The position numbers and the translations under genes were made by a program. A DNA stretch of 64,000 nt from Ignavibacteriales bacterium (GTDB lineage Bacteria > Bacteroidota > Ignavibacteria > Ignavibacteriales > Ignavibacteriaceae), in contig CP054182.1 in assembly GCA_015709675.1 (NCBI GenBank), positions 3,699,448 through 3,763,447 of the forward strand, in the 5' to 3' direction. Below the pieces are notes generated by a model. It was not told the DNA's origin. It was given only the letters and a program-made list of their open reading frames with translations, and did not search any database. Below are positions 1 to 64,000 of this stretch, one piece after another. The stretch's first letter is position 1. Every line of letters starts with the position of its first letter.

Positions 1-2
1 CA

Positions 3-2027
3 AAAGTAATTGAGCCGAATGTAAAGGCAACCGCCGGAGGATTACGCGATCTGCAGCTTATTGAATGGCTCTACGCCATTCAGCATCTGAAACTTCCCGA
101 CCGGCAGATTGAACTGCCCGAGTCGGAAATCTTTATCAATCAGCTGCAGCAGGAACGCCTCACCACGCAAAAGGAATGCGACCGGCTCCGCTCTGCTTAC
201 AAAACCATCCTTACCATCCGCCACCTGCTCCATCTCACTCATACCTCAAAGAGTGACAGACTTGAGTTTGATGATCAGATAAGAATTGCAGGACTTTTCG
301 GATATTCAGGCGACGGATACCGTCAGCTTATGAAGCAGTATTTTGAAGCTAGCAATACCATTTACCGGTTTACAAAATCGTATATAAAACGGTATAAACG
401 GAGAAGTCACGGAAGCGGCCCGGAAGTTGGATATCTGCTGGACTCCGATTACTTTATCAGCGGCAGTATGATCCGTTACGAAGGATCAGGCCAGCTTTCC
501 ATCTCTGATATTTTCAGGGGATTTTATTACCGCGCCAAATATAATGCATTCTTCAGTGAGGAACTGAGAAGCACCATCATCGAAAGCCTGGACAGTTTCT
601 CACTCAGCGCCGATGTTGAATCCTCCACTTTTTTCAGAGAAATTCTTAAGCTGAACAGTGAAGTCGGCAAAACCTTAACCATCATGAATGAACTGGGGGT
701 GCTGAGCGCTTTTATGCCGGAATGGGCTGAGTTCAGCGGATTCATACAGCACGGGGTGTATCATGTTTATACCGCTGATGAACATACCCTCAAAACGATT
801 GAAAACCTTGAGAAACTGCGTTTTGACACAGGACCAATGGGCCGGCTGTTCGGAAGAATGAAGCGGAGAGACATTCTCTATCTCGCGCTTATCTTTCATG
901 ATATTGCAAAGCCGATTGATATATCCGGCCACGAAATCCTTGGCGCGGCGGTCGCTGAAAACGTGATGGTACGGCTTGGTTATTCTGACTATGAGACGGA
1001 ACTGGTAAAATTTCTTGTTGAGCATCATCTGTATATGGAACAGGTTGCTTTCCGCAGAAACCTGAACGATCCGGAAACGCTGAACAGCTTTACCCTGCGG
1101 GTTAACACACCGGAAAAACTTGATATGCTGTATCTCCTTACGTACGCGGATCTGAGCGCTGTAAATCCCGCACTCTGGACAAGCTGGAAAAGTGATATGC
1201 TGTATGAGCTTTATTACAAAGCAAAGGCGATGATTGATGAGCAGCTCAGCGGTGAAGAAATTCTGATCGCCAACATTCTGCCAAAAGATATATCAAAGCA
1301 CTCAACGGTCATCTCCGAAAGCCATGTGCAGAGCCATATTGATGCCCTCACTGATGAGATAAGTTACACAGCGCATTTTTCTGATGAGGAAATAGCGCGC
1401 CACATTGAAGAAATTCTTGAAGGGAATGACCTTTCCGTCAGTTTTAATGAGGATGAAAACTTTACCAACATCACGGTTATATCCCGCGATTCCCCCTCTC
1501 TGCTCTCAAAAATCTGCGGAGTGCTGCTGATTAATGATGTAAACATCCATGACGCGGGAATTTTTACCCGGAAGGATGGCATCATCATAGACAATTTCAA
1601 TATCACCGACTTCCGCACGGGAGAGAAAATCTCCAAAGACCGTTATCAGAAAATTGAGGAAGACCTGCATGATGTTCTTACCGGCATTTTGCAGCTGCCA
1701 ACAGAGATAACCCGGATGAAAAGCCGCTGGTGGAGGATTGAAAACCGATTCTTCAAAAAACCGGGTAAGGTAAAAATACGGTTTGAGGAAAAGGAAAAGT
1801 TCACCATTATTGATATATACTCCCCCGACCGGCTGGGATTCCTGTATCTGGTTACCAACAAACTGACCGATCTGGGGCTGAATATTCAGTTTGCCAAAAT
1901 TTCGACTTCAGGGGATTCCATTATAGATGCATTTTATGTGCTCAATCAGGAAAATAAAAAAGTAAGCAAGATCTATTATCACTTTATCGAGTCTGAACTC
2001 ACAAAAGCAATCGAGCAGATACTGTAG
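3..2027 (+). CDS. glnD: GlnD-type [protein-PII] uridylyltransferase, 3' part
   Basis: The reading frame is open from the first bases of the window, so the start and most of the nucleotidyltransferase domain lie outside it. The first codons give EPNVKATAGGLRDLQ (about 12-56), the signature that follows the GlnD nucleotidyltransferase core. A helical stretch follows, then an HD domain with FHDIAKP and HH (about 890-1030), which in this family removes UMP from PII. Two ACT domains close the protein, one starting with ITVISRDSPSLLSKI (about 1470-1620) and one with FTIIDIYSPDRLGFL (about 1800-1960); these sense glutamine in the family. The product controls nitrogen assimilation by modifying PII in the cytoplasm. 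murI follows 6 bp downstream, so the two are probably co-transcribed. An ATG at 330 is internal, not the start. Confidence 0.9.
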   Translation, partial: KVIEPNVKATAGGLRDLQLIEWLYAIQHLKLPDRQIELPESEIFINQLQQERLTTQKECDRLRSAYKTILTIRHLLHLTHTSKSDRLEFDDQIRIAGLFGYSGDGYRQLMKQYFEASNTIYRFTKSYIKRYKRRSHGSGPEVGYLLDSDYFISGSMIRYEGSGQLSISDIFRGFYYRAKYNAFFSEELRSTIIESLDSFSLSADVESSTFFREILKLNSEVGKTLTIMNELGVLSAFMPEWAEFSGFIQHGVYHVYTADEHTLKTIENLEKLRFDTGPMGRLFGRMKRRDILYLALIFHDIAKPIDISGHEILGAAVAENVMVRLGYSDYETELVKFLVEHHLYMEQVAFRRNLNDPETLNSFTLRVNTPEKLDMLYLLTYADLSAVNPALWTSWKSDMLYELYYKAKAMIDEQLSGEEILIANILPKDISKHSTVISESHVQSHIDALTDEISYTAHFSDEEIARHIEEILEGNDLSVSFNEDENFTNITVISRDSPSLLSKICGVLLINDVNIHDAGIFTRKDGIIIDNFNITDFRTGEKISKDRYQKIEEDLHDVLTGILQLPTEITRMKSRWWRIENRFFKKPGKVKIRFEEKEKFTIIDIYSPDRLGFLYLVTNKLTDLGLNIQFAKISTSGDSIIDAFYVLNQENKKVSKIYYHFIESELTKAIEQIL

Positions 2028-2033
2028 GATTAC

Positions 2034-2867
2034 ATGAATTTTATGGAAAAAGAAAAGCCGATCGGGGTATTTGATTCCGGCATCGGCGGACTCACTGTTG
2101 TTAAAGAAATCATGGCCAAACTGCCGAACGAACGCATAATATATTTCGGCGATACTGCGCGTGTTCCCTACGGTTCCAAATCAAACGAAACGGTTATTGA
2201 ATATAGCCTGCAGGATGCAGCCTTTCTGGTTCAAAAAAACGTAAAGATCATTGTGGTTGCCTGTAATACTGCTTCATCAGTTGCAATCCCTGCTCTTCGG
2301 GAGAAATTCACCATTCCGGTTGTCGGTATGATTGAGGCAGGTTCCGCATATGCCGCGAATGAGAGCAAAGAAAAGAAAATAGGGGTAATCGGAACACGCT
2401 CCACTATATCAAACCGTTCGTATTCAAAAGAGTTAAAGAGAATTGATCCGGAGTTTGATGTATTCGAAAAAGCGTGTCCCCTGTTTGTTCCTCTGGCTGA
2501 AGAAGGATGGATAGATCACAATGCCACGCTTGAGATTGCGGAAGAGTATCTGCGCGAACTAAAAGAACTTTCCGTTGACACACTGCTTCTTGGCTGCACA
2601 CATTATCCGATCTTAAAGCCGGTCATACAAAAAGTCATGGGCGAAAAAGTAAAGCTTATTGATTCAGGAGTAGCCGCCGCGCAGCGTGTTGCCGCAGAAC
2701 TTGACCGGATAGGACTAAGATCAAACTCAAACGGCCTTGGCGTGGTAAGTTATTACGTAAGTGATATCCCCTCAACATTTGAAAAAGTTGCCTCACTGTT
2801 CCTTGGCAAACCGGTAAGTCATGTTACAAAAGTAGATACCGAATCACTGGCGAGAAACAGCAAGTAA
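2034..2867 (+). CDS. murI: Glutamate racemase
   Basis: The 277-residue protein has the normal length for MurI, which makes D-glutamate for peptidoglycan in the cytoplasm. The N-terminus carries the family signature GVFDSGIGGLTV. The two catalytic cysteines are visible as Cys77 in VVACNTASS and Cys188 in LLGCTHYP, with the FGDTARVPYGSKS substrate-binding stretch between residues 38 and 50. The gene starts 6 bp after glnD, with a weak GGA ahead of the ATG; a second in-frame ATG lies three codons downstream (2043) and could be used instead. Pairing of a PII-modifying enzyme with a D-glutamate enzyme joins nitrogen status and cell-wall supply only by position; no shared regulation is visible. Confidence 0.95.
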   Translation: MNFMEKEKPIGVFDSGIGGLTVVKEIMAKLPNERIIYFGDTARVPYGSKSNETVIEYSLQDAAFLVQKNVKIIVVACNTASSVAIPALREKFTIPVVGMIEAGSAYAANESKEKKIGVIGTRSTISNRSYSKELKRIDPEFDVFEKACPLFVPLAEEGWIDHNATLEIAEEYLRELKELSVDTLLLGCTHYPILKPVIQKVMGEKVKLIDSGVAAAQRVAAELDRIGLRSNSNGLGVVSYYVSDIPSTFEKVASLFLGKPVSHVTKVDTESLARNSK

Positions 2868-2966
2868 TGGAAAATAATGAATAATTAAGAATGAAGAATG
2901 AACAATTGAAAATTGCTTATTGATCTGTATATCCCGGCTGCGGAACAGCCGCAGATTGATCCCACT

Positions 2967-3642
2967 TTCTGTAAAGACGATGCAATCGCCAGACGAAAAC
3001 CTTATACACAACTTACTTCTGCGATTGCGTCGTCTCGCTGCTGCGACTGATGCGTCGTCTAATTGCTTACTGGTAACATCCAACATGCCGCCCTCCTACT
3101 TCCTTGAGACGCCGCAAATGCAATAATCGCGTTAAGGTAAAACATCCGGTTAGCATTTGCGATGTCTCTACAGAAGGTTGCTGAATCCGAAGGTAAAGAC
3201 GATGCAATCGCCAGACGAAAACCTTATACACAACTTACTTCTGCGATTGCGTCGTCTCATCGCGCGCCTGTGTTTGTTTGAAATAAACTGATAATCCTTT
3301 TATACCGGTAATACCGAAGACAACAAAACCCTCCTCATTCTTCCCTGAGACGCCGCAAATGCAATAATCGCATTAAGGTAAAACATCCGGTTAGCATTTG
3401 CGATGTCTCTACAGAAGGTTGCTGAATCCAAAGGAAAAGACGATGCAATCGCTAAACAAAATCCTTATACACAACTTACTTCTGCGATTGCGTCGTCTCG
3501 CTGCTGCGACTGTTTCGTCGTCTAATTGCTCACTGGTAACATCCCAACACGCCGACTTTCTCATTCTTCCCTGAGACGACGCAAATGCACAAGCCCGCAG
3601 TTATTAAAATATCCGGTTAGCATTTGCATCGTCTTTACAGAA
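2967..3642. repeat. Cluster of six short palindromic (REP/MITE-like) elements
   Basis: This stretch between murI and the asparaginase gene has no coding sequence. It holds two alternating kinds of element of about 61-64 bp. Kind 1 lies at 2972-3035, 3194-3257 (identical to the first) and 3435-3498 (a few changes); its ends, AGACGATGCAATCGC and GCGATTGCGTCGTCT, are inverted copies with one mismatch. Kind 2 lies at 3106-3168, 3347-3409 and 3573-3634; its ends are GAGACGCCGCAAATGC and GCATTTGCGATGTCTC or variants. Read on opposite strands both kinds start CTGTARAGACRWYGCAA, so they are relatives in opposite orientation. Kind 1 copies one and three share a further 55 bp downstream. The block is bounded by inverted AATGAAGAATGA copies (2890-2901; 3660-3671 and 3674-3685). 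No transposase is present. Confidence 0.85.
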
Positions 3643-3698
3643 GGTTGCTGAACAAAAGATCATTCTTCATTTTTCATTCTTCATTTTTTCATTAAAAC

Positions 3699-4673
3699 TT
3701 ATTGTTCAAACATCCTCTTTAGCTCTGAATGCTCATTAGTCACTGACAGCGCCAGCATTAACTTAATCCGTGCCTTCTGTCCGTTTAAATAGTCTGAAAA
3801 AATCACACCTAACTGATGCAGCCATTTACCCGCCCCGGGGTAACTGTATATATCGAGAGTCTCCCCTGCCGGACAGCGTGAAACCAGCACCACGGGGATA
3901 TTTTTGCTGATAACATATTCAATTCCGTTAAATGCTTTCGGCGGCACGTTGCCTACTCCGAGAGCTTCAACCACAAGCCCCTTTGCACCGCTATCGGCTG
4001 AAAACCGGAAAAACTTCTCATCAATGCCTGCATAACATTTAATCAGATCAACATCAGTAACAATTCCTTTGGCCGGCAGATGCTCAAGTTTCCTGGGAAG
4101 CCGGTTAAAGATAACTCTTCCGTTTTCCACAAAACCGAGCGCGCCAAAATCCAGACTCGCGAATGTTTCGATATCATCTGTATGGGTTTTGGTCACTTCG
4201 CTGGCGGCATTCACCTCACCATTAAGACAGACCAGCACCCCCATTGCATGGGAGTTCGGGCTGAGGCAAAGTGCAATGGAATCGGCAAGATTGCGGGGGC
4301 CGTCCCAGTCAGGTTCTGAGGAATTCTTCATCGAACCCGTCAGGACGATTGGTTTATCTGTTTCAATAAGCAGGTCCATCAGGTAAGCGGTCTCTTCCAG
4401 AGTATCGGTACCGTGGGTGATGATCATTCCGTCAATATCAGGGCGGAATATGACATCTTTCACCCGCTGGGCCAGACTGAGCATCAGTTCCGGAGTCATG
4501 TGAGGCCCCGGATACTTTCCAAAATCGAAGATTTCCAAGTGCGCCTTCTCCCTGATCCCCGGCATCAGGTCTAAAAGGTCATTTCCGGAGAAATGGGGAA
4601 CTGCCCCCCCTGTTTCCTCGTCTATTTTCATGGAAAAAGTACCCCCGGTAAAGATTATCGCTAAGTTTTTCAT
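3699..4673 (-). CDS. ansA: L-asparaginase, cytoplasmic type
   Basis: The 324-residue protein matches the asparaginase/glutaminase family in length. It has both catalytic threonine motifs: FTGGTFSM at residues 8-15 and THGTDTLEET at residues 86-95, the latter holding the Thr-Asp pair. The stretch SEPDWDGPRNLADS is the usual substrate-side loop. There is no signal peptide, so it should act in the cytoplasm, hydrolysing asparagine to aspartate and ammonia. The gene stands alone on the minus strand; its 3' end faces the palindromic repeat cluster, and its 5' end is divergent from the Nfu gene with 117 bp between them. No operator was recognised there. The start chosen is the ATG immediately before KNLAIIFTGGT, with no room for a longer N-terminus. 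Confidence 0.9.
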   Translation of the reverse strand: MKNLAIIFTGGTFSMKIDEETGGAVPHFSGNDLLDLMPGIREKAHLEIFDFGKYPGPHMTPELMLSLAQRVKDVIFRPDIDGMIITHGTDTLEETAYLMDLLIETDKPIVLTGSMKNSSEPDWDGPRNLADSIALCLSPNSHAMGVLVCLNGEVNAASEVTKTHTDDIETFASLDFGALGFVENGRVIFNRLPRKLEHLPAKGIVTDVDLIKCYAGIDEKFFRFSADSGAKGLVVEALGVGNVPPKAFNGIEYVISKNIPVVLVSRCPAGETLDIYSYPGAGKWLHQLGVIFSDYLNGQKARIKLMLALSVTNEHSELKRMFEQ

Positions 4674-4790
4674 TTGCCTGAATAGTCTTGAAATAATAGT
4701 ACAAAATAATTATTTTCGATAACGATTAAATAATCAAATATTGGATTTTCAGGCCCCCGATCAAAGTGTGTAATAGAGGAAAAAAATAGT

Positions 4791-5333
4791 ATGCTTCAGG
4801 TAGTTGATGTAGAATTGACCCCAAACCCCCATGCACTGAAGTTTCTGGTAAACCAGAGACTGTTACGTGCTGAATCCCGGCAGTTTGCCAACAGGGAAGA
4901 GGCCTCCGGTGACCCTTTGGCAGCAGGTGTTTTTGCCATTGAGGGTGTGGTTTCAGTTTTTTACATGGATAAATTCATCACCGTTGAAAAATCCCAGACA
5001 ACCGACTGGGGAAAAATTCAGCGGCCATTTGTCGCGTTTCTTTCAAAATTTGATCTCAGCACCATTCCTGCTGAAAAGGAAGTTGTTGCTGATACCGCTG
5101 ACGGCAATGAAATGCTCAAAAAAATAAATGAGATTCTCAACCAGAAAGTGCGTCCGGCGCTTGCCCATGATGGCGGCGGACTTGAAGTTCTTGGCATGGA
5201 AGGTCTGACCCTAAAAGTCCGTTATCAGGGGGCATGCGGCACCTGTCCGAGTTCAATTAACGGCACTCTCACGGCAATTGAATCCCTGCTGAAGAAGGAT
5301 GTAAATCCTGCAATTGAAGTGCTGCCGGGATGA
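4791..5333 (+). CDS. Nfu-type iron-sulfur cluster scaffold protein
   Basis: The 180-residue protein joins an N-terminal Nfu domain (residues 1-85, starting with the typical TPNPHALKF) to a C-terminal NifU-like domain (about 105-180). The cluster-binding motif CGTC lies at residues 149-152, preceded by the family stretch RPALAHDGGG. Proteins of this architecture assemble or deliver [4Fe-4S] clusters to client enzymes in the cytoplasm. A purine-rich AGAGGA ahead of the ATG serves as ribosome binding site. The stop codon overlaps the ogt start in an ATGA, which points to translational coupling of the two genes. No other isc/suf genes are in the window. Confidence 0.9.
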   Translation: MLQVVDVELTPNPHALKFLVNQRLLRAESRQFANREEASGDPLAAGVFAIEGVVSVFYMDKFITVEKSQTTDWGKIQRPFVAFLSKFDLSTIPAEKEVVADTADGNEMLKKINEILNQKVRPALAHDGGGLEVLGMEGLTLKVRYQGACGTCPSSINGTLTAIESLLKKDVNPAIEVLPG

Positions 5334-5812
5334 TATATACCGCTGCATTTGAATCAGGGGGAATTTCATTTCTTGTCAAAGCAGATGAGAAAGGAATCCT
5401 TTCGCTCCATTTTCATCCGGATAAACGAGCGCTGAAAGCAGAGGAACTGAAACCGGTCACTCACAAAGCGTTTTTCGGAATAAAAAAACAGCTTGATGAA
5501 TATTTTGCGGGCAGGCGGATTTCGTTTGACCTGCCTCTGAATTTTCAGACGGAAGGCTTTCGTGGTGAGGTTTATAAGGTGATGAAAAAAATTCCTCACG
5601 GCAAAACCCTCTCCTATAAAGATATAGCCGAAAAGATAAAACGTCCTCTTGCCTCACGGGCAGTGGGCAATGCCTGCGGCGCTAATACCATACCAATTAT
5701 CATCCCCTGCCACCGGGTGCTTGCCGCAGGAGGCCGGCTCGGTGGTTATTCAGGCGGTCTGGATATCAAGAAAAAGCTGCTTGCCCTTGAAGGGATCCCC
5801 TTCAAGGGATAA
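5330..5812 (+). CDS. ogt: Methylated-DNA-protein cysteine methyltransferase
   Basis: The 160-residue protein is a single-domain Ogt/MGMT. The acceptor cysteine is Cys127 in IIPCHRVLAAGG, and the DNA-binding helix-turn-helix is SYKDIAEKIKRPLASRAVGN (residues 95-114), including the arginine finger. It removes alkyl groups from O6-alkylguanine in a suicide reaction. The ATG overlaps the stop of the upstream Nfu gene by 4 bp. The last codons lie in a perfect 11-bp inverted repeat (5784-5808) that can fold as a hairpin at the end of the transcript. No Ada regulator domain is attached. Confidence 0.93.
   Translation: MIYTAAFESGGISFLVKADEKGILSLHFHPDKRALKAEELKPVTHKAFFGIKKQLDEYFAGRRISFDLPLNFQTEGFRGEVYKVMKKIPHGKTLSYKDIAEKIKRPLASRAVGNACGANTIPIIIPCHRVLAAGGRLGGYSGGLDIKKKLLALEGIPFKG
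5784..5808 (+). terminator. Hairpin at the 3' end of ogt
   Basis: CCCTTGAAGGG, a 3-nt loop and CCCTTCAAGGG form a perfect 11-bp stem. It lies inside the last codons of ogt and no clear T-run follows, so it may be an mRNA 3'-end hairpin rather than a classic intrinsic terminator. Confidence 0.45.
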
Positions 5813-5892
5813 TCCTCCGGTCATTTCTTTTTAACCCGTCAAAAAGTTACATTTCCGGAAAGGATTTTCTGGATTTTCATAAGGCGGTTGTT

Positions 5893-7821
5893 ATGATTTC
5901 ATTTTTACAGCTCGTATTTGCTACTGGATTGCTTTTAAGCAGTACATTCTCAGCAGTACAGAATTCAGACTCAGGAACCGTTGTACCTGAACTCCCCGGC
6001 TCCCCGGTGATAAGCGGCAATGATACTCTTTTCCTGATATATACTAACGCCGGATTACTTAACCCGCAGCAGAGAGCGGAAGCGATAAGCAACAGAATAA
6101 AATCAACCGCGCTTGAAACAGATGTCCCGCCTGATTCCATCATAATCAATGAGTATGAAGGAATATTTGAAATAACCGCTGGGGAAACCATCCTGATGCA
6201 GGTAACTCCGAAGGATGCATTTGTTACGGGAACTGAAGCACGGTTCATCGCTGAACATTCACTCGCTAAAATCCGCGCTGCTGTTGCTAACCGCCGCACC
6301 GAATATGCTTCTGAGACCGTCCTTATAAACAGTCTTTATACATTCGGAGCGCTGATACTGCTCACTGGATTCATCTGGCTGCTGCTCAGAATTTTCACCC
6401 TTCTGATTCATAAGATTGAGGACTGGAAGACAGAAAAAATCCGCTCTGTTGAATATAAAGGGGTTGAATTCTTTTCTCCGCAAAATCTTAATGCACTGCT
6501 GGCTTCAGCAGCAAGACTGCTGCTGATCACCATACTGGCGGGTTCAGTTTATTATACACTTGTATATATCGTTACGCTCTGGCCCGCAACCCGGGGGCTT
6601 AATCTTATACCATATATCGCCGGTATATTTCAGTTTCTGCTTTATTCCTTATTCCTTTTTCTGATCATCCGGGGGCTTAAAGTCTTCCGCGGCGCGGTTC
6701 AGGAAAAAGTCCAGGCGATGCAGGGCACAATCATCCGCCCTGTTACCCTGCGGGGTATTCAGGTCATCTCAGAGGAGCGGCTGATGGGAATGACTCATCA
6801 GGCAATCACCGTCCTCTTCCTCTCGCTCTGGGTTATTATTATTTACCTGTATATAACACTTATCTTCGGATTATTCCCCTTTTCGCGGGGATGGTCTTCC
6901 GCTCTGGTCAGTTTTATTCTCTCACCCGTACTTTCGGTGTGGGCTTCATTCACCGGTTTTCTGCCGAATCTTTTTTACATTATTGTAATAGCCGGGGCGT
7001 ATTATTATCTGAACAGGTTTATTGGTTTCCTGTTTCACGAAATTGAAAAAGGGACAATCAATTTCAGCGGATTTTACAATGAATGGGCCAAACCTACTTA
7101 TAAGGTAGTCCGGTTTTTAATCATCGTGCTCGCGGTTATTTCAATCTTTCCGTATCTGCCCGGTTCTGACTCCCCCATCTTTCAGGGAATTTCGGTATTT
7201 GTAGGTCTGTTACTTTCGCTCGGGTCAACTTCCGCGATATCCAATATCGTTGCAGGAGTTGTACTGACCTATATGCGCCCCTTTAAGCTTGGTGACAGAG
7301 TGAAAATTGCGGATACCATGGGGGATGTAGTTGAAAAGACTCTGCTGGTAACCAGAATTCGTACCACAAAAAATGTTGATATTACAGTCCCAAATTCAAT
7401 GGTGCTGGGGAATCACATTATCAACTTTAGTACTGCTTCTGCAGACCCGGGGCTGATTCTGCATACTACTGTTACCATCGGTTATGACGTGCCTTGGCAG
7501 AAAGTGCATCAGCTTCTGATAGACTCCGCCTCTTCAACCGATCAGATCATGAAGGAACCAAAGCCGTTTGTTCTGCAGACTGCGCTTAATGATTTTTCCG
7601 TTGCCTATGAACTGAATGCATACACGAATAATCCGAATGCCATGGCACGGATATATTCCGCTCTGCATGCTTCAATCCAGGATAAGTTTAACGAAGCCGG
7701 AGTCGAGATCATGTCACCGATTTATAATGCAGTCCGTGACGGAAACCAGTCAACCATTCCGGAGGACTATCTCCCAAAAGATTATAAAAAGCCGTCGTTT
7801 AATATCTTTAAGCAGAGTTAA
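5893..7821 (+). CDS. MscS-family mechanosensitive channel with periplasmic N-domain
   Basis: The 642-residue protein starts with a likely signal peptide (MISFLQLVFATGLLLSSTFSA) followed by an exported domain of about 110 residues. Several hydrophobic segments follow (roughly 140-165, 205-230, 240-262, 300-330, 360-385, 405-425). The MscS core is clear: a pore helix rich in Gly/Ala/Ser (GLLLSLGSTSAISNIVAGVV, about 437-456), then the beta domain with MRPFKLGDRVKIADTMGDV and ITVPNSMVLGNHIINFS. It therefore belongs to the larger, multi-helix MscS-like channels of the inner membrane that release solutes on osmotic downshock. The exported domain has no motif I recognise. The gene stands alone, 80 bp after ogt, with no strong ribosome binding site. 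Confidence 0.88.
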   Translation: MISFLQLVFATGLLLSSTFSAVQNSDSGTVVPELPGSPVISGNDTLFLIYTNAGLLNPQQRAEAISNRIKSTALETDVPPDSIIINEYEGIFEITAGETILMQVTPKDAFVTGTEARFIAEHSLAKIRAAVANRRTEYASETVLINSLYTFGALILLTGFIWLLLRIFTLLIHKIEDWKTEKIRSVEYKGVEFFSPQNLNALLASAARLLLITILAGSVYYTLVYIVTLWPATRGLNLIPYIAGIFQFLLYSLFLFLIIRGLKVFRGAVQEKVQAMQGTIIRPVTLRGIQVISEERLMGMTHQAITVLFLSLWVIIIYLYITLIFGLFPFSRGWSSALVSFILSPVLSVWASFTGFLPNLFYIIVIAGAYYYLNRFIGFLFHEIEKGTINFSGFYNEWAKPTYKVVRFLIIVLAVISIFPYLPGSDSPIFQGISVFVGLLLSLGSTSAISNIVAGVVLTYMRPFKLGDRVKIADTMGDVVEKTLLVTRIRTTKNVDITVPNSMVLGNHIINFSTASADPGLILHTTVTIGYDVPWQKVHQLLIDSASSTDQIMKEPKPFVLQTALNDFSVAYELNAYTNNPNAMARIYSALHASIQDKFNEAGVEIMSPIYNAVRDGNQSTIPEDYLPKDYKKPSFNIFKQS

Positions 7822-7920
7822 GTAAAAAAGTTTAATCTCTTTGCGTTCTTAGCACCGTCGCGCGAAGCTAGACTCTGCTATTTCAGTGCGAAGACTTAGA
7901 GAACTACGGACTTTAGTGTT

Positions 7921-10900
7921 TTATTTCAAAAGATTCATCTTTCTTACCAGCCGGGTATCTCCTGCCCGTAGTTCATAAAGATATATACCTGAGGCCAGTC
8001 CCTCAGAGCGGAATGTAACCGAGTGATTTCCTGCCTGACGGTATCCCTCATCAAGTATCATGATTCTTCTTCCGAGCATGTCATAGACAGAAAGAGTTAC
8101 TCTTGATGCCTGCGGAAGCGCGTATTGTATCACCGTTGAAGGATTAAAAGGATTCGGAAAATTCTGACTCAGCATATATCCGGCTGGAAGTATTTCCGTA
8201 TCTTCAGCATCTGAAGGTATAAATACAGTAGGGTCAGGAATGCCATCCCCGTTAAGATCGGGGGTAATTGCAGCCAGGTAAATCAGACTATCCGGACCGG
8301 CATTGCCATCCACATCAGGGTTATCCGGCATTGCATCTCCGGCGCCATAGTTAAATCCTCCCGCAACCAGAGTCACAAACTTTAGTTTTACATTCTGCGG
8401 TACCAGACCTGCACCAAGACCGTAGAGATCATCCCACGCAACGGCAAACTCTAACCCTCGTGCCTGAGTGCCTCTTATGCCGTTTATTTTAGAAGTAAGA
8501 TTCGTACTGTTATTTTCAGCAGTTGAATAAAAGACCGGTGCCGTGGTGTGATATGCCGCAAGGAAGAAATCAACCGCATCTTCCGGACGGAAACGGAAAT
8601 TCTTGGCGTAATCACCAAGATAGCCGGAGTTCGAATTAAAGTTTGTGACTCCCCCCGCGATGCCGGCATCCATATATATCATCATGGTATTGTAGGTATC
8701 GTTCAGGATATAATCCACTCCCACATAGAGTGAATCAGCATCCCAGGTTGAGTAAAGAGCGAGCAGTTCATTATTGACAGAATCCACAGGCCGCCAGTAG
8801 CTGTCGGTATCGCTGTCAGCAGCAATCTGCCATTGAGCGAGCCAGTCACCATTGCCGACATTCACTGATCCGTCTATAAAGGGCTTGCCGTAAGTTGCAA
8901 TGATGCTGTCTGTATTTTCCCTGACGCGGAGAGAGAATGATGCCGATCCAAAAGCACCCTTGCCGTCAGCAACCTGCACCGTTACCGCATATATACCGGT
9001 ATCCTCAACCGCGGGAGTTCCGCTTATGGTGCCGCTGAGCTGGCCAATATTAAGAAACCCGGGAGACTGAACTAACGAATAGCGCAGTGTATCATTATCT
9101 GCATCTGCGGCTGCCACCTGAATCTCAAATCTTCTGGTTGCTCTTACCACGGTATCTGCAATTGCCTGAACCACAGGAGCGCTGTTTGGCAGAACCATTA
9201 CACTGAACGTATCAACAACCGAAGCGCCCTGTAAATCTGATATATTCAGAATGACCGTTGAGCTGCCTGCAGCCGATGAACCCGGAGTGCCCTGAAGCAG
9301 TCCGGATGAAGATATACTCAGCCAGGATGGATTTCCTGATAATGTATAGTTAAGCGAGGAGCTGTTTACATCAAAAGCACTTACCTGATAAGCAAACGCG
9401 GAATTGGTATAAGCAGTCTGATCAGGAACAGGCAGCATAACCGGTGGATGATTGATGCTCTGTGTTGTATCGGGCACATATAACGTAAAGCTTCTGGGAG
9501 GAACCCACAGTTTAATTCGGTTCTTGAATCCGCCAGGTGAAGGACCGACCACCTGCTTATTCACATCCCGTCCAGTATAATCTTTATACCAGCTCCCGAT
9601 GGGGAGTTCTGTATCAACCCAGACATCAATCCACTGAGCGGGATTATCGTTAATGAGCAGATATCCGCCCGGCAGATTGCCAAAACCGTTTCTTCTTGCC
9701 ACATATATATCACGGGCAAGTGAGGTCTGATCCTGATTTCCGTCCTGCCGTATGTAGTAGGCATTCAGACCGCCCCGTTTTGTTGTACCGCCGCCGATGA
9801 ACTTCTGCCTGATCCAGATAAGAGTATCAATCTTTCCGCCAAAGCCGTAATCAACATAGTCCTTAAAGAAAACACTTGGCCTTCCTTCAGAAAAAAGGAT
9901 ATATGCGTAGGCAAGCATTTTATCAGTCATAATGGGGTCATGCCCGTTGGCGATGCTGCCATCCCATCCGATCCTATCCACATCATGATTCTCTACCCAG
10001 GTGGAGACGTCAAACCCTGACATACCTGCGTTAATAAGACCCGCACCGTCAAGAAAGGTCATATCAAAACTTCCGGAGGTATTGTTGCACATATCGCGCA
10101 GAGTAAATCTGAGCGGGAAGTCGAACATCGCCACATCGCCGCCGTTCACATTCTGCGTCTGATTAAACCAATACATAATATCATTTGTGCCGCCATAATA
10201 TTCAGCCACGGCATAGTTTGAACCGGGAATGCCCTGCAGCCACTGCCCCATGAAGACCGGGTCAATTCCCTTTACTGCATCAATCCGGAATCCCTTAAAG
10301 CCGATCTCATTAATAAGATATTTTCCCCAGGCTATCAGACTGTCACGAACCGAAGGTTTATCATGTGCCAGCCACTCGCCGAATCCGAATATCGGATCTT
10401 CAGGCCCATGGTAAGGAGGGTTCACATCACAGGTAAGCTGATTGGGGTAAAAGTCAGATGCATTTTTCTTAAATCTTCCTGAACCGGCAGGATAATTAAA
10501 AAGCAGCCAGTTGGAGTCCCGGTATGCAGGGTAGGGTTCACAGTCAACCGGTATCAGCGCTTCACCGCCGTTCATGTGGTTCATCACAGCATCAGCAAAA
10601 ACATCAATTCCGACATTGTTAAATGCAGCAACGGAACGAATCAGTTCTTCCCTGCTGCCAAATCGGGTTTCGCGGGAACCCTTCTGATTGAATTCACCAA
10701 AATCATAATGATCATACGGATCATAGCCCATGGAGAATCCGCCGGCTGCACCTTTTACGGGAGAAGGAAACCAGATTCCGGAGAATCCGGCAGATGCCAG
10801 GCGGGGAGCCATTTTAGCAAGGGAATCCCACCAGATTCCGCCCGGAGGAGAATTCCAGTAGAAGCCCTGCAGATAGACATCGGACTTAGGATTGCTCAGA

Positions 10901-10977
10901 AGCTGTGAAGGATTCTCCTGAGCCCTGATAAATCCGGTAACTAAAATCGCGATACATAAAAGCCGGTACATATTCAT
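7921..10977 (-). CDS. T9SS-exported alpha-amylase (GH13) with tandem Ig-like domains
   Basis: I chose the ATG at 10977 (10971 is an alternative) because it begins a good signal peptide, MNMYRLLCIAILVTGFIRAQ; the reading frame extends upstream to 11088 but that part is not signal-like. The GH13 domain (residues 30-480) has all four family motifs: DAVMNH (129-134), GFRIDAVKG with nucleophile Asp233, VAEYYGG with acid/base Glu259, and VENHDVDR with Asp332. Two putative Ig/cadherin-like domains follow, then a beta-sandwich domain with an Asp-rich DLNGDGIPDP calcium-like loop. The protein ends in a T9SS sorting domain beginning near NFPNPFNPST. It should hydrolyse alpha-glucans outside the cell or at the surface. 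malQ at 41.5-43.0 kb could handle the imported maltodextrins, but that link is inferred. Confidence 0.92.
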   Translation of the reverse strand: MNMYRLLCIAILVTGFIRAQENPSQLLSNPKSDVYLQGFYWNSPPGGIWWDSLAKMAPRLASAGFSGIWFPSPVKGAAGGFSMGYDPYDHYDFGEFNQKGSRETRFGSREELIRSVAAFNNVGIDVFADAVMNHMNGGEALIPVDCEPYPAYRDSNWLLFNYPAGSGRFKKNASDFYPNQLTCDVNPPYHGPEDPIFGFGEWLAHDKPSVRDSLIAWGKYLINEIGFKGFRIDAVKGIDPVFMGQWLQGIPGSNYAVAEYYGGTNDIMYWFNQTQNVNGGDVAMFDFPLRFTLRDMCNNTSGSFDMTFLDGAGLINAGMSGFDVSTWVENHDVDRIGWDGSIANGHDPIMTDKMLAYAYILFSEGRPSVFFKDYVDYGFGGKIDTLIWIRQKFIGGGTTKRGGLNAYYIRQDGNQDQTSLARDIYVARRNGFGNLPGGYLLINDNPAQWIDVWVDTELPIGSWYKDYTGRDVNKQVVGPSPGGFKNRIKLWVPPRSFTLYVPDTTQSINHPPVMLPVPDQTAYTNSAFAYQVSAFDVNSSSLNYTLSGNPSWLSISSSGLLQGTPGSSAAGSSTVILNISDLQGASVVDTFSVMVLPNSAPVVQAIADTVVRATRRFEIQVAAADADNDTLRYSLVQSPGFLNIGQLSGTISGTPAVEDTGIYAVTVQVADGKGAFGSASFSLRVRENTDSIIATYGKPFIDGSVNVGNGDWLAQWQIAADSDTDSYWRPVDSVNNELLALYSTWDADSLYVGVDYILNDTYNTMMIYMDAGIAGGVTNFNSNSGYLGDYAKNFRFRPEDAVDFFLAAYHTTAPVFYSTAENNSTNLTSKINGIRGTQARGLEFAVAWDDLYGLGAGLVPQNVKLKFVTLVAGGFNYGAGDAMPDNPDVDGNAGPDSLIYLAAITPDLNGDGIPDPTVFIPSDAEDTEILPAGYMLSQNFPNPFNPSTVIQYALPQASRVTLSVYDMLGRRIMILDEGYRQAGNHSVTFRSEGLASGIYLYELRAGDTRLVRKMNLLK

Positions 10978-11261
10978 ATAAAAGCTGATGAGTTTGTGAC
11001 AGATAAACCCTGCGGACGTACACTCTCTTTTACGCACCGCGGCGGGAAAAATAATTTGAACAATGCGAAAAGATACCAAAATCCGCATATTTGGGCAAAA
11101 AAGAGAAGGGAGTCTCTCTCGGATTCACATATGGCAGAATTACCGGGCAACTGAGTTATGCAAAAAGAAGAGAAGTTTACCTCTCTCCGTTTTAATTTCT
11201 GTAGAGACTTTCGAAGAAATTTATCAAATTTGCCTGATACCAATTTTAATTTTTTAGAATA

Positions 11262-11462
11262 ATGGAATTACAGCAGCCCCTTAGTAATGTACAGGAAGAA
11301 GTCCTGAAATTGTACTCTCTTAATCTGAGTCCTGAAGAGCTGACCGAGCTTAAAACTTTGTTGGGAAAGTTTTATGCACTGAAGGCAAGCAGAGAAGCAG
11401 ATCAGGTATGGGAAAGGGAACAGTTATCGGATGATATCATGGATCAGTGGCTGTCAAAGTAA
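11262..11462 (+). CDS. Small 66-aa protein, antitoxin-like
   Basis: This short protein is acidic and helical. It begins MELQQPLSNVQEEVLKLYS and ends WEREQLSDDIMDQWLSK. Small proteins with this kind of 'Q..LLKLYS...L.ELK..LA.FYA.KA....W...LSDE.MD.WL' layout occur in Bacteroidota and cyanobacteria, often next to PIN-type toxins, so an antitoxin role is possible; this is recalled family resemblance and not proven here. No toxin gene is next to it. recQ starts 27 bp downstream, so the two may share a transcript. The ATG follows an AT-rich leader with no clear ribosome binding site. Confidence 0.6.
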   Translation: MELQQPLSNVQEEVLKLYSLNLSPEELTELKTLLGKFYALKASREADQVWEREQLSDDIMDQWLSK

Positions 11463-11489
11463 AAATACTTCAGTAAGGGGATAATATAT

Positions 11490-14111
11490 ATGGACCTCCG
11501 CAAACTTCTCGAACAACACTTCAGCTACCCTGACTTCCGGCCGGGGCAGAAGGAGATTGTTGAATCGGTAATCAAGGGGGAAAACGTTCTTGCCATACTC
11601 CCGACCGGTGCGGGTAAATCACTTTGTTTTCAGCTGCCCGCTCTGATCGCACCCGGATTTTCCATTGTCATCTCCCCCCTGATTGCTCTTATGAAAGATC
11701 AGGTGGATACGCTTAATAAAAATGAACTGCGCGCAGGATATATCAACAGTTCCATCAGTATGGATGAGATTGAAACAGTCTTCAGCAGAATACGTGCCGG
11801 TAAAATCAAAATCCTCTATGTCTCCCCCGAACGGCTGGCTGTTGCATCATTTGCTGACCGGATCAAAGAGATGAAGCCCCACTACTGCTTTGTGGATGAG
11901 GCACACTGTATATCAGAATGGGGACATAACTTCCGCCCGGAATACCGCCGCATAAAAAAGTTTAACGAATATACCGGAGTAACAAAAGTCTCTGCCTTCA
12001 CTGCAACGGCCACACCCGAAGTAGCTTCCGATATCATAAAGCAGCTCGGGATGAAGGGAGCAAAACTACATGTTCGCGGTTTTGAGCGCGAAAATCTTGC
12101 CCTGCATGTTATCCGCACCAAGCGCAAAAAGGAAAAAGTTCTTGAACTGCTTACGATGAATGAAACTCCCGCGATCATCTACGCGGCATCCCGTAAGCAG
12201 ACCGAAGAACTTTATGAATATCTTACATTAAATAAGATCACCTGTTCCTTCTACCACGCCGGACTTCATGCAGAGCAGAGGAAGGCAATTCAGGAAAACT
12301 TTCTGCAGGGGAGGACAAAGATTATCATAGCCACCAATGCATTCGGAATGGGCATTGATAAAGCTGATATCAGGATGGTGATTCACTACAGCATACCCGG
12401 CTCACCGGAAAATTATTATCAGGAGATTGGAAGAGCCGGACGGGACGGAAAAGAATCAAACGCCTTTCTGTTGTTTGACAACAAGGATATACGGATACAG
12501 GAATTGTTCATTAAAAGTGCATTCCCCTCCCGTGAACAGGTGGAAAGAATCTACGATGCTGTGTGTGATTATGCCGGCTATCGCATCGGTCAGAAAGACG
12601 ATAAACCGGTTGAGATCAACTATGATTATATCAAGAGGGCTGCCGGAACCACTCTCACCAGATCACTCATTGACTCAGCGCTCAAAATCCTTGAAGAGAC
12701 CGGCTATATTCATTTTACTTCTTATGCTCATGTAAAGACTGCATTCCGTTTTATTATCAGTCCCTCAGACCTAAAGGAGTTTCTCAAGAAGAATATCAAC
12801 GCGCCATACTCTGACACAGTTATTAAAATCCTGCAGGACTACGGCGGAGCACCATTCAACGGAAAATCCCGTATTGATCTTGTAAAACTTGCCAAAGACC
12901 TTGAAACTGAAGAACGGCTGATTGACGCACAGCTTTCTGAACTCGATGCACTCAGCATTATTGACTATGACCGTCCGTTCCTCAAAGAAAGCATTGTGTT
13001 TACCTATCCGAGGATTAATCCTAACCGGCTGATTATTGAAACTCGGTCTAACGATCAGGCATATCTTCTTTCAAAGAAGAAACTCGAGAAAATGACCGCT
13101 TTTGCCTTTACCAACGACTGCCGGTTTAAGTTCCTGCTGGAGTATTTCGGGGAAAACGTGCCGGGCTACTCCTGCAAAAAGTGCGATATCTGCAAGTCAG
13201 GTCCCCTGCTTACTGATGATACGCTGGAGTATATACAGGAACTTATTCTGAAGTTTGTCTACTCTGAAGACAAGGGAATAAGCACCGTAAATCTGATCGC
13301 GGTTCTCACAGGAAAAAGCACATCAAAAAAATATGCTGAGAAGAAGGAGTTCCTCGGCGCGCTGCACTCATACACAAAGAATGAACTCCTCAGCGTGGCA
13401 GATAATCTGGCTACCTTCGGACTCCTTAAATCGTCCGGAAAATCCAATGACCGGCTTTATATAACCAATAAAGGCATACAATATCTCACTGCTCGCGGAG
13501 TAATCCAGACAACCGAATATCCCAAAGAGCAGTACGAAGAAAGTCTTGAACTCTTCAACCTGCTCAGGAGCGTGCGCAATGAAATAGCAGCCAAATTCAG
13601 CCAGCCGCCGTTTATCCTCTGTGCGGATGAAATCCTGAAGGAGATTGTGAACCGCAGACCGGAAACACGCTCAGAACTGCTTCAGATAAAGGGTGTTAAC
13701 GAGCGGATGTTCACCAAAGCCGGGGAGCAGTTTCTTGATGTGATCGTCAAATTTAAAAAGGGAGAGAGAACAATACCTGATAATCTGAAGGCGGAAACAC
13801 TGCCGCAAAACATTATCGAAACACACCGGCTGCTGCTTGAAGGATATACCTTGAAAGGAATAGCGGAAGTGAGAAAACTTCAGGAAGCTGTGATTTCCAT
13901 GCAGATTGAATCAATTATAGATTTTGAACCCTCCCTGTCAATTGACGCACTCATTCCGGGTGAAAATAAGGTATTCATTGAGGAAGCGATTAAGGCCGGT
14001 AATTTTAATCTGCAGGAAATAAAGAAAAAAGTCCCCGCGTATATAACATTCCCCGAAATCAGAATAGTCTTAGCAAAACATCACGCACAGAATAAACGAT
14101 ATCAAATATGA
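11490..14111 (+). CDS. recQ: RecQ ATP-dependent DNA helicase, long form
   Basis: The 873-residue protein carries the RecQ helicase core: motif [16 protein letters not shown] (about 36-50), the DEAH box [20 protein letters not shown], and motif [15 protein letters not shown]. The RQC zinc-binding region has its cysteines at [12 protein letters not shown] and CKKCDICK. An HRDC domain follows (about residues 685-760). The last 90 residues resemble the helix-turn-helix extension (HTH_40) found in many Bacteroidota RecQ proteins, which makes it some 260 residues longer than the E. coli enzyme. It unwinds DNA 3' to 5' in recombination and fork repair. An AAGGGG lies 13 bp before the ATG. Confidence 0.95.
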
Positions 14112-14177
14112 AGTATGAAGTATGAACTCAAATTGAGAAAGCAGTAATTCACAATTCACAATTTATAATTTATAATT
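14108..14177. repeat. AT-rich short tandem repeats between convergent genes
   Basis: Two tiny arrays lie between recQ and the lipoprotein gene: GAAGTAT-type units at 14108-14126 and AATTCAC/AATTTAT units at 14146-14177. Tracts of this kind are scattered between genes in Ignavibacteria-like genomes. No function is evident. Confidence 0.6.
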
Positions 14178-14513
14178 CTATTCCGTTTTAGTAGAATTGC
14201 TTCCCATAGCCGCTTTTTCCTTCACTCTGACATAAGCAATCATTTCATCAAAAAACTGTTCCCACCGTTTGGTATCTTCCGAAAGGTACTTTAAAGTTGC
14301 CTCATACTGTCCGTGCGTGATACCGTGTTTTTTATATACCTCTTCACGTATCTGCTGCATAGCGTTGAATTCCATCCCCCGGCTTTCCTGAAGGACTAAA
14401 ATATCATAATAGACTTCAATGAATTTCTCCTGGTCAAGCGGCTTCTCGTTTGAGCATCCGGCCAGAAGAAAAACCGCTGATGCGCATAGCAGGGCTGCGC
14501 TGAAAATTCTCAT
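14178..14513 (-). CDS. Small lipoprotein, DUF4296-like
   Basis: The 111-residue protein has a lipoprotein signal peptide with lipobox LLAGC (Cys20), so it should be anchored in an outer or inner membrane. The mature part, starting with EKPLDQEKFIEVYYDILVLQ and containing YKKHGITHGQYEATLKYL, resembles the DUF4296 family of Bacteroidota lipoproteins, whose function is unknown. It starts 19 bp after the rhomboid protease gene and is probably in the same operon. The C-terminus is short and charged. A role as partner or substrate of the rhomboid is only suggested by position. Confidence 0.8.
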   Translation of the reverse strand: MRIFSAALLCASAVFLLAGCSNEKPLDQEKFIEVYYDILVLQESRGMEFNAMQQIREEVYKKHGITHGQYEATLKYLSEDTKRWEQFFDEMIAYVRVKEKAAMGSNSTKTE

Positions 14514-14532
14514 TCCTGCTGAAATTCGCAGA

Positions 14533-15498
14533 TTATCTCCTGTCTTCCTTGTTCATACGGCGGCTTGCTTCAAAAAGTATCCGCTTTTCATCTTCAGTCA
14601 GATTCTTATAGCCTGACTGGCTTATTTTATCCAGAATGCGGTCAATTTCTTCCTGAGAAACTTCACCCTCTTCTTTCTTCACATCCTTATAACTTGCATC
14701 TTCAACATCGCGGTAGGAAGTGGTACGAGAAGTATATCTGTCCTCTTCTTCGTCTCTGTTGAATATGCCGCCGCTTCCGAACGGATTTGATGGCCGTCTG
14801 CTTTTACCTCCGCGGTAGAAACTGTCCTTCCAGCCGGACATCCGCTGATGTATATCAAAGCCGAGACGCTTGTCAAACAAAAGGAAAAGAAATCCGAATA
14901 CCGCGCCGCCGAGATGGGCAAGATGAGCAACACCGCTGCCGGCATCATCCACAGCAAGAATATTAATAAGAATCAGAAAAGCGATAAAATACTTGGTCTT
15001 TAGGGGAATAAAAAAGTAAAAAAGTATATACCGGTCAGGAAACAGCAGGCCGAAAGCAACCATCACGCCGAATATTGCTCCTGATGCGCCAATGACAGGA
15101 GGAATAATCCCCTGGAATACCGACGAAAAGAGCAGATGAAAAACTGCTCCGCCTATTCCCGCAACCAAATAGAATATCAGGAAATTACGTGAGCCCCACA
15201 TATTTTCCAGTTCAGCCCCGAACATCCATAAGGAAAAAAGGTTAAAGAACAGATGGCTGAAACTGCCATGCATAAACTGATAGGTAATGAACTGCCAGAT
15301 CTGAAAATATCCGGAGTCGGGGGACATCAGTGCGAAATACTTAAGCAGAACATCTGAACCGCGCATACCGTCCATTACGACCGACCCGGCTAAGTTCTGC
15401 AGTAAATAAATAACACCGTTAATAATCAGCAAGTTTTTGATAACCGGAGGGAAATAACTCCATCCCATACCTCCGGGTCTGTAATATCCGTCAGACAT
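14533..15498 (-). CDS. Rhomboid-family intramembrane serine protease
   Basis: The 321-residue protein has six hydrophobic segments between residues 18 and 208. The catalytic serine is Ser139 in GASGAIFG and the catalytic histidine is His195 in AHLAHLGGAVFGF, the expected spacing for rhomboids; the FMHGSFSHLFFNLFSLWMFG stretch (76-95) matches the conserved segment between helices. It cleaves membrane-spanning substrates. The C-terminal cytoplasmic tail (210-321) is charged and ends with a helical segment QEEIDRILDKISQSGYKNLT, the extension commonly attached to Bacteroidota rhomboids. A lipoprotein gene follows 19 bp downstream. Confidence 0.93.
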   Translation of the reverse strand: MSDGYYRPGGMGWSYFPPVIKNLLIINGVIYLLQNLAGSVVMDGMRGSDVLLKYFALMSPDSGYFQIWQFITYQFMHGSFSHLFFNLFSLWMFGAELENMWGSRNFLIFYLVAGIGGAVFHLLFSSVFQGIIPPVIGASGAIFGVMVAFGLLFPDRYILFYFFIPLKTKYFIAFLILINILAVDDAGSGVAHLAHLGGAVFGFLFLLFDKRLGFDIHQRMSGWKDSFYRGGKSRRPSNPFGSGGIFNRDEEEDRYTSRTTSYRDVEDASYKDVKKEEGEVSQEEIDRILDKISQSGYKNLTEDEKRILFEASRRMNKEDRR

Positions 15499-15669
15499 AC
15501 CTTAGTTCAACTCTTTCATTTTAATATCAATTAGACGCTTCTGTTACAAAAATAACTAAAAATACCCCTTAGTTCCCCAAAAGAAATAACATTGCACCCG
15601 GCTTCATATGATTCATTTCACAGATCCCGGTTTCGCGCTGCTGCTATTTCACGGTTCCCGCTCCGGCAA

Positions 15670-15707
15670 TAAAAAAGCCGGTCAGCCACTTTTTGGGGCG
15701 ACCGGCT
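15670..15707 (-). terminator. Intrinsic terminator of the gap-pgk operon
   Basis: Read on the minus strand, AGCCGGTC and GACCGGCT form an 8-bp stem, with inner GCC/GGC pairing around an A-rich loop, followed by TTTTTT. It lies about 20 bp after the pgk stop and is the clearest rho-independent terminator in the window. Confidence 0.85.
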
Positions 15708-15727
15708 ATCTGAATTATTCAGTTTTA

Positions 15728-16924
15728 TCAGTTCTTATCGAGAGCTTCAACTCCGGGGAGCACTTTCCCCTCGAGGAACTCAAGCGAGGCACCGCCGCCG
15801 GTTGAAACATGCGAAACTGCTGTTTCAAGCCCGATTTTAGCAATTGCAGCAGCAGAGTCACCTCCGCCAACCACCGTTACCACACCCTGCTTTGTGGCAT
15901 CAGCCAGCGCCTGAGCGATAGCATTGGTACCCTTTGCAAAGTTATCGAACTCAAATACACCCATCGGACCATTCCAGACAACCGTCTTTGAGGCCATGAT
16001 AGCGTCAGTAAAAAGTTTCACCGTTTCCGGTCCGATATCCAGGCCCATCTTGTCAGAGGGCATGGCGGTTACCGGTACAACATCCTGGGGGGAGTCATCC
16101 TTGAACTCAGGTGCAACAACCACATCAACAGGCAGGAGGAATTTCTTTCCTGATGCTTTCAGCTTATCCAGCAGTTCTTTTGCAAGATCTACTTTTTCAG
16201 CTTCAAGCAGCGAAGTTCCTATCTCCAGGCCCTGTGCCTTGTAGAAAGTATATGCCATTCCGCCGCCAATAATCAGTGTGTCAACTTTATCAATCAGGTT
16301 ATTGATCACATCAATTTTACCTGAGATTTTGGCACCGCCGAGAATTGCGCAGTAGGGTCTCTCAGGAGAAGCAACTGCCCTGCCAAGGTAGTTCAGTTCT
16401 TTTTCCATAAGATAACCTGCCACAGCCGGACGAAGGAATTTGGTTACTCCTTCAGTTGAAGCATGGGCGCGGTGAGCACTGCCAAATGCATCGTTCACAT
16501 AGATATCACCAAGTGATGCAAGCTGTCTGGCGAAAGCGTCATCATTCTTCTCTTCTTCCTCGTGGAAGCGGAGGTTTTCAAGAAGGACGATATCACCATT
16601 GCTCATGGCTGTAACTGCTTTTTCAGCTTCAATGCCGATGCAGTCGCCGGCCAGGACCACTTCCTTACCCACCAGTTCAGCCAGCTTTAAAGCTGCCGGT
16701 TTTAGGGAGTATTTAGGATTGACCTTTCCTTTCGGACGGCCAAGGTGGCTCATCAGGATTGCTTTTCCTCCTGAGGTAACGATTTTCTTTATTGTCGGAA
16801 GGGATTCAACGATTCTCTTGTCATCGGTTACCTTCAGGTTCTCATCCAGAGGAACATTGAAGTCAACTCTGACCAGGACCCGTTTGCCCTTCAGATCAAC
16901 GGAATCAATAGTTTTTTTGTTCAT
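15728..16924 (-). CDS. pgk: Phosphoglycerate kinase
   Basis: The 398-residue protein has the usual length and all main Pgk signatures: [15 protein letters not shown] near the N-terminus, MSHLGRPKG (58-66), the [14 protein letters not shown] substrate stretch, and the C-terminal nucleotide site GGGDSAAA with [14 protein letters not shown]. It converts 1,3-bisphosphoglycerate and ADP to 3-phosphoglycerate and ATP in glycolysis and runs in reverse in gluconeogenesis. It follows gap by 29 bp on the minus strand and is ended by a strong terminator, so gap-pgk form one transcript. Confidence 0.97.
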
Positions 16925-16953
16925 GGCTTCTGTTGCCTGCTTTCTTTTGTATA

Positions 16954-18448
<1,495 letters not shown>

Positions 18449-19207
18449 ATGAACATTAATACTGACATTAACCTCTTAGGCGGACTACCCGACTGGAATC
18501 TCATTACTCTGTTTTATCAGAATACAGAACTTGCCACTAAATCTGTTGACCAAATTCACACGTACACCGGGTTAAAAACCGCCAGATCTGTCACAAGATT
18601 CAGGAAGGCAATTATCTCTACTCTGCTCCGCTTTCAATTTGAAGAAGCAGAAAAACTATTCTCAATTCTTCTCAGACTCAAGGGTATTGATTCAGATACC
18701 CGCCTTTATCTTTTTTGGAATGCTTCATTCAATAATGATCTGTTACATTATCTGAACAGCCATGTCTTTTTTCCTGCACTCTACAGCGGAAGAGTTTCCA
18801 TTTCCAAATCAGAAACAGAATCCTGCCTGCGGGAATTACGCCAGAGTTCAGATGAATTACGGTCATGGTCAGAATATACCCTGACCTTAACAGCCTCAAA
18901 ATATCTGACACTCCTGAAAAAATTCGGCCTGATGGAAGGTTCAATCAATAAAAAAATTAACACCATCTATTTGTCAGATGCCATGATGGCAATCTATATA
19001 TACTGGCTGGCTGCGGTAAGCGAAATGCCAAACCTGCTTAAAAGCAGATGGCTGCAATACAGCTTTATGGAGAGGGAGAGTTTTCTTGCAAGAATTACCC
19101 AGAAAAAGTTTGCCCGGTATTTTTCATTGGTATATACGGGAGACCGGCTGAATATTGAACCACTCATTCCAAGTGAGGAACTGCATGAAATCATTTTCAA
19201 ACCCTGA
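18449..19207 (+). CDS. brxA: BREX protein BrxA (DUF1819)
   Basis: The 252-residue protein fits BrxA in length, position and sequence pattern: an N-terminal segment starting LLGGLPDWNLITLFY, a helical core with ARSVTRFRKAIISTLLRF, and a C-terminal helical part. BrxA family proteins bind DNA and are needed for BREX phage exclusion, though their exact task is unclear. It opens the operon. Its last 23 bp overlap the start of brxB, so the two are translationally coupled. The ATG has no strong ribosome binding site; an upstream ATG at 18430 is in another frame. Confidence 0.9.
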   Translation: MNINTDINLLGGLPDWNLITLFYQNTELATKSVDQIHTYTGLKTARSVTRFRKAIISTLLRFQFEEAEKLFSILLRLKGIDSDTRLYLFWNASFNNDLLHYLNSHVFFPALYSGRVSISKSETESCLRELRQSSDELRSWSEYTLTLTASKYLTLLKKFGLMEGSINKKINTIYLSDAMMAIYIYWLAAVSEMPNLLKSRWLQYSFMERESFLARITQKKFARYFSLVYTGDRLNIEPLIPSEELHEIIFKP

Positions 19208-19745
19208 ACAGCTGATCAGCCAGGTTAAGACCATTGTGGAATCAGACAGGCGCTCTGAAATACGCCTGAACGCTAACGGCGGGAACTGTGTTTTACTTGT
19301 CTGCGATCCTTCACAGGAGCAAATATTCATCAATGAGATGAATTCAATGCTAAACGGCCAGCAATATCAGATTATTGACCTGAATTCTATTATTGTTTCC
19401 TTTGCTGAGAACAACCTTTCTGAAATTGAATCAGGATTTGAATTTCTTCAGGGCTCCGTAGAACAGATTTTTAAGGCCCCTTCCGGAGAAAACCGGCCGG
19501 ACCTTTACAAATATATATTGTCCGCAATCGGAGATGCATACTCGGCCGGGAAAATTCCTGTGCTTGTAAGAAGCGGGGCTTTATATGGCACCGGAATAGA
19601 AAATATCCACCTGATGGAAAATGAACTTGTTATGAAATCTGACAAGCCCCTCATCATTCTCTATCCTGCCACACAGGAAGAAAATCAGTTAAGATTTCTT
19701 GGTACCCGTCCGGCTTCTAAATACAGATGCATGATTGTTAACTAA
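19185..19745 (+). CDS. brxB: BREX protein BrxB (DUF1788)
   Basis: I chose the ATG at 19185 (MKSFSNPEQLISQV) because GAGG lies just ahead and family members start this way; the frame extends to an alternative start at 19155. The 186-residue protein shows the DUF1788 pattern with LLVCDPSQEQIFINEM, the acidic middle, VLVRSGALYGT and a C-terminal LIILYPATQEENQLRFLG. BrxB is essential in studied type 1 BREX systems and is thought to be part of the core complex. The start lies inside brxA, and brxC follows 14 bp downstream. Confidence 0.9.
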   Translation: MKSFSNPEQLISQVKTIVESDRRSEIRLNANGGNCVLLVCDPSQEQIFINEMNSMLNGQQYQIIDLNSIIVSFAENNLSEIESGFEFLQGSVEQIFKAPSGENRPDLYKYILSAIGDAYSAGKIPVLVRSGALYGTGIENIHLMENELVMKSDKPLIILYPATQEENQLRFLGTRPASKYRCMIVN

Positions 19746-19759
19746 CCCCTACCAGAGCG

Positions 19760-22700
19760 ATGAAAATAAAAGATATTCTTACCATTGATTTATCTGAAGA
19801 CATTAAAAATGTTATTGATCTTGAAGATATTTCCGAACTTGAGATAAAAACTGAAATTGATCACTACATTGTTACAGACGGTCTTGCCGGTTCATATTCA
19901 GAATTCCTCCGGATTTATACGTCTAATATCAGGGAGACCGGAGTATGGATATCCGGGTTTTACGGTTCCGGAAAATCCTATTTCGGAAAACTGCTCGGCT
20001 ATCTTTTAAGCAACCGCATTATTGCCGGCACGCCTGCCCGGCAGCGTATATTGCAAAGGTTTACAGGAATTACTGATGAAGAGCTGGTAAAAAATTCCAT
20101 TTTTGGCCTGGATGCTGTCTCTTCAAAAGTGATTTTTCTTGATGTGGCAAAACAGGATACTTCAAAGGGGCTGGCGTTCACCCTCTTTAAGGGATTTTTG
20201 CGCTCTGAGGGATTTCCCGATAACGAACATGGAGTGTTTCTTTACAAACTCATGGTAAGCGAAGGCAAAACAGATATCAATGAGTTTGTATCAACCTGGA
20301 TCAAGAAAGACTGGGCCACCTTAAGAGATAACACTTTTAAATATGCCCCGGCAATACGGGAAATATATATTGCTTCAGGAAAAACCGATGCTGATTACCA
20401 GAATCTGATTACCTCAGTGAGGCGCGAAATTGACCAATTCAGCGCGGCCCGGCTTAAAGAAGAGCTTGAAAACTATCTGGCGATAAAGAAGAATGAAAAA
20501 ATTGTCTTTATGTTTGATGAGACCAGTGAAGCCGTAAGCCAGCAGAAATTCTCCCTGCTTGATCTTGAGGGAGTAAGTGAAGCGCTCTCTTCACTTGGAG
20601 GCAAAGTGTGGACTATTGCCATTGCGCAGGAAAAACTTGATGATGTAATAAACAACTCCAATGTTGACCGTGCGCAGCTTACTAAAGTTACCGACCGGTT
20701 TAAAACAAAAATTCATCTTGAGGCAACCGAAGTTGATGTCATCATACGCAACCGGCTGCTCAGAAAAAATGAAAAGGGGCTTAAGCAGCTCTCAGAGTAC
20801 TACGTAAAAAACTCCGGCAAGATAGCAGACCATGCTTCCCTTCATGGTGCCGGTGTAAGTAAAACTGACAATGAAGAATCATACGCCACCTATTATCCTT
20901 TTTATAAGTATCAGTTCGACCTGCTGCAGAACTTTCTTTTCGGCACAAAAGGATATGCTTCAACAAAAGTTGCGGCACGCGGCATGATTATCACCACCTA
21001 TGATATACTCCGCCAGGAAGTGCAGCATACTGATCTCTTTCATACGGTAACCGGCTGGCACATCGCCAAGGAAGGACAGCCCCAGCCGCCGGTCCGGCTG
21101 GTCAGCAGGTATACTAACGCGGAAAGAAGCCTGGCCGAAGCTAAATCCCCCGTTAATGGCAGGCGTTTGCTCGAAACAATTAACTTTCTGACTGAGGCAG
21201 AAATAACTCCGCCAACGCTCCCCAATATAACCCGGTCTTTTATCAGTGACCCCGACCAGTTTCATAAAACGCAGGAACAAATACTTAAAGCGCTTGATAT
21301 CCTGGTTGATGCTAAAATTCTTCTGGAAAATAATAAAACATACAGAATTACCTCAGACATTGAACAACGGCTCCTTGATGAGATGAACGGGTTTACTGTA
21401 CAAAGCTTTGCCAAGAAAAAGCAGCTTACCACGGCATATAAATCTTCGGAAATGGTTAAATCATCAGCCCGCGTTTCTGACAACGGCCTGCAGTATGATT
21501 TTTATATAACCACTGATAATGACGATGAACTTACCCCGGCAAAACAGAAGTATCTTCAGGTCAAAATAAAAAGTATTTACAATTTTTCAGATGACCGCTC
21601 CGCAGATATTTCCGCTCTCAGGGCACGGCACCAGAACGATAAAGACCTGCTCTGGCTGGTACCTGATAACGCCTCATTCAGAGAAATTGACCGCCTGATT
21701 GATGAAGCTGAACGAATCAGCTATCTCGAACAAAAATACAGCAACCCTCAGTCAGAAGAAGGGAGAATCCTGATGAGCTTTTCAGCAGCTAAGGAGGAAA
21801 AACTCAGACGGGTTACTGATCTGGTGAATGCCGCCCTTCAAAACTCCACCATCATCTATATGTATAATCTGACAGAAATTACCCCCTCTGCCTGCCTGAG
21901 TGAGCTGCAGAAACAGCAAAAGCAGATGATCGGTAATGTTTACAGCAAACGGCTGTCTTCACAGCTAAATGACACCATAGCTGCTTCAGTTATTAAGGAA
22001 ACGAATAACTCACGGCTACATCAGTATTTTAACGGAAGCGACTTCCTCTTTTTTGACGCCCAGGGGAGCTTTACCGGCGCAAATCTGAAAGTTACTGAGG
22101 AAATTATTTTCAAGATCAGGAATACTTTTGTTGACGGTGTTGCTCTCGAAACAGAACTTGAAAAACCGCCGGCAGGATATACATTCGGAACCGTTATCTC
22201 ATCGGTTGCAGCGCTGATGCGCGGCGGAAAGATTATTGCACGCCATAACGGAACAGATAAATTTTCCTGGAGAGATAACGGTACGGCTGATATATTCTCC
22301 TCAGCCAGGGAATTCAGAAAAGCATCTTTTAAGGCAGTTTCCAAATCACTTTCCCTTGCACAGAAGCAGGAACTGGCTGAAACTATCATGAATCTTAACC
22401 CCGAGTTCTATACGGACCGGCATATTGATTATAATACCAGTGACTTTGATCTGGTTAACACCATTCGTGATATATCAGTAAAATTAGCCGACAGAACAGA
22501 TGTGCTTGGCAAGAATGTAAAGGAGTTCGGAAGACTTTTCCCCGCGGCAGTAAAAAGCGGCAGCTTTCTTGGCGGACTTGCCGGCGCGGTGAGTGAGGCA
22601 AATTATATTGATAAAGCAGAAGAATTTCTTAAGATAAAAGATGAATTCTCAGCAGCGGTCAGTGAAATTGAAAAAACTGACAAATTCGTTGCAGACCGCT

Positions 22701-23356
22701 TCCCCAAAGTGCATGAGTGGAAACTATTTGCGGATGCAGTAAATGATGAACTGACAAAATCAGCGGCTGCAAGTCCGGATATACAAAAGCAGCTGAGTGA
22801 ATTTGCCTTACTGCTTAGCGGCGACGTTGTAGCAAACTTTGCACAATTGCAGCAGGCAGCACAAAAAATAAAAGATGAGTATCACCGCATTTTCAGCGGG
22901 GCAATGAAAACCTGCGCTGACGGGTATTCACAACTGGCGGCCGTTGCTGAAAATCTGATTGCAGAGATACACTCACTTCCTGACGGACTGAACAGCAGTG
23001 CAAAGGAAAAAGCCGAAGCTCTTGCCCGGTTTGCTCAGCACAGAAAAAACCCCGCTGTTTCTCTTGGTTTTGATGTAAAAGACCAGCAGAGCAGGTTCAC
23101 TTATTCTGAGGTCCTCTCATTTATTGAATTGCTCCCCGGTAAAAAAACCGAAGCTGAAATTATCAGAGCAGGTCTTGTGAGAGAAAAACTGCCTGAACCC
23201 GCTGCCGGCAATCAGACCGCACCTGCGGTAAAAAAATTCAGGATCAGGGTACCTTCCGGCAGCATGAAAGTATCTGATTACCGGAACTGGCTGCAAGGAG
23301 AATTGCATAAAATTGCCGGTGCCTCCGATAATGATGAAGTGGAAATTAATTCCTGA
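19760..23356 (+). CDS. brxC: BREX P-loop ATPase BrxC
   Basis: The 1198-residue protein has the length and place of BrxC. A Walker A motif GFYGSGKS lies at residues 66-73 and a Walker B-like KIVFMFDETSEAV near 245-257. The rest is a long, mainly helical protein of the BrxC/PglY group, with Lys/Glu-rich helices in the second half. BrxC is an essential large ATPase of type 1 BREX and is thought to organise the methylation and exclusion complex. The gene is tightly packed: brxB is 14 bp upstream, and the accessory AlbA-like gene begins 2 bp after its stop. Confidence 0.93.
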   Translation: MKIKDILTIDLSEDIKNVIDLEDISELEIKTEIDHYIVTDGLAGSYSEFLRIYTSNIRETGVWISGFYGSGKSYFGKLLGYLLSNRIIAGTPARQRILQRFTGITDEELVKNSIFGLDAVSSKVIFLDVAKQDTSKGLAFTLFKGFLRSEGFPDNEHGVFLYKLMVSEGKTDINEFVSTWIKKDWATLRDNTFKYAPAIREIYIASGKTDADYQNLITSVRREIDQFSAARLKEELENYLAIKKNEKIVFMFDETSEAVSQQKFSLLDLEGVSEALSSLGGKVWTIAIAQEKLDDVINNSNVDRAQLTKVTDRFKTKIHLEATEVDVIIRNRLLRKNEKGLKQLSEYYVKNSGKIADHASLHGAGVSKTDNEESYATYYPFYKYQFDLLQNFLFGTKGYASTKVAARGMIITTYDILRQEVQHTDLFHTVTGWHIAKEGQPQPPVRLVSRYTNAERSLAEAKSPVNGRRLLETINFLTEAEITPPTLPNITRSFISDPDQFHKTQEQILKALDILVDAKILLENNKTYRITSDIEQRLLDEMNGFTVQSFAKKKQLTTAYKSSEMVKSSARVSDNGLQYDFYITTDNDDELTPAKQKYLQVKIKSIYNFSDDRSADISALRARHQNDKDLLWLVPDNASFREIDRLIDEAERISYLEQKYSNPQSEEGRILMSFSAAKEEKLRRVTDLVNAALQNSTIIYMYNLTEITPSACLSELQKQQKQMIGNVYSKRLSSQLNDTIAASVIKETNNSRLHQYFNGSDFLFFDAQGSFTGANLKVTEEIIFKIRNTFVDGVALETELEKPPAGYTFGTVISSVAALMRGGKIIARHNGTDKFSWRDNGTADIFSSAREFRKASFKAVSKSLSLAQKQELAETIMNLNPEFYTDRHIDYNTSDFDLVNTIRDISVKLADRTDVLGKNVKEFGRLFPAAVKSGSFLGGLAGAVSEANYIDKAEEFLKIKDEFSAAVSEIEKTDKFVADRFPKVHEWKLFADAVNDELTKSAAASPDIQKQLSEFALLLSGDVVANFAQLQQAAQKIKDEYHRIFSGAMKTCADGYSQLAAVAENLIAEIHSLPDGLNSSAKEKAEALARFAQHRKNPAVSLGFDVKDQQSRFTYSEVLSFIELLPGKKTEAEIIRAGLVREKLPEPAAGNQTAPAVKKFRIRVPSGSMKVSDYRNWLQGELHKIAGASDNDEVEINS

Positions 23357-23358
23357 AT

Positions 23359-25047
23359 ATGGAAATTTCCCAGTTACAGTATCTGATAAATTCCGGTGAA
23401 GGAAACCGTATCGAATTTAAGGAAGCAAATAATTCCGTTCCTTCATCACTCTATGAAACCGTTGTGAGTTTTTCAAATACGGACGGAGGTACCATACTGC
23501 TGGGCGTTACTGATAACGGAAGCATTACCGGTATATCCTCCGGTGCTGAATTTTCACTGATCAAAAATATTATCACCTCACTAAATTCCAGAGACTGCAT
23601 AGATCCTCCTCTCTTTGTGGAGCCCCTTCTTGTTACTCATCCTCAGGGCCGGATAATCATTCTGCATATACCTGCAAGCAGTCAGATTCATAATCATTCG
23701 GGAAGAATTTTCGTCAGACATTTTGAAAGTGATCTGGATATAACTCATGATCAGCACCGCCTCAGCGATATCTATATCAGGAAAAGAAATTTTTTTACTG
23801 AAGGCATTATTTATCCACATCTGAGTATGGATGACCTTGACGATGCGTTATTTGAAAAAGCATTTACCCTGATCAGAAATAACAAGTCCGATCATCCCTG
23901 GCTTTTCCGGTCAAAGGAAGAACTCCTGCGCGAAGCTATTTTATGGCGAAGGGACTTTCAGTCCGGGCAGGAAGGACTGACCCTGGCAGCAGCCCTGATT
24001 TTTGGAAAAAATGAGACCATTCAAAGCATTCTTCCGGCTTATAAAACCGAAGGGCTGGTCAGAAAGCAAAATAAAGACCACTATGATGACCGGATCATCC
24101 CGCCGCTCCGGACCAATCTGATTGATACCTATCTGGAATTAAAAAAATTTATCAGTAAACATCTGCCTGAAATGTTTTTCCTCGAAGGGGATCAGCGCGT
24201 AGATCTGAGAGATAGGATTTTCAGAGAAGTTATTGGCAACGCTGTTGTTCACAGAGAATATACCAGCGCTCTTTCAACGGAATTACTTATCACAGAGCAG
24301 GAAGTAGTTATAACCAATCCAAACAAACCCCACCTTCATGGTGTGATTGACCCCAATGGTTTTAACCCATATCCTAAAAATCCGAATATCAGAAAATTCT
24401 TTACAGCTTTCGGCTGGACTGATGAGATCGGTTCCGGTATCAGAAATACCAATAAATATCTTCCCCAGTATGTTAAAGGGGCCCATCCTGTGTTTATTGA
24501 TGATGATATCTTCAGGGTTATTCTGCCTCTCCGCTTTGTTTCACTGGCAAAATATACCGCCGAGTTTATTCGCTGGCTTGATCTGAAGACCGATCTTCCG
24601 CCTGCCCGGTGGGAAGGGCTTAAGCAGGTTGAATTGCCATCAGAATTCTGGAACCGAACCTGGGAAGAAGCACTCATACATTTGGTACCGGGCTGGCACA
24701 AAGCAGGTACCGGGCTGGCCCCACTTAATTGGGCTGAAAAACAACTTTTTGCCGAAGATGACCTCAAAAAGATACCTGGCTGGCATGAAAAAGGTACCCA
24801 GCTTCTTAAAAAGAAAAACTGGTATCTGATTTCCATCCTCAGCTTATGCACCGCTCCGGTTAAAATGGCTGATTTATTAGCGGCATTCGATTATAAAAAC
24901 GCAAAAAAATTCAGAGATAACTATCTCAGGCCATTAAAAGATACAGGGCTTATTGCGTTTACCATTCCGGAAAAACCTACTGACCCTGATAATAAATACC
25001 TCATTACTCAGAAGGGTAAGATATTTTTAGCAACCCGATTATTGTAA
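23359..25047 (+). CDS. AlbA/Schlafen-like ATP-binding protein inserted in BREX operon
   Basis: The 562-residue protein starts with an AlbA_2 (Schlafen-like) domain, GEGNRIEFKEANN through GGTILLGVTDNGSITGI (residues 14-60). A RecG-like GHKL/HATPase region follows, with DRIFREVIGNAVVHREYTS and FGWTDEIGSGIRNTNKY (about 290-380). The C-terminal 55 residues form a winged helix (ADLLAAFDYKNAKKFRDNYL, ending PDNKYLITQKGK). Before it, a PGWHxxGT peptide occurs twice (about 446 and 476). Such proteins bind nucleic acid and act as regulators or in defence; the exact function is unknown. It lies 2 bp after brxC and 7 bp before pglX, so it is part of the BREX transcript although not a core BREX gene. Confidence 0.85.
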   Translation: MEISQLQYLINSGEGNRIEFKEANNSVPSSLYETVVSFSNTDGGTILLGVTDNGSITGISSGAEFSLIKNIITSLNSRDCIDPPLFVEPLLVTHPQGRIIILHIPASSQIHNHSGRIFVRHFESDLDITHDQHRLSDIYIRKRNFFTEGIIYPHLSMDDLDDALFEKAFTLIRNNKSDHPWLFRSKEELLREAILWRRDFQSGQEGLTLAAALIFGKNETIQSILPAYKTEGLVRKQNKDHYDDRIIPPLRTNLIDTYLELKKFISKHLPEMFFLEGDQRVDLRDRIFREVIGNAVVHREYTSALSTELLITEQEVVITNPNKPHLHGVIDPNGFNPYPKNPNIRKFFTAFGWTDEIGSGIRNTNKYLPQYVKGAHPVFIDDDIFRVILPLRFVSLAKYTAEFIRWLDLKTDLPPARWEGLKQVELPSEFWNRTWEEALIHLVPGWHKAGTGLAPLNWAEKQLFAEDDLKKIPGWHEKGTQLLKKKNWYLISILSLCTAPVKMADLLAAFDYKNAKKFRDNYLRPLKDTGLIAFTIPEKPTDPDNKYLITQKGKIFLATRLL

Positions 25048-25054
25048 ACATAGT

Positions 25055-28000
25055 ATGAAACTCTCAGAACACGCAGAACATATACGGCAGTTAATTGACC
25101 GGGCATTTAGAAACCGGCTCGGCAGAATGGGTATTCACGAAAAAAATTCTGACCAGATCAGCTCCATACCATTGCAATACCACCGGGAGCGGGAGAGAAT
25201 GGATTCCATCCATAAGGTTTTTACCGCGGAAACCGGTACCACAGCAGAAGCTTACGAAAAACTTGTGGAAGAACTTACCTTTACTCTGTTTAACCGCCTT
25301 GCCGCCCTAAAAGTTATGGAGGCGCATACCCTGCATCCGGAGATCGTTACCAGGAGGGAAAGCCACGGGGGCAGGTCGTTTGCGCATCTTGCCTGGCTTG
25401 AGCAAAACCCGGAAGCCCGGAGCCATGAAGCAGAAGGGCTTATCCCCTTTCTTGAAGAACAGCTAAACAGACTGGCAGGAGATATACCCCTTTTCAGCCC
25501 CGCTCATCCCTATCACCTGCTGCCTGCCCCGCTTGAAATGCAGGGGATTATTACCGCGTATAACAGCATTGAAACAGACCCTCAGGTTGAACCCGGTATC
25601 TGGAAGAGCGATGATATACTCGGCTGGCTTTACGAAAGTTATAACAACTACAAAAAAGCCGCGCACAAAGCAAGCGGGCAGAAAACCGAATTTAACAAGG
25701 TGAGCATTCAGAGTCAGGTATATACTCCCCGGTGGGTGGTGCAGTTCCTGGTGGATAACAGTCTCGGCAAGCTCTATCTGGAAATGTATCCCGAAAGCAA
25801 AATAAAAGATAAATACAAAATAGCCGGTGCCCCTGCCTCAAGGGTGCGCGAACCAAAACCGCTGCATGAGCTGCGTATGATTGACCCGGCAAACGGCTCA
25901 GGAAATTTTCTGCTCTACGGCTTTGATCTTTTTTACGATCTTTATCTTGACCAGATTGAAGAGTACGGGGCTCCGTATGCAATTGCTGATATCCCGGAAC
26001 TGATTATTACCAATAACCTGCATGGTATTGACCTTGATGACCGGGCCGTGCAGCTTGCCCAGCTTGGTTTATATATTAAGGCAAAACGGAAGAAACGCTC
26101 TGTTAAAATCGAACATTTTAACATCGTCAGCTCAGACTTTTTTCTCCCCCCGTATCAGGAGGTTAAACACCTCTTTGAAACAAATGGTCAGATAGACCGC
26201 TGGGCTGAAAAAATTATTATTGATATCTGGAAAGACCTGCAGCAGGCATATAAATTCGGTTCACTGCTGCGCCTTGAGGAAAAATTTGCAGGCCATATGA
26301 GCGTGCTTGTAAGCCAGTTTGAGAGCATTCAGATCAGTCTCTACTCAGAAGCCACTCTCGCTGATTATGAACAATTCCGGCAAAATTTCTTTTCCGGGCT
26401 TCAGAAAGCAGTGGAGGAGCATTCCAAAAAACAGGGCCTTACTTTCCTTAACACCAAAACACAGGATGCACTTACCTTTCTGCAGATTATTACGCAGAAA
26501 TATGATGTCGCAGTTGCAAACCCTCCCTATACCGACAGCGCTGATTTTGGAAAGGACTTAAAAGAGTTTATTGAAACAAACTACAAAAAGCCTTATAAAT
26601 TTAATTCTAATCTGTATGCTGCATTTATTAAAAGATCGTACGAATTAGCAGGTGATAAAGCCAAAGTTGCTTTGGTTCACCCTCCAACTTTTATGTATAT
26701 AAAAACTTTTGAGGAAGTAAGAAAATTCATAATTGAAAAACTGAAAATTCAATTATTCGTTGAATGGGGTTATTTGGGGATGTTTCACCCTTCTGCGCGG
26801 GTTGACTCTGCAATGTATATTCTTGATAAAGCAAAGAGTGAAAAGTCAGTTCAGTTTATTAAACTGAATGATATATATGAAGGCCGAAGATATGAGGCGT
26901 TTAGTCAGGCGTATAATGACCTTCTTGCCAATCGCCCCAATAAACATAACTTTACTCTGCCTCAGGAAAAACTCAAAATCATTGACGGCTGGCCTTTTAT
27001 TTATTGGATTAGTGATGGGTTTAGGGAGAAGTTTAAGGGGAAAGTACTTGGTCAAATTAATAAAGTCGCTACTGGCTTAATGACAGGAGATAATGATAGG
27101 TTTTTAAGATTTTACTGGGAGATAGATAAGCAGAAAATTTCGACATACTATCCTCATGATAATAAAAAGTGGGTACCGTATCAAAAAGGAGGACCCTTTT
27201 GTAGATGGTATGGGAATTCATGGATTCTTGTAAATTTCAAGAATGATGGTGCCGATTTGGCGACTACTGACAATAAAAGATTCTATTTTTTGGAGGGAGT
27301 CACTTATTCAGCATCAGGATCTAAGGGTGCTAGTTTTAGATATATTGAGCCCAAATATGCGTTTGATAAAGGTGGTGCTTGCATTTTTAATACATCACGA
27401 TCCACCTCAACATTTTACTTGCTTGCCTTCTTGAATTCTTCATTAGCTAGTTATATTGTTGATTGCCTGAATCCAACAGTTAATATACAAAAAGGAGATC
27501 TAGAAAGAATTCCTTTTATATTACCGCCAAATCAGTTGGAACAAATTATTACGTCTATTGCCAAAGAGAATGTGTTATTTAAGCAAAAATTATACTCCTA
27601 CGACTTAATTGAAGTAAACTACTTAGAATCACCTCTCCTATCATTTCAAGCCTCAACTTTAACCCATCGTATGATTGATTATCTTACAAGTAATAACTCA
27701 CTTATTAGCAGGGTAATTATTAATGAAGCTATTATCAACGAACTTGTTTTTAACGTTTACAATCTCAGTTTTGAAGATAAAGAACAAGTAGAAGCAAAGA
27801 TGGGGAAATCCGTTGGCTCGCTCCCCGTTTTTGAAGAAGCCCGTAGTGAGTTTCTCACCCAGATTATTGACCCGCGACCTGAGGTAGTTGATTATATAAA
27901 ACAACTTCCTTTAGCATCTTTTGAAGAGAATACGGTTAGAGAAATTAAGGAGGGGTTTGAAACACTCTACCAGAGCAATAATGATCTTGAGGAGTTCTGC

Positions 28001-28735
28001 ATACGGCATCAGGTGAACCCGATTAATGTGTGGTACTGGTTTAAGGAAGCCAACATACTGCCAAAGGCACGGGCAGCAGAGATAGCACTGGAGTTTCTTG
28101 CTGACAGCATACGCACCCTGCTTCAGCAGGATGATGACGGCATCATACCCCTGGTAGGGCTCCCCGGTGAAGATGCACTGAGTAAACGGCTTGAGGATTA
28201 CTGCCTGCAGCAGGGCTTTACCCCGGCGCAGTATATGCAGCTTGACGGTCTGCTTGGCAGGACGGTTAATGAATATCTTGAGCATCACTTCTTTAAGGAT
28301 CTCAGCAATCACCTTAACCTGTTTATGTATCTGCCCAAAACTCCCTTTATCTGGCATCTGAGCAGCGGCCCTCATCAGGGATTTGAAGTATATATACTGA
28401 TTTATAAATGGAACCGCGACAGCTTATTTAAACTGAAATCAAAATATATAAACAACCGTGTTCAGAATTTAGGATACCGGCTCGCGCAGCTTGCGGGAGT
28501 TAACACCGCGCAGGGGCAGCAGGAATTGGAAACCATCAGATACCAGCTTCAGGAAATTGACATGTTCACAAAAAAACTTGACGAACTGATAGCTGAGGGT
28601 TATGATCCGAAACTTGATGACGGTGTAGGGAAGAATATAGCGCCTCTGCAGAAGAAGGGAATGCTCCGCGCTGAAGTTCTAAAATCGGGGGGTAAAAACT
28701 CGCAGCTTGAAAAATATCTGAACGCAGACTGGTGA
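25055..28735 (+). CDS. pglX: BREX-1 adenine-specific DNA methyltransferase PglX
   Basis: The 1226-residue protein is a full-length PglX. The SAM-binding motif I DPANGSGNFLLYG is at about residue 277 and the catalytic NPPY at about 488. It methylates the host genome at a non-palindromic adenine site, marking self DNA, and is also needed for exclusion of phage. The central part (about 26.56-27.96 kb), which should contain the target-recognition domain, is distinctly more AT-rich than the parts before and after, a sign of recombinational exchange of specificity. The frame is intact throughout. Only 52 bp separate it from pglZ. Confidence 0.95.
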   Translation: MKLSEHAEHIRQLIDRAFRNRLGRMGIHEKNSDQISSIPLQYHRERERMDSIHKVFTAETGTTAEAYEKLVEELTFTLFNRLAALKVMEAHTLHPEIVTRRESHGGRSFAHLAWLEQNPEARSHEAEGLIPFLEEQLNRLAGDIPLFSPAHPYHLLPAPLEMQGIITAYNSIETDPQVEPGIWKSDDILGWLYESYNNYKKAAHKASGQKTEFNKVSIQSQVYTPRWVVQFLVDNSLGKLYLEMYPESKIKDKYKIAGAPASRVREPKPLHELRMIDPANGSGNFLLYGFDLFYDLYLDQIEEYGAPYAIADIPELIITNNLHGIDLDDRAVQLAQLGLYIKAKRKKRSVKIEHFNIVSSDFFLPPYQEVKHLFETNGQIDRWAEKIIIDIWKDLQQAYKFGSLLRLEEKFAGHMSVLVSQFESIQISLYSEATLADYEQFRQNFFSGLQKAVEEHSKKQGLTFLNTKTQDALTFLQIITQKYDVAVANPPYTDSADFGKDLKEFIETNYKKPYKFNSNLYAAFIKRSYELAGDKAKVALVHPPTFMYIKTFEEVRKFIIEKLKIQLFVEWGYLGMFHPSARVDSAMYILDKAKSEKSVQFIKLNDIYEGRRYEAFSQAYNDLLANRPNKHNFTLPQEKLKIIDGWPFIYWISDGFREKFKGKVLGQINKVATGLMTGDNDRFLRFYWEIDKQKISTYYPHDNKKWVPYQKGGPFCRWYGNSWILVNFKNDGADLATTDNKRFYFLEGVTYSASGSKGASFRYIEPKYAFDKGGACIFNTSRSTSTFYLLAFLNSSLASYIVDCLNPTVNIQKGDLERIPFILPPNQLEQIITSIAKENVLFKQKLYSYDLIEVNYLESPLLSFQASTLTHRMIDYLTSNNSLISRVIINEAIINELVFNVYNLSFEDKEQVEAKMGKSVGSLPVFEEARSEFLTQIIDPRPEVVDYIKQLPLASFEENTVREIKEGFETLYQSNNDLEEFCIRHQVNPINVWYWFKEANILPKARAAEIALEFLADSIRTLLQQDDDGIIPLVGLPGEDALSKRLEDYCLQQGFTPAQYMQLDGLLGRTVNEYLEHHFFKDLSNHLNLFMYLPKTPFIWHLSSGPHQGFEVYILIYKWNRDSLFKLKSKYINNRVQNLGYRLAQLAGVNTAQGQQELETIRYQLQEIDMFTKKLDELIAEGYDPKLDDGVGKNIAPLQKKGMLRAEVLKSGGKNSQLEKYLNADW

Positions 28736-28737
28736 TT

Positions 28738-28791
28738 ATGCAAAACGCAGTATCTGTTTACTTTGATCAAAAAGAAAAAGTTAACCAATGA
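28738..28791 (+). CDS. Possible 17-codon leader peptide overlapping pglZ start
   Basis: ATG at 28738 opens a 17-codon frame (MQNAVSVYFDQKEKVNQ) whose TGA overlaps the pglZ ATG as ATGA. It fills almost the whole pglX-pglZ gap. It could couple translation of pglZ to upstream ribosomes; whether it is translated cannot be judged from sequence, and no ribosome binding site is evident apart from the pglX stop 2 bp before. Confidence 0.3.
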   Translation: MQNAVSVYFDQKEKVNQ

Positions 28792-31028
28792 TTGATATAT
28801 GGATTACTGAAGAACTTGACAAACTGCTTGAATCGCGGGGCAGAGTGGTTATACTTGACCCTTCCGGGCAGTGCAATTTTCTGATTCCCCTGCTTGAGCG
28901 GAAGGGATATACGCTGCTTAAAACCGGTAAGGAAAACTCCGAACACTGGCAGCAGGTGAGGGAAGAGTTCTTTCTCCGTTTCAAAGCCGAAAGCGCTCAT
29001 AAAACAGATAAAGTAGTGTTTTACGCGGCGCGGCCCCTTAATGAACTCAGTTTTCTCTATGATTACTGTTTTACTCATGGAATGATTAACCTGAGTTCAC
29101 CGGCGGAATGGATCAGAAAAAAACTATTTGCCCTCACCGGCATTCAGATTCAGCTTGAAAGCCCTCTGCTGATCACCGCGGCAAAGGAAAGCATTGGCAA
29201 AGAGAGCGGCTGGTGGAAAAAAATTCTGCTCGGCATAGAACAGATTATTGATATTCAGAAAGAACTTCTCCCCTTTTTGAACGGCCCGGAGGAATATAAA
29301 AACGAAAAGGACCCGGATGTTTACCTCCTTTTTGAAGTAAAACTTTTTGAACTGCTTGAGCAGCCGGTAAGAACCATCCCCCCGAAAACGCTTGCTGCTG
29401 AGATTACGCAGAAGATTTTTTCCGGCCTCATGAGCAATACCCTCAGTGGTGTTCTGCTCGAGGTTTATTATGCATGGGCTGACAGCAATACTTATTACAG
29501 CCGGCTTGAAGAATACAGGGCAGCACATGAAATAAGCAGCATAACAGATTTCTGGGAAGCACACCCTGATCATTGCTTTGAGGCGATTGACCGGATGCAG
29601 CTTAAAGATATCGCCTTACATTTCAGGGATAAGAGTTATATCACTGAAAAACTCCGGAAAGCAGCTCCGCGGATCAGGAACAGAAAATCGCTCAGGTTTA
29701 TTCCGTCCTGGTGGAAAGATATACAGACTCTGGCAGAATTCAACACGGAGCCGCTTGGTGCCTGCAACTCTTTTGGTAAAGTCATAGATTTTTACAAGAC
29801 TCATTTCCATAAACTTGACCGGGCAGTCAGAAATCTCTATGCTGAGTTTATACAGGAAGAAGATATCCTGAGACCTTTGCAGGAACACTATGAAAGCAGG
29901 CTGGCAGAACTGCTTGAACACTGGTATGATTTCAGCAGCAGCTACAAAGAGGACCAGAGCGGACATCTGCCCCGGCTGTTCAGAAGCTCAAAAGGAAGAA
30001 TAGCAGTAATCGTCTGCGACGGGCTCCGTTACGAGATTGCAGAGAGCATTGCCGCCGGTATGGAGTCAAACTGCCGAATTGTTAAAAACATTATGATTGC
30101 AGGAATTCCCTCCATAACCGAACACAATATGAGCGCGCTCTATTCAGAAAGCGGAGAGGAGTTTATGATTCATGCTGAACGGGAAAAACAGCTTCTGGCA
30201 CAATCAGGAAAGGAGATTGCCTTCCTTGACCTTGAAGAACTGCATGAAGGGGTAACCGGAGACAATCTGGTGCTGACTTACAAAGATATTGATGACGCGG
30301 GAGAAAAGCTGCAGCAGGGAGTGCTGAAACTCTTCAGGGAATTCGAAAAAGTAATCACCGAAAAAATTCTTCTGCTGCTTAAAATGAATTTTCATGAAGT
30401 GCATCTGGTTACTGATCACGGTTTTGTGCTTACCGGGCTTCTTACTGAAGCTGATAAACTTGACCCTGCCGCAGAAGGGAAAAAAGAGGTGCATGAAAGG
30501 TTTCTGCGCACCGCGGAAAAACAAAACAGAAATGACTGGATTCAGTTTGAACGGCCGCATGATGGCTACCGGTATGTATATGCAGCAAAAAATCACCGGC
30601 CTTTTAAGTCAAAGGGTGTATATGGTTTTGCCCACGGCGGACTGACGCCGCAGGAGATTATCATTCCAAATTTTGTTTTCAGCCGCTCCGGTTCTGCAGC
30701 TGCAGGGCTGAAAGTAAGCATCATTAATAAAAAAGATCTGGCTGCAGTAACCGGAGAATACTTTGTGGTAAAACTTACCGCTGACCGGGGCAGGGCTGAT
30801 CTTTTTAGTTCTTCAAGAAAAGTGCAGCTATTGCTCTATGCGCAGAATATTCTGCAGAGCACCAGCGCACTCATTGCTATTGAAGCGGGTAGTTCCGCTT
30901 CTGCTGAATTTTCGTTTGGCGGCAGCAGCACTATCAATGCCGTTCTGACTGACGCGGAAACGAAAGAGCATCTGGATTCAGTAAAGGTTTCAAAATCAAA
31001 CGCAAGAGACTTAGACGGTCTTTTATAG
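28788..31028 (+). CDS. pglZ: BREX-1 phosphatase-like protein PglZ
   Basis: The 746-residue protein carries the PglZ domain of the alkaline-phosphatase superfamily: VIVCDGLRYEIAESI near residue 406 and HLVTDHGFVLTGLL near 539, whose Asp and His residues are the likely metal ligands. The N-terminal 350 residues are helical and specific to the type 1 family. PglZ is a core BREX component required together with PglX for exclusion; related proteins have been reported to act as metal-dependent nucleases. It overlaps a tiny upstream frame by ATGA, and brxL follows 12 bp downstream. Confidence 0.93.
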   Translation: MIDIWITEELDKLLESRGRVVILDPSGQCNFLIPLLERKGYTLLKTGKENSEHWQQVREEFFLRFKAESAHKTDKVVFYAARPLNELSFLYDYCFTHGMINLSSPAEWIRKKLFALTGIQIQLESPLLITAAKESIGKESGWWKKILLGIEQIIDIQKELLPFLNGPEEYKNEKDPDVYLLFEVKLFELLEQPVRTIPPKTLAAEITQKIFSGLMSNTLSGVLLEVYYAWADSNTYYSRLEEYRAAHEISSITDFWEAHPDHCFEAIDRMQLKDIALHFRDKSYITEKLRKAAPRIRNRKSLRFIPSWWKDIQTLAEFNTEPLGACNSFGKVIDFYKTHFHKLDRAVRNLYAEFIQEEDILRPLQEHYESRLAELLEHWYDFSSSYKEDQSGHLPRLFRSSKGRIAVIVCDGLRYEIAESIAAGMESNCRIVKNIMIAGIPSITEHNMSALYSESGEEFMIHAEREKQLLAQSGKEIAFLDLEELHEGVTGDNLVLTYKDIDDAGEKLQQGVLKLFREFEKVITEKILLLLKMNFHEVHLVTDHGFVLTGLLTEADKLDPAAEGKKEVHERFLRTAEKQNRNDWIQFERPHDGYRYVYAAKNHRPFKSKGVYGFAHGGLTPQEIIIPNFVFSRSGSAAAGLKVSIINKKDLAAVTGEYFVVKLTADRGRADLFSSSRKVQLLLYAQNILQSTSALIAIEAGSSASAEFSFGGSSTINAVLTDAETKEHLDSVKVSKSNARDLDGLL

Positions 31029-31040
31029 GAGGATATATTT

Positions 31041-33089
31041 ATGATCATATTGGATGAACTTGATAAAAAAGCGCTCGAACACTTCAGGGGCTTTGTAGTA
31101 AAAAAAGATATCGTGGGTATTATAAAAGGGGGCGCTAATGTTCCCGCTTTTGTCCTTGAGTATCTGCTGGCTAATTCCTGCAGCACCGAAGATGAACAAA
31201 AACTAAGTGAGGGAATTGAAAATGTAAAAGGGGTGCTGCGAAAGCATTATGTGAATCCTGAAGAGAGCACGCTGATACAGTCAAAAATCAGGGAGAGCGG
31301 CAGGTATAAAATTATTGATAAAATTTCCGTAGAACTTGAAGCAAAAAAAGACCGTTACTGGGCAAGAATAAGCAACAGCAACATCAAAAACGCAAACATC
31401 AGCGATGATCTGGTTAAGAGCCACGAAAAGCTTCTGCTTGGCGGTATTTGGGCAATAATTGATATGGAATACGATCCGATGATCACAGACGGATCAGTGG
31501 TATATCCTTTTGTTGTGCGGGGCATACAACCAATTCAGCTTTCAGCATTCAACAACAATACCATTGCAGAAAAAAGAAAAGAATTTACCACCGCGGAATG
31601 GCGAACTCTTCTGCTCCGCAGCGCGGGTTACGAACCGGAAAGTGAAGGGCTTGATGAGAGGAAGCAAAATCTGCTGCTCTGCCGCCTGATTCCCCTTGTT
31701 GAGGCAAATTTCAATATGGTTGAACTTGGTCCGCGCTCTTCAGGAAAATCATATATTTATAAGGAAATCACTCCTTATGCAATACTGATTTCAGGGGGGC
31801 AGGGTACCGTGGCCCAGCTTTTTGTGAATAACTCCACCGGCAAGGTTGGCGCTGTAGGGCTGTGGGATGCAATCTGCTTTGATGAAAGTACTGACCGTCT
31901 GTTTAAAGACCGCGATGCAATTCCTCTCATGAAAGACTATATGGAGTCCGGCTCATTCTCACGGGCAAAAGGGGGTGAGATAACTGGTTCTGCTTCAGTC
32001 ATCTTAAACGGAAACATCAATCAGCCGGTTGAAACTGTCCTGCAAACTTCACATCTGTTTAGCCCCCTGTCAGAAGAAGTTAATTATGACACTGCATTTT
32101 TAGACAGAGTTCATCTCTTCCTTCCGGGGTGGGAGATATCGAAGTTTAGCCCCTCTAACTTTACCACACATTTTGGTTTCAGTACGGACTTCTTCTCCGA
32201 GGTGCTAAAATCTCAGAGGAAAACCACCCACTTTGAAGTAATTGATAAATATTTTACGCTTGGTTCTCATTTAAAACAGCGGGATTCCAAGTCTGTAAGA
32301 AAAATTGTATCCGGCTTCATCAAGCTGCTTCACCCGGACGGTAACTACACGAAAGAAGATATTCACGCATATCTTGAAACCGCAATGGAAATGCGCCGGC
32401 GGGTAAAAGAACAGCTAAAACGAATCGGAGGTGTGGAGTTTTGGGATACTAATTTCAGCTATGTGGATAAAGAAACACAGGAGGAAAAATATATCGGATT
32501 GCCAGAAGAACGGGGTTCTTCCCTAATCGAAAGCAACCCGCTGCCTCCGGGTGTATGTTATTCAGCAACAAGCGACGGTTCAACAACTGCACTGGTAAAA
32601 ATTGAGGTTGTTGCCATCAAAGGCAGCGGTAAATATACAGTAACCGGAACCAATTCAACCGAGGTGAAAGAGAACATCAGGAATACGTACAACTATCTGA
32701 GGGCAAACGAAAAGAAAATTTTGAATGACCAGCATTCACTTTCACAGTTCGATCTGAATATACAAATCAGCCGTCTTGCGGGTGCATCGGTCAGCGGCGG
32801 TATAGGAAGCGCAGTCTATGTAGCTATTATCTCAGCTATTTATAAGAAAAATCTGAAGCCGGCAATGGCAGTATTGGGCAACATCTCTGTTGGCGGAGCT
32901 ATTGAGCGGTCACATGAATTTCCGGATAAATTTTCCATACTTTCGGAAAATGGAGCAAAGACGATCCTGACTCCGATAGATAATATCTCCGAAATAAACT
33001 CATTGCCTGCAGCGATTATGGGTAAAACTGACGCACCTTTTTATGCAAACAGCCAGATGCTGCTGCAGAAATCATTGTTCAATGAGTGA
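31041..33089 (+). CDS. brxL: BREX protein BrxL (AAA+ with Lon-like C-domain)
   Basis: The 682-residue protein ends the BREX operon, as in most type 1 systems. Its AAA+ Walker A is ELGPRSSGKS near residue 228. The C-terminal domain resembles the Lon protease fold (AGASVSGGIGSAVYVAIISA and GNISVGGAIERSHE). Aligned by eye, the Lon catalytic serine position is glycine and the lysine position is proline, so proteolysis is unlikely. Structural work on BrxL describes a ring-shaped DNA-binding ATPase. A strong AGGAGG ribosome binding site precedes the ATG, better than those of the upstream BREX genes. Confidence 0.94.
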   Translation: MIILDELDKKALEHFRGFVVKKDIVGIIKGGANVPAFVLEYLLANSCSTEDEQKLSEGIENVKGVLRKHYVNPEESTLIQSKIRESGRYKIIDKISVELEAKKDRYWARISNSNIKNANISDDLVKSHEKLLLGGIWAIIDMEYDPMITDGSVVYPFVVRGIQPIQLSAFNNNTIAEKRKEFTTAEWRTLLLRSAGYEPESEGLDERKQNLLLCRLIPLVEANFNMVELGPRSSGKSYIYKEITPYAILISGGQGTVAQLFVNNSTGKVGAVGLWDAICFDESTDRLFKDRDAIPLMKDYMESGSFSRAKGGEITGSASVILNGNINQPVETVLQTSHLFSPLSEEVNYDTAFLDRVHLFLPGWEISKFSPSNFTTHFGFSTDFFSEVLKSQRKTTHFEVIDKYFTLGSHLKQRDSKSVRKIVSGFIKLLHPDGNYTKEDIHAYLETAMEMRRRVKEQLKRIGGVEFWDTNFSYVDKETQEEKYIGLPEERGSSLIESNPLPPGVCYSATSDGSTTALVKIEVVAIKGSGKYTVTGTNSTEVKENIRNTYNYLRANEKKILNDQHSLSQFDLNIQISRLAGASVSGGIGSAVYVAIISAIYKKNLKPAMAVLGNISVGGAIERSHEFPDKFSILSENGAKTILTPIDNISEINSLPAAIMGKTDAPFYANSQMLLQKSLFNE

Positions 33090-33153
33090 CAGAGGGGGAG
33101 TTGGAATTGGTGTGAATTTCATTTAAAACCGGGTCCAGCTAAATTTCATACTC

Positions 33154-33184
33154 TTTCTCTGACCCTGGGGGGGGGTCAGAGAAA
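33154..33184. terminator. Hairpin between convergent BREX and exporter operons
   Basis: TTTCTCTGACCC and GGGTCAGAGAAA are perfect 12-bp inverted copies around a short G-rich loop. Lying 65 bp after brxL and 100 bp from the end of the minus-strand exporter operon, it can serve as a terminator for both, though no T-run follows beyond the stem's own TTT. Two 13-bp ATTACTAATTACT direct repeats (33249-33261, 33270-33282) lie nearby. Confidence 0.6.
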
Positions 33185-33282
33185 TGGTTGTCCAATGTTT
33201 TGGTTTTTCTATAAAGGAATGTTAGTATTTCTTCTTCAGCACTTTTTCATTACTAATTACTACCTGCGAATTACTAATTACT

Positions 33283-34449
33283 CTAACTTCCTCGTAACGC
33301 ATTAACGATATTCAGGCGGGCTGCGCGGACTGCAGGAAGAAATCCTCCCACTATACCCATCACCAGCGAGAATATGACTGAAATAATCACAATATCTGGT
33401 GACAGCGCAAACTTAAATTCCAGTTCAGAAAATGACTGGAAGTTGAGTGTGGAAATTGAGAAGAACTGCAGCAGCGATGCAAGCGCAACTCCGATTATTC
33501 CGCCTACGAATGCAATAAAGAGGGATTCAATCAGGAATGCGGTCAGCACACTTCTCCTCTTGAATCCGAGAGCGCGGAGTGTCCCGATCTCAACCGTTCT
33601 GTTCGCAACGGATGCATACATGGTAATTGCGGCACCGATGATGGAGCCGAGCGAAAAGACCACCGTAATAAATATACCGAGTATCTGGATGAACATAGCA
33701 AGCCCTTCTGACTGCTCTGCGTAGTAATCAGTTTCGATCTTTACTTCAAACTGATTCAGTCGTTTGTCATTCTCAAAGACCCCGCGGATAGTCGGAAGTA
33801 TGGATGCATCATCAACCTTAAAAGTAACGGAAGAAAATGCAGCCGGCCTGTTAAATGCATCAAGCATCTGAAGACCGTCACCCCAGATTTCGGAATCAAA
33901 TCCGCTTCCATCGGTATCGTATATACCGACCACGGTCCAGAAGTCTCCGGCAAATTTAATTTTATCGCCTATTTTGGTATTCGCAAACCGTTCATTGATA
34001 GATCTGCCCACAATAAGCTCGCGGGAGCCCGGCTCAAAGTATCTTCCTTCCGAAATAACTACCTGCGGCCTTAGTTCCTTAACTTCGGGAGAGACACCGC
34101 GCACGGTTATATTGCTCAGTCCTCCTTCCTTTTTGTCAAGGTTGATGATCACCACGGGTTCCAGCGATGCAACAGGTTTACCCTGAGCATTCTTTTTAGG
34201 ATATGGCAGGGTAAGGATGATATTTGCTATATCACCAGTGACGATGCTTGATATTTCTCCATTTGATGCTTTCCGTACCACCTTCACATTGTCAGGTGAA
34301 CCGGTCTGGGCGAGGGTTTTCTTTATTCCGTATGCCATCATCAGCACAGCGGCGAACACAAACACCACCAGAGCGATGCCTGCAACCGTAACGCCGGTTG
34401 TCAGTTTTCTGGTTGCAAAATTCCGGATGCTGTATTTTATTGGTATCAT
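33283..34449 (-). CDS. ABC exporter permease, FtsX/MacB type (second permease)
   Basis: The 388-residue protein has the MacB/FtsX layout: one N-terminal membrane helix (about 18-42), a large extracytoplasmic domain (45-255), and three C-terminal helices (about 263-290, 308-332, 350-375). The stretch NRTVEIGTLRALGFKRRSVLTA is the coupling helix that contacts the ATPase. It is the last gene of a four-gene exporter operon and has a clear GAGGAGG ribosome binding site 11 bp after the previous gene. The substrate is unknown; macrolides, lipids or peptides are exported by relatives. Confidence 0.9.
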   Translation of the reverse strand: MIPIKYSIRNFATRKLTTGVTVAGIALVVFVFAAVLMMAYGIKKTLAQTGSPDNVKVVRKASNGEISSIVTGDIANIILTLPYPKKNAQGKPVASLEPVVIINLDKKEGGLSNITVRGVSPEVKELRPQVVISEGRYFEPGSRELIVGRSINERFANTKIGDKIKFAGDFWTVVGIYDTDGSGFDSEIWGDGLQMLDAFNRPAAFSSVTFKVDDASILPTIRGVFENDKRLNQFEVKIETDYYAEQSEGLAMFIQILGIFITVVFSLGSIIGAAITMYASVANRTVEIGTLRALGFKRRSVLTAFLIESLFIAFVGGIIGVALASLLQFFSISTLNFQSFSELEFKFALSPDIVIISVIFSLVMGIVGGFLPAVRAARLNIVNALRGS

Positions 34450-34459
34450 ATATCCTCCT

Positions 34460-35620
34460 CTATCCTATATGCCTGAAGCCCTCTACGATCGGAGTACGGA
34501 GAGCTTTAATGATGGGAAACACAGATGATATCACTCCGACCAGGAGCGCGGCAACAAACGCATATACCAAGATATGGTACTCAAGATTAAAGACCGGGAA
34601 GATATTCTTCGGGATTGCTTCCCCTATTCCCTGCACAATGGGGAATGACAGCAGTATGCCAACCACTCCGCCGGTAAAAGCAATTACCATAGACTCCCCT
34701 ATTATCAGCCATGAAAGATGTTTGCCTGCAAAGCCGAGCACTTTCATTACCGCATACTCCTTCGTTCTCTCGCGTGATGCCATAATCATCGTGTTGGCAA
34801 GCACCAGCATTATGATACCGATAATAACCCATGAGAGTACATTCATAGCTGTAAGGATTGAGCTTACCGAAGACATGAATCCCTGAGCAAATGCCCTTTC
34901 CGATTCGGTCTTGGTTTCAGCGCTTGAATTCTTAAATAGCTCATCAATTTTAGCGGAAATCTCACCTGAGCGGTTCGGGTCTGATATCCGGATGATGTAC
35001 CACCCTACTTCACCTGCCCTGAAAGGTGACTCCTGCTTCATCCGCTCATCAACATACTCCCAGTGGAAGAACATCTGGGTAGCATCACCGTTTTTTATGT
35101 TTGGAGTATATATTCCCCGCACGACAAAATCCCATGTGCCGGGATATATATCCCCCTCCAGCCGGATAATGTCTCCGAGTTTAAATCCATAAAGTTTCAC
35201 CAGATCAGAACCTACCACGCAGCTGTTCCGCTCCCGCTTAAAGGCCTCAAGCTGATCAGGGGGCACAACATATTCAGAGTAGATATCAAAAGCGGTTTCA
35301 GCTTCCACTGCCAGCCGCCCGAAGAAATTGCTTTTATCTTTATAAACACCTCCGAACCAGTTCGCGAAAGTGACCTGTTCCACTCCTTCAACATTTTTTA
35401 TCCTCTCGCGGTATGAGTATGGGAGCGGAAAGATAAAGGAAACTGCCTGCCGTGTTATCAGACGGTTTGCAGCCGTTGCCTCAATTCCGGCATCCCACGC
35501 GTTCACCACAGTCCGGAGTATATCGAATGCAATCACGGCAATAGCAATACCGGCAATCGTCAGAAACGAACGGAGCTTATGCCTGAAAGCATTTTTAAAC
35601 ATTAGTTTAATCAGTTTCAT
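34460..35620 (-). CDS. ABC exporter permease, FtsX/MacB type (first permease)
   Basis: This 386-residue permease has the same plan as the next gene: N-terminal helix (about 17-38), extracytoplasmic domain, and three C-terminal helices. The coupling motif is RERTKEYAVMKVLGFAGKHL. The two permeases differ clearly in sequence, so the transporter is probably a heterodimer with one copy of each. It lies 9 bp downstream of the ATPase gene. Both extracytoplasmic domains should dock to the adaptor protein encoded at the start of the operon. Confidence 0.9.
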   Translation of the reverse strand: MKLIKLMFKNAFRHKLRSFLTIAGIAIAVIAFDILRTVVNAWDAGIEATAANRLITRQAVSFIFPLPYSYRERIKNVEGVEQVTFANWFGGVYKDKSNFFGRLAVEAETAFDIYSEYVVPPDQLEAFKRERNSCVVGSDLVKLYGFKLGDIIRLEGDIYPGTWDFVVRGIYTPNIKNGDATQMFFHWEYVDERMKQESPFRAGEVGWYIIRISDPNRSGEISAKIDELFKNSSAETKTESERAFAQGFMSSVSSILTAMNVLSWVIIGIIMLVLANTMIMASRERTKEYAVMKVLGFAGKHLSWLIIGESMVIAFTGGVVGILLSFPIVQGIGEAIPKNIFPVFNLEYHILVYAFVAALLVGVISSVFPIIKALRTPIVEGFRHIG

Positions 35621-35629
35621 GGTACCGCC

Positions 35630-36301
35630 TTATGCCAGTTCGCCTTTATCAAGATGCAGCACTTCATCTGCTTTTCCGGCAGCGTGAGGATCGTGCGTCA
35701 CCATGACGATGGTCTTTTTGAATTCTTTATTCAGCCTTTCAAGCAGTGTGAGAATTTCCTCAGCTGAGTGTTTATCAAGATCTCCCGTAGGCTCATCCGC
35801 GACAATGAGAATAGGGTCAGTAACTATAGCCCTTGCAATAGCCACCCTTTGTTCCTGACCGCCTGACAGCTGCTTCGGGTAATGATCCATCCTATCCCCC
35901 AGCCCGACAATCTGCAGTGCTGTTTCAACATGCTTTTTCCTTTCCGCTTTTGAAAGAGGAGTAAGGATAAGGGGAAGTTCAACATTTTCGTACGCGGTGA
36001 GAACGGGAATCAGATTATAGAACTGAAAAACAAAACCAACGCTGTTTGCACGCCATTTAGCCAGTGCAGTTTCGCTTAAAGAAGTAATTTCCGTTCCTTT
36101 GACGGATATACTCCCTTTGGTAGGACGGTCAATCCCGGCTATCAGATTTAGCAGGGTTGTCTTTCCCGATCCTGAAGGGCCCATCAGCGCAAGAAATTTA
36201 CCTTCGGGTACCTGAAGCGAAAGATCGTTCAGTACCGGAATTTCGAATTTATCACGCTTATACATTTTCGAGACTGCGTTCACATGAATGAGCGTATCCA
36301 T
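35630..36301 (-). CDS. ABC exporter ATPase, MacB/LolD type
   Basis: The 223-residue protein is a complete ATPase subunit with Walker [12 protein letters not shown], signature [15 protein letters not shown], Walker [13 protein letters not shown] and the switch histidine in VTHDPHAAG. It belongs to the MacB/LolD/FtsE group that powers mechanotransmission-type exporters without moving the substrate through the membrane core. Its ATG directly abuts the stop of the adaptor gene, with AAGGAG inside the adaptor's last codons as ribosome binding site, so translation is coupled. Confidence 0.94.
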
Positions 36302-37486
36302 TTATTCTCCTTTTTGTTTTACCGGACTTCCGGCTTGTAATGCATCTGTCAGATTATTAATAACGCGCTCCCCGGAAGCTAACCCGCCGGTAACCTCGAT
36401 AAATGAACCAACCAGTTCTCCGGTGGTAATTTCTTTTTCTTCAGCCGTACCGCCGGCCAGGATATATACATATTTTTTTCCGTCACGATCCCTTACTGCG
36501 GTAACCGGAAGCACCGTATATGATTTGCTCGCCTGTTCGCTCACTTCGGCATCCTTATTAAGAAATGCAACTTTAGCGCCCATTTCCGGCAGCACTCGGG
36601 AATCATAATTTCTGAAACCAACTTTAACCAGTACCGTGGCCTTTGCTCTGTCGGCTGTCGGAACAATTTTGGTCACATAACCCTGATAGCGGATATCACT
36701 ATAGGCATCCAGGGTTATTTCGCACGGCTGCCCGGGTTCTATCCGGTATATATTGGATTCCGAAACGTCAGTCTCAACCTCAAGTGAGCTCATATCAGCA
36801 ATTGTTACCACTGCTGCCCTGGATGAAGCACTTGCGGCAAATGGTGCCACAATTTCCCCCACATCAGCATTTTTAGTCAGCACGGTGCCGTTAAAAGGTG
36901 CCCTGATGCGGGTATTCTCAAGGTTAACTTCCTGTGCCTCAATCTGTGCTTTGGCAATAGCAATATTGGCAAGAACTCTCAGATAGCGCGCCTCAGCGTT
37001 TTCAAAGGACATTTGTGAAGTAGCTCCGCTCTGCAGCATTTCTTTTTCACGTTTAAGCTGATTTTCCGCATCCTTTAAATCAGCTTCGCTCAGCAGGAGT
37101 GCAGCTTTAGCTGCATTTAGTGCCGCTATGACATCGGAATCCTCAAGACGGGCTATTATCTGATCTTTTGTGACTTTATCGCCTTCAACCACGCCAAGAA
37201 AAACCAGACGGCCGGTTCCTTTGGAGGCAACAGCTGCCTTTCTCTGGGCAACGACGTATCCGCTTGCATTCAGAACAGAAGAAACTTGAGAAGGTGTATA
37301 TTGAGTAAGTGTAACTGTGGTGACTTCGGGGGCTGGATTAAAAAACGAATCTTTATTTATAAATCCGATAACCGCAGCCAGCAAAATGACTGCTGAAATA
37401 ATGTAGATTTTCCATCCGCCTCCGCCTGAAGTTTTTTTTGACCTGTCAATCTTTAGCGAAGAAAGATCGGCATGTTTAACTTCCAT
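36302..37486 (-). CDS. Periplasmic adaptor subunit of the exporter (HlyD/MacA type)
   Basis: The 394-residue protein has an uncleaved N-terminal membrane anchor (about 27-45), a biotinyl/lipoyl-like half (GRLVFLGVVEGDKVTKDQII), a helical hairpin (about 115-185), the second lipoyl half (RIRAPFNGTVLTKNADVGE), a beta-barrel, and a C-terminal membrane-proximal domain. It would link the inner-membrane permeases to an outer-membrane channel; no TolC-like gene is in the window. It is the first gene of the operon, with AGGAG before the ATG. A perfect palindrome 42 bp upstream is a candidate operator. Confidence 0.92.
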   Translation of the reverse strand: MEVKHADLSSLKIDRSKKTSGGGGWKIYIISAVILLAAVIGFINKDSFFNPAPEVTTVTLTQYTPSQVSSVLNASGYVVAQRKAAVASKGTGRLVFLGVVEGDKVTKDQIIARLEDSDVIAALNAAKAALLLSEADLKDAENQLKREKEMLQSGATSQMSFENAEARYLRVLANIAIAKAQIEAQEVNLENTRIRAPFNGTVLTKNADVGEIVAPFAASASSRAAVVTIADMSSLEVETDVSESNIYRIEPGQPCEITLDAYSDIRYQGYVTKIVPTADRAKATVLVKVGFRNYDSRVLPEMGAKVAFLNKDAEVSEQASKSYTVLPVTAVRDRDGKKYVYILAGGTAEEKEITTGELVGSFIEVTGGLASGERVINNLTDALQAGSPVKQKGE

Positions 37487-37832
37487 TAAACGGCTCCTGT
37501 ATCATAAAATGTGAACCGCTAAAATAGGAACATTTTCAAAATGTTCATCATTATTTTATGATTAATGGTTGTTAGGAAGGGATGAAGGGCTTTTTTTGAA
37601 TTACTTAAAAACAGGTGATTTCCTGTCATCCGCAATGATCAGCAGGTTAAAACCCGACCTTATCGTTGCCTATTTAACGAACTTCCTACGTGGCAGCATC
37701 CGGTCTTGCTTTAATAATCCGAAGTGCACTCTGAATACACAAATACCGATGCCTGCTGCCGGCAGCACTTACCGTAAATTGTAAAAAGTTTTCTATTTTG
37801 AGGGCTGAAATGAATAAAATTACACAGCTATT
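37487..37832. other. 346-bp divergent region between exporter operon and TonB receptor
   Basis: It holds the palindrome at 37528-37546 and presumably both promoters. TATTTTG occurs twice near the receptor start (about 37795 and 37830) but neither is a full TAnnTTTG match. A 71-codon open frame at 37569-37784 has no ribosome binding site and no recognisable protein features, and is not called as a gene. Confidence 0.5.
37528..37546. promoter_or_regulatory. Perfect palindrome upstream of the exporter operon
   Basis: GAACATTTT and AAAATGTTC flank a single C, giving a 19-bp near-perfect dyad 42 bp ahead of the adaptor start codon. The position and symmetry fit a binding site for a dimeric repressor. 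No regulator gene is adjacent. Confidence 0.5.
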
Positions 37833-40160
37833 TTGACTCTAAGGCGAATTCCCTTTCTCTTCCTGTTCCTCTTCAGTCTGGCAGGGGCTCAGCAGAAACC
37901 ATACGATGTTTCCGGCAGGATTATTGAAGCCGGTTCTGGCGAACCGCTGATCGGTGCCAACGTCCTGATTTATAAGGACAGTACCCGCTCAGATGCTCCG
38001 CTCCGGGGAGCTGCAACCAACAAGTTCGGTTATTACTCCTTCCTCAACCTGCAATCCGGAACGTATTATTTTTTCATCAGCTCTCTCGGTTACGAAACGC
38101 TGATGAAAGTTATCTCTCTTACCGGAACCAACCATTCTCCGAAGCACAATTTTGAACTGCGAAAGCAGGATGTGCAGCTTGATGAGGTTGTGGTTGAGGA
38201 TAAAAAGCGTCTTGACTTCACTACCACGACCAGTACCATAGACGTCTCCCCCGAAATGGTTAAAACGCTCCCCTCCCTCGGAGGAGAAACTGATATTTTC
38301 AGGGCATTGCAGCTTCTGCCCGGAGTTAAGACCGCGTCAGAAATAGCGACCGGTATATACGTCCGGGGCGGGTCGGCTGACCAGAATCTCACTCTGGTTG
38401 ATGGTGTGACAGTATATAATCCTTCTCACCTTGGCGGTTTTGCCTCCACTTTTAACGGTGATGCTGTGCAGGATATCAAACTCATGAAAGGCGCCTTCCC
38501 GGCAGAATACGGCGGAAGGCTTTCCAGTGTTCTTGACGTCACCATGAGAGAAGGAAACAGGGAAAAATTTGTAGGAACAGCAGGACTCAACCTGATTTCG
38601 GGCAGAGTTACCATAGAAGGCCCGCTTTCTGACTCCTCCACCTATATTTTCTCGGCACGGCGGATGTTTCTGGACAAACTTCTCTCTGCATTTCCTGACG
38701 CAGATAATATTCCCCGCTACAACTTTTATGATTTTAACGGCAAGGTGAATTACTATATATCCGATATTGACCGGATATTTGTATCGGGATTTTTCAGCGC
38801 AGACCGTCTTTCGAACCCTCCCGCAAATACCGATATTGACTTTGGTATTGACTGGAGCAATGCAACCACCAACCTTACCTGGACACGGTTTAATTCAGCA
38901 TCAGTCTTCACTAACACATCACTGATGCTCACCAACTATGAGTTTTCTACACTGATAAAAGATAAATTCCCCACTGCCATATCACTTGACTTTTACACAG
39001 GATCAGAAATCACCGATCTCCGGCTGCTCCGTGATATGCAGATTATTCTGGGAGAAAATCACACCATTAAAACCGGCGCTGAAATTATCTATCATGATTT
39101 TTCAACCACCACGAGCGATTATTTTATTGATGAACTGCTGTATAAGGATGGCTACGGAAAATCCATTAAATCTTTTGAAGCCTCCATTTACGCACAGGAC
39201 GAAATAAAGATCGGTGACTTTCTTTCTGCGAACGGCGGTCTCAGGATGTATTACTTCCAGAATGGTCAGTTCCTGCAGTTTGAGCCCCGCGCATCAGTTA
39301 CCTGGTTCTTCCTGGACCGGTTCACGCTCCGGTCTTCATTTTCCATAGCGCATCAGAATCTGCATCTACTTGCACGAAACGATATATTTCTCCCCACAGA
39401 TGTCTGGTATCCTTCAACGGCAAAAATAAGGCCTTCCAAAGCAGTGCAGGGCTCACTTGGTTTTGAAGCAATTTCATATAACAAAAGTTATCTTTTCTCA
39501 ATCGAAGGTTATTATAAAAAGATGACCAATCTGCATGAGTACCGGGATAACGCAACATTTGCCTATGAATCAGACTTCGAAGATCAGATAACCACCGGAT
39601 ATGGCGAGGCATACGGAGTTGAGTTTTTCATCAACAAACGGCTTGGTGCGTTCACCGGATGGATCGGATATACACTTGCCTATACCAAACGGTTCTTTGA
39701 CCGGCTGAACCGCGGCTTACCATTTTATCCCCGTTTTGACAGACGGCATGATATATCCGTTGTTACTTCCTATACGTTTAATGAGAATCTCTCCTTTGGC
39801 GCAACCTGGACCTACAGCACAGGGCAGGCATATTCGCTTCCCGTAGGGCAGTATTCCATGCTCTCGCTCACAAGGGTAAACCCGGCCAAACCTGATATTC
39901 TTTTTGAATACTCAAACCGTGACGGATACCGTCTGCCGCCATTCCACAAACTTGATATCTCAGCTCGTTATATTTACCGTATGGAAGAGAGTGACCTGGA
40001 ATTTTCACTAAGCATTTATAATGCATACAACCGCTATAACGCATTTTCAAAATATATCGGCTATAAACTCAGCTCAGACGGCAAGACAAAAATTCCCGTT
40101 CTGAAACAGTTCACCCTGTTCCCGTTCCTGCCCACGCTCGGAGTTAATTTTACGTTCTGA
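37833..40160 (+). CDS. TonB-dependent outer-membrane receptor with carboxypeptidase-like N-domain
   Basis: The 775-residue protein has a signal peptide (TLRRIPFLFLFLFSLAGA), a CarboxypepD_reg-like domain (residues 22-110, DVSGRIIEAGSGEPLIGANV), a plug domain (about 125-230, with GIYVRGGSADQNLTLVDGVT) and a beta-barrel ending in aromatic LGVNFTF. It imports a ligand across the outer membrane using TonB energy. The best start is a TTG; the nearest ATG upstream (37810) runs into TGA and is out of frame by one base, so either TTG is real or one base is missing. The DUF4249 lipoprotein gene overlaps the stop codon and is its usual partner. Confidence 0.9.
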   Translation: MTLRRIPFLFLFLFSLAGAQQKPYDVSGRIIEAGSGEPLIGANVLIYKDSTRSDAPLRGAATNKFGYYSFLNLQSGTYYFFISSLGYETLMKVISLTGTNHSPKHNFELRKQDVQLDEVVVEDKKRLDFTTTTSTIDVSPEMVKTLPSLGGETDIFRALQLLPGVKTASEIATGIYVRGGSADQNLTLVDGVTVYNPSHLGGFASTFNGDAVQDIKLMKGAFPAEYGGRLSSVLDVTMREGNREKFVGTAGLNLISGRVTIEGPLSDSSTYIFSARRMFLDKLLSAFPDADNIPRYNFYDFNGKVNYYISDIDRIFVSGFFSADRLSNPPANTDIDFGIDWSNATTNLTWTRFNSASVFTNTSLMLTNYEFSTLIKDKFPTAISLDFYTGSEITDLRLLRDMQIILGENHTIKTGAEIIYHDFSTTTSDYFIDELLYKDGYGKSIKSFEASIYAQDEIKIGDFLSANGGLRMYYFQNGQFLQFEPRASVTWFFLDRFTLRSSFSIAHQNLHLLARNDIFLPTDVWYPSTAKIRPSKAVQGSLGFEAISYNKSYLFSIEGYYKKMTNLHEYRDNATFAYESDFEDQITTGYGEAYGVEFFINKRLGAFTGWIGYTLAYTKRFFDRLNRGLPFYPRFDRRHDISVVTSYTFNENLSFGATWTYSTGQAYSLPVGQYSMLSLTRVNPAKPDILFEYSNRDGYRLPPFHKLDISARYIYRMEESDLEFSLSIYNAYNRYNAFSKYIGYKLSSDGKTKIPVLKQFTLFPFLPTLGVNFTF

Positions 40161-40960
40161 TGATGAAGAAATTTTATCTTTTACTTGTCCTGCTCCCATT
40201 ATTTATCTTCTTTTCAGGATGTGAAAACTCCGTTGAAGAAGAGGAGTTCCCTTTTGAGTTCCGCCTGGTAATCCGCGGAATACTTGAGCCCGGCAAAGCC
40301 GCCGCGAATATATATATAGGCCGCACCATGCCCATCTCATCACAGTTTTCGCAGGGATTTGCGAACGTTACCGATGCCGCTGCTGTGATACTCCACAATG
40401 GCACATTCTTTCCTCTCCGTCATACCATTAACGGATTATACCGTAATGATACGCTTATTATCCGTGCAGGCGAAACATATCAGCTTCTGGTACAGTGGGA
40501 GGATAAACTTGCAACCGCAGAAACTACCATCCCCAACAGAGGCATCATAAGCAAGCCGGTTGTTAAAACAGAGATAAACGGGGCAGAATCGAAAAATTTT
40601 GTTGAAACAGCAGTCGCACCTTTCGCGAATGAGGTGTATGCTGCTACCTGGGTTGCATTCAGTATAAGCGGTGCGGTTACACAGGAAGATTCTTCCATTG
40701 CGGCAGTAATGAAACGGGGTGATAACGGACAAATGAAGGTAACTACCAGCCAGGTTCCCTCACCAATCGGAACACAGAACCTCGGTATGCGGATGTTTAT
40801 CTATGATGCCCCCTTTTACGACTACTATTATTCACAGGGTTCAAACAGAACCTCAGACCTGGTGTTCGGCCAGCCGCAGAATAATATCAAGTGGAATGTT
40901 CAGGCAGACGGCATCGGTATGTTCATTGGACGGCGCGATACCCTGCTCAGAATGAATTAA
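40160..40960 (+). CDS. DUF4249 family lipoprotein
   Basis: The 266-residue protein starts with a lipoprotein signal and lipobox FFSGC (Cys21). The mature part has the beta-rich DUF4249 pattern, with LVIRGILEPGKAAANIYIGR and ETYQLLVQWEDKLATAETTIP. Proteins of this family are encoded next to TonB receptors in Bacteroidota and are likely surface or periplasmic partners of the receptor; the biochemical role is unknown. The ATG overlaps the receptor stop by one base, so translation is coupled. Its 3' end overlaps the convergent TerB-like gene by 4 bp. Confidence 0.87.
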   Translation: MMKKFYLLLVLLPLFIFFSGCENSVEEEEFPFEFRLVIRGILEPGKAAANIYIGRTMPISSQFSQGFANVTDAAAVILHNGTFFPLRHTINGLYRNDTLIIRAGETYQLLVQWEDKLATAETTIPNRGIISKPVVKTEINGAESKNFVETAVAPFANEVYAATWVAFSISGAVTQEDSSIAAVMKRGDNGQMKVTTSQVPSPIGTQNLGMRMFIYDAPFYDYYYSQGSNRTSDLVFGQPQNNIKWNVQADGIGMFIGRRDTLLRMN

Positions 40961-41436
40961 AGCAGAAGCCCGAGCTCCCGTCTTACATCTTCCTTTGCAT
41001 TCCCAATCATCCGGTTATCCAGATTAAGCAGGAGCATGATCTTACGGACCATTTCCTGCTCATGGGTATGCAGTTCTTCGTCACTGTAAACCACGCGCCA
41101 GATATCCTTCACCAGTTCAAACTTTTCATCAACATCATAATGCTCGTTTATATATCTGGCAAATGTTTCAAGTCCGTGAGCATCTGTCATCTGCTGTTCT
41201 GAAAGGTGTATCAGATCCTCAACTTCAAATTCATCAAGACTGAAGGTTTTCTGCAGTATCTGCACAATCCGGGCTTTTTCCCCTTCTGAAAAGTCATCAT
41301 CAGATTTTGCCATGCCAAGCAGTATGGCGCAGCTTGCCAGCTGAGTCTGATGGGTACGCTCGAAATCATCTTTCGCTTTCTTAGGTGAAGATGAAGCTAT
41401 TTTTCTGAAAATCGGGAAATCAAAGAACTTTGACAT
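40957..41436 (-). CDS. TerB-like protein, last gene of malQ operon
   Basis: I chose the ATG at 41436 (MSKFFDFPIFRK) because AAGGAG lies 6 bp before it; the open frame extends upstream to 41529, into malQ. The 159-residue protein is all-helical and of the TerB type: acidic motifs in GMAKSDDDFSEGEKARIVQIL and VVYSDEELHTHEQEMVRKIMLLL, the latter ending with a LDNRMIGNAKEDVRREL tail. TerB-like domains bind metal and are linked to stress and envelope functions. It follows malQ by 13 bp. A second TerB-like gene begins the same operon. Confidence 0.83.
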   Translation of the reverse strand: MSKFFDFPIFRKIASSSPKKAKDDFERTHQTQLASCAILLGMAKSDDDFSEGEKARIVQILQKTFSLDEFEVEDLIHLSEQQMTDAHGLETFARYINEHYDVDEKFELVKDIWRVVYSDEELHTHEQEMVRKIMLLLNLDNRMIGNAKEDVRRELGLLL

Positions 41437-41449
41437 GAGCTGCTCCTTG

Positions 41450-42976
41450 TTAATTTGATTTTTTCCGGGCCGGAATTCTTTCGTATAAATGTGACAAATA
41501 ACGGTAATAGTCAGCGAGCCGGTGGTCAATCTGCTCCCATTGAAAGCGCCAGCCCCAATTGCCTGCAGGCCTTCCTGGGAAGTTCATTCTTGCTCCGGTT
41601 CCAAGGTTCAGGATATCCTGCATCGGTATTACCACGGTGTCAGCTACTGAGGCATACGCCAGGCGTATCAGCTTTACACAGATATCGTCACCATAGTAGT
41701 CCAGATAATTCTGAACGGATTTATATATATCGTTTTCGTTATGCTGGTGCCGGGCTGCTTCAAAATATCCGCGTGTGGTGTCGTTATCATGGGAACCTGT
41801 ATATACCACGCAGTTCTTGTCGAAATTGTGGGGCAGGAATTTTGCTTCCATCCCCTTACCGAAAGCAAACTGCAGAATTTTCATCCCGGGAAAGCCGAAC
41901 GTATCGCGCAAATCCTCGACTGTAGGGGTAATAACTCCCAGATCTTCAGCCATAATGGGAACATCACCCAGTTCTTTCAGAACACTCGCAAAAAACTTTT
42001 TACCCGGCGCTTTAACCCATTTTCCGGTTTCGGCAGTCGGGGCATTTCCTGGGATTTCCCAGTATGCATCAAAACCGCGGAAGTGATCTATACGGAGGAT
42101 ATCAACCATTTCAAGGAGATTCCTGATACGGTCCTTCCACCATTTAAATCCGTCTTTTTCCATCACTTTCCATTTATAAAGCGGATTTCCCCAAAGCTGC
42201 CCTGTAGGAGAAAAATAGTCAGGAGGAACACCTGCAACCGTAAGCAGTTTTCCGGTTTCATCCACGGAGAAAAGTTCTTTATTCGCCCAAAGGTCTGAGC
42301 TGTCATAAGCGATAAAAATCGGGAGATCACCGATGATTTTAATGCCCTGTGAGTGAGCGTATTCTCTCAGATTATGCCACTGCTTGTGGAATATATATTG
42401 CACAAATATCTGGTAACGTATTCTTTCCGCAAGTTTTTTCTTCCATGCGGTTACCGCGCTTGGTTTTCTGAGAGCAATATCGGTATCCCAGGTAGTCCAG
42501 AGCGCACCGCCATGATACTCTTTGCATGCCATAAAGAGAGCAAAATCATCAAGCCATTCTTTATGTTTTTTCTCAAATTTTTTCATTTCAGCAGCATCAT
42601 GCGGATCAGGGTTTTCAGTAAACCGCTGATAGGCAACTGAAAGCCAGACTTTCTTCAGTTCAATAATCTGCCCAAAATCTATGGCCACAGGGTTATGGGG
42701 AGGTATATCCTCAACATCTTCTTCCGTGAGATACCCGTCCTTTATAAGCAGATCGGGACTGATAAGAAGCGGATTCCCCGCGAATGCAGAAAAACACTGA
42801 TACGGACTGTCGCCATAGCCGGTCGGCCCCAGAGGAAATACCTGCCAGAGTGACTGCCCTGCATCTTTAAGAAAATCAATAAACTTATACATTTCGGGAC
42901 CAAGGTCACCGATACCGTATTTTCCTGGTACTGACGTCGGATGAAGAAGAATTCCTGCCGATCTCTCAAATTTCAT
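41450..42976 (-). CDS. malQ: 4-alpha-glucanotransferase (amylomaltase, GH77)
   Basis: The 508-residue protein is a complete GH77 enzyme. It has the family N-terminus (SAGILLHPTSVPGKYGIGDLG), the PLGPTGYGDSPYQ loop, nucleophile region ILRIDHFRGF, acid/base region IMAEDLGVITP, and the third acid in YTGSHDNDTTRG. It disproportionates maltodextrins in the cytoplasm, feeding glycogen or maltose metabolism. It sits 20 bp after an outer-membrane barrel gene and 13 bp before a TerB-like gene, in one operon. Together with the secreted amylase at 7.9-11.0 kb it suggests alpha-glucan use. Confidence 0.96.
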   Translation of the reverse strand: MKFERSAGILLHPTSVPGKYGIGDLGPEMYKFIDFLKDAGQSLWQVFPLGPTGYGDSPYQCFSAFAGNPLLISPDLLIKDGYLTEEDVEDIPPHNPVAIDFGQIIELKKVWLSVAYQRFTENPDPHDAAEMKKFEKKHKEWLDDFALFMACKEYHGGALWTTWDTDIALRKPSAVTAWKKKLAERIRYQIFVQYIFHKQWHNLREYAHSQGIKIIGDLPIFIAYDSSDLWANKELFSVDETGKLLTVAGVPPDYFSPTGQLWGNPLYKWKVMEKDGFKWWKDRIRNLLEMVDILRIDHFRGFDAYWEIPGNAPTAETGKWVKAPGKKFFASVLKELGDVPIMAEDLGVITPTVEDLRDTFGFPGMKILQFAFGKGMEAKFLPHNFDKNCVVYTGSHDNDTTRGYFEAARHQHNENDIYKSVQNYLDYYGDDICVKLIRLAYASVADTVVIPMQDILNLGTGARMNFPGRPAGNWGWRFQWEQIDHRLADYYRYLSHLYERIPARKKSN

Positions 42977-42996
42977 ATATATCCTGTAAAGCTCTG

Positions 42997-44280
42997 TTAA
43001 ATATTTGAAATAAGCCGGAATCCGTAAAGCAGATTCTTCTGCGGCACAAAACCAAGCGAAACATTATCATAGGTAAAGCTCCAGCTGTAATTAAGCACAA
43101 ATGCAAGTGCTCCCAGCCCGTAAACATTAGGCAGCAGCGTAATCGGAGCATCAAGGGTTATAACCGTTCTTGTATCAGGCTGCTTAAGCTGATTAATCAG
43201 TCCGGTTACATCCTGGAAAGCTTTTGTTTTAAGCAGCAGCCGGGCGGAAAGCAGTTCCCCTTCCTCACCGAGTAATGTACGCGGAAGGTAGAGTGATACA
43301 GCAGCGTTAAATTCATTCAGATCCATACCGGCATAGTTGGTAAAATAGAAACCCTCTACCGCGAATTTCATTTCTGAGGGGTCTTCATTTTTATAACCGA
43401 TGCTGGCATAAAAATTTGTTCCTCCCGAGGATTTTGGATACTTATCAAACAGCGAATCCGCTTTGTTGAAACCTATTTTTCTGTCCTTTTCATAAAAAGC
43501 ATCAAAAAATCCCCATTCAAAGCCGGGGCCCAAACGCATAAGAGAACCGCTCAGGTTAAAGAAAAAACTTTCCGTACCGAATCTTGCTCCCACCAGACCG
43601 AGCTGACCGTTTCCTCTGCCAAGAATCTGCCCCATGCCCCCAACAACATAGAAATAGTTGTAATCCGCAATTTCAAGTGCTGAATATAATTCCGCGGCAA
43701 ACGCGCCGGCTGATTCTTTGGTGTCTTTATTATTGTCAGGGTTTACGTCATATCCACCGCTTACATTAAGCTTAAAGTTCGCTAAAAACGGAAGATCAAT
43801 TCCCATTGCACCGGTAAATACTTCAGGATTTTCAATGTTGTTGGTCATTGCATTTATGCTGAAACCCTCCACATTTATTCCGGCATACGCACCGCTCTTC
43901 ATATTGTTTTCATCAAGGCGGGTATTATAATTATTTACGATCATTCCGGTGTAGCCCTGAGAATACCCCTCAACAGCGCCGGCCATGATATAGGCAGTAT
44001 TCGTTCCTATATAAGCATATTTGAATGAGTTTCCGAACTTAGTATCAATTTTGCGGATTTCGTTCGTAGAGAGGTTATAGGGGATATTCAGGTCAAACCT
44101 GGTTCCGAAAAACCCTGGGAGCGTTAACTCCGGGGCTACTTTTACATCAAGAAAATTTCCTCCCTCAACCCCTTCAATAGTACGGTACTTTACATCCGTA
44201 TTCAGGTCAAAATCAAAATCCTGGGCAAATGAGGTAAAAGATGAAACAGCAACGAACAGAAGAAGCACAAAACGGGTCAT
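42997..44280 (-). CDS. Predicted outer-membrane beta-barrel protein, unknown ligand
   Basis: The 427-residue protein has a signal peptide (MTRFVLLLFVAVSSFTSFAQ, cleaved after FAQ) and a mature part of alternating polar/hydrophobic strands rich in Gly, Asn and aromatics, ending YGFRLISNI with a C-terminal hydrophobic strand. This pattern fits an outer-membrane beta-barrel. I do not recognise the family. GAGAGG lies just before the ATG. Its place between a TerB-like gene (14 bp) and malQ (20 bp) in one operon makes a porin for maltodextrins possible, but there is no direct evidence. Confidence 0.75.
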   Translation of the reverse strand: MTRFVLLLFVAVSSFTSFAQDFDFDLNTDVKYRTIEGVEGGNFLDVKVAPELTLPGFFGTRFDLNIPYNLSTNEIRKIDTKFGNSFKYAYIGTNTAYIMAGAVEGYSQGYTGMIVNNYNTRLDENNMKSGAYAGINVEGFSINAMTNNIENPEVFTGAMGIDLPFLANFKLNVSGGYDVNPDNNKDTKESAGAFAAELYSALEIADYNYFYVVGGMGQILGRGNGQLGLVGARFGTESFFFNLSGSLMRLGPGFEWGFFDAFYEKDRKIGFNKADSLFDKYPKSSGGTNFYASIGYKNEDPSEMKFAVEGFYFTNYAGMDLNEFNAAVSLYLPRTLLGEEGELLSARLLLKTKAFQDVTGLINQLKQPDTRTVITLDAPITLLPNVYGLGALAFVLNYSWSFTYDNVSLGFVPQKNLLYGFRLISNI

Positions 44281-44294
44281 AATCCTCTCACAGT

Positions 44295-44681
44295 TTAAAG
44301 TTTTACATCAAGACCCCAGGCATTGCTGAGGGTATTAATCAGATTTTTTTCTGCTTCGATAAAGTCATCATCGGCGTTAGCAATGGCAACAAGATCCTTC
44401 AGGAATGATTCCTTAAGATTAACATCCTCCACCTCATAATGGATTTTACCGGCTATCATCTGTACCATTTCCACACGGCTGTCTGCCGTGTCATTATACC
44501 ATCTCATGGTTTCCTCAAGAAAACGGTCAAATTCTGCCTCTGAAAAACCTTCCGCGTATTTCCTCAGTTGCTTCAGAATAGCATTCAGTTCCTTTTCAGA
44601 TAGTTCGGAATCCGTTAAATGGGCGAATGCCAGAAACAGATATCCGATATTTTTGAGATTTTTCCTCTCTTGTAAATTCAT
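44295..44681 (-). CDS. TerB-like protein, first gene of malQ operon
   Basis: The 128-residue helical protein has a TerB-type pattern: YLFLAFAHLTDSELSEKELNAIL near the N-terminus and DLVAIANADDDFIEAEKNLI near the C-terminus, each with the acidic residues that bind metal in the family. An AGGAG sits only 3 bp from the ATG. It heads the operon TerB-like, barrel, malQ, TerB-like. It is clearly different in sequence from the second TerB-like protein, so the pair is not a recent duplication. Confidence 0.8.
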   Translation of the reverse strand: MNLQERKNLKNIGYLFLAFAHLTDSELSEKELNAILKQLRKYAEGFSEAEFDRFLEETMRWYNDTADSRVEMVQMIAGKIHYEVEDVNLKESFLKDLVAIANADDDFIEAEKNLINTLSNAWGLDVKL

Positions 44682-44941
44682 GTACTCCTACTCCTACAAT
44701 ACACTGACCGCCGGATACATTCCGGAAACAGTCTTTTGAACAGATTGAAAATTAATCAAATTTTCTGAAACAAACGTATCCCAATTTCACAAATCAAATG
44801 CCGGTCAAAAAAAGAAAGCGGTTACGTCACAAAGTGAAAAAACGGTTTTCCTGTAAGGGTAAAAAACAGGGTAAAGCCGGTAATCTCTGGTAAATTTCCC
44901 TCTTCTGTTTATATTCACCGGACAGTTTTAACTCTTTATAC

Positions 44942-46081
44942 ATGCAAAACCCTGATACTTTAGAAATTTTCCGGAAATATTTCCCCTATCTGCAGAGCGG
45001 AAAAATCTATTTTAACCACGCTTCGATCAGTCCCCTTTCCACCGAGGTTACCGACCGTGTGGAAGATTACCTTAAAATGAGAAGCGTAACAGATATAGAA
45101 AATTACGAGCAGGTGATGCAGACCACCGCAGCAGTTAAGGAAAATATCGCGTCACTGGTACATACCACCCCCGACCGGATAGCGTTTGTGGATAATACCT
45201 CGAACGGGCTTAATATCCTGGCTCAGGGTATTCAGTGGAAAAACGGTGACCGGATTATCCTTAACGATATCGAATTCCCCTCAAATGTCTATCCCTTCAT
45301 GAACCTCAGGAGCCAGGGGGTTGAAGTTGATTTCGTAAAATCAAAAGACGGCGTTGTATCAGCAGAGGATATTATCAGCAGCATAACACCAAAAACCCGG
45401 CTGGTCTCCATCAGCTATGTTCAGTTCCTGAGCGGGTACCGGGCTGATCTGGCGATGATAGGCGACTATTGCTCCCGCAACAACATCATCTTCTGCGTGG
45501 ACGGCATACAGGGGGTCGGGGCGCTTCAGCTGGACGTACATGCCTGCCATATTGACTTTCTGGCCTGCGGTACCCAGAAATGGATGATGGGACTCATGGG
45601 GCTGGCTTTTGTGTATATATCCGACCGACTGCAGGAAACGCTTCAGCCGAAATATGTGGGATGGATGTCCGTTGAAAATACCTGGGAGCTGCTGAACTAC
45701 GATTTCGTCCTGAAGAAAACTGCGGATGCCTTCCAGAACGGATCATTCAGCGTTATTGGCGTGGCAGGACTTTCCGGAGCTCTTTCCCTTTTTGAGCAGG
45801 CTGGACATAAGTACATCGAGGAAAAAATTCTTGCCAATACCGCGTATTTCACTGAACAGCTTACCGGCTTAGGTTACAAACTCCCAGCGGCCTCCTTTCC
45901 TGACAAACACCGCTCCGGAATTGTAAGCTTCAAAACGGATAAAGCCAAACTGATTTTCACTGAACTTAAAAAAGAAGATATTGTCTGCTCCCTCCGGGAG
46001 GGGATGATCCGCTTTTCCCCCCATTTTTACAACACCCGTGAGGAAATTGACCGGGTCACTGACATCATAAAAAAAATCTGA
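44942..46081 (+). CDS. PLP-dependent class V aminotransferase, cysteine desulfurase-like
   Basis: The 379-residue protein has the fold-type I class V pattern: YFNHASISPLS near the N-terminus, FVDNTSNGLNILAQGI for the cofactor phosphate, CVDGIQGVGALQLDV for the Asp that contacts the PLP nitrogen, and the Schiff-base lysine in ACGTQKWMMG. Relatives include cysteine desulfurases, kynureninases and isopenicillin-N epimerases; the catalytic Cys loop typical of IscS is not seen, so the reaction is uncertain. A lone receiver-domain gene follows 5 bp downstream. Confidence 0.85.
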   Translation: MQNPDTLEIFRKYFPYLQSGKIYFNHASISPLSTEVTDRVEDYLKMRSVTDIENYEQVMQTTAAVKENIASLVHTTPDRIAFVDNTSNGLNILAQGIQWKNGDRIILNDIEFPSNVYPFMNLRSQGVEVDFVKSKDGVVSAEDIISSITPKTRLVSISYVQFLSGYRADLAMIGDYCSRNNIIFCVDGIQGVGALQLDVHACHIDFLACGTQKWMMGLMGLAFVYISDRLQETLQPKYVGWMSVENTWELLNYDFVLKKTADAFQNGSFSVIGVAGLSGALSLFEQAGHKYIEEKILANTAYFTEQLTGLGYKLPAASFPDKHRSGIVSFKTDKAKLIFTELKKEDIVCSLREGMIRFSPHFYNTREEIDRVTDIIKKI

Positions 46082-46086
46082 TATAT

Positions 46087-46449
46087 ATGAAAAAGATTCT
46101 GATTGTTGAAAACGATATATCAAACGCGGAAGTGCTGAAGTGGTTCCTCAAGGGTTCATACGAACTGACTATCGTTCATGACGGTGAAACCGCCATTCAG
46201 ACTGCAGCAGAAAATTTTTATTCGGCGGTACTGATGGATATCAATCTGGGAGGGGGGCTGAACGGTCTTGAAACCGCGCAGCAGATACGGTCACTTTCCG
46301 GATATGAAGCTGTTCCCGTTATAGCCACCACAGCATTTGCCATGCCCAACGAAAAAGAACAATTTCTTAGCGGAGGGTGCACCCATTTTATCGGAAAGCC
46401 GATAGACAAACAAAAGCTGCTGGAATTATTAAACGAAACCGCAGTGTAA
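46087..46449 (+). CDS. Single-domain response regulator
   Basis: The 120-residue protein is a bare receiver domain: acidic pair in VENDIS, phosphoacceptor Asp in LMDINLGGGLNG, Thr in ATTAFA and Lys in IGKPIDK. It has no output domain, so it should work by protein contact, as CheY-like or phosphorelay proteins do. The first acidic position pair is ENDI rather than EDD, still workable for metal binding. It lies 5 bp after the aminotransferase gene; no histidine kinase is in the window. Confidence 0.92.
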   Translation: MKKILIVENDISNAEVLKWFLKGSYELTIVHDGETAIQTAAENFYSAVLMDINLGGGLNGLETAQQIRSLSGYEAVPVIATTAFAMPNEKEQFLSGGCTHFIGKPIDKQKLLELLNETAV

Positions 46450-46463
46450 GTTATATATATCGG

Positions 46464-47237
46464 TCAGAATATCAGCATCCAGAGGACGTAGTCCAGAATA
46501 AGAATCAGCGCTGCGGAAAGCACAAATGAACGGATGGTTGCAAGGCCTACCCCTTCTGCACCGCCGTCCGTCCTCAGTCCGATGTGGCATCCGATCAGAG
46601 ATGTGACCCCGCCAAAAAATACCGTCTTGATTAACCCCGACATAAAATCGTACATACTAAAATAACGCTTGACCGAGGTAAAGAAGACTGCAGGGGATAC
46701 ACCGAGGAAGTAGTCTGCCACAAAATAGGCGCCCACCACTGCTATCACATTCGCGAATATTGCAATAAGAGGCATCATTATAACAGAGGCAACAAACCGG
46801 GGCATAGCAAGATACCGGACCGGACTGATGGCCATGGTTTCAAGAGCGTCAATCTGTTCGGTTACTTTCATAGTACCAAGTTCCGCCGCAATGGATGCAC
46901 CAACACGGCCGGCAATGATAATTCCCGTGAGTACCGGAGCAAGCTCCGTGATAATAGCTCGGCTGGTCGCACCGCCGAGGAATGAGATAGGTGCAATTCC
47001 CTTAAGCTGATACGCCGCCTGCCAGGCAGCAACCGCCCCGGTAAAAACCGCAATAATCAGCACCAGAGGCAGGGAGTTCACTCCGATATGTTCCATCTGG
47101 TAGATAACAAGTTTTCTGCTCCTCGGGATATGGATAAAACTCCTGAAGATGCCGAACAATAACTGAAACACCTGACCAATCTCTGAAAAGAGGTTGATCG
47201 TGATCGATCCGGTTCTGGTAAAAAATCGGGTTAACAA
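46464..47237 (-). CDS. mlaE: MlaE-type ABC transporter permease
   Basis: The 257-residue membrane protein matches MlaE: GVNSLPLVLIIAVFTGAVAAWQ, the ELAPVLTGIIIAGRVGASIAAELGTM core with EQIDALETMAISPVRYL, and a glycine-rich C-terminal region. MlaE moves phospholipids between inner and outer membrane with an ATPase (MlaF) and a solute-binding protein (MlaD), which are not in the window downstream. The start appears to be TTG at 47237: an in-frame stop lies 13 bp before it, AAGGA is well placed, and the next ATG would remove 47 residues. Confidence 0.9.
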   Translation of the reverse strand: MLTRFFTRTGSITINLFSEIGQVFQLLFGIFRSFIHIPRSRKLVIYQMEHIGVNSLPLVLIIAVFTGAVAAWQAAYQLKGIAPISFLGGATSRAIITELAPVLTGIIIAGRVGASIAAELGTMKVTEQIDALETMAISPVRYLAMPRFVASVIMMPLIAIFANVIAVVGAYFVADYFLGVSPAVFFTSVKRYFSMYDFMSGLIKTVFFGGVTSLIGCHIGLRTDGGAEGVGLATIRSFVLSAALILILDYVLWMLIF

Positions 47238-47298
47238 CTTCTTCCTTGTTTAACAATTCACAGTGCAAAAGTAGCACATTTATATTAAATAGAGATTA

Positions 47299-47337
47299 CC
47301 AGACCGCCCCGGAAATCAAAGATTTCCGGGGCTCTGG
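47299..47337 (-). terminator. Strong hairpin between beta-helix gene and mlaE
   Basis: GCCCCGGAAATC and GATTTCCGGGGC form a perfect 12-bp stem with a 3-nt loop (47306-47332), and CCAGA/TCTGG extend it after a small bulge. It lies 40 bp past the stop of the upstream T9SS gene and probably ends that transcript, although no T-run follows directly. Confidence 0.7.
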
Positions 47338-47376
47338 CTTAAATTCGGAACGGGGTGGTTCCTCCGGATTATCTGA

Positions 47377-49191
47377 TTATCTCAGATAGACCATTTTCTG
47401 AACTCCGCGGAAACTGCCGGCGGTCAGTTCACAGAAATAAACTCCGGTCGGAAGCCCGAACTGCGCCGGATTAAAAGGAACGGTATATACACCGGCTTCC
47501 ATCACACCCTGCTGCAGCTCCGCTGCAAGTTCACCTGAAACCGTAAAGAATTTCAGGGTAACCCGGGCTCTCTCTCCAAGTTCAAACCGTATCTGTGTCT
47601 CAGGATTAAACGGATTCGGATAATTCCCGTGCAGTGCAAACCCGCCGGTCTGCAGAGTGAACTCTGCTTCAGTTTCTTTCAGCAAATTGACCGTTCCGTC
47701 CAGATCAACCTGCCGGAGAAAAATTGCATATGTGCCTGACTGAACAAGCGGCAGGGTTGCCTCATAATTCCGGGTTTCTGTGGAAGTGCCGGCACCTTCA
47801 ATAAAAATACGTGTTTCCTCCCCGCCTCTGATTGTTGCCAGCAGTTCAAATCCCCGGTTATTGGTTTCCGTTGCCGTTGACCAGATGACACGGAGTCCTG
47901 ATGCGGTTTTTGTATATCCGAAAGAAACCAGCTCAACCGGTATGGTTGAAGGATCATAAAACGGCATGAAGAATACTGAACCATGATTAGCATTGTCAGT
48001 TTTATGATAAATATGGCTGTCAATAGCCGCGGAGTCGTAAACTCCCCAGTCATTGTTCTGCGCCATAATATCATTTGTGCAGTTATTGAACAGGTCAAAG
48101 GTTCCGGTCGGCTGAATATTATTATATATATAATTTCTTCCGTCATCGGTAGTATCAGCGTTTGTCAGATTGCCCAGGTTCGGCGAAGGGCCTGCCTGAA
48201 CCGTGGTACCGTTCTGAATGGTTATACCCCACCAGTTTCCGTAAATGGTATTCTTCGTAATAACCGGCGTATTAAGCGTGGTTCCGTTTACATTGATGCC
48301 GCTGCCGGAAACGTTTACATCCGGATTGATCTTATTGTTATATATCGTATTGTTTCTGACCAGGGCGTTTATCGCTCCGCCGCTGGTTGCATACAGAGTG
48401 ATGCCAAAACTGTTGTTAAATATCGTGTTGTTTTCAATTACGGCATTTGAAAACGCTCCGGATCCGCTTACCCATAAACTGATACCGCCGGTGCGGATGC
48501 TCCAGCCGCCTGAAATCGTGTTGCCTGTTATCACGGGGGAATTATTCCCCTGCAGACCAATGCTCACCTGATTCTTAGCGGATGTGTTCTGGGTATTATT
48601 GTCTTTAATGATATTATTGAGTATCTGCGGACTTGAGGTAAGCGTCATAATAATGCCATACTCAAAACTGCGTTCAATCCGGTTGCCGGAAACAATTGAG
48701 TTTGCACCGGTAAAACGTACACCAACTCTGTTTTTATATAAAGTTGAGTTATAAAGATTTGGCGATGCATTAATAGCACGGAAGCCGTTTGTTGCAAACA
48801 TGATATTTGCATAATGTACTTCGCATGCAGTATCAACCGCGGTGTCGTTGAACAGAAGCCCGACCCAGGCGCCGAGTGAGTCTTCCGTTTGTGAGCGAAG
48901 ATATACTGAGTCACTAACCGTGCCCAGAACTTTAAGAGTACCGTTTACTTCAAAACCTGCTGTTGTTGCGGTAAAAGTCACTTTAGTTCCGGGAAGCACC
49001 ATCACCCGGTCATTTGCTGCTATGATTACATTTGCAGAAACCGTATAATCAGGAAATGTGCCGGTTACCACCGATGGGGCATATTGTTTTAAGCTGTCCA
49101 GATTCCAGTTAACGCCGGTATTCGGTGTGGTATATTGCGCAGAGAGTTTTACTGCTGCTAGTATCAGAATGAATAGTAATTTTTTTATCAT
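47377..49191 (-). CDS. T9SS-exported right-handed beta-helix protein
   Basis: The 604-residue protein has a signal peptide (IKKLLFILILAAVKLSAQ), then about 330 residues with repeated N-x-I/L/V turns such as NRIERSFEYGIIM, NNIIKDNN, NNTIFNNSFGI and KNTIYGNWWGI, the pattern of a parallel beta-helix (pectate-lyase-like or NosD-like). A fibronectin-like segment starting IPVELVSFGYTKTASG follows, then a T9SS sorting domain starting NYPNPFNPETQIRFEL. It should be surface-attached or released; whether it cuts or only binds polysaccharide is unclear, as no catalytic set is recognisable. Confidence 0.87.
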   Translation of the reverse strand: MIKKLLFILILAAVKLSAQYTTPNTGVNWNLDSLKQYAPSVVTGTFPDYTVSANVIIAANDRVMVLPGTKVTFTATTAGFEVNGTLKVLGTVSDSVYLRSQTEDSLGAWVGLLFNDTAVDTACEVHYANIMFATNGFRAINASPNLYNSTLYKNRVGVRFTGANSIVSGNRIERSFEYGIIMTLTSSPQILNNIIKDNNTQNTSAKNQVSIGLQGNNSPVITGNTISGGWSIRTGGISLWVSGSGAFSNAVIENNTIFNNSFGITLYATSGGAINALVRNNTIYNNKINPDVNVSGSGINVNGTTLNTPVITKNTIYGNWWGITIQNGTTVQAGPSPNLGNLTNADTTDDGRNYIYNNIQPTGTFDLFNNCTNDIMAQNNDWGVYDSAAIDSHIYHKTDNANHGSVFFMPFYDPSTIPVELVSFGYTKTASGLRVIWSTATETNNRGFELLATIRGGEETRIFIEGAGTSTETRNYEATLPLVQSGTYAIFLRQVDLDGTVNLLKETEAEFTLQTGGFALHGNYPNPFNPETQIRFELGERARVTLKFFTVSGELAAELQQGVMEAGVYTVPFNPAQFGLPTGVYFCELTAGSFRGVQKMVYLR

Positions 49192-49601
49192 GTTTATATC
49201 CTGTAGTGAGTGATAATTTCTTTTCTGAAGTTTATGCTTTAAAATACAAATAAAACCGCTTCTTCACATCCATTTCTGAGAAAGAACGGCTCTGATTACT
49301 ATGCCCGCGCAAAAAGACAGCGCACAAAAAAAGCTGTATAATTAATACAATTCATGTTGAAATAAGGGGGTAAGAGAGCCCAATTCCCCCTTATTTTTAC
49401 ATTTTTGTCAAAATAAGCCCCATGGCATGGGTCTTATTTTGACATTTTTAGCAGATTAAGGGGGAAATCTGAGATTTTTTACCCTTATTTTGCATGATTT
49501 CGGTGCCGCAAAGCTCGCACAAAGAAGCCAAGTCTCAAAGAGTTTGTCTCCATTCGTGTAATTTGTGACGCGCAGTCTGTGTAATCCTGTTATCCGATTA
49601 T
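49192..49601. repeat. Repeat region A downstream of the DUF4143 ATPase gene
   Basis: The 410-bp gap contains no gene. From 49361 it holds nested inverted repeats: AATAAGGGGG/CCCCCTTATT (49361-49395) and GTCAAAATAAGCCCCATG with its inverted copy (49407-49443; one mismatch, one-base centre). A further GATTAAGGGGG and ACCCTTATTTT follow to 49497. After that comes a GCAAAG-rich module (49505-49545). The whole is repeated twice in region B upstream of the ATPase gene. Confidence 0.8.
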
Positions 49602-51032
49602 TTAGCTGTCAACACCGGCAGCATACGCATAAAGTGATGCAGGAAGGAAATTGAGTTCAATCCCGTCATGAACAATCTGAGTCTGCTTATCTATGGTGGT
49701 TATGGTTGCCGCAGAGAGTTTGTTTTGACTGCAGAATGAAAGGAGACTCTTCAACTCATGCGGTTTTTCAACATAACGGTTGCTCCATTTAATCTCAAGA
49801 GCCCATTCCGGCTTCAGTTTTCCTGCATGAAGCTGAACCATATCAACCTCACCCTCTTTTCTTCCGGTTTTCCATTTTGCATAATGGAGACGGCTGTGCC
49901 CCCGGTGCATCCACTGGGAGTAAATAGCAGTTTCAACCATACTCCCCGACTCATCATCAGATGCTGCAACAGGTGCAAAAAGAGCTGTGCGAAGCGATGA
50001 ATTGGTTAAATATACCTTAAATCCGGTAATCCGCTTAAAGTAACGGGCATTCTCATCAACCTTTGTTACCACATTTATTAAAAATGCAGCTTCAAGATAT
50101 TCTATATATCTTTTTATCACCTCGGTTTTCAGACCGCTGTCCTTTGCTATGGTCTGGGGCGAAAATTCCTTTCCGGTATTGTAAGCAAGATAGGTAAAGA
50201 ACCGGTTTAACTCCTGAACATCCCTGATGCCATATATACCGGGCAGGTCCCGCAGGAGCACCTTGTCAATGATATCGTTTTTAATGTATTCCGGCAAATC
50301 ATTGCGTACGGTTGTATCAAAGAGAATCTCAGGATACCCGCCATAGTTTATATATCTGAAGAACTGCTCATTGAGTGCCTTTATATCAAAGCTCTTATAA
50401 AAGGGAATCTTTTTCCCTTCAGAGAGGATCTCCGTTGGCTGCACCAGATGTTCCATATCTCTCAGGTAGAGAAACTCCTGAAAGGTAAGTGGAGGCAGGA
50501 TGAAATCATGAAAACGCCCTGCTCCGCTTTCCGTGCTTCGTAAACGTAATGCAGCAGCAGCCGATCCGGATACCACGAACTTCGTTTTGGGATATCTGTC
50601 AGTCAGCACTTTCAGATGACGCTCCCAGTCTTTCAGATACTGAATCTCATCAAAAAATACATAATTGCCTTCCATCCGCTCTCTGCCGGAGGCCTTTACC
50701 GCCAGATGCAGAAGTTCTTCAAGACCCATATTGATGTAAAGCGGGTTATCAATCCCAACAAAAAAAATGGAATCCGGCGCAGCGTTTTTCTTTATCAATT
50801 CCTGGATGGCATGATACAGCATCACGGTTTTGCCAACGCGGCGCGGCCCCATAAGCAGAATAGTTCTCCTCAGCGAAATATCCTTAATCTGCGGAAAGAT
50901 CAGATCAAAGTAGAGCCGTCTTTTCATTCTGTTCAGAGAGTCATCAATGGATTTTGACTTCCACCAGGGGTTTTCAGATACCAGCCGCTCTATGATCTTT
51001 TCTGTCGGAATAGTATAAGAATTTGCTGTCAT
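49602..51032 (-). CDS. AAA ATPase with C-terminal DUF4143
   Basis: The 476-residue protein has an AAA_14 ATPase domain with Walker A GPRRVGKT (62-69) and Walker B YVFFDEIQYL (124-133), the sensor-like VVSGSAAAALRLRSTES, and a C-terminal DUF4143 domain with a nuclease-like ALEIKWSNRYVEKPHELKSL segment (about 424-443). These proteins are widespread, patchily distributed and of unknown function; a mobile or defence role has been suggested. The gene has no operon partner. It is bracketed by large repeat copies on both sides, which sets it off from its surroundings. Confidence 0.85.
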   Translation of the reverse strand: MTANSYTIPTEKIIERLVSENPWWKSKSIDDSLNRMKRRLYFDLIFPQIKDISLRRTILLMGPRRVGKTVMLYHAIQELIKKNAAPDSIFFVGIDNPLYINMGLEELLHLAVKASGRERMEGNYVFFDEIQYLKDWERHLKVLTDRYPKTKFVVSGSAAAALRLRSTESGAGRFHDFILPPLTFQEFLYLRDMEHLVQPTEILSEGKKIPFYKSFDIKALNEQFFRYINYGGYPEILFDTTVRNDLPEYIKNDIIDKVLLRDLPGIYGIRDVQELNRFFTYLAYNTGKEFSPQTIAKDSGLKTEVIKRYIEYLEAAFLINVVTKVDENARYFKRITGFKVYLTNSSLRTALFAPVAASDDESGSMVETAIYSQWMHRGHSRLHYAKWKTGRKEGEVDMVQLHAGKLKPEWALEIKWSNRYVEKPHELKSLLSFCSQNKLSAATITTIDKQTQIVHDGIELNFLPASLYAYAAGVDS

Positions 51033-51044
51033 TTGGGTTTATTC

Positions 51045-51205
51045 TGTCATTTTTGTTAAAATAAGACCCTAATATACAGCCTTATTTTGACATTTTTAGC
51101 AGATTAAGGGGGAAACCTGAGATTTTTCACCCATATTTTACATGATTTGAGAATGTAATAGATCCAGAAAAGACCGCGCAAAGACGCCAGGCCGCAAAGA
51201 GTTTG
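51045..51205. repeat. Repeat copy B1 just upstream of the DUF4143 ATPase gene
   Basis: It matches the right half of region A. GTTAAAATAAG/CTTATTTTGAC inverted arms lie at 51055-51091, followed by AGCAGATTAAGGGGGAAA and CATGATTTG, and then CGCGCAAAGACGCC with CCGCAAAGAGTTTG (51175-51205). The inverted repeat begins only 23 bp from the ATPase start codon, so it could also bind a regulator. Confidence 0.75.
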
Positions 51206-51230
51206 GGAATAATATGGTAATTCGGTGCAA

Positions 51231-51375
51231 AATAAGCCTATAAAAACTATAAAAATCCCCTTATTCTTACATTTTTGTCAAAATAAGCCCCCAGACAAGG
51301 GTCTTATTTTGACATTTTTGACAGATTAAGGGGAAAACGAGAAAAAATATCGCTTATTTTTACATATTTAACCGG
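51231..51375. repeat. Repeat copy B2 upstream of the DUF4143 ATPase gene
   Basis: It matches the left half of region A: CCCCTTATTCTTACATTTTT leads into the inverted arms GTCAAAATAAG/CTTATTTTGAC (51277-51313), then ACAGATTAAGGGG. Together the 51033-51444 gap is filled by repeat copies B1 and B2; no gene is present. Confidence 0.75.
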
Positions 51376-51444
51376 ATACCAAAACCCGCGCAAGGCCACA
51401 ATGTTTCCGCGAAATCCTTTAATCCGTTTGATCCGTGATCATTG

Positions 51445-54400
51445 TTACGCTGCTATGCTGTCAGCCAGAAGTTCCGCCTGTTTAAGGACGGTTTCAATTG
51501 CCTGTTTTTGTTTGTCAGGAGGGTAGCCATATTTAGTGAGGGTGCGCCTGACCAGAACCATTAGTTTAGCCCGCGCGCTTTCACGGATGGTCCAGTCAAT
51601 GGTGGCATTAGCGCGGACTTTGTCGGCAATCTCCCTTGCAATAATTTTTAAGGTCTCATCTCCCAGCACCTGAACTGCACTGTCATTCACTTCAAGCGCA
51701 TTATAAAATGCCACTTCATCAGTATTCAGCCCGAGGCGTTCCCCTTCTTTGTCATCTTCCTTAATCTGCTTTGCAATACGGATCAGTTCTTCGATAATCT
51801 CTGCCGTGGTGAGCAGATTATTCTGATATTTCTTAATTGCAGTCTCAAGCATCTCAAGCAGTTTTTTACTTTTAACCAGATTAGTTTTCGACCTGATTTT
51901 AAGTTCGTCATTAAGAATTTTTTTCAGGAGTTCTATAGCCAGATTCTTATGCTGCATTCCCACAACTTCTTCAAGAAATTCATCTGAAAGAATTTCAAGA
52001 CCTGATATATCCGGTTTATCAATTCCGGCAGCATCAAAGATATCAACCACGGTATCACTGCTGAGGGCTTCATCAACAATCTGCCGGATGGCGGTTTCAA
52101 TCTGCAGACTGGATTTACCTCCTGCAGCCGGAGCATCAAACTTTGCCAGCCGTGCTTTAACCGCCTGAAAAAATGCGGCTTCGGCTAAAAACGGCTGCAC
52201 TTCTTCTCTGGTGATACATAAGGAAAGAGACAGACTCATCATCGTTACCTCACGGATGAACCGCTCCTTGCCATCCTTGAGCCCGAGTATATGTTCCTCC
52301 GCCTGAAGAACTATGGAAAGTTTTTCCTGCGGCTCTGCGTCAAAAAATCTGCGGTAATTAAACCCCGCACTTGCGGGATAATATGCTTCAGGTTCTTCAA
52401 CCAGTATATCCTCTTTGGTTGCACTTGATTCATTAAACATCTGCCGTATTACTTCAATCTTTTCCCTGAAGACCTCATACGCCCGCTGGATGTTTTCTGC
52501 CGGGTCTCCTTTGCCTCCGGCCTCACCGTAAAAGGAGAGTGCTTTTTTAAGGTCAATGGCAATACCGAGATAGTCAACAATCAGACCGCCAGGTTTATCC
52601 TTAAAGACCCTATTCACCCGTGCAATTGCCTGCATCAGGTTATGCCCCCGCATCGGTTTGTCTATATACATGGTGTTCAGGCAGGGGGCATCAAAACCGG
52701 TCAGCCACATATCACGCACAATCACCAGCTTCATTTCATCAGCGGGGTCTTTCATTCGTTCTGATAAATCCCGCCTCTGCTGTTTGGTGGTATGATGCTT
52801 TGCTATCTCCGGACCATCAGAACTGCTCGCGGTCATTACTACCTTAATTACACCGCGGTTCAGGTCATCATGGTGCCACCCTGGTCTGAGGGCGATGATT
52901 TCATTATATATATCAACCGCAATCCGGCGGCTCATGGCTACAATCATTCCTTTGCCGTCAAAGACCTGCTGCCGTTTTTCAAAGTGGGTTACAATATCCC
53001 GCGCAAGATTTTTTACCCGCTCGCTGTGCCCCACAATTGCCTCAAGTTTTGTCCACTTTGCTTTGGCGCGCTGACGGTTGGTTACTTCTTCATCCTGCTC
53101 AAGTTCTTTGTCAAACTCCTCAATCAGCCGTTTTCCCTCATCATCAAGATTAACTTTTGCCAGTCGGCTTTCATAAAATATACGAACCGTTGCTCCGTCA
53201 TCAACGGCGTCTTTAATATCGTAGCGGTCTATATAACTGCCGAACACCTGCGGAGTGTTTACATCAGTCCCCTCAATGGGTGTGCCTGTAAAGCCGATAT
53301 AAGTTGCCTCCGGAAGTGCATCCCGCATATATTTTGCAAAGCCGTATGCAATCTGCTTGCCGATAACTTCTTTGCTTTGGCTGTCTTTGGTATTAATCAG
53401 TTTTGCTTCAAAGCCATATTGCGTGCGGTGAGCTTCATCAGCTATTACCACAATATTCCTGCGGTCTGAAAGCTGCGGAAATCTGAGCCGGGAAGAATCA
53501 TCAGGAAGAAATTTCTGAATGGTGGTAAACACAATACCGCCGCTTGCAACTTTAAGCAGTTCTTTCAGGTGGTCTCTGCTCTCTGCCTGCACAGGTTCCT
53601 GCCTGAGCAACTGCACCGAAGCAGCAAAGGTATCAAACAACTGATCATCAAGATCATTGCGGTCGGTTATTACCACAATGGTTGGGTTTCGCATCTCCGG
53701 GGAAGTAATCAGTTTGCCGGAGTAAAAAACCATACTCAGACTTTTGCCTGAGCCCTGTGTGTGCCATACCACTCCGCCCCGTTTGTCACCCCGTTCACCT
53801 GAGGCACCGATGGTTGAGATGACTGCCTTGTTCACTGCATAATACTGATGATACGCGGCAAGTTTTTTTTGTGTCTGAATCTGTATCAGCCCGGTGGCAG
53901 AATCTTCCCGCTTTGATTTTTCAAAGACGATAAAATTACGCACAAGGTCTAGCAGGGTAGCGGGTTTAAGCATTCCCTTAAAAAGTGTTTCAATCTGCGG
54001 CTTAAACCGTGAGGCCTCCTTAACACCGTCAACGGTTTTCCAGGTCATGTAACGGCTCATGTCTGCGGAAACACTCCCCGCTCTGCATTCAAGTCCGTCT
54101 GATATTACACAAACTGCATTATAAATAAACAAGCCGGGGATTGCAGATTTATAGGTCTGTATCTGCTGAAATGCACTTTGTATATCAGCATTTTCATCAG
54201 CAGCGTTTTTCAGTTCGATAACCACCAGAGGAAGACCGTTTACAAAGAGGAGTATATCAGGTCTCTTATGCTGGTTGTTTTCCATGATGGTATATTGGTT
54301 TACCGCAAGGAACTGGTTTGCTCCGGGATTCCTAAAATCAATAAGCGCAACCTCATAACTCCGCTCATAACCGTTTTGCTGATAAGGTATCTTCACCTTT

Positions 54401-54684
54401 TCAACCAGCATACGGTGGAACTCTTCATTGTTATGCAGTAGATCGGGAGAACTGATACGCAGAACCTTTTGCACAGCAGCTTCCTGAGCATTTACCGGAA
54501 TATCAGGATTTATCCGCGCTACTGCCTCCCTGAGCCGGTTCACTAACACTATTTCGCTGAAACTTTCCCGTTCACAAAACAAACCTTCCGGAGAAATATC
54601 CTTACCGGGAACATAGCCCCACCCCAGCTCCTGCAATATCTCAATTGCTGAGTGTTCTATGATATTTTCGGTGATGGGTTTCAT
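51445..54684 (-). CDS. hsdR: Type I restriction endonuclease subunit R
   Basis: The 1079-residue protein is a complete HsdR. The PD-(D/E)xK nuclease site is Asp143 (RPDILLF) with Glu157 and Lys159 (VIELKN). The DNA-translocating helicase part has Walker A TQGSGKSLSM (310-315 core), DEAH in IADEAHRTQYG, and motif III FTGTPIEG. A helical C-terminal domain binds HsdM/HsdS. It cuts unmodified DNA at a distance after ATP-driven translocation. It is the last gene of the locus, 175 bp after the TIR-STAND gene, and its codon use is GC-richer than the two genes upstream. Confidence 0.95.
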   Translation of the reverse strand: MKPITENIIEHSAIEILQELGWGYVPGKDISPEGLFCERESFSEIVLVNRLREAVARINPDIPVNAQEAAVQKVLRISSPDLLHNNEEFHRMLVEKVKIPYQQNGYERSYEVALIDFRNPGANQFLAVNQYTIMENNQHKRPDILLFVNGLPLVVIELKNAADENADIQSAFQQIQTYKSAIPGLFIYNAVCVISDGLECRAGSVSADMSRYMTWKTVDGVKEASRFKPQIETLFKGMLKPATLLDLVRNFIVFEKSKREDSATGLIQIQTQKKLAAYHQYYAVNKAVISTIGASGERGDKRGGVVWHTQGSGKSLSMVFYSGKLITSPEMRNPTIVVITDRNDLDDQLFDTFAASVQLLRQEPVQAESRDHLKELLKVASGGIVFTTIQKFLPDDSSRLRFPQLSDRRNIVVIADEAHRTQYGFEAKLINTKDSQSKEVIGKQIAYGFAKYMRDALPEATYIGFTGTPIEGTDVNTPQVFGSYIDRYDIKDAVDDGATVRIFYESRLAKVNLDDEGKRLIEEFDKELEQDEEVTNRQRAKAKWTKLEAIVGHSERVKNLARDIVTHFEKRQQVFDGKGMIVAMSRRIAVDIYNEIIALRPGWHHDDLNRGVIKVVMTASSSDGPEIAKHHTTKQQRRDLSERMKDPADEMKLVIVRDMWLTGFDAPCLNTMYIDKPMRGHNLMQAIARVNRVFKDKPGGLIVDYLGIAIDLKKALSFYGEAGGKGDPAENIQRAYEVFREKIEVIRQMFNESSATKEDILVEEPEAYYPASAGFNYRRFFDAEPQEKLSIVLQAEEHILGLKDGKERFIREVTMMSLSLSLCITREEVQPFLAEAAFFQAVKARLAKFDAPAAGGKSSLQIETAIRQIVDEALSSDTVVDIFDAAGIDKPDISGLEILSDEFLEEVVGMQHKNLAIELLKKILNDELKIRSKTNLVKSKKLLEMLETAIKKYQNNLLTTAEIIEELIRIAKQIKEDDKEGERLGLNTDEVAFYNALEVNDSAVQVLGDETLKIIAREIADKVRANATIDWTIRESARAKLMVLVRRTLTKYGYPPDKQKQAIETVLKQAELLADSIAA

Positions 54685-54859
54685 TTTATTTCCGTATAAA
54701 AAATATCTGCCACTTACTACGTATTAAAACATAAAGCCGGATTTTGTTCGAATCTCTCAATCAATAGGTATTAGCTATTCTTTTGCCAATAGAATGTATT
54801 TTACATTATTAAACTATAATTCTAAGCGTACAAATTTCAGATTAATTTCAAATTATATT

Positions 54860-57412
54860 TTATTTGGGTGAAATTCCTAATAGGTGACTGTACTTCTGCT
54901 TGTCCTGAAATGTAACTTCATGTAACGAAACATAATTTATATAAATATGACGTAGAATTTTTTTAGACATCTCAGATGTACCCTTTCCATTCATAAATTT
55001 CTTAATATCCCTTTCGCTAATAAATTTTCCATATTTCAACGTTGAGCCTAAGTAAACAAGTTCGGCTATGGGGGTATCAATTTCTTCAGAAATTTCAAGG
55101 ATGATCTTAATTAGTTTCTTTGATCCTAATGCAGATATTATATGATCGATATAACTTAAAACAATATAGAAATTGAGATTCCAGAATATTCTTTTAGCAA
55201 AATCCAATATTTTATCATGATCTAATGAGGAGTGTTTATCAGCCAAGGAAGAAGAAATACGCACCGATAGGTAATCAATTATATTCGATTGCGATTCAGG
55301 TTCTTTAATCAACTCGAATAGCGATCTTAAAATTCTAAGGTAAACAGATAAAGCTTCTTTATAAATTTCTTTTATCCAATTTCTTTCTAATGAACCCGCT
55401 CTATTCTTCAAAATAAGCCCCATCACCTCAACAGACTTTATACTTCTTCTTAGCTCATCATTAAAATTACTAATTTCCACTTCTAAATTATCAGTATCAG
55501 AATATTCACCATCTTCATTTATTATTCTTTCTTCTTCAGAGTCCTTAACTTCCAATATTTTCTTTCTATTCGTATCAGGTTCCGAAAATAGCCTTTCCTT
55601 ATTGTCTCTGATTAAACCATTGAATTCACGGTCAAACGAACCAAAATCTTCTCTTTTTAGGGTTGCCAATTCATATTTCATAAATAAAGATTTAGCATTA
55701 TTCAGCAACTCTTTTAATAATGCCTCGTTTTTTGTGTGATGACTAATAAATATAGCAATATAGGCTGATTCGTTGTTGTTTAAGTTTGTAATAATATCCT
55801 TAATAACTTCTTTACACTCGGATAAATGTTCCGCAAGATATTTTCCGATAAAATAATACTGAATGTATCTATAAGTAAATGAAATGTTTCCAAAACTATC
55901 CTCGCACAATATACGAGACGAGTACAAGTTTCTCATTAATTCTCGATATTCTATATGGAGGTTAAATTTCACTTTGTATTCATTAAAAAACTCTCCCAAC
56001 TCATCCTCGGTACATTTTGTTAACCTATTTTTATAAAGGAAATAGGAGAATTCGGTAAGCAAATTTAAATAAGTATCAATATTCTCACTTAGCACATTAC
56101 CATGCAGTGCCAAATAGATTAAAGCCTGATAACAATTACCTTGGGATGTTATTTCTTGATCTAACGGTTTTTCAATTGACAGGGATATATTGGCTATTGA
56201 GAGAATAAAAAATGGATAGGCGGGCATAATTCCATTATCAATAATCTTTCCTAATGCACTATCTATTTTCTCAGTAAGTTCGTCGAGAATTTCGTACCTT
56301 TCCCTCGTTTCGTGATTTTCAGAACCAACATAGCCATTACGCGAAATCAATTTCTGAATTAGTTCATCTCGTAGCGAAGCCTTAAATTCCCTAATTTTAA
56401 ACGATCTGTAGGGAGATTTACCAATAACAAATGTTTTGTTGAACTTAAAAATATCATCGACAATTAATATTTGATTTTGATAATCTTGCAATTCGTTCAT
56501 ATATTTTTTTGAATCAGCAAAAATATGGAAATCGTCAACAATAATCACCAATCTACTCTCCGGTATTATTGTCAAATCAAAATTTTCATATTGCTCTAAC
56601 AAAGCTCTTTTAATATTTGACTGTAGTGATCCCTTAAATTTTTTTCGTTCGCCAACAATAAAAATCGGGAAATACTTTTTTTCAAATAGTTTAACAAACA
56701 GAACTTTTGCAAAAGTTGATTTCCCTGATTGGCTTTCCCCCGCTATTATTGATCTGTTGTATTCATTGAAATGATTAATAATTACCTCAGAAGAAATATT
56801 TTTTAATCTATCATATTGGTCATTGTATTCATTTAGCTCAGGATATACAAATATATCATCAATTTTTGAGTCTCCGTATGCAGAAGATTTACTAATTAAA
56901 AATCCAACCTCAGTTAATTTACTTAAGAATTCTTGTTTTATTTTTATTGAGCATAGCTTCTTGCGGTCCTCAATCAAGTTTTTTATTTTTTCATAAACAT
57001 CCATCCATCCTGCATCGTCTGGAGAAAATTCACAAACAGGTTTTCCATCTTTAGGAATTGCTAATGTTTTTCTAAAGTACTCATCATCTTGCCATGCACA
57101 ATTTGTAAGAATAATTGGAACTACTTTTATTCCTGTTTGTATTTCTAATTCCATTCCTATATTTTTCTCTTCGTTACAAGTATTTGATGCTAAATATTCC
57201 TTTGAAACAAGACAACATAATATATCTGCGGTGTTTATGTTTTCTTTAATTACATTAATAAATATTTCGCCAGCCTTTATTTGTCTATCGCACCATACCT
57301 CAACATTCTGACTTTTTTCTAATTGCTTTAAGTGCAACAGAAATTCATCTAAATAATTGTCATTTGCGTGCGAATAACTGATAAAAATTTTTATCTTTGA
57401 ATTCGTTTCCAT
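54860..57412 (-). CDS. TIR-STAND NTPase inside the hsd locus
   Basis: The 850-residue protein begins with a TIR domain (residues 6-150): IKIFISYSHANDNYLDEF, the VWCDRQIKAGE loop, and a candidate catalytic glutamate Glu82 placed six residues after Ser76, as in NAD-cleaving TIR domains. A STAND-type P-loop NTPase follows, with Walker A GESQSGKS (225-232) and Walker B VIIVDDFHIF (289-298). The region with FTYRYIQYYFIGKYLAEHL is the usual STAND helical part, and the remaining 300 residues form a helical sensor-like tail. It lies 5 bp after hsdS and before hsdR. Base composition is strongly AT-rich compared with flanking genes. Likely function: sensing of infection followed by NAD depletion; inferred. 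Confidence 0.85.
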   Translation of the reverse strand: METNSKIKIFISYSHANDNYLDEFLLHLKQLEKSQNVEVWCDRQIKAGEIFINVIKENINTADILCCLVSKEYLASNTCNEEKNIGMELEIQTGIKVVPIILTNCAWQDDEYFRKTLAIPKDGKPVCEFSPDDAGWMDVYEKIKNLIEDRKKLCSIKIKQEFLSKLTEVGFLISKSSAYGDSKIDDIFVYPELNEYNDQYDRLKNISSEVIINHFNEYNRSIIAGESQSGKSTFAKVLFVKLFEKKYFPIFIVGERKKFKGSLQSNIKRALLEQYENFDLTIIPESRLVIIVDDFHIFADSKKYMNELQDYQNQILIVDDIFKFNKTFVIGKSPYRSFKIREFKASLRDELIQKLISRNGYVGSENHETRERYEILDELTEKIDSALGKIIDNGIMPAYPFFILSIANISLSIEKPLDQEITSQGNCYQALIYLALHGNVLSENIDTYLNLLTEFSYFLYKNRLTKCTEDELGEFFNEYKVKFNLHIEYRELMRNLYSSRILCEDSFGNISFTYRYIQYYFIGKYLAEHLSECKEVIKDIITNLNNNESAYIAIFISHHTKNEALLKELLNNAKSLFMKYELATLKREDFGSFDREFNGLIRDNKERLFSEPDTNRKKILEVKDSEEERIINEDGEYSDTDNLEVEISNFNDELRRSIKSVEVMGLILKNRAGSLERNWIKEIYKEALSVYLRILRSLFELIKEPESQSNIIDYLSVRISSSLADKHSSLDHDKILDFAKRIFWNLNFYIVLSYIDHIISALGSKKLIKIILEISEEIDTPIAELVYLGSTLKYGKFISERDIKKFMNGKGTSEMSKKILRHIYINYVSLHEVTFQDKQKYSHLLGISPK

Positions 57413-57417
57413 GTTCT

Positions 57418-58557
57418 TTACTTCCTACTATAAAGATTGTTTTCTAACCTCACCTCCCCACTCATCAACTTTGGCAGTAAAGTGTCTCTAAGTTGAGTGA
57501 GGGTGTTGATTTGTTGATTATTTGAATCGATTTTCGAAAAGATATTTACACATTGTAATTCAAATTTTTCCCTCAAAGATGAATCACCTATATTAATATC
57601 TATCAATTTTAGATCTGTTTGCGTAACGAGTGGTTGGGTACTACCAGCATTTATATTTTCGAAGTCAAAATCTTTCAATGCAAAATATATTGGGTAAAAG
57701 TATTCTGGTTTCAATGGTTTTATTATAAGAACATTATCAGAGATCCAAACCTGACCCTGAGATATTTTGACTTCACCTAAGGTACCTACTCTTCCAGTTA
57801 TAATTAGTTTTCCTTCGGTTAGAAAATTATTCGTCCTACCAATTTCCCCATTGGCACCAATTACCGGGTAGGTCCCATTTTGAATAAGTTGATCTCTTTT
57901 CAAACCTTTACCAGTAGAAACTTTTGCAAGATCTCCAAGAATACTTGGTTTGCTATCCTCTTCCACAAACCACTGCCGGAAGAGGGTTTCGGCTATTTGC
58001 TCAAGGGTTTTGTTCTGGCGGTGCAGCAGGTCTATTTTGTTGTCTAAGCTGCTGAGTACTTCGGCAATGGCGGTTTGTTCGGAATAATTTGGTGTTGGAA
58101 TTTCAAAATCTAATATTTGCTCAGGACTTAAATTTGGTTGGCCACTCCCAGATCCTGCATTGAATAAAGCATCTTGATATTTGTCTGAGGTTAATACATA
58201 GAAAAGATAATCAATGTTTAAATTTATCTCATCACAAATGAATTTACCAACACGTTGATTTAACAAAGCATATTCATCATTTTTGAGATTTATCCGACCT
58301 ACTCTTCCAACACTTCCTTGTCCTGTCATAGCAATAAGTACATCATTATCTTCAAGCAGAAATTTAGAAATTCTATCAGTAATAATTTCTTTTGGTAAAT
58401 AATTCACACTTGATTCAATTGATACACGTTTATTTTGAATGTTTCCAATTTTTATTAATGGAACGCCTTCAATGACATAATCTGCACTTTTAAATGCAAA
58501 TCCCGACAAAAATGAACATCCTATATGCTTAAGTTTTTTTTCCTTAAACATACGCAT
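57418..58557 (-). CDS. hsdS: Type I restriction-modification specificity subunit S
   Basis: The protein of about 379 residues has two target-recognition domains (roughly 5-150 and 205-345), each followed by a conserved helical spacer. The central one includes LSSLDNKIDLLHRQNKTLEQ with RQWFVEE; the terminal one includes KIDSNNQQINTLTQLRDTLL and ends with PKLMSGEVRL. HsdS sets the bipartite DNA sequence that HsdM methylates and HsdR restricts. The domain DNA is AT-rich while the central spacer (about 57950-58080) is GC-richer like hsdM, a mosaic typical of specificity exchange. I prefer the ATG at 58557 (58551 is possible) over a TTG three bases earlier. Confidence 0.93.
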   Translation of the reverse strand: MRMFKEKKLKHIGCSFLSGFAFKSADYVIEGVPLIKIGNIQNKRVSIESSVNYLPKEIITDRISKFLLEDNDVLIAMTGQGSVGRVGRINLKNDEYALLNQRVGKFICDEINLNIDYLFYVLTSDKYQDALFNAGSGSGQPNLSPEQILDFEIPTPNYSEQTAIAEVLSSLDNKIDLLHRQNKTLEQIAETLFRQWFVEEDSKPSILGDLAKVSTGKGLKRDQLIQNGTYPVIGANGEIGRTNNFLTEGKLIITGRVGTLGEVKISQGQVWISDNVLIIKPLKPEYFYPIYFALKDFDFENINAGSTQPLVTQTDLKLIDINIGDSSLREKFELQCVNIFSKIDSNNQQINTLTQLRDTLLPKLMSGEVRLENNLYSRK

Positions 58558-58605
58558 CAATTAATTTTATTAAATCTGTATACAATAAAATCGGATTGCT
58601 ATTCA

Positions 58606-59043
58606 TTAGTCAAGATCTTTTAACATTTTTTCAAACTCTTCATCTGTTTCCTGTCCGGGCCATTTGCCAAAAATGTCATCAATCGGGTTTGGCTTTTTAC
58701 CCTCTCTGAGCTGGCGGAGTATTTGGTGCTTCATCGTTAAGTTCTCGGGTACTGCGGAAAAAAACTTTGAGGACTTATCCTCAACACCAAAATTCTCCAT
58801 TTTTACATACGATAAATTGCCACCTGGCGTAAAATAAGCGACACCGATAATTATTAATACCTCACCAAAAAATTCCTTCATCTCCTGAAACTTTGATTCA
58901 GAAACTTTTACAACAATCCTTTTATTTTCTGTTGTTCTAAGGATAAGTTCTCCGCGTGAGAATTTCATTTCATCAAGTAAGCCGGCAACCAAAGTTCTTT
59001 CAGGTGCAGGTCTGGTTTTGTTAGTTTTTTCGATTCGCTCCAT
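58606..59043 (-). CDS. 146-aa protein between hsdM and hsdS, antitoxin-like tail
   Basis: The protein has a beta-rich first half (LVAGLLDEMKFSRGELILRT, KRIVVKVSESKFQEM, VLIIIGVAYFTPGGNLSYVK) that looks like a small barrel. Its tail, IDDIFGKWPGQETDEEFEKM, resembles the C-terminal tails of type II antitoxins (GxWPGDExxEEhxxxL). No toxin gene is next to it, unless the downstream TIR-STAND protein plays that part. It lies 46 bp before hsdS and about 150 bp after hsdM. Two large palindromes lie directly upstream. A GTG three bases earlier is an alternative start. Function unknown. Confidence 0.65.
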   Translation of the reverse strand: MERIEKTNKTRPAPERTLVAGLLDEMKFSRGELILRTTENKRIVVKVSESKFQEMKEFFGEVLIIIGVAYFTPGGNLSYVKMENFGVEDKSSKFFSAVPENLTMKHQILRQLREGKKPNPIDDIFGKWPGQETDEEFEKMLKDLD

Positions 59044-59101
59044 CACTCTTTCTGAAACTCCACTCCTTAATTAAATACTGTTATTTATTATATCATCCGC
59101 A

Positions 59102-59174
59102 ATTTGTGCAACAACCTGTTGCACAAATACAGTGGTAGTTTTAGAACAAATAATTTGGGCAGCAGCCTGCTGCC
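59102..59174. promoter_or_regulatory. Two related palindromes upstream of the 146-aa gene
   Basis: ATTTGTGCAACA-acc-TGTTGCACAAAT (59102-59128) is a perfect 12-bp dyad. GGCAGCAG-c-CTGCTGCC (59158-59174) is a perfect 8-bp dyad. Both contain GCARCARCCTGYTGC, and their centres are 51 bp apart, close to five helical turns. They fill the gap after hsdM. They could be paired operators for the antitoxin-like gene or hairpins in the hsd mRNA. Confidence 0.6.
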
Positions 59175-59191
59175 TAATTACCATATCAGGT

Positions 59192-60787
59192 TCATTTTGC
59201 GACAGATTCAATGGTTATTCTTTTCAGATTATTCATTATTCTCTTATTCAGCTCTGCCTCCTCAGCCATCTGTTTTTCGAGTTCGTCTTTCAGTGAGGTA
59301 AACCGTTCGGCAAAGTTAAAGTCATCTTCCTCATCAGCCAGACCGACATATCTGCCGGGGGTCAGGGCATAGTTCAGGACTTTTACTTCTTCCGGCTTTG
59401 CGCTTTTGCAGAAGCCCTGCACATCCTGATAGCCGGCATCATCAGTACCTCGCCAGGCGTGATAGGTTCCGGCAATTCTGGAGATATCATCATCGGTTAA
59501 TATCCTGTTTTTCCGGTTGATGAGCACTCCCAGATTGCGCGCGTCTATAAAAAGTATTTCACCTTTTCTGCCTCCGTTTTTGCCGGTTTCTTTACGGCTT
59601 AAAAACCAGAGACAGGCGGGTATCTGAGTATTCAAAAAAAGTTTGGTCGGCAGGTTCACAATACATTCAACCAGCCCGGCATCCACTAATGCTCTCCTGA
59701 TTACATCTTCACCGCTGCTATTACTGGTAAGCGAGCCCTTGGAAAGGACAAACCCTGCCCTGCCGTTTGGCGCAAGGTGATAAAGAAAATGCTGTATCCA
59801 TGCATAGTTTGCGTTACCTGCCGGAGGAGTGCCGTGAACCCAGCGGGCATCTTTTTGCAGAAGCTCTCCGCTCCAGTCGCTGTCATTAAACGGGGGGTTG
59901 GCTATAATGTAGTCAGCTTTCAAATCCTTATGGGCATTGTTCAGAAAACTTCCCTCGTTATTCCATTTTACATTGCTGCTGTCAATCCCCCTGATGGCAA
60001 GGTTCATCTTTGCCAGGCGCCAGGTGGTCTGATTGCTTTCCTGCCCGTAAATGGAGATATGGTCGGAGGGGTTAAGTGAAAGTTTTTTAGCCCCTTTCTT
60101 TTTGTAATGATCCTGATGTGCTTTAATGAATTTTTCACTCTGCACAAACATACCGCCGCTGCCGCAGCAGGGGTCAAATACTCTCCCCTCGAAGGGTTCA
60201 AGCATTTCTACTAAAAGTTTTACAACACTTTCAGGAGTATAAAACTGTCCCCCTTTTTTTCCTTCTGCAAGAGCGAACTCTCCGAGGAAATATTCATATA
60301 CCTTACCGAGCAGGTCCTTGCTTTGTGCTTCCCTGGTGCCGAGTGTGGCAGTGCTGATAAGGTCAATCAGCCCGCCCACGCTGGCTTTATCTAATTTTTC
60401 CTGAGCAAAAACTTTTGGGAGAACTCCTTTAAGTGAAGTGTTATCCTTTTCGATGGCATCCATTGCATCGTCAATATCCTTGCCTATGGTTGGGAGTTTT
60501 GCCCGCCCCTGCAGCCATGACCAGCGTGCCGAGGGGGGCACATAAAATACTTTTTCGGCTATATACTCATTCCGGTCTTCCGGGTTTGCCCCTTCGAACT
60601 CTCCCTTGCCTTCAACCAGTTTGGTGTGAAGCTCCTCGAAGGCATCGGAGATATATTTCAGAAAGATAAGCCCCATCACCACATGCTTATATTCGGCAGC
60701 ATCCATATTTTTACGGAGCTTGTCGGCTGCTTTCCAGAGGCGTTTTTCTAATGGTTCTTCAGTGATTTCTTTTGCTTTTTTTGCCAT
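59192..60787 (-). CDS. hsdM: Type I restriction-modification methyltransferase subunit M
   Basis: The 531-residue protein is a complete HsdM. An N-terminal helical domain ([20 protein letters not shown]) is followed by the N6-adenine methyltransferase domain with motif [12 protein letters not shown] (about 205) and catalytic NPPF (about 297). The C-terminus has the usual acidic and coiled segment contacting HsdS. With HsdS it methylates host DNA to protect it from HsdR. It is the first gene of the locus; a candidate Bacteroidota-type promoter lies about 200 bp upstream at 60984-61015. Confidence 0.96.
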
Positions 60788-60983
60788 TGAGGAATTTGGA
60801 TGAATTGATTACGATGGATTTCCGCCGGGGGATAACAGGCAGGGCACAAGAAGAAGGATTGCCTGGGGTAAGGCAGCGGTTCGGTCTGAATTTCTGAGCT
60901 CTCCTGACAAAAAGTTTTCTCCGCTAATGAGGTGCCCGGTTTATGAAAATGATGACAGCCGGCGTTTAAACGAACTGTTACGG

Positions 60984-61015
60984 CAAAGTTATTGATTTAT
61001 GAGGACTTTTGCAAA
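60984..61015 (-). promoter_or_regulatory. Candidate hsdM promoter, Bacteroidota type
   Basis: On the minus strand TTTG (61015-61012) is followed after 20 bp by TAACTTTG (60991-60984), matching the TTTG-N19/20-TAnnTTTG pattern of the Bacteroidota primary sigma factor. It is the only complete match I found in the intergenic regions. Confidence 0.4.
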
Positions 61016-61039
61016 GCAATTTGAAAACGTTCGCACTCC

Positions 61040-61095
61040 CGCGCAAAGCCGCAAGGCCGCAAAGAAATTCGTGATTATTCGTGCAATTTGCGGCT
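61040..61095. repeat. GCAAAG-rich dispersed repeat module
   Basis: CGCGCAAAGCCGCAAGGCCG followed by CAAAGAA and then ATTCGTGCAATTTGCGG matches modules at 49505-49573 and 51175-51205. The variants keep the GC(G)CAAAG core. Such GCAAAG-type intergenic repeats are scattered in many Bacteroidota and cyanobacterial genomes; the role is unknown. Confidence 0.6.
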
Positions 61096-61107
61096 AAAAT
61101 TCCGCGA

Positions 61108-63615
61108 TCATTTCTTCTTAACCGGTTTCTTTTTTACCGGTGCTGCGGGCTCTTCTTTCTTTGGCGGATGAGGGTGCTTTTTATGATCATCTCTTCTGAA
61201 CGGATTTTTACCGAGTTCATAAAAATGTTTCAAGCGGTCTTCCACCCGAGCATAGATAGTGTTCGGTTCATGAAGTCCGTTTTTAAGAAGTCCGCCTGCT
61301 TTTATTCCTGTCAGAATTTCGAGCCCCTCCTCAATGGTCTTCATCGGATATATATGGAACTGCTTTTTCTTTACCGCTTCCACGATATCATCACGCAGCA
61401 TCAGATCGCGTATATTCTGCTCCGGTATCAGCACCCCCTGCTCTTTGGTGAGTCCGCGGGAATTGCAGAGATCAAAGAATCCTTCGATCTTTTGATTTAC
61501 ACCGCCGATTGCCTGTATCTCCCCCTTCTGATTAACAGAGCCGGTTACGGCTATGGACTGATTAAGAGGAATCTGAGAAAGCGCAGAGATCAGGACGAAT
61601 AACTCCGCCGCTGATGCACTGTCGCCGTCAATCATTCCGTAGGATTGTTCAAACACCAGTGTTGCGGCAAAGGAAAGAGGCATGCGCTGACCGAACTTCT
61701 CCCTGAAAAATCCGGCGATGATGAGTACTCCTTTATCGTGAGACTTTCCGCTCAGTCCTGCTTCCCGCTCCACATTCACAATAGCGCCGTTGCCGATGGA
61801 TACACTTGAGCTCAGACGCACCGGTTTGCCAAAGGAGAAGACTTCATTGCCGTAAACCGCCAGGCCGTTTATCTGCCCCACTTTTTCTCCCGAGGTTGAA
61901 ATCAGGATAATGCCCTCCTGTATATACTCTGCCATCTTCTCTTCATACAGCGCGTGACGGGCACGGGCAAACTCATAAGCCTTCTTCACATACTTAGCGC
62001 TTACCACCCGGCTTTTTCCCTCACGGGCCCAGTAGTCTGCCTCCCGGGCAAAGTCGGAAAGTATTGAAAACCTGCTGGTCAGCTTTTCTTTTTTGCCTGC
62101 GGTCTGCGCGGCAAGTTCAAGCAGATAGGCAATGGCTGATTTGTCAAACTCTAAAAGATTCTCCTCCTTTACCAGCCGCTTGATAACCCGTGCGTATTCT
62201 ATCATCACCTCGCCGGTTTTATCCACTTCATAGTCAAACTCGGCTTTCACCTTAAAGGTTTTTTTGAATCCGTCTTCCATCTCGGAAAGCAGGGAGTATA
62301 TATACGAACTTCCTATCAGAATCACTTTGGCATCAATATCAATCGGTTCCGGCTTCAGAATGGAAGGGGCAAGCTGAAAATAATTATAGGAATCCTGGAT
62401 TTCCATTTTTCTGTACGTCAGAATCCTCTTCAGATTGCGCCATACGCCAGGTTCTTCAAACAGGTGATGGACATTTATGACGATAAATCCTCCGTTTGCT
62501 TTAAGCAGCGAACCGGCTTTGATGCGGGTGAAGTCAGCATACCACCCTCCTCTGCCGTCCGGGGTTTTTTCGATGCTTCCAAACAGGTTCGTATAGGTTG
62601 GATTAATCTCAACAATAATGGGACTGGTTTTCTGCTGGCTGTTATCAAGAATAATGTTTACCTGATAGTCGCGGAAATAATCTTCTGCCGCTATTTCAGG
62701 CTGCTGTTCCTGTTCAGGGCGGTGTCCCTTGAATATATGCAGATTCGCAAGGATGGAATCCTGCACTTCTTCAAGATAACTGAGGAAAACCTGATTGGTA
62801 TATTTTTCCTTTAGTGTTCCGATTGCGGCGGTAACAAGGGAACCGATTTCATTGCGCTCCAGTTCGCCCACGGTTTTGCGCAGTTCCTGATTCAGTTTCA
62901 TTCCCTTCTTAAAAACTTCAATCAGCTCCTGCTGAAAAACATCATACTTCACCCCTATTTCATTCGCGGCATCACGGGTCATCTTTCCCTCCTGCACCAG
63001 CTGGTCAAGCTGAAAGATGGTAACAGGCTGCTCGTTTATAATCGGCATAATTTCAGGCCGCGGGGTTCCCTCCACCTGTATATGTCCCAGAGTAAAATTA
63101 TCGTTCTTCAGCTTGCCTTCAAACTGATTCACGATATCATTTTCCATCCGTGTATATTTCTGAATCAGTTCATTGCGCTTGGCAGTATATGCCTCACTTT
63201 CAAGTAGCTGCGGAATTCTTTCCTGCAGGAATGCAATCAGCGCTTCCATGTGAGAGCGGAATTCCTTTGCCCTGCCCGGTTCAAATACCAGAAGCCGGGG
63301 GGAGTCGGGATCATTAAAATTATTTACATACGCATAATCTTTTACGCCTGAAGTATCAGGATCCATGGCTTCAAGAATCTTTTTTACCGTGGAAGCCTTG
63401 CCTGTTCCTGATAAGCCGGCTATATAGATATTATAACCGGGGCTTTTCATCTTCACTCCAAGCTGAAGCGCCGCCAGGGCTTTTTCCTGCCCCACTATTC
63501 CTTCTACCGGTTCAAGGTCTGATGTTGTGGTAAAATTAAATATCCTCGGATTGCATTTCCATCTGAGGTGTATATGTTTTAATCCGGCTGGTTTAGCGGC
63601 CTTTACTAATTTCAT
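61108..63615 (-). CDS. Lon-related ATP-dependent protease (LonB-like, single chain)
   Basis: I chose the ATG at 63615 (MKLVKAAKPAGLKHIHLRW), 20 residues inside the open frame, because family members start this way. The 835-residue protein has Walker A GLSGTGKAS (67-75), a long helical insertion, and a C-terminal Lon protease domain whose Ser-Lys dyad is intact: Ser in MIDGDSASAAE near residue 663 and Lys in GGVNQKIEGFF near 706. It belongs to the Lon-like AAA proteases (YcbZ/LonB group), presumed to degrade misfolded or regulatory proteins. The basic Pro/Lys-rich tail is unusual. Its start overlaps the end of rsmI by 23 bp. Confidence 0.9.
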   Translation of the reverse strand: MKLVKAAKPAGLKHIHLRWKCNPRIFNFTTTSDLEPVEGIVGQEKALAALQLGVKMKSPGYNIYIAGLSGTGKASTVKKILEAMDPDTSGVKDYAYVNNFNDPDSPRLLVFEPGRAKEFRSHMEALIAFLQERIPQLLESEAYTAKRNELIQKYTRMENDIVNQFEGKLKNDNFTLGHIQVEGTPRPEIMPIINEQPVTIFQLDQLVQEGKMTRDAANEIGVKYDVFQQELIEVFKKGMKLNQELRKTVGELERNEIGSLVTAAIGTLKEKYTNQVFLSYLEEVQDSILANLHIFKGHRPEQEQQPEIAAEDYFRDYQVNIILDNSQQKTSPIIVEINPTYTNLFGSIEKTPDGRGGWYADFTRIKAGSLLKANGGFIVINVHHLFEEPGVWRNLKRILTYRKMEIQDSYNYFQLAPSILKPEPIDIDAKVILIGSSYIYSLLSEMEDGFKKTFKVKAEFDYEVDKTGEVMIEYARVIKRLVKEENLLEFDKSAIAYLLELAAQTAGKKEKLTSRFSILSDFAREADYWAREGKSRVVSAKYVKKAYEFARARHALYEEKMAEYIQEGIILISTSGEKVGQINGLAVYGNEVFSFGKPVRLSSSVSIGNGAIVNVEREAGLSGKSHDKGVLIIAGFFREKFGQRMPLSFAATLVFEQSYGMIDGDSASAAELFVLISALSQIPLNQSIAVTGSVNQKGEIQAIGGVNQKIEGFFDLCNSRGLTKEQGVLIPEQNIRDLMLRDDIVEAVKKKQFHIYPMKTIEEGLEILTGIKAGGLLKNGLHEPNTIYARVEDRLKHFYELGKNPFRRDDHKKHPHPPKKEEPAAPVKKKPVKKK

Positions 63616-64000
63616 ATTCTTCTCTCTGAATTCTTCTGTTATCGATAAGGAGAACAAACTCACCTTTAAGAGCATCCCTCTGCGCGGATGCGGTCATTTC
63701 CTTAAGCGGCATCCGTATATACCGCTCCCCCTGCTTGCTTATTTCATACGCCAGTACTCCGCTGATCTCACCTCCGAAGACCTCACTGCAGTCTCTCAGC
63801 AGACTCTGCAGGCGGTAGGGGGTATCAAGCAGTACAATTACTTCCCTGATTTTTTTGAGCCGGAGGAGTTCATTTTTTCTTATTTCCTTTTTAGGGGAAA
63901 GCCATCCGAAATAATAAAACTTCTCAGCGTGAAGACCGGAGGCAGAAAGCGCCGGCATCAGAGAACTGGCACCGGGGAGCGCGGTTATCTGAATTCCGGC
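63593..64000 (-). CDS. rsmI: 16S rRNA 2'-O-ribose C1402 methyltransferase RsmI, 3' part
   Basis: The frame is open to the window edge, so the N-terminal half lies beyond 64000. The first visible residues AGIQITALPGASSLMPALSA, followed by SGL, match the RsmI/tetrapyrrole-methylase motif (PLPGpSAxxxALxxSGL). Next come FYYFGWLSPKK and the VIVLLDTPYRLQSLLRDCSE segment typical of RsmI (normally FYESPhRlxxtL). The enzyme methylates C1402 of 16S rRNA in the decoding centre. An ATG at 63958 is internal. The 3' end overlaps the Lon-like protease gene by 23 bp. Confidence 0.85.
   Translation of the reverse strand, partial: AGIQITALPGASSLMPALSASGLHAEKFYYFGWLSPKKEIRKNELLRLKKIREVIVLLDTPYRLQSLLRDCSEVFGGEISGVLAYEISKQGERYIRMPLKEMTASAQRDALKGEFVLLIDNRRIQREEYEISKGR

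Follow-up and report, generated by a model that had tools for sequence, protein, structure and literature searches.

Genomic context of the TIR-STAND gene

The window (the whole 64-kb stretch of DNA that was analysed) carries on its minus strand a type I restriction-modification operon with the gene order hsdM, a 146-aa ORF, hsdS, a TIR-STAND gene and hsdR (Table 1). As proposed in the initial annotation, the TIR-STAND gene is real and lies between hsdS and hsdR; coordinates and Pfam assignments agree on this placement, and the gap to hsdS measures 5 bp (positions 57413–57417). The plus strand over positions 54860–57412 is full of stop codons. Compared with shuffled sequences, terminator-like sites were found in excess overall, with none among those listed located in the spacer between the TIR-STAND gene and hsdR, and promoter-like sites were fewer than in the shuffles. 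The 4.2-Mb genome contains three hsdS loci and one TIR-STAND copy, and the probability that the gene came to lie beside an hsdS by chance is estimated to be well under 1%.

The ORF in the gap between hsdM and hsdS shares 40% and 27% identity with residues 168–310 of two proteins encoded in other hsd loci (L140 and L049, respectively) and probably represents a decayed second cargo gene. In both of these loci, the full-length relative is followed by a PIN-like gene. Downstream of hsdR, a protein with AAA_14 and DUF4143 domains (PADLOC PDC-S01) is encoded on the same strand at positions 49602–51032.

Table 1. Position of the hsd genes and of the elements of the TIR-STAND protein (window coordinates)
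Feature	Position	Strand	Description and evidence
hsdM, type I methyltransferase	60787–59192	minus	531 aa; GC 47%; Pfam N6_Mtase 9.5e-106
146-aa ORF, hsdM–hsdS gap	59046–58606	minus	C-terminal half of a 306–310 aa hsd-cargo protein
hsdS, type I specificity subunit	58560–57418	minus	380 aa; low GC (34%); Pfam Methylase_S 2.5e-35
TIR-NACHT/STAND gene	57412–54860	minus	ORF; 850 aa, 850 codons; ATG at 57412, stop at 54860
TIR domain, residues 1–154	56951–57412	minus	Predicted NADase effector; Pfam TIR_2 and fold match
Glu82 codon, catalytic-type glutamate	57167–57169	minus	Alignment to Cat1 and plant TIRs
STAND/NACHT ATPase core, about residues 155–530	55823–56950	minus	Fold: NLRC4, NOD2, NLRP3, RPP1 TIR-NB-ARC
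Walker A, GESQSGKS, residues 225–232	56717–56740	minus	Lys231 in 48/48 relatives
C-terminal region, residues 531–850	54863–55822	minus	All-helical, presumed sensor; AlphaFold secondary structure; shared with DS-8
AT-rich spacer TIR-STAND/hsdR	54685–54859	minus	175 bp; 25% GC
hsdR, type I restriction subunit	54684–51445	minus	1079 aa; host-like GC (46%); Pfam HSDR_N, SWI2_SNF2, T1RH-like_C

Domain architecture and predicted fold

Pfam detects a TIR domain at the N-terminus (TIR_2, residues 9–110, E 3.6e-14; TIR, E 4.4e-10) and a STAND segment at residues 468–522 (nSTAND_NTPase4, E 4.3e-8). The features of a STAND/NACHT NTPase are present, namely Walker A and B motifs and a NACHT fold, and Asp293 is, like the Walker A lysine, retained in all 48 TIR-type relatives. 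Within the TIR domain, Glu82 aligns with the last glutamate of the CxDE motif in Cat1 and in plant TIRs and is kept in 45 of the 48 relatives, which bears out its earlier designation as candidate catalytic residue. A TIR fold with a catalytic-type glutamate is present, and the protein is predicted from sequence and model to be an NADase. The glutamate is absent from three TIR-STAND proteins of Streptococcaceae (L033, L034, L066), whose remainder is conserved; some branches may accordingly carry an effector other than an NADase.

An AlphaFold model built from 41 relatives (mean pLDDT 84, pTM 0.82) was used for fold searches. Residues 3–154 match the TIR domains of SPARTA, RPP1-type proteins, AbTir and RUN1 with Z-scores of 16–17, whereas residues 153–770 can be superimposed on NLRC4 over 425 residues (Z 14.3, r.m.s.d. 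5.9). For TIR and NACHT combined, the plant NLR RPP1 is a match with a Z-score of 15.9, albeit with a large r.m.s.d. Among the PDB matches listed, TIR domains and eukaryotic NLRs predominate. Together with the helical C-terminus, these matches show that the protein is built like a TIR-NLR, in which no LRR is seen. It shares the order of TIR and NB-ARC/NACHT folds with plant RPP1 and the animal proteins NLRC4 and NOD2, from which it differs by the apparent lack of an LRR, the all-helical C-terminus and a sequence identity of only about 12%. The TIR-STAND architecture given in the initial annotation is supported by both the Pfam domains and the fold matches. The C-terminal helical region is the presumed sensor.

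A TIR domain could also act as in Thoeris, where it would make a signal nucleotide for a separate effector and NAD would not be destroyed. In PADLOC, the TIR part indeed scores best against a ThsB model (94 bits), and loss of the glutamate in the three relatives would be in line with such a function. However, ThsB sits beside the gene of its effector ThsA, whereas no ThsA-type partner is located next to the TIR-STAND gene of the window, the immediate neighbours of which are hsdS and hsdR. Moreover, TIR-STAND is usually a lone gene, and, like other NLRs, the protein combines effector and sensor in a single polypeptide. A signalling role is considered very unlikely.

In some relatives the architecture is modified. 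In L084, L086, L087, L099 and L107 the TIR and STAND parts are encoded by separate adjacent or overlapping ORFs, which may reflect either naturally split systems or frameshifts. In four members of one sub-clade (L035, L080, L111, L115), an ORF of about 190–206 aa lies immediately ahead of the TIR-STAND gene or overlaps it; some of these small proteins contain a hydrophobic stretch, and they are possible partner proteins. In L046, a second, different TIR-like gene (9003–9803) precedes the TIR-STAND gene at a distance of 197 bp.

Relationship to DS-8 and PDC-S60

DS-8 is a single-protein system that protects E. coli and requires both its metallophosphatase and its NACHT domain for activity against phage (DefensePredictor, PMC13092281). 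The NCBIfam model DS8_antiphage (NF053861) matches residues 144–847 of the TIR-STAND protein with 416 bits, below its cut-off of 790 bits. The match covers model positions 295–994, leaving positions 1–294 unmatched; the N-terminus is a TIR domain where DS-8 has a metallophosphatase. A direct comparison aligned 723 aa with an E. coli DS-8 protein at 28% identity (E 1e-62); this protein itself scores 967 bits on the model. A similar relationship is seen to PDC-S60, a candidate phage defence system in PADLOC-DB v2 (172.5 bits, E 3e-51, residues 138–848; model positions 1–168 unmatched). Residues 145–832 are homologous to both DS-8 and PDC-S60.

The TIR domain is covered by neither of the PDC-S60 models, one of which starts with a segment matching DUF4062 in a further genome (G213), the other with a metallophosphatase. 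DUF4062 proteins have been reported to be TIR-like NADases (PMC13174449). The NACHT/STAND and C-terminal regions are thus held in common with DS-8 and PDC-S60, and PDC-S60 is likewise embedded in another immune system; the head is a metallophosphatase in DS-8, DUF4062-like or a metallophosphatase in PDC-S60, and a TIR domain in the window protein. These differences indicate one sensor-ATPase body equipped with at least three different effectors at its N-terminus. In a tree of the common part, two TIR clades stand apart from several metallophosphatase clades, the base being weakly supported.

The Avs models in PADLOC gave no match at E-values up to 1, a result that is compatible with distant kinship, and no named STAND defence system was identified by profile search. 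The initial annotation had regarded the make-up of the system as one that could not be named. This has to be revised, as it is largely catalogued as PDC-S60, a 'guilt-by-embedding' candidate; most PDCs are untested candidates (PMC12988326).

Genes of the DS-8 type also occur on contigs classed as viral (L112, L116, L117). The neighbours of the L116 gene are phage baseplate-like, which suggests prophage cargo.

Linkage to restriction-modification loci

A search of species-representative genomes and viral contigs yielded 74 loci, to which plasmids add a few; a single-protein scan of genome contigs and a search of annotated phages gave no match. As the pan-family alignment was too diverse for use, the TIR-STAND alignment was used instead. 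Type I hsd genes surround or adjoin the TIR-STAND gene at about 8 of 55 loci (the window, L049, L053, L061, L064, L069, L081 and L084), including L064, a C-terminal fragment in which the TIR domain is not seen. In four of these eight, the gene directly follows hsdS, with gaps of 1 bp (L049), 5 bp (window and L061) and 14 bp (L081), and in L049 and L081 it is also located before hsdR as in the window. Seven other loci touch other restriction-modification (RM) or Vsr genes (L048, L052, L055, L056, L057, L066, L107). In all, RM neighbours are found at about 15 of the 55 loci and at about half of those in the window's clade with readable flanks, proportions that are approximate because many contigs end near the gene.

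Mapped onto the tree, the type I label changes at least three times on strongly supported branches. Linkage to restriction recurs beyond chance. Most TIR-STAND relatives nevertheless have no type I neighbour, including copies on plasmids of Lactococcus, Streptococcus and Vibrio, and the E. coli DS-8 copies examined are not in hsd loci. In one locus (L038; G350:C50) a metallophosphatase-STAND gene of the DS-8 type separates hsdR from hsdS, and a GmrSD-type gene occupies the gap between hsdS and hsdM.

An alternative reading is that the protein serves as an adaptor to RM systems in general (type I, Eco57I-type, N6/N4 methyltransferases) and would respond, for instance, to the products of restriction or to phage DNA that carries modifications. 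Within the window's clade, about six loci touch type I genes and about six other RM or Vsr genes; copies flanked by methyltransferase genes show gaps of 2–11 bp (L055, L057), and in L048 an Eco57I-type enzyme is encoded 58 bp upstream. However, the RM types concerned are enzymatically unrelated and the gene order varies, many relatives lack an RM neighbour altogether, and RM loci draw cargo generally, so that an adaptor function appears very unlikely. In L055, L056 and L057, TIR-STAND abuts N6/N4 DNA methyltransferase genes at distances of -4 to 11 bp; uncharacterised proteins of 608 aa and 223 aa are also encoded there and may be the restriction partners of the methyltransferases.

The hsdS–hsdR gap as a docking slot

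The contents of the gap were surveyed in 22 loci, comprising 20 with an HsdR 54–84% identical to that of the window and two further hsd loci of the same genome. One of them (L141) has no readable hsdS, leaving 21 readable hsdS–hsdR gaps. Unrelated cargo, i.e. non-hsd genes, occupies 20 of these, the sole empty gap being that of L154 (5 bp). The locus with the closest HsdR (84%, L138) carries Hachiman HamAB; others carry PDC-S54 (L142), PD-T4-2 (L149), PDC-M04 (L155), RhuM (L152) or Nsn genes plus a PIN protein (L156). Two further slots were assigned from reading of the sequences: L143 contains HigBA-like genes, and L140 nothing but a transposase. Toxin-antitoxin genes are thus also represented among the cargo.

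Another hsd locus of the window's genome (L137; G000:C1:691000-710000) has SIR2 plus HerA (9788–12562) inserted between hsdS and hsdR, a pair predicted to be another NAD-depleting system in the same slot. In L139 (G012:C89) a 1062-aa SIR2-Argonaute fusion (8703–11888) directly follows hsdS and is itself followed by a transposase-like gene.

Tight spacing to hsdS is not confined to TIR-STAND, as HamA and PDC-S54 start 6 bp and 0 bp after hsdS. Because other cargo is equally tight, spacing was rejected as a sign of coupling.

With 30.3% compared to 46.1%, the GC content of the TIR-STAND gene lies well below that of hsdR, and each of the five linked loci tested (the window and four others) shows a drop of 14–18 points relative to its own hsdR. 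This fits separate acquisition of the TIR-STAND gene. Foreign defence genes inside hsd operons are also represented by DarTG2, which occupies the same type I slot (PMC12255303), by TgvAB and RloF (PMC11411939) and by RloC (PMC2610378), all proteins unrelated to TIR-STAND. In conclusion, the hsdS–hsdR gap of such type I loci is a hypervariable slot in which exchangeable defence cargo docks, and this probably explains the presence of the TIR-STAND gene in the operon. The conserved feature is the slot itself rather than any TIR-STAND pairing.

Coupling to the restriction enzyme or autonomous function

The position between hsdS and hsdR is also that of prrC in EcoprrI, which likewise encodes a predicted lethal effector. 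In the initial annotation, a PrrC-like guard was therefore considered. On such a reading, TIR-STAND would be silenced by HsdMSR or monitor it and deplete NAD once a phage protein disables restriction. Besides the common slot, this proposal can draw on the short distance to hsdS repeated in three other loci, on the recurrence of hsd linkage on at least three branches and on the presence of HsdS in 21 of 23 host genomes. However, PrrC combines an ABC-type ATPase with an anticodon-nuclease domain, whereas Pfam, NCBIfam and PADLOC agree on a TIR-STAND protein in the window. For PrrC, moreover, an invariable link to a type Ic system, by which it is silenced, has been reported, whereas RloC was linked in 8 of 73 cases (PMC2610378). 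With the majority of its members unlinked, the TIR-STAND family looks more like RloC than PrrC in linkage frequency.

Further observations weigh against a guard. The hsd-embedded copy of Gilvimarinus and the unlinked copy of Marinospirillum are 84% identical end to end, indicating that the presumed sensor part is unchanged by linkage. Two host genomes, both drafts, lack an HsdS match, and close spacing is characteristic of the slot as such. TgvAB, although embedded in a type I operon, defends independently of HsdR restriction activity (PMC11411939), and DS-8 works alone with the same C-terminal part (PMC13092281). After the slot survey and the comparison of the 84%-identical pair, the guard reading was demoted: in orthologous hsd loci this slot is occupied by many unrelated systems that are known to work alone, and the family itself is mostly found without an hsd neighbour. 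A guard is unlikely on these grounds and is required by none of the observations, and the same low probability applies to the version in which TIR-STAND is physically coupled to HsdMS(R), fires on a phage restriction inhibitor and is one of several guards sharing the slot.

HsdS in trans was examined as an additional line of evidence, with a match in 21 of 23 host genomes compared to 9 of 14 control genomes. It was discarded as too weak and biased, since some genomes had been chosen for hsd linkage.

Taken together, the variability of the slot, the mostly unlinked relatives, the 84%-identical pair, the genomes without HsdS and the precedents of TgvAB and DarTG2 favour an autonomous sensor. TIR-STAND is likely to be a self-sufficient, NAD-depleting abortive-infection sensor that resides as interchangeable cargo in the hsd slot. 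It should be considered that a coupled function would predict an excess of RM neighbours as well. In the proposed mechanism, the C-terminal helical region would detect a phage-specific molecule, upon which the NACHT/STAND ATPase may oligomerise. The N-terminal TIR domains clustered in this way would cleave NAD+ and stop the infected cell. The gene is presumably expressed from the hsd operon transcript, and the protein could form a second layer behind restriction without the need to sense the state of HsdMSR.

Significance

That defence genes are embedded in restriction loci is already known, and the STAND body is catalogued. What is new is that this body occurs armed with a TIR domain, that this form is linked to the phage-tested DS-8 and that it recurs in restriction loci. 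The literature searched, which covered Payne 2024, a preprint on embedded defences, via citations only, contained no report of a TIR-STAND gene in the hsd slot.

The finding joins a phage-tested sensor module (DS-8) and a candidate system (PDC-S60) to a third effector, a TIR domain, giving one NLR-like sensor body with TIR, DUF4062-like or metallophosphatase heads. Furthermore, the slot of one kind of type I locus takes up whole defence systems, several of which are predicted to deplete NAD. This raises the question whether embedded genes merely share a promoter with the restriction operon, or whether some of them sense the restriction enzyme.
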